A DNA stretch of 33,808 bases from Bacteroidales bacterium (lineage in GTDB: Bacteria; Bacteroidota; Bacteroidia; Bacteroidales; WCHB1-69), in the NCBI GenBank assembly GCA_012519525.1, contig JAAYQB010000018.1:1-33808 (forward strand), read 5' to 3'. Under the pieces are notes generated by a model. It searched no databases and was not told where the DNA came from. It saw only the letters and a program-made list of their open reading frames with translations. This document shows, one piece after another, positions 1-33,808 of this stretch (its first letter is position 1; each line of letters starts with the position of its first letter). The position numbers and the translations under genes are program-made.

Positions 1-6
1 AAAAAA

Positions 7-1566
7 TTATAAAGGTAAATTATCGTGTTTTTTAGGTGGGTTTTCCAAACGTTTGCTTTGCAAAGATTTCAACGCTTTAATAAGACGATAGCGTGTATTA
101 CGAGGTTCAATAATATCGTCAAGATAGCCATATTTAGCTGCTACGTATGGATTAGCAAATTGTTCTCTGTATTCTGCTTCTTTTGTATCCATAAATTCTG
201 CTAATTTATCAGCATCTTCAATCTTTTTAATCTCTTTACTCATCAGAATTTCAATTGCTCCTTTACCACCCATAACTGCAATTTCTGCTGTGGGCCAAGC
301 ATAATTGATATCCCCTCTCATGTGTTTTGAACTCATCACACAATAAGCACCACCGTAGTTTTTCCTTAAAATAACGGTTAATCTTGGAACGGTAGCTTCG
401 CCGTATGCATAAAGTAATTTTGCACCGTGAAGGATAAGTCCGCCATATTCTTGTCCGGTTCCCGGTAAAAAGCCCGGAACATCAACTAATGTTATCAACG
501 GTATATTAAATGCATCACAAAAACGAACAAAGCGTGCTCCTTTTCTTGAAGCGTTAATATCCAATACGCCGGCTAAATGTAAAGGCTGATCGGCTACAAT
601 ACCTACCGGCATTCCGCCCATTCGAGCAAAACCGACAATTATATTTTTTGCATAATCCGGTAATATTTCCAAAAAGTCTTCATTATCAATAATAGAATTT
701 ATAACACGTTTCATGTCATAAGGTGTTTTTGGACTGTCCGGAATAATTTCATTAAGTGCATTATCTACTCTTTCAATAGGATCGGTAGGTTCTATTTCGG
801 GTGGGCTTTCCATATTATTGGAAGGAAGGAAACTTAATAATCGTTTGATAGTTTTAATTCCTTCTTCTTCGTTTTCAGCAACTAATTGTGCTACTCCCGA
901 TTTTGTAGCATGCATGGTAGCTCCGCCTAATTCTTCAACAGTAACATCTTCTCCCGTAACTGTTTTAACAACTTTAGGTCCTGTAACAAACATATAGCTT
1001 TTGTTTTTCACCATCATGATGAAATCGGTTAAAGCCGGTGAATATACTGCACCGCCGGCACAAGGACCAAAAATAGCGGAAATTTGAGGAATCACTCCCG
1101 ATGCTAAAACATTGCGTTGAAATATTTCGGCGTAACCGGCAAGGCTGGTAACTCCTTCTTGTATACGTGCACCTCCCGAATCGTTAAAACCAACGACAGG
1201 TGCTCCCACTTTCATCGCTTTATCCAATACTTTACAAATTTTAGCAGCATGTGTTTCAGACAATGAGCCACCAAAAGTTGTAAAATCTTGTGCATATACA
1301 TAAACTAAACGCCCGTCAACACTACCGTAACCTGTAACAACACCATCACCTAAATAAGATTCTTTGTCTAAATCAAAATTAGTACAACGATGCGTTACAA
1401 ACATATCGAATTCTTCAAAACTGCCTTCGTCTAAGAGCATATTGATTCTCTCGCGAGCAGTCTTTTTGCCTTGTTGGTGTTGCTTTTCAATCCGCTTCTC
1501 ACCTCCTCCCAGACGAGCTTGCGCTCTCAACTCCAACAATTCTTTGATTTTATCTTGCATGGACAT
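7..1566 (-). CDS. mmdA: acyl-CoA carboxylase / methylmalonyl-CoA decarboxylase carboxyltransferase (alpha) subunit
   Basis: 519-aa ORF with carboxyltransferase-family sequence ([53 protein letters not shown]); adjacent epimerase, biotin carrier and OadG-like genes. Confidence 0.93.
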
Positions 1567-1601
1567 ATTCTAAATTATTTTAATGATAAAACTATAATTT
1601 T

Positions 1602-2009
1602 TTATTTATTCGGATTTTCACATAACTCCGTCAATACGCCACCTGTTGATTTCGGATGCAAAAAGGCAATATTTAAACCTTCAGCTCCTTTGCGCGGTGT
1701 TGTGTCTATGCGTTGAATTGTATCCGGCATTTTGTTTAAAACATCGGATAAATTATCCACTTCATAAGCTATATGATGAAATCCCTCTCCCCTTTTTTCT
1801 ATGAATTTACTTATAGGACCTTCCGAATCGGTAGACTCTAATAATTCTATTTTAACATCTCCTATCTTAAAAAAAGCAGTTTTCACTTTTTGGTCTTTCA
1901 CTTCTTCTATAGCATAACATTTTAATCCTAATTGATTTTCATAAAATGCTATAGCACTATTTAAGTCCCTAACTGCTAATCCTATATGTTCAATACGTTT
2001 TAAATTCAT
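1602..2009 (-). CDS. mce: methylmalonyl-CoA epimerase
   Basis: 135-aa glyoxalase/VOC-fold protein (IEHIGLAVRDLNSAIAFYENQLGL... GEGFHHIAYEVDNL... GVLTELCE) next to mmdA. Confidence 0.93.
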   Translation of the reverse strand: MNLKRIEHIGLAVRDLNSAIAFYENQLGLKCYAIEEVKDQKVKTAFFKIGDVKIELLESTDSEGPISKFIEKRGEGFHHIAYEVDNLSDVLNKMPDTIQRIDTTPRKGAEGLNIAFLHPKSTGGVLTELCENPNK

Positions 2010-2020
2010 ACAATGTTCTT

Positions 2021-2440
2021 TTAAACTGATAATACAAGTAGTGTATCACCTTCGTAAACACTATCTCCTTTTGTTACAGCTATCTTCTTAACGATACCGT
2101 CTCTGTCCGATTCAATATCATTTTCCATTTTCATAGCCTCAATAACAAATATTTTTTGTCCTGCTTTAACATGCTCACCTTCTCTTACTAAAATATCGAA
2201 GGCAATGCCCGGAAGCGGTGATGTAATAACATAATCCTCTCCGCCCGGACTTACAACAGCTGCCGGTGCCGGTTTTTTCTCTTCTTTTGGTGCTAATGTT
2301 TCTGACTGTGGGATAGTTTTTTCTTCTTTTACTGGTGTAACTACCTCAACTTTATGCATAGGACTGGTTTTCGACGCTCCTACTTCTTCAACACTTACAT
2401 TATAAGTAGTGCCATTAATGTTAATTCTGTATTCTTTCAT
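2021..2440 (-). CDS. biotin carboxyl carrier protein of the decarboxylase complex
   Basis: C-terminal biotinyl domain with EAMKMEN motif and an Ala/Pro/Lys-rich linker. Confidence 0.92.
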   Translation of the reverse strand: MKEYRININGTTYNVSVEEVGASKTSPMHKVEVVTPVKEEKTIPQSETLAPKEEKKPAPAAVVSPGGEDYVITSPLPGIAFDILVREGEHVKAGQKIFVIEAMKMENDIESDRDGIVKKIAVTKGDSVYEGDTLLVLSV

Positions 2441-2449
2441 GAAATATAA

Positions 2450-3313
2450 TTATTTTTTATTAGGTGTTTTCTTAAAATTAAATGAACGATTAGCCCATGG
2501 TGAATGGATGGGATTACTTCTCAACCAAAAACCTTTTTCTTCGGTTTCGTGGTTACCCTCATTTAAATGAAGGTGAAATGCCATCGTAAGTGCCAATATT
2601 TCAGGGTCTATTCCATCATGAGCTGCAATTTCGGGCTGTGTAACAACAGGTGATTGTATAGAGTTTTCTTCTTTTTCTGCTATTTCTTTTTTCGGTTTAC
2701 GTGTAAAAGCATAGATAATAACAACCACTACCAATATACCAACAATAACTAAAGTTGTTGTGTTGGATGTTGATGCCGTTAAATTTTCATCCGCTTCGAC
2801 TGTTTGAAGTTGATTTACTGCCAAAGGTGTTGGAATCAATGATTTAACCCAAACACTATCACAAAATCCAATACTTACGCCGGCTTGCTGTTCACTTATA
2901 GTATAAGTACAACTATCTATTAATGCAGAGTTTGTTTTATCATAAATTGCAAAAAAAGCATTCCCATTATTCAATATCGATATATCATTCAACATAAAAC
3001 TTAAACAATAAGCTGCTGACATTTCTACAGCTGCATCGGAATTATAAAGCAAGATGTAAGAATGAGCCGGAATAATAATCGAATCGGCAATAGTATATTT
3101 ATCTATATTATTGGGGTCATTGGTGAAAAAATAATTGTTTAAATAAATATCGCTTTCATTCGGATTATAGATTTCTATCCAACTTAATAAACGAGGCGAG
3201 GTTGTGTCTGTAGTATGAATTAAAATTTCGTTAATTTGAAGTTTGTTTTCTTGTGAAAATCCTATTTTAACACTAATTAGAAAAAATAACAATAAAAATA
3301 ATTTTCTCATCAC
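2450..3313 (-). CDS. lamin-tail-domain protein fused to an OadG-like (decarboxylase gamma subunit) membrane segment
   Basis: Signal peptide; LTD-like beta domain (INEILIH...SWIEIYNPNESDIYLNNYFFTND); one TM helix (TTLVIVGILVVVVIIYAF); C-terminal ALTMAFHLHLNEGNHETEEKGFWLRSNPIHSPWANRSF resembling Bacteroidota OadG tails. Confidence 0.75.
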   Translation of the reverse strand: MMRKLFLLLFFLISVKIGFSQENKLQINEILIHTTDTTSPRLLSWIEIYNPNESDIYLNNYFFTNDPNNIDKYTIADSIIIPAHSYILLYNSDAAVEMSAAYCLSFMLNDISILNNGNAFFAIYDKTNSALIDSCTYTISEQQAGVSIGFCDSVWVKSLIPTPLAVNQLQTVEADENLTASTSNTTTLVIVGILVVVVIIYAFTRKPKKEIAEKEENSIQSPVVTQPEIAAHDGIDPEILALTMAFHLHLNEGNHETEEKGFWLRSNPIHSPWANRSFNFKKTPNKK

Positions 3314-3372
3314 AAAATAGATTGTTAATAATTAAGCTTTTATATTTAAAAAAAATCGTTTTTTAAAAAAGG

Positions 3373-3380
3373 CAAATATA
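3373..3380 (-). promoter_or_regulatory. Bacteroidota -7 promoter element (TAnnTTTG) upstream of the OadG-like/BCCP/mce/mmdA cluster
   Basis: CAAATATA on + strand = TATATTTG on minus, about 60 nt upstream of the start at 3313. Confidence 0.5.
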
Positions 3381-3553
3381 CAACAAATATCGATATAAAC
3401 AAACACTTTTATCCGATAAAACAAAAACTATTTCACTTAATTTTATATTGATTGATAATCAATATGTATTTTGTTTATCTCAAAATATGCTATGCCGATT
3501 GTCATAGAAACAAAAAAAGTATATTTTTGCAAAAAAAATTATATGAAATAATA

Positions 3554-3578
3554 AAAACACAATAGTAGTCTGTGTTTT
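3554..3578 (-). terminator. hairpin terminator candidate after the rnf operon
   Basis: Perfect 8-bp inverted repeat AAAACACA-N9-TGTGTTTT just past the rnfA stop, T-rich on the minus strand downstream. Confidence 0.55.
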
Positions 3579-3605
3579 ATAATGTTTTTTTCACCTTATT
3601 AAATT

Positions 3606-4181
3606 TTACACTAATCCTGCAAATCCCATAAAAGCAAGCGATAAAATACCTGCCGTTATGAGTGCTATTGGCACTCCTTGCATTCCTTTAGGAATATCAA
3701 CAGTATCCATTTGCTCTCTAATTCCGGCAAAAATAACAATTGCCAAAGTAAAACCTACAGCTATTGAAATTGTATAAATAACACTATCAAAAATACTTGT
3801 AGGAAACTTTTGGGTAACAAGAATAGCAACTCCCAAAACAGCACAGTTAGTGGTAATTAATGGCAAAAATATCCCCAATGCTTGATACAAAGGTGGGCTG
3901 ATTTTCTTTAAAATAATTTCTACCATTTGTACCAAAGCGGCAATTACCAATATAAATACAATTGTTTGCAAAAACAATATATTAAAAGGAATAAGTAGAT
4001 ATATATTGATAATGGAAGTTACCATTGTAGCCAATGTCATTACAAAAACAACTGCTGCACCCATACCTACAGCTGTGCTGATTTTATTAGAAACGCCTAA
4101 AAACGGACATATCCCTAAAAATTGTGCTAAAATTATATTGTTTACTAAAACAGCACCTATTATCATTAAAATATAATACAT
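3606..4181 (-). CDS. rnfA: electron transport complex subunit RnfA
   Basis: 191-aa polytopic membrane protein, NNIILAQFLGICPFLGVS and TTNCAVLGVA; last gene in C-D-G-E-A order. Confidence 0.93.
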   Translation of the reverse strand: MYYILMIIGAVLVNNIILAQFLGICPFLGVSNKISTAVGMGAAVVFVMTLATMVTSIINIYLLIPFNILFLQTIVFILVIAALVQMVEIILKKISPPLYQALGIFLPLITTNCAVLGVAILVTQKFPTSIFDSVIYTISIAVGFTLAIVIFAGIREQMDTVDIPKGMQGVPIALITAGILSLAFMGFAGLV

Positions 4182-4199
4182 AGTCTATTTTTTTAATTG

Positions 4200-4787
4200 T
4201 TATTTATTTCGATTTTGCAACCATCTTACGGCAGCTATTGTAAAGCCAAAAACTATAAAAGCTCCGGGTGCCAATACAAAAATAAGTATGCCGTCAAAGG
4301 GAATAATTGTTTGTCCGAATAAAGTTCCACTTCCTAATAGTTCTCTGAAAAAGGCAATTATTGTAATGGCTATTGTAAAACCTATTCCCATTCCAATACC
4401 GTCAAGCATCGAATCGAAAACAGTATTTTTACTTGCAAAAGCCTCTGCCCTACCCAATACTATACAGTTCACAACGATTAAAGGGATAAAAATACCTAAA
4501 CTCGCCGACAAGGCAGGGACAAAACCCTGTATCACCAAATCAACGATAGAAACAAATGTTGCTATTACTAATATATAAGATGGAATACGTACTTTATCCG
4601 GAATTACGTTTTTCAATAAAGATATCAAAGCATTAGACATCAACAATACAAAGGTGGTTGCCATTCCCATTCCTAAGGCATTAAAAATGGATGTTGTAAC
4701 CGCCAATGACGGACAGGTACCTAATACTAAAACTAATGTAGGATTTTCTTTAATAAATCCATTTGTTAAAATTTTAATTTTGTTCAT
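4200..4787 (-). CDS. rnfE: electron transport complex subunit RnfE
   Basis: 195-aa membrane protein, GFIKENPTLVLVLGTCPSLAVT, IVVNCIVLGRAEAFAS. Confidence 0.93.
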   Translation of the reverse strand: MNKIKILTNGFIKENPTLVLVLGTCPSLAVTTSIFNALGMGMATTFVLLMSNALISLLKNVIPDKVRIPSYILVIATFVSIVDLVIQGFVPALSASLGIFIPLIVVNCIVLGRAEAFASKNTVFDSMLDGIGMGIGFTIAITIIAFFRELLGSGTLFGQTIIPFDGILIFVLAPGAFIVFGFTIAAVRWLQNRNK

Positions 4788-5367
4788 TTTTATTTTCTTT
4801 TATTGTTAAAAATGAATTATATGCTCTTTGAATTGCATCACAAAAAGCTCTTGAAGAAATGGTTGCCGCTGTAATGGCATCTACCTCTCCTCCATCTTTT
4901 TTTACTTTTAAATTAAATTTTCCGGGATTTTTTCCTTTAAATTGTAAAGGAAAATCCGATTTAGCTTTATCTATTTTATCGCCTAAGCCCGGTGTTTCAT
5001 TAGCTTGTATCACTTCCGTTTCTACAATATTGCCTTTGGCATCAAAACCTACCATAATACTAAAAGTACCACTATAAGCCTTATCGGTATAAGTTTCAAC
5101 TGCTGCACCGTAGAATTTTCCATTTTGATAAGCTACATATACAGTTACGGAATCTTTGTCTCCTTCTAATAAAACTTTTTGTGTTTTAATGTCTCCTTTA
5201 AAATCGGGTAACACTTTTGTGATTGCATTGTTTTTATTACTTTGTTGCGATTGTTCAATGGGTTTTTTAGTTACCATATAAACTACGCTCAAAGCTACTG
5301 CCGCTACACATGTAATAAGTGTCAGCGATATAATCAATTTTAGTAATGACGATTCTTTCTTTCCCAT
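4774..5367 (-). CDS. rnfG: electron transport complex subunit RnfG (FMN-binding)
   Basis: N-terminal TM plus FMN-binding domain with NETPGLGDKI and DAITAATISSRAF covalent-flavin-type motif; overlaps rnfE by 14 nt. Confidence 0.93.
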   Translation of the reverse strand: MGKKESSLLKLIISLTLITCVAAVALSVVYMVTKKPIEQSQQSNKNNAITKVLPDFKGDIKTQKVLLEGDKDSVTVYVAYQNGKFYGAAVETYTDKAYSGTFSIMVGFDAKGNIVETEVIQANETPGLGDKIDKAKSDFPLQFKGKNPGKFNLKVKKDGGEVDAITAATISSRAFCDAIQRAYNSFLTIKENKNEQN

Positions 5368-5392
5368 AACAACTACATTATTATTAAAGTTT

Positions 5393-6403
5393 TTAAATAC
5401 TTTTTATTTTATGTGTCCCAAATCTTTTTGGTTTAAATCCTTTATTAATAAGAGGTACAAGTGCGTTCATTATTAATATGGCAAAAGAAACCCCTTCGGG
5501 ATAAGACCCTGCCACACGAATAATAATCGTCAACACTCCACAGCCTATACCAAAAATAATTTTTCCCCAATTACTCATGGGCGATGTTACCATATCGGTA
5601 GCCATAAAAATAGCTCCCAATAACAAACCTCCCGACAGAATATGATAACTTGGCGGAATATATATGTTAGCATTTACAAGATGCAAGATAGCTGCAAAAA
5701 CAAAAGCACTTCCGATAAAAGCTACCGGTATATGCCAAGATATTACTTTACGTATCAACATAAAAAGCCCTCCCGCTATGATAGCCAATGCAGCTACTTC
5801 TCCTAACGAACCTCCTCTTTCGCCTAAAAGCATTTGTGCATAAGTAGGCAGTGTGTCCATGAGTTGAAACACATCTTGTCCTTGAGCTATTCCTGTTTTA
5901 ATCACACCCAATGGTGTAGCTCCCGTTGTAGCATCTGTAACAACCGAAGGCTGAGTGAACCAATAATGAGGTTTGGGCCATGTGGTCATTTGTTGAGGAA
6001 AGGAAATCAATAGAAAAACACGTCCTACCAGTGCCGGATTAAAAGGATTATTGCCAAGTCCTCCAAAGGTCATTTTAGCAACACCAATAGCGACTATTGC
6101 TCCAACAATAACCATCCAAATAGGCAGACTACTCGGCAAGTTAAACGCTAACAACAATCCCGTTATAACCGCCGAACCATCTAAAATAGTTGTTTTCCCT
6201 TTTAATAAAAACTTTTGAATCAGCCACTCGACAAATACGCAACTAAGCACCGAAACCAACGTAAGCACAATAGCATCTATTCCGAAAAATAGGAATGAAA
6301 ATATCATAGTTGGAATGAGTGCAATAACTACCGTCCACATAATTTTCTTTACCGACTCGTCGGTATGAATATGCGGTGAACCTGAAAACTGTAATAATGC
6401 CAT
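5393..6403 (-). CDS. rnfD: electron transport complex subunit RnfD
   Basis: 336-aa NqrB/RnfD family protein; SGSPHIHTDESVKKIMW start, GGLGNNPFNPALVGR, DATTGATPLG flavinylation motif, FMATDMVTSP. Confidence 0.95.
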   Translation of the reverse strand: MALLQFSGSPHIHTDESVKKIMWTVVIALIPTMIFSFLFFGIDAIVLTLVSVLSCVFVEWLIQKFLLKGKTTILDGSAVITGLLLAFNLPSSLPIWMVIVGAIVAIGVAKMTFGGLGNNPFNPALVGRVFLLISFPQQMTTWPKPHYWFTQPSVVTDATTGATPLGVIKTGIAQGQDVFQLMDTLPTYAQMLLGERGGSLGEVAALAIIAGGLFMLIRKVISWHIPVAFIGSAFVFAAILHLVNANIYIPPSYHILSGGLLLGAIFMATDMVTSPMSNWGKIIFGIGCGVLTIIIRVAGSYPEGVSFAILIMNALVPLINKGFKPKRFGTHKIKSI

Positions 6404-6430
6404 ATCTTTTATTTTCTTAAATTCTAAGTA

Positions 6431-7762
6431 TTATTTTGTATTACGTGCACGTATCATTGCTCCTGTTTTGTTTTTTCCTAAACGTATCCTGTCAAGCAAA
6501 GGACGAGCAGCAGGACAAGTATATTGACAGCTACCGCATTCAATACAATCCATCACGTGCATTTTTTCCATTTTTTCCCAATTGCTTTTTTCGGAAAGAG
6601 GTGCTAATAAGTAAGGCTCCAATCCCATAGGACACACATCAACACATTTAGCACAACGAATGCAATGATTGATTTCAGCACGTTTCCCTTCCTTATTATT
6701 AATAACCAAAATACATGAAAATCCTTTTGTAATATACGTATCCAAATTGGCAATTGCTTTCCCCATCATAGGACCTCCGCTTATCAGTTTTTCCGTATCT
6801 TCCGGAAGTCCGCCGTTTGCTTCAATAATTGATTGAATAGGTGTACCTAAACGCACTAAATAATTTTTTGGCTGTTTAACGGACTTTCCTGTATAGGTAA
6901 CATAATTGGAAATTAAAGGTTTATTTTTTTGTACCGCCTCGTAAACCGCCAAAGCCGTATTTACATTATTGACAATACAACCTACATCTATGGGTAATTT
7001 TCCCGAAGGCACTTCACGTTTCGTTATTGCTTTTATCAATTGTTTTTCGGCTCCTTGCGGATATTTTGTCCGTAAAGTATGTATTTTAATTCCTTTAAAC
7101 GACTTGGCAACTTCTTTTAAATGATTGATAACATCAGCTTTATTATGCTCTACCCCAATGTGAACTGTCGGTAATGAAAGTATATCTCTCAAGATACAAG
7201 CTCCTATTAACAACTCTTCTGTGCGTTCCATCATCACTCGGTGATCTATCGTGATATAAGGTTCACATTCAGCAGCATTGATAATCATATACTCCGCTTT
7301 TTTACCTTGAGGAATTAAAAACTTGACATGTGTCGGGAAACAAGCTCCGCCAAGTCCTACGATTCCTTTTTCTTTTATTTTTTCAACTATTTGCGAAGGC
7401 GAAAGCGTGATTTCTCTTTTAATATCTGCTGTCAAATCTATATCTTGCTCCCATTCATCTCCCTCTACATCAATAACAATAGCCGTTTTTTTAATGCCCG
7501 ACAAATCAGCAACTAAATCTACTTTATTAACAGTCCCCGAATAAGGCGAATGCAAGTTAGCAGAAATAAAAGCATCGCCTCTGGCGATTAGTTGCCCTAC
7601 TTTTACTTTATCTCCCTTCTCTACCACTACGGTAGAAGGCGCACCTAAATGTTGTGTGGCAAATAAAACCGCTTGCTGCGGTAAAGGGAACACTTCAATC
7701 GAAGATTGATGTGCAAACTTATTGTCGTCAGGATGAACACCACCTAATTTAAATGTTTTCAA
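6431..7762 (-). CDS. rnfC: electron transport complex subunit RnfC; TTG start
   Basis: 443 aa; FKLGGVHP, two 4Fe-4S motifs (CIRCAKCVDVCP, CIECGSCQYTCP). Start codon read as TTG at 7762-7760; the same frame has a TAA five codons upstream and no ATG between. Confidence 0.95.
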   Translation of the reverse strand: MKTFKLGGVHPDDNKFAHQSSIEVFPLPQQAVLFATQHLGAPSTVVVEKGDKVKVGQLIARGDAFISANLHSPYSGTVNKVDLVADLSGIKKTAIVIDVEGDEWEQDIDLTADIKREITLSPSQIVEKIKEKGIVGLGGACFPTHVKFLIPQGKKAEYMIINAAECEPYITIDHRVMMERTEELLIGACILRDILSLPTVHIGVEHNKADVINHLKEVAKSFKGIKIHTLRTKYPQGAEKQLIKAITKREVPSGKLPIDVGCIVNNVNTALAVYEAVQKNKPLISNYVTYTGKSVKQPKNYLVRLGTPIQSIIEANGGLPEDTEKLISGGPMMGKAIANLDTYITKGFSCILVINNKEGKRAEINHCIRCAKCVDVCPMGLEPYLLAPLSEKSNWEKMEKMHVMDCIECGSCQYTCPAARPLLDRIRLGKNKTGAMIRARNTK

Positions 7763-7799
7763 GCTATTACAATTTTATAAATACAAAAATTTCATTTTG

Positions 7800-7807
7800 C
7801 AAATGTA
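7800..7807 (-). promoter_or_regulatory. -7 promoter element directly upstream of rnfC
   Basis: CAAATGTA on + = TACATTTG on minus, 38 nt upstream of the rnfC start codon. Confidence 0.55.
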
Positions 7808-8022
7808 TACAAAATTATTGGAATGAAAAACAGTTGAAAATATTTTTAAAAAATATTAATAGATAGTTTACATAAAACAGCTATTTTTACACGAAAGAAT
7901 CTATATGAAAATCATTTAATATTAACAATTTACAGATGAAAAACAAAAAAGAATAAGACAAAAAAGTGAAAAGTGAAAAACAAAAAGTGAAAATTAATCT
8001 ACTATTAACTCAAAAAAAAGAT

Positions 8023-8030
8023 TACTTTTG
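8023..8030 (+). promoter_or_regulatory. -7 promoter element for the DUF4199 gene
   Basis: TACTTTTG followed by C; lies inside the longest ORF and supports the internal start at 8047. Confidence 0.55.
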
Positions 8031-8046
8031 CAAAAATCATTCTAAG

Positions 8047-8502
8047 ATGAACAAAAATTTGTTATATATCGCTTTGCGTTGGGGGGCTATTATAGGAATA
8101 TTACAAATAATTTCTATTTGTTTGCAAGTTTATTTCTTTCAAGATGCATTATCCTCCCTTACTAAAGGAACCAAAATAGCCACTTTATTAATCTCATTTT
8201 GCTTTATCTATTGTGCTATTTATGAGTATAAAAAAACTTTTGACTCATCAAAACCTTTTCCCTTGCTGCATGCTGTTTATGTAGGAGTATTGGCATCTTT
8301 ATTTTTTACTGTTATTTTTATACTCCTTTTCTTTTTAGTTAAACTTATTGACTCTTCTAATCCCATATTCGTTATAAATGCACAATTAATAAATGATCTT
8401 CAATATCTTAATCTTTATTTTTTTGCTGTAGCTATCATTTTAGCTGTTTTTATGCAACGAAAAGAAGAAGACACGGAACATTCAAATAATGAAAATAAAT
8501 AA
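8047..8502 (+). CDS. DUF4199-like integral membrane protein
   Basis: MNKNLLYIALRWGAIIGILQII..., four predicted TM segments, directly upstream of a GT2 gene as is common in Bacteroidota. Start moved from 7966 to 8047. Confidence 0.7.
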   Translation: MNKNLLYIALRWGAIIGILQIISICLQVYFFQDALSSLTKGTKIATLLISFCFIYCAIYEYKKTFDSSKPFPLLHAVYVGVLASLFFTVIFILLFFLVKLIDSSNPIFVINAQLINDLQYLNLYFFAVAIILAVFMQRKEEDTEHSNNENK

Positions 8503-8508
8503 TACGCT

Positions 8509-9468
8509 ATGGATATTTCAGTTGTAATTCCTTTATTGAACGAAGAAGAATCCTTGCCCGAATTAGCGCAATGGATAAAAAAAGTAATGGACCAAAATAA
8601 TTTTTCGTATGAAATTTTATTTATTGACGATGGCAGCAGCGATAATTCGTGGAAAGTCATAGAAGACTTAGGCAAAGAAAACTCAAACATTAAAGGCATA
8701 CGTTTTCAAAGAAATTATGGAAAATCGGCAGCTTTAAATGTAGGCTTTGAAGCAACGCAAGGCAATGTTGTTATTACTATGGATGCCGATTTGCAAGACA
8801 GCCCCGATGAAATTCCGGAACTCTATAAAATGATAAAAGAAGAAGGTTACGATTTGGTTTCCGGCTGGAAAAAAGTGAGATATGATTCAAAATGGGCTAA
8901 AAACATCCCTTCAAAATTCTTCAATTGGACAACTCGCAAAATATCAAAAATCAAACTACATGATTTTAATTGCGGATTAAAAGCCTATCATTCGGATGTG
9001 GTAAAAACTATTGAGGTTTATGGTGAAATGCATCGTTATATTCCCGTCATAGCAAAATGGGCTGGTTTTCTTCGTATTGGCGAAAAAGTCGTTATTCATC
9101 AAAAAAGAAAATACGGAACAACAAAATTTGGTTGGAACCGCTTTATTAATGGATATTTGGATTTAATATCCATTATGTTTGTCTCTAAATTCGGAAAAAA
9201 ACCTATGCACTTTTTTGGCGTAGGAGGCACTTTATCTTTTTTTATAGGTTTCGTCATAACAATATGGCTCATTATTCAAAAATTAATCAATATGGCTTAC
9301 AACATACCCTACTACCGACAAGTAACCGACCAACCATTGTTTTATTTAGCACTATTAGCAATGATAATTGGTGTTCAATTGTTTCTAACAGGATTTTTAG
9401 GCGAAATGATTTCAAGAAATTCACCTGAAAGAAACAAATACATTATTCGAGCTAAAAACAACTTCTAA
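8509..9468 (+). CDS. family 2 glycosyltransferase (DPM1/GtrB-like) with C-terminal TM helices
   Basis: ISVVIPLLNEEESLPEL, FIDDGSSDNSW, DADLQDSPDEIP, two C-terminal TM helices. Confidence 0.93.
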   Translation: MDISVVIPLLNEEESLPELAQWIKKVMDQNNFSYEILFIDDGSSDNSWKVIEDLGKENSNIKGIRFQRNYGKSAALNVGFEATQGNVVITMDADLQDSPDEIPELYKMIKEEGYDLVSGWKKVRYDSKWAKNIPSKFFNWTTRKISKIKLHDFNCGLKAYHSDVVKTIEVYGEMHRYIPVIAKWAGFLRIGEKVVIHQKRKYGTTKFGWNRFINGYLDLISIMFVSKFGKKPMHFFGVGGTLSFFIGFVITIWLIIQKLINMAYNIPYYRQVTDQPLFYLALLAMIIGVQLFLTGFLGEMISRNSPERNKYIIRAKNNF

Positions 9469-10433
9469 TGGAAGAAACGATTTTTTCAATAGAAGAACAT
9501 CATTGGCATGTTATTCTAAATCCCAATGCTTTATCTAAAAAAAACTTAAGCTATTTTGGCTCTATCAAACAAAAACTTAACGAATTAAAACTGACTTATA
9601 CGGCACACGTTGCCGAATCGTGCAATTCCGGAATCGAAACCGTAAAAAAACTTTGTTTACAAGGTGCAAGACACTTTATCGCTGTCGGTGGCGATGGGAC
9701 TATCAACGAGGTGATTAACGGCATATTTTATTCCGAAATCCCAAGCAAAGAAGTATATGTAGCTGTCATTCCTATTGGCACAGGCAACGATTGGGCACGC
9801 ACACACAATTATCCTGCTCACTATTTAAACGCAATGGACAAAATAAGCGAAGCTCGTTTCATACAACATGATATCGGCTTAGTTGAAACAATTAATAATA
9901 ACTCAACTACTCATAAACGTTATTTTATTAATATTGCAGGCTTTGGGTTTGATTCCGCCGTCATACGGGAAGTAAACAAAAACAAATCAAAAGTATTTTC
10001 TAAAACAGTGTATTTATTAAGTTTACTAAAAATTTTGTTTACCTATAAAGCTATCCGATTAACAATAAAAACAGCCGATACTTCTTTAACCGAAGATATA
10101 TTTACCATTGCTGTCGGAATATGCCAATACAATGGAAATGGTATGCGACAAGTTCCAACGGCAAACCCTGTAGATGGAAAATTCGATATAGCCATTATAA
10201 AAAAAATATCGCCTTTCAAAGTCATCGCCAACATCAAAAGGCTGTATGACGGTTCTCATCTGCAAGTAGTCAAAGAAGCTATAAGTTTACAATCCGACAC
10301 TGTTACTATCACAGCTACACCTCATTGTGTAGGTGAAGTTGAAGGTGAATTATTAGCGATAGGCGATTATCGCATCTCAATTTTACCATCGTCTATTAAT
10401 ATTATGTCAATGAATAAAAACTGGTGGATATGA
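9468..10433 (+). CDS. diacylglycerol kinase / YegS family lipid kinase
   Basis: AVGGDGTINEVINGI, PIGTGNDWART; TAATG overlap with the preceding GT2 gene. Confidence 0.92.
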   Translation: MEETIFSIEEHHWHVILNPNALSKKNLSYFGSIKQKLNELKLTYTAHVAESCNSGIETVKKLCLQGARHFIAVGGDGTINEVINGIFYSEIPSKEVYVAVIPIGTGNDWARTHNYPAHYLNAMDKISEARFIQHDIGLVETINNNSTTHKRYFINIAGFGFDSAVIREVNKNKSKVFSKTVYLLSLLKILFTYKAIRLTIKTADTSLTEDIFTIAVGICQYNGNGMRQVPTANPVDGKFDIAIIKKISPFKVIANIKRLYDGSHLQVVKEAISLQSDTVTITATPHCVGEVEGELLAIGDYRISILPSSINIMSMNKNWWI

Positions 10434-11224
10434 AAAAATTTTATTTAACATTATTTTTCACTTACTTTTTAACAGTATTTTCTTTTTCTCAAAACATCAA
10501 TTTTGAAAAAGACAGTATTGCATTATTAGAAATGCAGCCCGTCAGCATAACACAATTAGAAATCCCTTATTGCAATCAGGAAGATGTTATTTCTCACACC
10601 GGATTTTCGCTCCTCTATAGCAATCAACACAAACAAGCTCATTGGGTAGCTTACCAATTGACAAAGGAAAAAACTGCCAAAGCAGTAGAAAGAGGCAGTT
10701 CGTTTCGTCCTGATCCTAAGGTCAGTACCGGAACAGCTAATAACAATGACTATAAAGGCAGCGGCTACGATAGAGGACATTTAGCCCCTGCGGCAGACAT
10801 GGCATGGTCGTCTAAAAGTATGAAATCTTCTTTTTATTACAGTAATATTAGCCCACAAGTTCCTGATTTTAATAGAGGTATTTGGAAAAAATTAGAAGCA
10901 TTAATACGTACATGGGCTACCGACAACGACACCATTTATGTTATTACAGGTCCTATTTTAGAAGAGCAATTGCCAACAATAGGGAAAAACAAAGTATCGG
11001 TTCCAGCTGCCTACTACAAAGTAATACTCGATTATACTCTTCCTACTATTAAAGCTATCGCATTTATTATTCCCAATGAAAAAAGCAATTTACCGCTTAC
11101 ACATTATGTGGTAAGTGTTGATGAAGTAGAAAAAATTACCGAAATTGATTTTTTTCACCGTCTCCCCGACGAGCAAGAAGCAATCATAGAAAGAACTGTT
11201 TGCAAATCTTTATGGTCGTGGTAG
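10430..11224 (+). CDS. secreted DNA/RNA non-specific endonuclease (NUC1 family)
   Basis: Signal peptide; SGYDRGHLAPAADM catalytic motif. Start set to ATG 10430 (ATGA overlap with upstream stop) rather than GTG 10424. Confidence 0.92.
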   Translation: MKKFYLTLFFTYFLTVFSFSQNINFEKDSIALLEMQPVSITQLEIPYCNQEDVISHTGFSLLYSNQHKQAHWVAYQLTKEKTAKAVERGSSFRPDPKVSTGTANNNDYKGSGYDRGHLAPAADMAWSSKSMKSSFYYSNISPQVPDFNRGIWKKLEALIRTWATDNDTIYVITGPILEEQLPTIGKNKVSVPAAYYKVILDYTLPTIKAIAFIIPNEKSNLPLTHYVVSVDEVEKITEIDFFHRLPDEQEAIIERTVCKSLWSW

Positions 11225-11232
11225 TTGGTGTT

Positions 11233-12066
11233 TTAAATAGCTTTTAAACTTAAATCAAGACTTTTCGCTTTATTGGTCAATGCTCCAACCGAAATAAAAT
11301 CAACACCTGTTTTAGCATACGCTAAAATCGTTTCTTCTGTGATATTTCCGGATGCTTCTGTTTCATAACGCTTATTGACCAATGCTACAGCTTCTTTCAC
11401 TTTTTCGGGGGTAAAATTATCGAACATTATACGGAAAAATCCACCTAAACGCAAAGCTTCTTTTACTTCTTCTATGCTTCGTGTTTCAATTTCTATTTTA
11501 AGATTCAGTCCTTTTTCTTTCAGGTAATAATTGGTTTTTTCTAAGGCATTTTTCAATCCTCCTGCAAAATCAATATGATTATCTTTGAGCATAATCATAT
11601 CGTACAAACCCATACGATGATTACAGCCACCACCAATTTTTACCGCCATTTTTTCTAATATTCTAAAATTGGGCGTTGTTTTTCTTGTATCTAACAAGCG
11701 GGCTCCTGTTCCGGCAATGAGTGAATTATAATAAGCCGTTTTAGTAGCAATACCACTCATTCGCTGCATGATGTTTAAGACAAGACGCTCTGCCGTTAAA
11801 ATGGATTGTACTTTTCCACTTACAATAAATACAATATCTCCTTTTTTTATTTTTTCTCCATCGTGTATGCGAATTTCCATTTTCAAATTTTCATCCACAA
11901 TAGAAAAAACTTTTTCAGCAACCTCTACGCCTGCAATAATTCCATTTTCTTTCACTATTAATTGAGAACTCCCTATGATATTGGGTAGAATGGATAGTAA
12001 AGACGAGTGATCACAGTCTCCAACATCTTCTTGTAAAGCGTTTAGGATTATTTTCTCGATTGACAT
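11233..12066 (-). CDS. nadC: nicotinate-nucleotide pyrophosphorylase (quinolinate phosphoribosyltransferase)
   Basis: RLVLNIMQRMSGIAT, ARLLDTRKTTPNFR, GGGCNHRMGLYDMIMLKDNH. Confidence 0.97.
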   Translation of the reverse strand: MSIEKIILNALQEDVGDCDHSSLLSILPNIIGSSQLIVKENGIIAGVEVAEKVFSIVDENLKMEIRIHDGEKIKKGDIVFIVSGKVQSILTAERLVLNIMQRMSGIATKTAYYNSLIAGTGARLLDTRKTTPNFRILEKMAVKIGGGCNHRMGLYDMIMLKDNHIDFAGGLKNALEKTNYYLKEKGLNLKIEIETRSIEEVKEALRLGGFFRIMFDNFTPEKVKEAVALVNKRYETEASGNITEETILAYAKTGVDFISVGALTNKAKSLDLSLKAI

Positions 12067-12482
12067 TGTTTGTTTTTCGATATTTTTAGTTCATAAATTC
12101 GTTCGCGTTTTGCAAAAGTATTATCTTTTTTAATCAGATAATATATCCTATATTTACAACCATAAATAGCAGTATAAGTGGCTATAACAAATTCAGAATT
12201 ATCTTTCGTTATTCCTTCTTGATTAATTTCAAATGCTTTAGGTGGGTTTTTAGCAAAAAAATCCGATAAAATTGATTCGGCTTGTGAACGACTATACGTA
12301 CCTTCTACGCATTCATAACACATATTGACCATTTCGTTCAAAAAAGGTGATAGTAAACTTGCTTTCCCTTTTATAAAAGCGTCTTTCACCTCTGATTTGA
12401 TAGAACTTTCCATAAAGAATATACTTCCTGTGGAAATAATAAAAACAAATAAAAGCAAAAAAGAATATTGATATCTTTTCAT
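12048..12482 (-). CDS. DUF4783-like small secreted/anchored protein
   Basis: Likely start MKRYQYSFLLLFVFIIS at 12482; overlaps the nadC start; pattern IKSEVKDAFIKGKASLLSPFLNEMV ... AESILSDFFAKNPPKAFEI resembles DUF4783. Confidence 0.6.
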   Translation of the reverse strand: MKRYQYSFLLLFVFIISTGSIFFMESSIKSEVKDAFIKGKASLLSPFLNEMVNMCYECVEGTYSRSQAESILSDFFAKNPPKAFEINQEGITKDNSEFVIATYTAIYGCKYRIYYLIKKDNTFAKRERIYELKISKNKQCQSRK

Positions 12483-12536
12483 AATTATTATAGCAAAATA
12501 ACATAGAAAACAATACAAAAACCAAACCAAATTTGC

Positions 12537-14303
12537 TTACTCCACTAAAAACTCTTCTTCAATTGTCCAATTTGGTTTAATATCAATAGGTTTTGAAAAA
12601 TAAATTATTTTCTCAGGTTGTTGTTTTTCCAAATATTTTCCCGTATCCCATTTATTATTACGATTGCTATCAATAATAATCCGAATTTTATATTTTCCAG
12701 CATCTAAAAACTCATATATAATCGTAGTATCGCTATTTATTGTATGTTCTTTTATAATTTCTTCTTTTTCATTAATAAGCTGAACAATATGATTATCGCT
12801 TATTGTTAATTGGTAAGAAATACGAAATTCTCCGTAATCTTTCGGAATTTTTGTTTTAAACATTACATCCATCGTGTCATTATAGGTGCCGAAATAAGAA
12901 ATAAAAACAGAATCGTTACAAAATAAACGATAATTTTTATTATATTTCCACTGATAATCAACAACTAAATTAGTGTACAAACTGTCTTCAAAATAAATAA
13001 TAGGCGATAAAGTATCATAAACATCAATTTCTACAATGGAATCGTTGTCGTTGGTATCTTTTAAAACAATTTGCCTTTTATCTTTCAGCAATTCTAACAA
13101 TTGAATTTGTTTCAAATCCACTTCTTTGACCGGATAATCAAATGTTATCAGCAAACGTTTATTGATTTCTCCTTGGTGTAAAACAGTGGGATTAAAAGTG
13201 TTGCGTTTAACATCGGTTGTATCCCTTCTTTTACGTTGAAAAGCAGCTTGTTTTTTTGCTGACGGATTAAAAGTTACGGTATCAAATACTTTATCGTTAG
13301 CCATAACTATAAAATCAATTTCCTCATTAATTGTATCTTTAAAATAGACATCTACTGTGTCTTTGGTTTTATTCAATCTCCATAAATAAGCATCGTTGCC
13401 GATGGACTGTAAAGGCAATAATTGAAATTGGTCAATAGGTGAGGAAAATATAAAGTGATGATAATTATCTTTCACTAAGGTTCTTCGTAAAAATTTTAAA
13501 GTAGTATCTTTTTCCATAAAAAGAAACAATTCTATTTTATTAGAATCAATAAATTCTTTATCAATTACTTCAACACTATCCACTAATATCATTGGAACTT
13601 CATAAGAAGTAGGAAAGGCATCGTAAAAAGCAATCTCTTCATCGGGAAGGTCGAATTGTTTATTAAAATTATTGTCTTTTAAAGCAAATATCAAAAAAGA
13701 GCGTTTTGGCAAATGATGAAATTCAAAGTTTCCTTTGCTATCGGTATAGGTGTAATAAACGGGTCTTTCAATAATAGGTGCCGAATCGTTTGTAGATTCG
13801 TATAACATAATCGCTATTTTGCTCTTAGGTTCCATTGTATAAGCATCTTTCAAAACACCTGCTAACATACACGAATCCATAGCGTTACCTGTAGAAAAAA
13901 CAAATTTATCCGACAGCAACATATTTCCTTCCGTAATATCTTTGACGGCTTCAGCTAAAATAATGGTATAAGTTGTATTGGAATCTAATTTTTCTTTAAA
14001 TTTAATTATCAATGACTTTCCCTTAATATAATAATCGGGATTTTCATTCAAGGAAGGTGTGATGATAATATTTTCGATAGGAGAAGCCAAAGAAAAATAC
14101 TCGTTGAAACGAAGCTTTATTTCTTTTCCCTTAAAATTTTTGGTGTAATTTTCGGGTTTTGTTGCTAAAATAAATGGAGGCTGAATGTCTTTATCTCCAC
14201 CTGTAAGTGTTGCATGGCTTGCACAAGAAAACACTAACACACAAGCAATTACTGTAAACGCTAACGACAATAAATAAGCTGATATTTTCTTATGGTATCT
14301 CAT
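12537..14303 (-). CDS. lipoprotein with N-terminal Ig-like (Big_5 type) domain
   Basis: Lipobox-like ACVLVFSCAS; GGDKDIQPPFILATKPENYTKNFKGKEIKLRFNEYFSL typical of Bacteroidota Ig-like domain proteins. Confidence 0.8.
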   Translation of the reverse strand: MRYHKKISAYLLSLAFTVIACVLVFSCASHATLTGGDKDIQPPFILATKPENYTKNFKGKEIKLRFNEYFSLASPIENIIITPSLNENPDYYIKGKSLIIKFKEKLDSNTTYTIILAEAVKDITEGNMLLSDKFVFSTGNAMDSCMLAGVLKDAYTMEPKSKIAIMLYESTNDSAPIIERPVYYTYTDSKGNFEFHHLPKRSFLIFALKDNNFNKQFDLPDEEIAFYDAFPTSYEVPMILVDSVEVIDKEFIDSNKIELFLFMEKDTTLKFLRRTLVKDNYHHFIFSSPIDQFQLLPLQSIGNDAYLWRLNKTKDTVDVYFKDTINEEIDFIVMANDKVFDTVTFNPSAKKQAAFQRKRRDTTDVKRNTFNPTVLHQGEINKRLLITFDYPVKEVDLKQIQLLELLKDKRQIVLKDTNDNDSIVEIDVYDTLSPIIYFEDSLYTNLVVDYQWKYNKNYRLFCNDSVFISYFGTYNDTMDVMFKTKIPKDYGEFRISYQLTISDNHIVQLINEKEEIIKEHTINSDTTIIYEFLDAGKYKIRIIIDSNRNNKWDTGKYLEKQQPEKIIYFSKPIDIKPNWTIEEEFLVE

Positions 14304-14385
14304 ACTGCAAAAATACCTTTTTTATATGCACAAAAACAAAAAACAAATCACTATTGATTAAAAATAAAGAGAATTTTAAATTTCA

Positions 14386-14416
14386 ACAAAAAAACGCCTA
14401 CTATTCAATAGGCGTT
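14386..14416 (-). terminator. intrinsic terminator downstream of kbl
   Basis: Inverted repeat AACGCCTA-ctattcaa-TAGGCGTT with A-tract on + strand (U-tract on minus). Confidence 0.75.
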
Positions 14417-14444
14417 ATCTACTTAATCACAAAAATAATCTTTT

Positions 14445-15635
14445 TTACTTGATTACTTTAAGTTCTTTTCCTATTTTAATAAAAGCATTCACAGCTTTAT
14501 CAAGATGTTCTTTTTCATGAACTGCCGAAAGTTGAACGCGTATACGTGCTTGATCTTTCGGTACTATAGGGAAACTAAATCCTATTACATAAACACCTTC
14601 TTCTAACAGTTTATCGGCAAATTGACCTGCCAAAGCTGCATCATATAACATAACCGCACAAATCGCCGATTGCGTATCTTTAATATCAAAACCTGCCGCT
14701 TTCATTTTAGCAATAAAATATTCGGTGTTAGCATGCAGTTTATCTTGCAATTCGTTGGTTTCGTCCATCATTTCAAACATGCGAACGCCGGCAGCTGCTA
14801 CCATAGGCGGAATAGAATTAGAGAACAAATAAGGACGTGAACGTTGGCGTAATATTTCAATAATTTCTTTTTTCCCTGTCGTAAAACCACCAATTGCTCC
14901 ACCAAAAGCCTTACCTAATGTTCCTGTAATGATTTCTACCTTTCCTCTACAATTATAAAGTTCAGTAACTCCTCTACCCGTCTTTCCAACTACTCCCGCC
15001 GAATGACTTTCGTCTACCATAATCATAGCTCCGTATTTTTCAGCTAATTTGATTATTTCCGTTAAAGGTGCTACATTGCCATCCATCGAAAATACGCCAT
15101 CGGTAGCTATTAATCGAAAACGGCATTTTTGAGCATCTTGCAATTGTTTTTCTAAATCAGCCATATCGGCATTTTTATAACGGAAACGTTGTGCTTTACA
15201 TAATCTTACTCCGTCAATAATAGAAGCATGATTCAACGAGTCGGATAAAATAGCGTCTTCATCTGTTAATATGGTTTCGAAAAGACCTGTATTAGCATCA
15301 AAACATGAAGCGTACAATATAGCATCTTCGGTTCCGAAAAAATTGGCTATTTTTTCTTCTAATTTTTTATGCAAATCGGAAGTTCCGCAAATAAATCGTA
15401 CCGAAGCCATTCCATAAGCTCGTTCTTTAAGCGTTTTAATGGCTGCATCAACTAACTGGGAACTATTGGCTAATCCCAAATAGTTATTGGCACAAAAATT
15501 TAAAACTTCTTTACCCGTATTGACTTTAATTTTTGAATATTGAGGCGAAACCAATATACGTTCACTTTTATAAGTTCCTGCCGCTTTAATATCTTCTATC
15601 TGGTTTTTTAAATGCTTTTGAAATTCTTTATACAT
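14445..15635 (-). CDS. kbl: glycine C-acetyltransferase (2-amino-3-ketobutyrate CoA ligase)
   Basis: 396-aa alpha-oxoamine synthase: NFCANNYLGLANS, YGMASVRFICGTSDLHKKLE, VDESHSAGVVGKTGRG, GTLGKAFGGAIGGF. Confidence 0.92.
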   Translation of the reverse strand: MYKEFQKHLKNQIEDIKAAGTYKSERILVSPQYSKIKVNTGKEVLNFCANNYLGLANSSQLVDAAIKTLKERAYGMASVRFICGTSDLHKKLEEKIANFFGTEDAILYASCFDANTGLFETILTDEDAILSDSLNHASIIDGVRLCKAQRFRYKNADMADLEKQLQDAQKCRFRLIATDGVFSMDGNVAPLTEIIKLAEKYGAMIMVDESHSAGVVGKTGRGVTELYNCRGKVEIITGTLGKAFGGAIGGFTTGKKEIIEILRQRSRPYLFSNSIPPMVAAAGVRMFEMMDETNELQDKLHANTEYFIAKMKAAGFDIKDTQSAICAVMLYDAALAGQFADKLLEEGVYVIGFSFPIVPKDQARIRVQLSAVHEKEHLDKAVNAFIKIGKELKVIK

Positions 15636-15676
15636 ATTTATATTTTTTTAGATAAATGAGTAAAATAATCTAAATG

Positions 15677-15684
15677 CAAAAATA
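15677..15684 (-). promoter_or_regulatory. -7 promoter element upstream of kbl
   Basis: CAAAAATA on + = TATTTTTG on minus, about 42 nt upstream of the start. Confidence 0.5.
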
Positions 15685-15775
15685 CACAAAATTTAGGTAA
15701 TAGGCATGAAAATACTTTTTTATTTTTATAAAAAAATAATCAATAAAAAACAAGAAGTGATAAACAAAAGCTAAA

Positions 15776-16723
15776 CTACTCTTTAATAAACTGTTTACTT
15801 GTAATCAATTTATCATTAACCAACACATTAATAAAATAAGAACCTTTAGCGTATTTGGCTACATTTAATTGATAGCTATCACCACTAACAATAGCTCTTT
15901 CTATTTCTTTTCCCGTATAATCATATACGAAGATTGTGGCATTGATTGCTTGTTCAAAAGATAGCTTCAAATTATCTTTTGCCGGATTAGGCGAAACAAT
16001 TATTACTGTTTCCGGCATCATTAGCTCTCTTACATTTTGTTCATAACCAAAAGCTACATCATCTATATAGAGCGTACTTCCGTCTTGTCCTTTGCACTGC
16101 ATGAGCGTTTCTATACTTGTAAAGTCATAACCTGCACTCGCAGCAAAAACAACAACTATCGAATCGGGTGTTGACTGCTGACTGTAATCAATAGAAATAT
16201 TAAACTGTGTCCAAGCATTAACATCGCTGTATATCACCATTTTTCCACCTCCTATTTTAGTTCCTCCCTTTTTTAGAAAAACCTCTATGGCTGCCGAATC
16301 GCCTTTTACTAATTGGCATTTATACCAACCTGTAAATTGCAAAGGCTTATGCGTAAATGGCTTTCCCATAATACAATCCATACCTATAAAATCGATGTGT
16401 AAAGTTGCCGCTGCTCCCGGTAAAAATAATTTTTCACCAAAAGTCATTGTGTTTGATACTAACTTCAAAGCATAATTTCCATCAATAGCATCTTCGGTAC
16501 GAAAAGCAGTTAAAGGTGCATCGCCTTGATCACCACTCAGTTCGTGTAGCTGATTCAGCGTAGAGAGAAAATAATCGTCTTTAAAATCCCAATAATCGGT
16601 TTTTCCAGGATTAGGATTGGTGAAAAATTCCCAATTTTTTTCAAAACTTCCATCCGGAAAAGTTTGTGCACATAAAGTGAAACTTGCTGTTAGGGCTAAG
16701 CCTATTAAAATATTTTTATTCAT
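15776..16723 (-). CDS. secreted PCMD-like domain protein with T9SS type A sorting domain
   Basis: Signal peptide; FTGWYKCQLVKGDSAAIEVFL..., GSTLYIDDVAFGY; C-terminal VSPNPAKDNLKLSF...YDYTGKEI...KGSYFINV...KQFIKE. Confidence 0.75.
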   Translation of the reverse strand: MNKNILIGLALTASFTLCAQTFPDGSFEKNWEFFTNPNPGKTDYWDFKDDYFLSTLNQLHELSGDQGDAPLTAFRTEDAIDGNYALKLVSNTMTFGEKLFLPGAAATLHIDFIGMDCIMGKPFTHKPLQFTGWYKCQLVKGDSAAIEVFLKKGGTKIGGGKMVIYSDVNAWTQFNISIDYSQQSTPDSIVVVFAASAGYDFTSIETLMQCKGQDGSTLYIDDVAFGYEQNVRELMMPETVIIVSPNPAKDNLKLSFEQAINATIFVYDYTGKEIERAIVSGDSYQLNVAKYAKGSYFINVLVNDKLITSKQFIKE

Positions 16724-16744
16724 GACTTTTAAATTTATATTTTG

Positions 16745-19294
16745 TTAAGTATTTATTTTTCGTTTAGAGAAAAAAGGTTCTCCCTCTGTAAATTTATATA
16801 TTATCTGAAAAGTTGTCATCCGTGGCGGTTCCGGACACATTGGACGTAAAGAATATTCTTTGTTAAATAAATTATTCGCTATGACAGAAAATTTTAAATT
16901 CAATACCTCAACTCCTACACGCATAGCAAAAACCCATGTCCCTTTATTATGATTTTGACGGTAAGTCTCTAATCCGTCAAATGGGAAAGGATAGTTTGAA
17001 TTTCGAACATTGCGTGGTGCAATAGACGAGTAACGGTCTAATTCATAAAAGAATTTATCAACGTTTTTCATCAAACTATAGAATTGAGAAGAGAATCCTA
17101 TCGTGAACATATTATAAATTTTGAAGTCTAAATCCGCTTTTAAAATATGTTCTATTCTGTATTTCATAATAAAACCTGTGGTATCGCTTGAAGTATTCAT
17201 ATAGGTATAGGCTTTTGTGTCGGTTTCGGTAAATACAAAACCCGTATCCAATACTTTGGGATTGGTGTATGCATAATTAAACACCAAAATATATTTTATC
17301 CATTTCCCCATTTTCCCTTCTCCTCCGATATTCATATCTACGCCCGCAATACGAGCCGGACCAGTATTAAAAAACTTAAACCCATAGCGTTTCAACGGAT
17401 TCAATTCTTGTTCTCGTGTCAACCAAGGTCCTAAGAAAAACTCCACGTAATTATTATAACGTTGATAATAGCCTGCTATATCAATATATCCTTTGAAATT
17501 TAACATTTTAAACATTTGTTGAATACCTAATTCCACATTCCAACTTGTTTCGGATTTCAAGTCGGGATTAGGATAAAAACCGTAATTTCCTACTTTGGTT
17601 GTAAGGTATCGTTCACCTATACTAGGAAAACGATAACCCATTCCAAAAGAGGCACGAATAAATGTAAAAGTTTTCTCAATATTATAATTAATCCCGGCTC
17701 TAAAAACAGGCTTCCCTTCCACATAGTTTTGAGATGCCGTATCTTTTAGAAAATAACCAAATTGTTCAAATATTTGATAGTATTCATAACGACCTCCTCC
17801 TAATACTATTAGATTTTGTTTTTTCAAAAAACGTTTTTCCAACTGTACATAAATAGCAGCATTAGCCGAATAATTTGGTTTTAAGACCTCGTTTGTATCC
17901 TTTTTTATACCTGCAAAAACATTCCCCTTCGATTGAGCAAATTGCCCAACTAAACCGGTATATAACTGCAAATTTCCTAATTTTTTAAAATTTTTAGCAA
18001 ATTGATAATCCAAATAATACATTTTTGATTTGCTATCCTGATTATTAGTAGCCCAATTATCGCTGTACATCATACGAGATTTAAGAGAATGGGAAGCACC
18101 GTTTTTTGCAAAATATTTAAAATAAGGATCTACAAAAAACATAAAATCAATAACTTCAGTTAATGAATTAGGATATGTTCTATACATGCCGCTATCTGCA
18201 TCTAACCAAAAATGTGTCATTGCATGCTGCGAATAGAGCAAATTGCCATTAATTCCCGCAAAAACTCCTTCTTTTTTAAAACGATAACGTGTCCCAAAAT
18301 TAAATCGCAAACGTTCTTCTTTTACAATTTTTTTGTACAAGTCAGAGTTTTTAAGAGTTTTACTTACCGGCAATTCTCGCCCTACAAAACCGTCATCATG
18401 AGCATATTCGGCACTTAATACCAAATCAAATTTATTGATTTTTCGAGCATGAGAAATATTAGCTCCATACGTTAAAGGGATTTTTCCATTAGGCCAACTA
18501 CAACGATAATCTGCTTGAGGACGACTATAAAAACCATTGTACACTATAGCTTTCGTTTGCGGCTTACCTTTTGGATAAGCTGTGCGTACATTGATAGCAC
18601 CCGTGATAGCAGATGAACCATACAAGACAGAAGCAGCTCCCTTAAGCACTTCTATTTGTTCTATGTTTTCCATTGGAATAAGATTCCATGCCGGACGACC
18701 TGCATCAACACGCAATACAGGCATTTCGTCCATCATAATCATCACACGACTTCCCATTCCTGAACTGAAACCACTCCCGCCTCGCATTTGGGGTTCATTA
18801 TCCACTACTATTAATCCTCCCACTTGGTCGAAAGCATTATTTAAAGTAGTAATATTGTTATCTTCTATTTTACGCTGTGGCACATAGGCTACAGAAGACG
18901 TCGATTCATCTTTTTTAATATCATAACGTTTTTCAACAACAGCAACTTCTTCTAACAGAGTATTATCCGGTTTTAAATACACATCAAGCGTTATCACTTT
19001 AGAATCTTTAAATGAAATTGTTTTCGTTTGTGTTTGATAACCGACAAAATGAAATTGCACATTGCATTCTACAGAATGTAACTCAAGATAATATTTTCCT
19101 TGATAATCAGAAGCCGTTCCTTTATTATTGTCGCAATCGGGTAGCACATGCGCCAAAGGCAATGTTAGATTTTTTTCTTCAGCATCGTATATTGTTCCCT
19201 TTAATATATACGTTTGTGCATAAGTAGAAAACGAGAGAAAAACTAAAAGAAAAAATTGAAACTTTCGCAATGTATTAGAAAAAAATGAAATCAT
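16745..19294 (-). CDS. TonB-dependent outer-membrane receptor with N-terminal carboxypeptidase-like domain
   Basis: 849 aa; KGTIYDAEEKNL... DVYLKPDNTLLEEVAVVEKRYD, plug MRGGSGFSSGMGSRVMIMMDEMPV, VLKGAASVLYGSSAITGAINVRT, C-terminal beta barrel FNKEYSLRPM. Confidence 0.93.
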   Translation of the reverse strand: MISFFSNTLRKFQFFLLVFLSFSTYAQTYILKGTIYDAEEKNLTLPLAHVLPDCDNNKGTASDYQGKYYLELHSVECNVQFHFVGYQTQTKTISFKDSKVITLDVYLKPDNTLLEEVAVVEKRYDIKKDESTSSVAYVPQRKIEDNNITTLNNAFDQVGGLIVVDNEPQMRGGSGFSSGMGSRVMIMMDEMPVLRVDAGRPAWNLIPMENIEQIEVLKGAASVLYGSSAITGAINVRTAYPKGKPQTKAIVYNGFYSRPQADYRCSWPNGKIPLTYGANISHARKINKFDLVLSAEYAHDDGFVGRELPVSKTLKNSDLYKKIVKEERLRFNFGTRYRFKKEGVFAGINGNLLYSQHAMTHFWLDADSGMYRTYPNSLTEVIDFMFFVDPYFKYFAKNGASHSLKSRMMYSDNWATNNQDSKSKMYYLDYQFAKNFKKLGNLQLYTGLVGQFAQSKGNVFAGIKKDTNEVLKPNYSANAAIYVQLEKRFLKKQNLIVLGGGRYEYYQIFEQFGYFLKDTASQNYVEGKPVFRAGINYNIEKTFTFIRASFGMGYRFPSIGERYLTTKVGNYGFYPNPDLKSETSWNVELGIQQMFKMLNFKGYIDIAGYYQRYNNYVEFFLGPWLTREQELNPLKRYGFKFFNTGPARIAGVDMNIGGEGKMGKWIKYILVFNYAYTNPKVLDTGFVFTETDTKAYTYMNTSSDTTGFIMKYRIEHILKADLDFKIYNMFTIGFSSQFYSLMKNVDKFFYELDRYSSIAPRNVRNSNYPFPFDGLETYRQNHNKGTWVFAMRVGVEVLNLKFSVIANNLFNKEYSLRPMCPEPPRMTTFQIIYKFTEGEPFFSKRKINT

Positions 19295-19375
19295 ATAATC
19301 GTCCTCTAAAAATTATTGATTAAACAAGTGATTTTATATTTTAAGTAATACCATAAAAAAATGGATTTTTATTTC

Positions 19376-22300
19376 TTAATATTTAATTATTTTCACCATT
19401 TGAGGTAGTTGATTTTGTAAAATCACTTTTAAGACATACACTCCTTTCGGCAAACTACTAATATCCAACGATGTATTAAACGAATTAACTACATTCGTCT
19501 TCAATAGTTTTCCGCATGCATCATAGAATTGAACACTTTCTATCATGGTATTATCAGTATTTGTTTTAACGTATATAATATTTTGAGTAGGATTAGGATA
19601 AACGATGAAATGCTCTGAGTAATCAATATCTTCAATTGCATTAGCATATACAAAATTAACACGATAAGTAGCACTTGTTATCCCGTCTTCTGCAACTATA
19701 TCAATTTGAGTTTGTCCCGGGATAGAAGTTGCATCCGTAATTTCATACATTGCATTGCTATCTTGAGGCTGAACTGTAACTAATGGAATTCCCTTATAAT
19801 CAAAAGGCAACTCATATTTATAGTTTTTTATCTCCGAATCAAATGTAGTAATTGCTTTCCCATCAACTTTTATCCACGATAAAAGAGCATTATTATTGGC
19901 AGCAGAAGAAAAAGTAAGAATGTATATTAAGGAATCTATTTCATTTACAGCCAACACTTTTATTTTAACCGTATCTGTAATTGCAATTGCTTGCGATATG
20001 CTTACATTTGCCCGACTATCTTCGGGCTCAGCGGTAATAATGGGTAATTCATTACTACCATAAGGTAAGACGTAATGATACGTTAAAGTTTCTTTATCAA
20101 AGCCTTCTATTAATGTATCATTAATATTTAATTTTGCTAAATAAGCATTATCCCCTGCTTCAATAGAAAAATGAATACGATAAACCATCGTAATACTTGT
20201 ATCGCCTGCCTTTACAAGAATAACAGCAGTTGATGGATATTGATTTATTTGTGTTATTTCTACCTTTGCATCGGGTTCAACAGCAATAGCTTCAACCAAT
20301 GGAATGTGAGTTGTCCCATATTCATATTCTATAAAATACTCAAGCGTATCAGGATGAAAATTCATAACAGTTACACTATCAACCATTAAGTCGGAAAGAT
20401 GAGCATCAACAGATAGTGCTACCGTAAATATTACCTTATATGTTTTAACATCGGTATTATCCCATGCTTTCACTATTAAACTAATTTCTCCATTCGGACT
20501 TGCTGCTGCTACGGTATCCACTTCACAGCGATTATCTATTAATGTATAATTTAAGGTCGGAATAGCTGTCGTAGTTATCGGTAATGTAACATAATAAACT
20601 GTATCAGCTGAGTCGAATGTCGGAATACTATAGGTGTTTCCTTCTATGTTGTAAGATAGAGATTGCAACATCGTATTAGCGCCTTGTACAAATTGCACTG
20701 TATATGTCCGTACGTGTATGCCATCTTCTGCAATTACTCTTATTTGTGCTTGACCAAAATACGTCCCCGATTGTGTTAGCTGAACAGAAGATAAACTCCA
20801 TGATGCAACAGCATTAACAATAGGTAATTGATTCGTATTCCATGGTAAAATAACGGTGTATTGCAAACTGTCTTTATGGAAAGAAGACAAAGGATTTCCG
20901 TTAACATACAATGTGTCTAAACAAGTATTATCAGAAACTAAACGATTGAAAATAACCGTATAAACATTACTGTCAAGCATATTTTCCGCTTTTACTTTAA
21001 TAATAGCCGTATCATTCACATGAAGAGGTGTTCTTACAATTTGAGCTATAGCTCTTACATCTGTTAATGTATAAGTAATTGTGCTAGGAATTTGCATTGT
21101 TTCCGGTTTTAAATACACCATATAATTATATTTATTGCATGCAAACTCTCTCACAACAGAGTCAACACTACCCAATTTATAACCAATTGATTGCAAACTT
21201 GCAACAGGTGATAATTGACGTGTAAAACGGATGACATATCGAAGCGTATGAATACTATCTTCAGCCAACACAGTAATGACAGCTGAATCATTGACCGTCA
21301 TAGCTTGTTTAATTGTAACATGGGCAGCTGCCGACTGCGCGTTTGCACCAACAATAGGAGGAATTAAACTATCATAATGCAAGGTAATGTAATAATTATT
21401 TGTATCTGCATGAAAATTAGATAAATTTACATTATTAATTGTTATTGAAGCTAAAGCTGCATTGGTTGATATTTCTACGCTAAAATAAACATAATAAGTT
21501 TTAACAATAGAATCGCTTGCTGAAGTAACTACTATTTTTCCCGTATCGTTAGGCGATTTCGGTTGCGTTACGGTTATTTTCGAATTAGTATCTGCTTTTT
21601 GCCAAGTCAATACAGGCGTATACGTTGTCAATGAAGGTAGGGAAACATAATAAGACATTGTATCTTTATGAAATCCACTTATTAAATAAGGTGTATTGTT
21701 TAATTTATACCCTATTTCCAAAAGATCTGCATTATTTGACAAATTCAATGTTAAATAAATTCGATAACTTTTAGTGTAAGTTGTATCTTCGGCTTTAACA
21801 GTAATAACAATCACTCCGGGAATACTTTGAGGATAGCTGATAGCTATAGAAGCAGCCGTATCAACGGATTTTGCGGTAACTACTGGTGCAACCGCCGTAT
21901 CCAATCCTACATAATAATTTAAAGTTGACGCATTAAAACCGGCTAACAGCGTATCATTGAGTTTTAACCAACTTAAATTAGCATTGGTATCAAGTGCTAC
22001 TTTAAAAATAATCCGATAGTTTTTGGTAGTAATTCCATCTTCAGCTATAACATTAACAAAAGCCGTATCATTAGGTTCTATTGCTTGCATATAAACAATG
22101 TGAGCATTCGTATCTTGCAACAATGCCATTACCGTCGGAACACTGAGAGTTTTAGGCGGAAATACTATTGTATAGCTATAAACAGTATCTACAAAAGTAG
22201 TTATTGGGTAAGTAGTGCTATTAATCTTATAAGATAAAGCAGATAGGAAAGCATTCGTGTTTTTTGCTACTGTAAAATAAATAGAATAAGTTTTCACAAA

Positions 22301-24076
22301 ATTAGTATCTTCTGCTATCACTTTTACTTGACCGTAACCGGGCAAAACCGCAGGTTGGGTTATCTGTACTTGAGCTGTAGCCCAAGCTGCTGTAGCCGAA
22401 AGTGTAGCACTAATTGTCCCATAGGCTAATTCAACATTGTAATGCAAAGTGTCGGCATGAAAATTAGCCAAAGAAATTCCATTATATTTTATGCTACTTG
22501 CTGACGCATTGGTCGATAATGCTACTGTAAAATAAACAGTGTAAGTTCTTGTAGTAATACCATCTTCGGCAGTAACAAGCACAGTAGCAGTACCGGGAAG
22601 CGAAGAGGCTTGCGTAACTGAAGGAATTAAACCTTCCCATTGTGCTTTAGCCGTAACAAAAGGTGCTATAAGTGTCCCTGTATTTAAAACTACATGATAA
22701 TTTAACGTATCTTGATGAAAATTAGGAATATTTATTCCATCATACTTCAAGCTATCTAATTTTGCATTATCAGATAATCCTACCGTAAAATTAATAGTAT
22801 ACACAGTCGTATCCCCATTTTCAGCTTTCAACCTTATAAAAGCTTTTCCATTAAGAGAAGTTGGTTGCACTATACTAAGAATTCTTGCACCGGTATCTGA
22901 AATTGTAGTATAATTAATAAAAGGTATAGAATCCGTTCCCGGCGGCAAAGTAATGTTATAGGTTTTAGTTGTATCTACAAAATTAGGAATCAATATAGTG
23001 TCTAACCTATTCAAAGTATAACCAATGTTTGAAAGTAAATTATTGGGAGACTTAAAAATAAAATAATTAATAGTATATATTTTTTGTGTAATATTGTCTT
23101 CTGCCAAAATAGTTATTACAGAACGGGCACTATCTATTCCATTATTTATTCCTCTATAGAGAATAATTGTATCGCTTACATCACTCACTTCGGTAGTATA
23201 AGTTATAGTAGGAAAATTATTAGGATTAGTTCCTCTTGGAAACACTATATTATAATTGAATGTCCCCTTAGAAAAACCGCTAATAGTAGTTCCATTCATT
23301 TTAATATCTGTTAGCCAAGCACTATAAATCAATTCTAAATCATCAATAGAAAGAGAATCTCCGGCTGAACCGCCTCCGGGAATTGAGTTAGTTGAAAAAG
23401 TAATTAAAATATAATTGCGTGTAGAGCTTCCATTGTACACAAAAGGCACTTTTTTTTGTACCCATACACAGCCGCCTGCTGTTGTCCCTGTTCGCTCAAA
23501 ATTGGTTTCAGCTTTTGCCGCATACGCGCTAGTCGTACTTGCATCATTAGGATCTTTAAAATCCGTATTACCATGAATAATAGCATTAATTCTTGCATTG
23601 CTTGTAGAGCTTGAAGCCCAATACTTTACCCATACATACAAAGAATCGGGAGATGCAGTAAAGGGTTGACTAAAAGCTGTATCGGAACGCTTTGTATAAT
23701 TATAATTACTTGTACTACTTGCTGATGTACTTCCAATGTAAATTTGTCCCAAAGTCATATTGCCGTTAGCAACAACACCCACGACAGAAGTAGAATAAAT
23801 GGTTAAATAATAACTTCCGGTGCCATTCGTACGATGACCTGCGACTTTGTAATGATGTGGTTGTTTTGCAGAAGAACAAGCTATACCTCCTATTAATCCT
23901 CCTATTGCACAATTTGCTGTGGCAAAAGAATTCCAGTTAACCGGTTCGGCATTGTTGGCTGTTCCATCCCAAGCCTCAAAATTGGCATTTGGAATTTGAT
24001 ACGGTTGAGAGTGTACTTTTACATTAATAGCTCCAGCTATTATTACTGCAAGTATGCAGCTAAATACTTTTTTCAT
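19376..24076 (-). CDS. giant T9SS surface protein: PCMD-like N-terminus, 14 cadherin-like beta-sandwich repeats, T9SS type A sorting domain
   Basis: Signal peptide; N-terminal PNANFEAWDG...VNW...SLSIDDLELIYS; 14 repeats of 84-92 aa; C-terminal HFIVYPNPTQNIIYVKT...YDACGKLLKT...LPKGVYVLKV...MVKIIKY. Confidence 0.88.
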   Translation of the reverse strand: MKKVFSCILAVIIAGAINVKVHSQPYQIPNANFEAWDGTANNAEPVNWNSFATANCAIGGLIGGIACSSAKQPHHYKVAGHRTNGTGSYYLTIYSTSVVGVVANGNMTLGQIYIGSTSASSTSNYNYTKRSDTAFSQPFTASPDSLYVWVKYWASSSTSNARINAIIHGNTDFKDPNDASTTSAYAAKAETNFERTGTTAGGCVWVQKKVPFVYNGSSTRNYILITFSTNSIPGGGSAGDSLSIDDLELIYSAWLTDIKMNGTTISGFSKGTFNYNIVFPRGTNPNNFPTITYTTEVSDVSDTIILYRGINNGIDSARSVITILAEDNITQKIYTINYFIFKSPNNLLSNIGYTLNRLDTILIPNFVDTTKTYNITLPPGTDSIPFINYTTISDTGARILSIVQPTSLNGKAFIRLKAENGDTTVYTINFTVGLSDNAKLDSLKYDGINIPNFHQDTLNYHVVLNTGTLIAPFVTAKAQWEGLIPSVTQASSLPGTATVLVTAEDGITTRTYTVYFTVALSTNASASSIKYNGISLANFHADTLHYNVELAYGTISATLSATAAWATAQVQITQPAVLPGYGQVKVIAEDTNFVKTYSIYFTVAKNTNAFLSALSYKINSTTYPITTFVDTVYSYTIVFPPKTLSVPTVMALLQDTNAHIVYMQAIEPNDTAFVNVIAEDGITTKNYRIIFKVALDTNANLSWLKLNDTLLAGFNASTLNYYVGLDTAVAPVVTAKSVDTAASIAISYPQSIPGVIVITVKAEDTTYTKSYRIYLTLNLSNNADLLEIGYKLNNTPYLISGFHKDTMSYYVSLPSLTTYTPVLTWQKADTNSKITVTQPKSPNDTGKIVVTSASDSIVKTYYVYFSVEISTNAALASITINNVNLSNFHADTNNYYITLHYDSLIPPIVGANAQSAAAHVTIKQAMTVNDSAVITVLAEDSIHTLRYVIRFTRQLSPVASLQSIGYKLGSVDSVVREFACNKYNYMVYLKPETMQIPSTITYTLTDVRAIAQIVRTPLHVNDTAIIKVKAENMLDSNVYTVIFNRLVSDNTCLDTLYVNGNPLSSFHKDSLQYTVILPWNTNQLPIVNAVASWSLSSVQLTQSGTYFGQAQIRVIAEDGIHVRTYTVQFVQGANTMLQSLSYNIEGNTYSIPTFDSADTVYYVTLPITTTAIPTLNYTLIDNRCEVDTVAAASPNGEISLIVKAWDNTDVKTYKVIFTVALSVDAHLSDLMVDSVTVMNFHPDTLEYFIEYEYGTTHIPLVEAIAVEPDAKVEITQINQYPSTAVILVKAGDTSITMVYRIHFSIEAGDNAYLAKLNINDTLIEGFDKETLTYHYVLPYGSNELPIITAEPEDSRANVSISQAIAITDTVKIKVLAVNEIDSLIYILTFSSAANNNALLSWIKVDGKAITTFDSEIKNYKYELPFDYKGIPLVTVQPQDSNAMYEITDATSIPGQTQIDIVAEDGITSATYRVNFVYANAIEDIDYSEHFIVYPNPTQNIIYVKTNTDNTMIESVQFYDACGKLLKTNVVNSFNTSLDISSLPKGVYVLKVILQNQLPQMVKIIKY
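19634..23320 (-). repeat. 14 tandem cadherin-like beta-sandwich modules within the giant surface protein
   Basis: Hand-parsed module pattern NA.L..L..ng..l..F..dt..Y.v.L.......P.v.a.......v.i.qa.....a.v.V.AEDg.t..tY.i.F.v.ls, aa 253-1481. Confidence 0.85.
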
Positions 24077-24115
24077 TTTTTGAATATTTAATTTTTAAAA
24101 CAGATTTAGTAATTG

Positions 24116-24123
24116 CAAATGTA
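24116..24123 (-). promoter_or_regulatory. -7 promoter element for the giant protein / TonB / PCMD-like operon
   Basis: CAAATGTA on + = TACATTTG on minus, 40 nt upstream of start 24076; I found no comparable element in the 80-bp and 21-bp downstream intergenic gaps. Confidence 0.55.
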
Positions 24124-24363
24124 TATTATTTTTCTATTCAATATAAGTTTTTTTGCAAAAAAAATATAACTCAATGTATTTCTGTGCGTTTTTTTTATTT
24201 TATTAATATTTTTACTTTAAATTTTTAAATAAAAACATCTTTTTTTTCATTTTAAAACGTACAAAATAGCATCAAAAATCAATCATCCATTATTTTTTCA
24301 AAAAAACGTAAAACCTATTTTATTTTTTTTATAAATACTTGCATTTTATATGTATTTTTTTTA

Positions 24364-24371
24364 TACCTTTG
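24364..24371 (+). promoter_or_regulatory. -7 promoter element for rpsU
   Basis: TACCTTTG followed by C, about 50 nt upstream of the ATG. Confidence 0.6.
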
Positions 24372-24405
24372 CATTTCTAAAAAAATATCATTAATAATAA
24401 AAAAA

Positions 24406-24412
24406 AGAGGTG
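24406..24412 (+). promoter_or_regulatory. Shine-Dalgarno sequence of rpsU
   Basis: AGAGGTG followed by 7-nt spacer TAATTTT then ATG at 24420. Confidence 0.75.
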
Positions 24413-24419
24413 TAATTTT

Positions 24420-24614
24420 ATGATTGTTGTTCCAGTTAAAGATGGTGAAAACGTGGAAAGAGCGTTAAAGAAATTAAAAAGAAAATTTGACAAGACAGGT
24501 GTATTAAAAGAACTACGCGAACGCCAAAAATTTACCAAAAAGTCTGTGAAAAGACGAGAACAAGTCAAAAAAGCTATTTATATTCAAAAATTGAAAGATC
24601 AAGTAGACGAATAA
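24420..24614 (+). CDS. rpsU: 30S ribosomal protein bS21
   Basis: 64-aa MIVVPVKDGENVERALKKLKRKFDKTGVLKELRERQKFTKKSVKRREQ. Confidence 0.97.
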   Translation: MIVVPVKDGENVERALKKLKRKFDKTGVLKELRERQKFTKKSVKRREQVKKAIYIQKLKDQVDE

Positions 24615-24653
24615 TTTTTGTTTAAAAATAATTGTTTTCATAAAAAAAAGTGT

Positions 24654-24661
24654 TACTTTTG
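24654..24661 (+). promoter_or_regulatory. -7 promoter element for xerC-like gene
   Basis: TACTTTTG, 25 nt upstream of the preferred ATG at 24686; located inside the longest ORF call (24650). Confidence 0.45.
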
Positions 24662-24685
24662 AATTTGGAAGTAATACTTTTTTTT

Positions 24686-25576
24686 ATGGATTGGATTGAC
24701 GATTTTTTGACTTATATTTCTACTGAAAAACGATTTTCACAACACACAATTACAGCATATCAAACTGATTTAAACCAATTTGATTTATTTGTAAAAAATG
24801 AAATGGGATTTTCATCTATCAAAGAGGTGAATTTTCAAGCAATTCGTTCTTGGATATTTTTTCTTTTAGAAAATGAAAATACTGCCAGAAGTGTCAACAG
24901 AAAAATATCTACTTTAAAAACTTTTTATAAATTTTTAATGAAAAACAGTTATATACAATCCAATCCTATGAGTAAAATTATCTCTCCTAAACAATCGCAG
25001 CGTTTACCTTCATTCGTTGACGAAGGTCAAATGAATAATTTATTTTCCGTAATTGAATTTCCCGATACATTTGAAGGAATAAGAGATAAAACTATACTGG
25101 AAACTTTTTATGCCTTAGGAATACGTTTAAGTGAGCTCATTAACATTACACTACAAAGTATCGATTTTCATAATCAAACTATTAGAATAATCGGAAAAAG
25201 AAATAAAGAACGCATTATTCCTTTTGGACCCCATCTAAAAAAATGTCTTGAACAATACTTAAAAATGTATGAAAAAACTTTTGGAATGCTACAACAAAAC
25301 TCTCCAATTTTTGTTACTAATAAAGGGAGCAAAGCGTACCCCATGTTAATAAATAGAATTGTAAACAAATATATTGCAATGGTGTCTTCAATCGAACAAA
25401 AAAGTCCGCACGTAATCCGTCATACATTTGCAACTCATCTATTAAATCAAGGAGCTGATTTAAACGCTATTAAAGAATTATTGGGGCATGCTAATTTAGC
25501 CGCAACACAAGTTTACACCCACACATCTATCGAAAAGTTAAAGAAAATTTATAAAAACGCTCATCCAAGGGCATAA
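24686..25576 (+). CDS. xerC: site-specific tyrosine recombinase XerC-like
   Basis: MDWIDDFLTYISTEKRFSQHTITAYQTDL; catalytic ALGIRLSEL, HVIRHTFATHLLNQGADLNAIKELLGHANLAATQVYTH. rpsU-xerC-hpf neighbourhood is the usual Bacteroidota context. Confidence 0.9.
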   Translation: MDWIDDFLTYISTEKRFSQHTITAYQTDLNQFDLFVKNEMGFSSIKEVNFQAIRSWIFFLLENENTARSVNRKISTLKTFYKFLMKNSYIQSNPMSKIISPKQSQRLPSFVDEGQMNNLFSVIEFPDTFEGIRDKTILETFYALGIRLSELINITLQSIDFHNQTIRIIGKRNKERIIPFGPHLKKCLEQYLKMYEKTFGMLQQNSPIFVTNKGSKAYPMLINRIVNKYIAMVSSIEQKSPHVIRHTFATHLLNQGADLNAIKELLGHANLAATQVYTHTSIEKLKKIYKNAHPRA

Positions 25577-25580
25577 AAAA

Positions 25581-25586
25581 AGGAGG
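25581..25586 (+). promoter_or_regulatory. perfect Shine-Dalgarno sequence of hpf
   Basis: AAAAAAGGAGGTTACTATG: AGGAGG with a 5-nt spacer to ATG 25592. Confidence 0.85.
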
Positions 25587-25591
25587 TTACT

Positions 25592-25948
25592 ATGAATGTT
25601 TACATTAAGTCAATACGTTTTAAAACCGATAAAGGTTTAGAAGAGTTTATTAATAAAAAAATGCAAAAAATCGGCAAACTTCACGAAGGAATTATCCGAA
25701 GTGATGTTACTTTGAAGTTAGAAAATGTAGAAACACCTGAAAATAAAGTTGCTGAAATTAGACTAAAAATCAAAGGAGCTAATTTAATAGCAAGTAAACA
25801 ATGCAAAACATTTGAAGAAGCAACTACGCTAGCAATAGAAGCCATACAAAAACAATTGGATAGAACGAAAGAAAAACCCATCAGTCGGAAAATAAAAACA
25901 AAAGAAAAGCTCAACAATATGAGTTTGGATGAAAATGATGAAAACTAA
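25592..25948 (+). CDS. hpf: ribosome hibernation promoting factor / RaiA family (short form)
   Basis: 118 aa, IKSIRFKTDKGLEEFINKKMQKIGKLHEGIIRSDVTLKLEN...ANLIASKQCKTFEEATTLAIEAIQKQLDRTKEK. Confidence 0.92.
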   Translation: MNVYIKSIRFKTDKGLEEFINKKMQKIGKLHEGIIRSDVTLKLENVETPENKVAEIRLKIKGANLIASKQCKTFEEATTLAIEAIQKQLDRTKEKPISRKIKTKEKLNNMSLDENDEN

Positions 25949-25963
25949 TATCTATAAAAAAGG

Positions 25964-25998
25964 AAAAAGAGGCTAATACATTCAGCCTCTTTTTTTTA
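25964..25998 (+). terminator. intrinsic terminator downstream of hpf
   Basis: AAAAAGAGGCT-aatacattc-AGCCTCTTTTTTTT. Confidence 0.85.
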
Positions 25999-26061
25999 TA
26001 TTTAATTTTATTTTTTTTTCAAATACTCGTTTTTTCTTAATAAACATATCAAATATTTTTA

Positions 26062-26069
26062 TACATTTG
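26062..26069 (+). promoter_or_regulatory. -7 promoter element for rpsA
   Basis: TACATTTG followed by C, giving a leader of roughly 95 nt before ATG 26170. Confidence 0.6.
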
Positions 26070-26169
26070 CAGTCCGTTTCAAAAAAGGCTCTTTGTTGCG
26101 GCTTGGACAGTTAACCTTATGTTTATCAACTATTAACGTGTAATCATAATTTACACACAATTTTTAAAA

Positions 26170-28713
26170 ATGGCAGAAGAATTAAATATTGCTGAAAACA
26201 ACGAAGAAAAACACCAACAAGAAGTAGAAGAAAATCCTCAAGAAATCATTACAGAAGCTACAGCTCCTGAAGAAACCCTTCCTGAAGAAACTTTTCCTGA
26301 AGAACACAAAAAAGAAAAAACCAATCATCTTCCCAAAGCAAACCTCGAAGATTTTAATTGGGACGAAATTGGACAAGAAAAGAAAATTTATTCAGAAGAA
26401 GAATATAAAGAATTAGAGGATATTTACAGTCAATCATTCAAGTCAATCATAGAACAAGAAGTGGTAGACGGAACCGTAGTTGCAATTACTCCACGAGAAG
26501 TAGTTGTTAATATAGGCTATAAATCAGATGGTATTATCCCTTCCAACGAACTACGTCATAATCCTAACTTAAAAATAGGCGACACAATAGAAGTTTACGT
26601 TGAAAAACAAGAAGATAGCGAAGGGCAATTGGTGCTTTCACACAAAAAAGCACGATTATTAAAAGCATGGAATCGAGTTAATAAAGCTTACGATGATGGC
26701 GAAATTGTCAATGGCTATATCAAATCCAAAACAAAAGGCGGACTTATTGTTGACGTATTTGGAATTGAAGCTTTCTTACCCGGTTCACAAATAGATGTAA
26801 AACCCATTCGCGATTATGATGTTTTTGTTGACAAAACAATGGAATTTAAAATTGTTAAAATCAACCAAGAATTTAAGAACGTAGTCGTATCACACAAAGC
26901 TCTTATTGAATTAGAATTAGATGCCCAACGTGCTAAAATTATCGCCGGATTAGAAAAAGGACAAATCTTAGAAGGTGTTGTAAAAAACATTACCAACTAC
27001 GGTGCCTTTATTGATTTAAATGGCGTTGACGGATTAATTCACATTACCGACTTAGCATGGGGACGTATTAATCATCCTGAAGAAATCATACAATTAGATG
27101 AAAAATTAAATGTGGTTATTCTTGATTTTGACGAAGAAAAGAAACGCATCGCTTTAGGATTAAAACAACTTACTCCTCATCCATGGGATTCTTTAGATGC
27201 CAACCTTAAAGAAGGTGATAAAGTAAGTGGTAAAGTAGTAGTAGTAGCAGATTATGGTGCATTTATCGAAATTCATCCGGGAGTAGAAGGACTATTACAC
27301 GTATCGGAAATGTCGTGGTCGCAACATTTACGCACAGCACACGATTTTCTAAGTGTAGGTGATACGGTAGAAGCCGTAATTTTAACTTTAAACAGAGAAG
27401 AACGCAAAATGTCGTTAGGAATCAAACAATTAATTCCCGACCCATGGACTAATATCTCTGAAAAATACCTAATCGGCTCAAAACACACCGCTATAGTACG
27501 CAATTTCACAACATTTGGTATTTTTGTTGAATTAGAAGAAGGCATTGACGGTTTAATTCATATTTCAGACCTTTCGTGGTCAAAGAAAATTAAACACCCT
27601 GCCGAATTCACCAAAATAGGAGAACAAATTGAGGTTGTTATATTAGAAATGGATATCGAAAACAGAAGATTAAGTTTGGGACATAAACAATTAGAAGAAA
27701 ATTCATGGGAAATCTTTGAAACTATTTATAATGTTAACAGCATACACGAAGGAACCGTTATCGGACAAAACGATAAAGGAGTTATCGTTTCATTACAAGG
27801 AGTAGAAGGTTTTGTTTTTAACAGAAATCTTACTAGGGAAGACAATACGGTTATAAAAATGGGAGAAACAGCCGATTTTAAAGTGGTTGAATTTTCAAAA
27901 GAAAATAAAAAAATCGTACTGTCACACTCTCGTATTTGGCAAGATGTTCTTGACGCGAAAAAAGAAAAAGAAGCTTCTGAAGAAGAAAAACAAAACAAAG
28001 AAGCTGCTAAAATATCCAAGCAAATGTCTAGCAATATCGAACGTGCTACCTTAGGTTCACTTGATGCTTTAATTAACTTAAAAGCTGATATGCAATTAGC
28101 GGAAGCAAAAAAGAAAGCAAAAAAAGCAGAAGCTAAAATAAAAGAAGATAAAAAAGAAGAAGATAACACTGATAAAGCAACGCCGGAAACAGTTACAGAA
28201 GAAAAAAAGGTGAAATCTACAGCTAAAGCAAAAACAACGAAAGCGGAAAAAACCGAAGAAGTAGAAAAAGTTGAAGAAGTAGAAAAACCTAAAGAAGAAA
28301 AGAAAGAAGAAAAAGAGGTGAAACCTACAGCTAAAGCAAAAACAACGAAAGCGAAAAAAACCGAAGAGGTGGAAAAAGTTGAAGAAGTAGAAAAACCTGA
28401 AAAAGAAAAGAAAGAAGAAGAAGAAAAGAAAAAAGAGGTAAAATCTACAGCTAAAACAAAAACAACGAAAGCAAAAAAAGCTGAAGAGGCGGAAAAAGCT
28501 GAAGAAGTAGAAAAACCTAAAGAAGAAAAGAAAGAAGAAAAAGAGGTAAAATCTACAACTAAAGCAAAAACGACTAAAGCGAAAAAAACCGAAGAGGCGG
28601 AAAAAGCTGAAGAAGTAGAAAAACCTAAAGAAGAAAAGAAAGAAGAAAAAACAAAATCAGCAGCAAAAACAAAAAAAACGAAATCAGCTGATGATGTTGA
28701 AGCAACAGAATAG
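26170..28713 (+). CDS. rpsA: 30S ribosomal protein S1, six S1 domains, acidic N-terminal and Lys/Glu-rich C-terminal extensions
   Basis: 847 aa; six S1 motifs (e.g. LEGVVKNITNYGAFIDLNGVDGLIHITDLAW, SGKVVVVADYGAFIEIHPGVEGLLHVSEMSW, AIVRNFTTFGIFVELEEGIDGLIHISDLSW). Confidence 0.94.
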   Translation: MAEELNIAENNEEKHQQEVEENPQEIITEATAPEETLPEETFPEEHKKEKTNHLPKANLEDFNWDEIGQEKKIYSEEEYKELEDIYSQSFKSIIEQEVVDGTVVAITPREVVVNIGYKSDGIIPSNELRHNPNLKIGDTIEVYVEKQEDSEGQLVLSHKKARLLKAWNRVNKAYDDGEIVNGYIKSKTKGGLIVDVFGIEAFLPGSQIDVKPIRDYDVFVDKTMEFKIVKINQEFKNVVVSHKALIELELDAQRAKIIAGLEKGQILEGVVKNITNYGAFIDLNGVDGLIHITDLAWGRINHPEEIIQLDEKLNVVILDFDEEKKRIALGLKQLTPHPWDSLDANLKEGDKVSGKVVVVADYGAFIEIHPGVEGLLHVSEMSWSQHLRTAHDFLSVGDTVEAVILTLNREERKMSLGIKQLIPDPWTNISEKYLIGSKHTAIVRNFTTFGIFVELEEGIDGLIHISDLSWSKKIKHPAEFTKIGEQIEVVILEMDIENRRLSLGHKQLEENSWEIFETIYNVNSIHEGTVIGQNDKGVIVSLQGVEGFVFNRNLTREDNTVIKMGETADFKVVEFSKENKKIVLSHSRIWQDVLDAKKEKEASEEEKQNKEAAKISKQMSSNIERATLGSLDALINLKADMQLAEAKKKAKKAEAKIKEDKKEEDNTDKATPETVTEEKKVKSTAKAKTTKAEKTEEVEKVEEVEKPKEEKKEEKEVKPTAKAKTTKAKKTEEVEKVEEVEKPEKEKKEEEEKKKEVKSTAKTKTTKAKKAEEAEKAEEVEKPKEEKKEEKEVKSTTKAKTTKAKKTEEAEKAEEVEKPKEEKKEEKTKSAAKTKKTKSADDVEATE
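28210..28700 (+). repeat. in-frame degenerate tandem repeat in the 3' end of rpsA
   Basis: Units beginning GTGAAATCTACAGCTAAAGCAAAAACAACGAAAGCG at 28210, 28318, 28438, 28546 plus a degenerate copy near 28651 (spacings 108, 120, 108, about 105 nt). Confidence 0.85.
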
Positions 28714-28736
28714 TAATTCTTATTTTTTATGATGCT

Positions 28737-28773
28737 AAAAGGTTATTGTAATTCTATTATGATAACCTTTTTT
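28737..28773 (+). terminator. intrinsic terminator downstream of rpsA
   Basis: AAAAGGTTAT ... ATAACCTTTTTT hairpin with T-tract. Confidence 0.75.
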
Positions 28774-28822
28774 CTTAAAATAAGCACGAACATTTAACGT
28801 TTATAATAAGAAATTAACGCAG

Positions 28823-30013
28823 ATGAATCAAAGAGAAATTTTTTATAAACATATAGCTCAAACTTCTCCTGCACCCTTGGCTTTAGAAATAAAAGATGCT
28901 AAAGGAATCTATTTATACGATACGGAAGGTAAAAGTTATATGGACCTTATTGCAGGAGTTTCCGTTAGTAATTTAGGACACTCTCATATTAAAATCATTC
29001 AAGCTATTCAAGAACAAGCCGACAAATACACTCACACCAACGTATATGGAGAATATATTTTAAGTTCACAAGTACAGTTAGCTAAAAAACTCACCTCTCT
29101 ACTTCCTTCACAACTCAGCAGTGTTTATTTTGTCAATTCCGGAACAGAAACAACCGAAGCTAGCATTAAATTAGCCAAACGTTACACAGGGAGATATGAA
29201 TTAATAGCTTGCAAAAATGCCTATCATGGCTCTACCAACGGTTCGTTAAGCCTCATGGGAAACGATGATTTTACCAAAGCGTTTCGTCCGCTCCTTCCAT
29301 CAACTAAAAAAATACGTTTCGGCAATAAAGAAGATATTGCTTGCATTACCGAAAAAACCGCTGCCGTTTTTATCGAACCCGTTCAAGGAGAAGCAGGTAT
29401 ACGCTACACCAAGGATAATAGTTATTGGAAAGCACTGCGAAAACGCTGTAACGATACCGGCACTTTGCTTGTATTCGACGAAATACAAACTGGAATGGGA
29501 CGAACAGGAACTTTATTTGCTTTTGAACAAATGGAAGTCGCTCCCGATATATTAATGTTAGCAAAAAGTTTAGGAGGAGGTTTACCCTTAGGAGCATTTA
29601 TTACCTCTCATGAAATCATGCACGTACTAACCCATCATCCCGCTTTAGGACACATTACCACTTTTGGAGGAAATCCTCTCTCTTGTGCTACTGGATTAGC
29701 TTCATTAACAACTATTGCTGACGAAAAACTATATCAAAATGTAGAAAAAAAATCGGCTTTATTCGAACAGTATTTAAGTGGATTATCCGCTATAAAATCT
29801 ATCAGAAGAAAAGGGTTCATGATAGCATTAGAGTTTGAAGATAGAGATTTAAATTTCAAAATAATAGATGCTTGTCTAAAAAAAGGAGTTATTGTTGACT
29901 GGTTTTTATTTTGCGATACAGCTATGCGAATAGCACCTCCTTTAATCATTACTGAAGACGAAATCCATCATGCTTGTCAGATAATAAGCACATCTATAAA
30001 AGAAAACACATAA
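28823..30013 (+). CDS. class III (ArgD/GabT-like) PLP-dependent aminotransferase
   Basis: YLYDTEGKSYMDLIAGVSVSNLGHSH, VNSGTETTEASIKLAKRYTGR, LLVFDEIQTGMGRTGTLFAFE, AKSLGGGLPLGAF. Confidence 0.92.
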   Translation: MNQREIFYKHIAQTSPAPLALEIKDAKGIYLYDTEGKSYMDLIAGVSVSNLGHSHIKIIQAIQEQADKYTHTNVYGEYILSSQVQLAKKLTSLLPSQLSSVYFVNSGTETTEASIKLAKRYTGRYELIACKNAYHGSTNGSLSLMGNDDFTKAFRPLLPSTKKIRFGNKEDIACITEKTAAVFIEPVQGEAGIRYTKDNSYWKALRKRCNDTGTLLVFDEIQTGMGRTGTLFAFEQMEVAPDILMLAKSLGGGLPLGAFITSHEIMHVLTHHPALGHITTFGGNPLSCATGLASLTTIADEKLYQNVEKKSALFEQYLSGLSAIKSIRRKGFMIALEFEDRDLNFKIIDACLKKGVIVDWFLFCDTAMRIAPPLIITEDEIHHACQIISTSIKENT

Positions 30014-30019
30014 GCATAC

Positions 30020-32290
30020 ATGAAGCCTACATCGCTATATTTGCCTTTTTTAGCAATATTTTTCATTAATATTACTATTGCTTTTGCTCAAACAGCCACT
30101 ATTAGAGGTTTTATTTACGATAAAAGCAATGGAGAACCTATCCCCTACTGTTCTGTTCTCCTTGTCAATGAAAAAACAGGAGTTGTATCTGACGACAACG
30201 GCTATTTCTCTTTAACAAAATTAAAAGCAGGTGAATATAAAATAAGAATTACTTTTATGGGCTACGATTCTCTTGTGCGAATCTACAATTTAAAAAACGG
30301 ACAAACTATTACCGAAAAATTATACCTTGAGCCAATATCAATTCAAATCGGAGAAGTACAAATAATTGCTCAAAAAGAAGCACAAAAAACAGAGACTCGC
30401 GTAGCTGTAGAGCGTGTAAGTCCTAAACAAATCTCTCAACTACCCTCTATAGGAGGCATTCCCGACATAGCTCAATATTTACAAATACTACCCGGTGTCG
30501 TTTTTACCGGAGACCAAGGAGGACAGCTATATATTAGAGGAGGCACTCCTATACAAAACAAAGTACTACTCGATGGCTTAGTCGTCTATAATCCCTTTCA
30601 TTCTATTGGATTATTCTCCGTTTTCGATACTGATATTATAAAAAATGTTGATGTATATAGTGCGGGATTTGGCGCCGAGTACGGAAATAGAATATCATCA
30701 ATTATGGATATAAAAACAAGAGACGGTAATAAAAAAAGATTATCAGGCAAATTCGACATCAATACTTTTGGAGCTAAAATGGTATTGGAAGGACCATTAA
30801 TGAAAGAAAAAAACAAAAATAGTTTAACATTCCTAATGTCTGTAAAAGGCTCTTACTTAGAACAAACCTCAAAACTATTATACCGATATGCCGACACTAA
30901 CGGATTACCATATAACTACTTAGACGGCTATGGAAAAATATCGCTACAAACAAATAACGGAAGTCGAATTAATTTCTTTGGATTTAGTTTTAACGATGGA
31001 GTAAACTATCCGAATATTGCCTCTTATAAATGGAATTCGTGGGGAATAGGTTCTAGCTTTTTAATTATCCCTTCTGTTGCCAATATGCTAATGGATGGCA
31101 CATTAGCATATTCCGACTATAAAATCGGATTATCGGAAGCAACTAATCCTTTACGTACAAGCCACATTAACGGTTACTCTTTCTCTATGAATTTCACCTA
31201 TTTATTTGGACAAAACTCTCTTAAATACGGAGTCGAATTTTTAGGCTCTTGGTTAGATTATGCATTTACCAACCCTTACGGTACCGATTGTGGACAAGAA
31301 AGCTTTAATAGTGAATTTGCTATCTTTGTAAAATACAAATGGATTATAAAGAAAATCATCTTTGAACCCAGTTTACGTTTACACTATTACGCATCTCAAA
31401 GTGCCCTCTCGCCTGAACCTCGCATAGCAATGAAATACAATGTAAGCAAAAATGTACGTTTGAAATTAGCAGCAGGGCTTTATACACAAAACATTATGAG
31501 TGCAACTTCCGACCAAGACGTGGTTAATTTATTTTACGGATTCTTAACTGTTCCCGAATATTTACCCGAAAAAATCAACGGAGTTCCCGTTAGAAATAGT
31601 CTGCAAAAAGGACAACATATCGTCGTAGGAGGAGAATTTGATGTGTTAAAATATTTTGCTATCAATACTGAAGTTTATTTTAAAAACTTCTCTCACCTTA
31701 CCAATATTAATCGCTATCAAATGTTTGCAAGTGATAATGAATTTATTTTAGAGACAGGAAAAGCCTACGGTGCCGACATTTCTATAAAGTACAATTATAA
31801 AAAACTATACGTCAATTTTGTGTATGCTCTCAATTGGGTTAATAGAGATGACGGAACTATTGTTTACCGAACTCACTTCGACAGACGACATAACATCAAT
31901 ATCACAACATCTTATGCCTTTGGCAAAAATGATGTTTGGCAAATTGATGCTCGCTGGAACTTTGGAACAGGTTTCCCCTTTACAAAAACAAAAGGTTTTT
32001 ATCCTAAAAATGAAGCTTTTTCAGATATCAGTCAAGATATAAACTCTTTCAACGAAAGCCTTGGAATTATTTACGACACCATCAACAGAGGACAGCTTCC
32101 TGATTATCACCGTTTAGATATTAATTTTAAACGTAAATTCATTCTCAATCCCCGTTCTACTATAGAATTAAACGCCGGAGTTACCAATGTCTATAACTAT
32201 TACAACATATTCTATGTAAATAGAAAAACCAATGAAAAAATCTACCAACTTCCTATACTATGGAGTTTTAGTTGCAACATTAATTTCTAA
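30020..32290 (+). CDS. TonB-dependent receptor with carboxypeptidase regulatory-like N-terminal domain
   Basis: 756 aa; IRGFIYDKSNGEPIPYCSVLL...GYFSLTKLKAGEYKIRITFMGYDS, plug QLYIRGGTPIQNKVLLDGLVVYNPFH, barrel. Confidence 0.92.
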   Translation: MKPTSLYLPFLAIFFINITIAFAQTATIRGFIYDKSNGEPIPYCSVLLVNEKTGVVSDDNGYFSLTKLKAGEYKIRITFMGYDSLVRIYNLKNGQTITEKLYLEPISIQIGEVQIIAQKEAQKTETRVAVERVSPKQISQLPSIGGIPDIAQYLQILPGVVFTGDQGGQLYIRGGTPIQNKVLLDGLVVYNPFHSIGLFSVFDTDIIKNVDVYSAGFGAEYGNRISSIMDIKTRDGNKKRLSGKFDINTFGAKMVLEGPLMKEKNKNSLTFLMSVKGSYLEQTSKLLYRYADTNGLPYNYLDGYGKISLQTNNGSRINFFGFSFNDGVNYPNIASYKWNSWGIGSSFLIIPSVANMLMDGTLAYSDYKIGLSEATNPLRTSHINGYSFSMNFTYLFGQNSLKYGVEFLGSWLDYAFTNPYGTDCGQESFNSEFAIFVKYKWIIKKIIFEPSLRLHYYASQSALSPEPRIAMKYNVSKNVRLKLAAGLYTQNIMSATSDQDVVNLFYGFLTVPEYLPEKINGVPVRNSLQKGQHIVVGGEFDVLKYFAINTEVYFKNFSHLTNINRYQMFASDNEFILETGKAYGADISIKYNYKKLYVNFVYALNWVNRDDGTIVYRTHFDRRHNINITTSYAFGKNDVWQIDARWNFGTGFPFTKTKGFYPKNEAFSDISQDINSFNESLGIIYDTINRGQLPDYHRLDINFKRKFILNPRSTIELNAGVTNVYNYYNIFYVNRKTNEKIYQLPILWSFSCNINF

Positions 32291-32293
32291 GTT

Positions 32294-33019
32294 ATGACAA
32301 ACGAATGGTTTAATCGCACACTACTATTAATAGGAAAAGAAAAACTAAAAATACTACAACAATCTCATGTATTGATTGTCGGATTGGGTGGCGTAGGTGC
32401 TTATGCTGCCGAAATGTTATGCCGAGCAGGAGTAGCTCATCTGACTTTAGTAGATGGAGATACCATCGAAACATCGAATCGCAATCGTCAAATCCATGCA
32501 TTGATACATAATGAAGGAAAGCTAAAAACAACGGTACTAAAAGAACGATTCCTACAAATCAATCCCAATTCTAATATAGAAATTATCAGCGAATTTATTA
32601 AAGATGAGCGTATAATAGAAATTTTTGATTTATCCGACTATCACTATGTAATAGATGCTATCGATTCCTTGGCACCTAAAATTAATCTTATAGCAGAAGC
32701 CGTAAAACGCAAAATTCCTTTAGTCAGTGCGATGGGTGCAGGTGAAAAATTAAACCCTTCGGCAATAAAAGTAGATGATATAGCCAAAACACATCAATGC
32801 CCTTTAGCTGCTGCCGTTCGCAAAGGCTTGCGTAAAAAAGAAATTTACACAGGATTCAAAGCCGTATATTCTACCGAAAAAGCCAACAAAAATGAAAACT
32901 CCCTCCCTCTTAATAAAGAAAACAAAAAGCCTATCGGCACCATTTCGTATATGCCTGCAATGTTTGGGTGTTGGTGTGCGGCGGTATGCATTAATGATTT
33001 ATTAGAAAAAAAACCATGA
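32294..33019 (+). CDS. tcdA: tRNA threonylcarbamoyladenosine dehydratase (ThiF/MoeB/HesA superfamily)
   Basis: 241 aa; VLIVGLGGVGAYAAEMLCRAGVAHLTLVDGDTIETSNRNRQ, DAIDSLAPKINLI, GTISYMPAMFGCWCAAVCINDLL. Confidence 0.93.
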   Translation: MTNEWFNRTLLLIGKEKLKILQQSHVLIVGLGGVGAYAAEMLCRAGVAHLTLVDGDTIETSNRNRQIHALIHNEGKLKTTVLKERFLQINPNSNIEIISEFIKDERIIEIFDLSDYHYVIDAIDSLAPKINLIAEAVKRKIPLVSAMGAGEKLNPSAIKVDDIAKTHQCPLAAAVRKGLRKKEIYTGFKAVYSTEKANKNENSLPLNKENKKPIGTISYMPAMFGCWCAAVCINDLLEKKP

Positions 33020-33029
33020 CACGCTTATA

Positions 33030-33055
33030 GGGTAGTATCCCAAAAGTGTGTAATT
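33030..33055. mobile_element. candidate insertion-sequence terminal remnant
   Basis: GGGTAGTATCCCAAAAGTGTGTAATT (complement AATTACACACTTTTGGGATACTACCC), reminiscent of mutator/IS256-type ends; no transposase in window. Confidence 0.25.
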
Positions 33056-33188
33056 TTTTTTGCAAAGATACAAAATAAATTTCAATATTTGCATATTACC
33101 AGCAATTGTACCAAACATCTGCTATAGGCTACTTCTCTCTTTGGTGCAACTATTCCCATTCACTATTTGTTGATTATTTGTATTAGCT

Positions 33189-33683
33189 TTACATTTTAAA
33201 TCCAAACCTCTTCAATTTCTTCAATGACTCATAAGCTCTTATCAATGCTTGTTCTTTCACGTTTTCTTTTTTCATTAACGATGTCTGAACGGCTTTTACA
33301 TTTGCCAACTCAAGGTTATTGAAAATTTTCGTCTGCATTGCAATGTCAAAAATTCGTTTCCACTCGTCTTTTGAAACCAATAAAAGTTTGTCGTAAATAA
33401 ATTTTACTTCAATGATTTCTTTGTCTTCAAGTTTTGATAATGCTTTTACTTCATCTATAAGTTGTGGGTTTGTTTGAATATAATCAAGTACTTTTTTACC
33501 AAAAACAATTTCTCTTTTTGTTAAATTTTTATTTTTGTTAAGTTTGCCTACCAAGTCAAAAGCAATTAACCAATTAAAGCCGATAAGTTTTTCTTTGTTA
33601 ATGTAAATCTTAAAACCGTCCCAAAACTTCAAGCCCATTTTTCTAATTTCACTAATTATAAAAATAGAATCTTCAATGTTATT
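33189..33683 (-). pseudogene. C-terminal fragment of an unidentified protein (ORF from ATG 33638; frame open to 33683)
   Basis: 149-aa ORF MGLKFWDGFKIYINKEKLIGFNW... with no family I can name; frame continues upstream of ATG as NNIEDSIFIISEIRK-MGLKFWDG until a stop at 33684-33686, adjacent to an IS-end-like sequence. Confidence 0.45.
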
Positions 33684-33688
33684 TTAAG

Positions 33689-33715
33689 TGTCCCCCTATA
33701 TTAGGACAGTTTTTT
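33689..33715. mobile_element. candidate IS (IS3-like) terminal inverted repeat entering from the right edge
   Basis: TGTCCCCCTATATTAGGACAGTTTTTT: TG start, C-run, internal TGTCC/GGACA dyad; partner end and transposase would lie outside the window. Confidence 0.3.
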
Positions 33716-33808
33716 TTATTTGTTAATATTTTTATTTTAAAAAGAACTTTATCTTTAACATTGCAAAAATATACATTTTTTTAATACTTTCAATAGTTTT
33801 ATACTATT

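Follow-up and report, generated by a model that had tools for sequence, protein, structure and literature searches.

A TonB-dependent receptor with a conserved PCMD partner: a putative surface capture and uptake cassette using T9SS-exported proteins in a Bacteroidales bacterium

The 33,808-nucleotide stretch of Bacteroidales DNA considered here (the window; GenBank contig JAAYQB010000018.1) contains a TonB-dependent receptor gene flanked by the genes of two PCMD proteins with T9SS tails. This arrangement raises the question of whether the three products belong to one system and, if so, which function this system could fulfill. A first reading, made from the sequence alone, had proposed an operon for surface capture and uptake, in which a giant repeat protein was the centerpiece, the receptor an orphan and the small PCMD protein a secondary component. 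The features on which the following analysis relies are:

19376–24076, minus strand: giant surface protein of 1566 aa, with a signal peptide (identified by eye), a PCMD head, 14 repeats and a T9SS tail
23327–24007, minus strand: PCMD head of the giant, about residues 24–250 (PF13201, 34.4 bits, cut-off 28, match at 23327–23953)
19649–23326, minus strand: 14 cadherin-like/Ig-like repeats of about 82–92 aa in the giant, residues 251–1476, delineated with a home-made profile
19376–19603, minus strand: T9SS type A sorting tail of the giant (PF18962, TIGR04183)
16745–19294, minus strand: TonB-dependent receptor of 849 aa, with a CarbopepD_reg_2 N-terminal domain (PF13715), a plug (PF07715) and a barrel (PF00593)
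16724–16744, minus strand: receptor/partner junction of 21 bp, without promoter-like element
15776–16723, minus strand: partner, a PCMD protein of 315 aa with a T9SS tail (PF13201, 38.3 bits; PF18962, 42.3 bits)
15785–15994, minus strand: sorting tail (T9SS type A) of the partner; genera g11, g13 and g16 have a lipoprotein signal in its place
24116–24123, minus strand: promoter motif TACATTTG, of the Bacteroidota −7 type (TAnnTTTG), 39 nt ahead of the giant start

Profile searches support most of these assignments. The plug (69.0 bits) and the barrel (93.1 bits) of the receptor both exceeded their cut-offs, confirming that this protein is a TonB-dependent receptor. In the partner, PF13201 scored above its cut-off of 28, and PF13201, PF18962 and TIGR04183 were above cut-off in both PCMD proteins, as expected from the initial proposal of two T9SS-tailed products with PCMD domains. 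The Cadherin-like domain also predicted for the giant remained just under threshold (PF12733, 21.7 bits for a cut-off of 24.2); its 14 repeats were resolved by a profile built from the window's own repeats.

The source draft genome (1.96 Mb, about 98% complete) encodes seven receptor plugs, 48 T9SS tails and the T9SS sortase PorU (NF033707, 1196.5 bits for a cut-off of 420). A genome search with PF13201 located PCMD domains in the partner and in the head of the giant, and in no other protein. Within the window, a further TonB-plug protein (756 aa, 30020–32290), without a curated NCBIfam match, has a class-III aminotransferase gene on one side and a ThiF-family gene on the other, while positions 3606–7762 contain apparent genes for the Rnf subunits C, D, G, E and A, of which the domain scan confirmed RnfC only; rnfB is missing from its usual place and its best match is found on a separate contig (G000:C123). 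On contig G000:C140, a TonB receptor of 857 aa is followed by a possible lipoprotein of 161 aa and by a NamZ exo-muramidase (L093, 4804–9175), which suggests the import of cell-wall fragments by this receptor.

The three genes of interest are co-oriented on the minus strand (15776–24076), the giant being the first and the partner the last. They are separated by 81 bp (giant/receptor, one more than first reported) and, as first reported, by 21 bp (receptor/partner). The motif located ahead of the giant requires caution, as TAnnTTTG occurs 63 times in the AT-rich window for 58.4 expected occurrences, i.e. not above chance; because it is so common, a single copy is no proof of a promoter. Its significance derives instead from its position, which is kept across relatives. 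In the relatives' loci, TAnnTTTG precedes all seven giants with a readable start (about one in shuffles) and 23 of the 28 receptors which are the first gene (4.0 in shuffles), while it is found ahead of none of the 13 receptors having a giant upstream. Ahead of partner genes, its frequency is about that of chance (1/13 and 2/33). TAnnTTTG is the only recurrent promoter motif and marks the first gene of the cassette, whichever gene that is; scans for sigma-70 promoters and terminators in this region returned nothing above chance. Collectively, these data match what is expected from a cassette forming a single predicted transcript, the motif shifting with the first gene. The promoter-like element of the sequence-only reading is thus real, even if its lone copy in the window would not have established it, and the lack of promoters in the gaps likewise holds. 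This distribution argues against independent transcripts and, together with the pairing described below, for the proposed co-oriented three-gene operon.

Conservation of the cassette was investigated in a survey of 104 genomes from the family, using a threshold of 40% identity or more for receptor orthologs. Receptor orthologs were identified in 48 of these genomes and partner orthologs in 47, and in each of these 47, receptor and partner are neighbors in the same orientation, the PCMD gene following immediately after the receptor gene. In the 48th genome, a contig end cuts the receptor, leaving the pair unresolved. Two other loci call for comment: in L150, a broken receptor frame inflates the measured distance between receptor and partner, and in L081, the script picked a second partner copy, the first one being adjacent to the receptor. 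The flanks are on the contrary not conserved, with 24 sequence clusters in 36 loci upstream and 25 in 43 loci downstream, although short or spurious ORFs may have divided some of these clusters; the cassette is thus kept together while its location changes. With flanks varying between genomes, genomic neighbors gave no clue to the ligand.

The receptor can therefore not be regarded as an orphan, nor the small PCMD protein as an accessory, since the latter is its regular partner in every family genome where both are resolved. The conserved pairing, as a genomic signal, also ties both proteins to a likely common function rather than to unrelated ones. Of the original triplet, it is this pair which is conserved, the giant being restricted to one sub-clade. 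PCMD paralogs are also found alone in related genomes, and in genus g3 (L081 and L088) the surface partner is duplicated, the partner gene encoding PCMD domains in tandem and further copies lying next to the receptor.

Across the class, the receptor profile gave strong matches in 242 of 395 sampled genomes. A receptor gene and a PCMD gene located 19–194 bp apart on the same strand were found in at least 32 class genomes beyond the window's own, with the PCMD gene downstream in nine of these 32 and upstream in 23. In a tree of 54 receptors, those with an upstream PCMD gene form one branch (100/100), those with a downstream PCMD gene, including the window's, form another (100/100), and the remaining ones constitute a third branch (99/94), without PCMD neighbor and often adjoining an apparent dprA. 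The upstream loci were picked for having a PCMD neighbor, a choice which does not explain their grouping on the tree, and L168 was counted among loci without PCMD neighbor solely through a broken receptor frame. As six outgroup receptors from the family and the order also lack a PCMD neighbor, like the sampled dprA-linked receptors of the class, this receptor fold can work without PCMD. The PCMD-less sister clade (L169–L184, e.g. L177, L181 and L182) is spread over the class with a recurrent neighborhood of apparent dprA and kdsB genes. Read by eye from the sequence, these dprA/kdsB or gcpE-like neighbors provided no indication of a ligand.

The way the partner is anchored proved the most informative about its function. 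In 12 loci from genera g11, g13 and g16, the partner is devoid of T9SS tail. Most of these proteins possess a lipoprotein signal whose cysteine is followed by acidic residues (e.g. GCKDPEEP, SCTDPEEP) and then by a proline-rich stretch, a pattern which is less clear in L080; the receptor gene and the listed start of L147 overlap. The tail-less state corresponds to two changes on the receptor tree. Because the genomes concerned still show T9SS-tail matches, loss of the T9SS is not the cause of this state, and the occurrence of the partner as a tail-less lipoprotein in three genera indicates that its anchor has been exchanged. Two unrelated surface routes for one gene pair are the best evidence for a partner acting outside the cell, at the receptor, and support this location as far as sorting signals can predict it. 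T9SS type A proteins may also be released or attached to LPS rather than sit on a receptor. Tails and lipoprotein signals would nevertheless place the PCMD proteins at the cell surface.

This exchange of anchors bears on another possible role of the receptor, which would be to aid the secretion or assembly of T9SS proteins instead of importing a nutrient. The precedent is Oar, a TonB-dependent protein which, according to PMC6434023, aids the secretion of PopC in Myxococcus. However, the T9SS tail of the partner is a standard one, and the genome contains 48 tails of this type together with its own PorU. Moreover, the receptor is kept in the three genera whose partner, as a lipoprotein, does not require the T9SS. 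We consider a secretory role very unlikely.

The AlphaFold2 model of the partner (pLDDT 83.2) points to a CBM-like jelly-roll fold: its first matches were the PCMD structures 3hbz, 4het and 3s30, with modest TM-scores of 0.4–0.6, followed by CBM4, CBM16 and CBM61. The receptor and partner genes, which share a reading frame and are separated by 21 bp, were also fused for prediction (pLDDT 67.9, pTM 0.61). In this model, no interface was readable and the receptor half matched the fold of Cir, ChuA, PirA and BtuB.

The partner fold is compatible with PCMD proteins being surface enzymes or polymer binders which liberate glycan or retain it near the cell, the receptor importing the product without contacting them, so that the link between them would be functional only. 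The solved PCMD proteins were indeed deposited as putative glycoside hydrolases, and the fold neighbors include carbohydrate-binding modules as well as beta-sandwich domains of hydrolases. Nevertheless, no catalytic family was detected in the partner or in the giant, no glycan-degradation genes were present among the scanned window proteins, the flanks vary between genomes and, unlike in glycan-utilization loci, no SusD was found in the genome. An indirect link of this kind appears improbable to us, and a partner serving the receptor directly is preferred. Fold and family weakly suggest a glycan, or a glycan-bound micronutrient, as candidate ligand.

TonB transporters with a lipoprotein lid have been established in Bacteroides for vitamin B12 (PMC10404256) and, with XusAB, for siderophores (PDB 9GBC; PMC13142918). 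The cassette was compared with these and other known systems. Like SusCD/RagAB, it associates a receptor and a surface partner within one Bacteroidota operon, but no PF07980 (SusD) match exists in the genome, the receptor has an ordinary size of 849 aa, and the SusC/RagA signature (TIGR04057) scored 26.4 bits in it, under the cut-off of 46.2. The distinction from SusC/D loci which had been drawn from the sequence is thus upheld. XusA, from B. thetaiotaomicron, is the best PDB sequence match to the receptor, with a similarity spanning the N-terminal domain and the plug only. Both systems share a TonB transporter with a carboxypeptidase-like N-terminal domain and a neighboring, dedicated surface partner. 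However, XusB is a beta-propeller lipoprotein, whereas the partner is predicted to be a PCMD/CBM-like jelly-roll and has a T9SS tail, and no XusC (PepSY) gene is present in the operon. Regarding HmuRY, none of 23 partner proteins matched the HmuY family up to E=1; the FRAP/NPNL region of the receptor, inspected with respect to heme, has no histidine between the motifs, which is not decisive. Finally, BT_2081 (3hbz), BT_3745 (4het) and BVU_0247 (3s30) share the Pfam family and the fold of the partner but are structural-genomics entries without assigned function. The literature searched contained no description of these proteins as partners of TonB receptors, and nothing on PCMD/PF13201 together with TonB receptors.

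The comparison with BtuBG raises the possibility that the cassette imports vitamin B12, through a BtuB-type receptor with a T9SS-exported binding partner. Both systems combine a TonB receptor of ordinary size with a surface partner, and the extra binders BtuH are comparable to the giant. In addition, the receptor plug resembles BtuB (E=2e-20) and the B12-binding DUF4465 proteins are beta-jelly-rolls. On the other hand, partner fold and anchor differ from those of BtuBG, and with 80.5 bits the receptor is far under the cut-off of the BtuB model (TIGR01779, 599.7). No DUF4465 match was obtained in the partner family, and no DUF4465 structure was recognized in the top 50 fold hits. No cobalamin riboswitch was found in the window, which had no Rfam hit, or in 29 relative loci searched, while the same test was positive ahead of another BtuB-like receptor of the genome. 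As this genome has a receptor controlled by a cobalamin riboswitch elsewhere, B12 is an extremely improbable ligand for the cassette, and it was rejected. The other locus (L094, G000:C167:10000–24617; 2895–6462, minus strand) encodes a BtuB-like receptor of 681 aa behind the riboswitch (6263–6462, 106.7 bits), and then two T9SS-tailed proteins, the first of them with DUF4430, and an apparent lipoprotein. The ligand of that receptor is probably B12, and its adjoining DUF4430 protein hints at a second case of a T9SS-exported partner.

By the tests made, the cassette belongs to none of the SusCD, BtuBG, XusAB and HmuRY systems and, by analogy, would functionally resemble the lipoprotein-lidded transporters BtuBG and XusAB. 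The exchange of anchors supports the partner being a likely surface analog of BtuG, XusB and SusD, albeit exported by the T9SS and CBM-like in its predicted fold.

The giant has a different evolutionary history. Besides the window's genus, genera g3, g8 and g10 have it, whereas the entire sister clade lacks it and retains the receptor–partner pair alone; being confined to one sub-clade, it is an addition and not the core of the system, contrary to the central place that it was first given. Its architecture is constant. Every complete ortholog contains 14 repeats, as in the window, across genera at about 45% identity, and the best match of a repeat was at the same position in 1132 of 1251 between-genome comparisons (1 in 14 by chance). 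The repeat array is thus old, with its order and length fixed. Between genera, identity is about 50–53% for the PCMD head and 45–47% for the repeats. In four genomes of the window's genus (L083, L084, L085 and L086), short relatives in which two repeats separate a PCMD head from a T9SS tail stand by the receptor, beside or in place of the giant.

Long T9SS proteins with Ig-like domains are commonly adhesive, and the giant could be an adhesin or a surface-layer component which shares the transcript without any role in uptake, in line with its absence from a sister clade that keeps the pair. This would be compatible with the preferred explanation for receptor and partner. Yet, its head belongs to the domain family of the partner, these two being the only PCMDs found in the genome, and it shares the operon promoter. 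Moreover, its repeats are fixed at 14 with positional orthology, unlike in adhesins with a drifting repeat number, and in another family a PCMD protein with a similar, giant-like N-terminus is encoded upstream of a receptor (L179). An adhesive giant is a serious possibility, which we hold to be somewhat less probable than a role in uptake.

Taken together, the explanation that we favor, with reasonable though not high confidence, is that of a TonB importer and one or two T9SS-exported surface proteins serving it. From one transcript would be produced an outer-membrane TonB-dependent importer and these one or two proteins, the PCMD proteins being exported by the T9SS and held at the cell surface. 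The small PCMD protein would contact the receptor, bind its substrate and pass it on, in the way that SusD, BtuG and XusB serve their own receptors. The giant, which presents a related PCMD head on a fixed rod of 14 domains, would probably provide a second, outlying capture site or hold the complex. We infer this capture-plus-uptake function with the support of the exchange between T9SS tail and lipoprotein anchor in three genera.

SusD, BtuG and XusB are lipoproteins, and only lipoprotein partners are described in the literature found. At somewhat less than even chances, many TonB receptors of the class may use T9SS-exported partners rather than surface lipoproteins, with evolutionarily interchangeable anchor routes, and PCMD proteins may largely be receptor partners and not hydrolases. 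The fixed rod of 14 repeats raises the further question of why its exact length is kept at about 45% sequence identity. If the proposed function is true, it would provide a direct connection between the T9SS, the special secretion system of this phylum, and nutrient uptake, as well as a testable function for PCMD domains, which have been solved structurally but have no assigned role.
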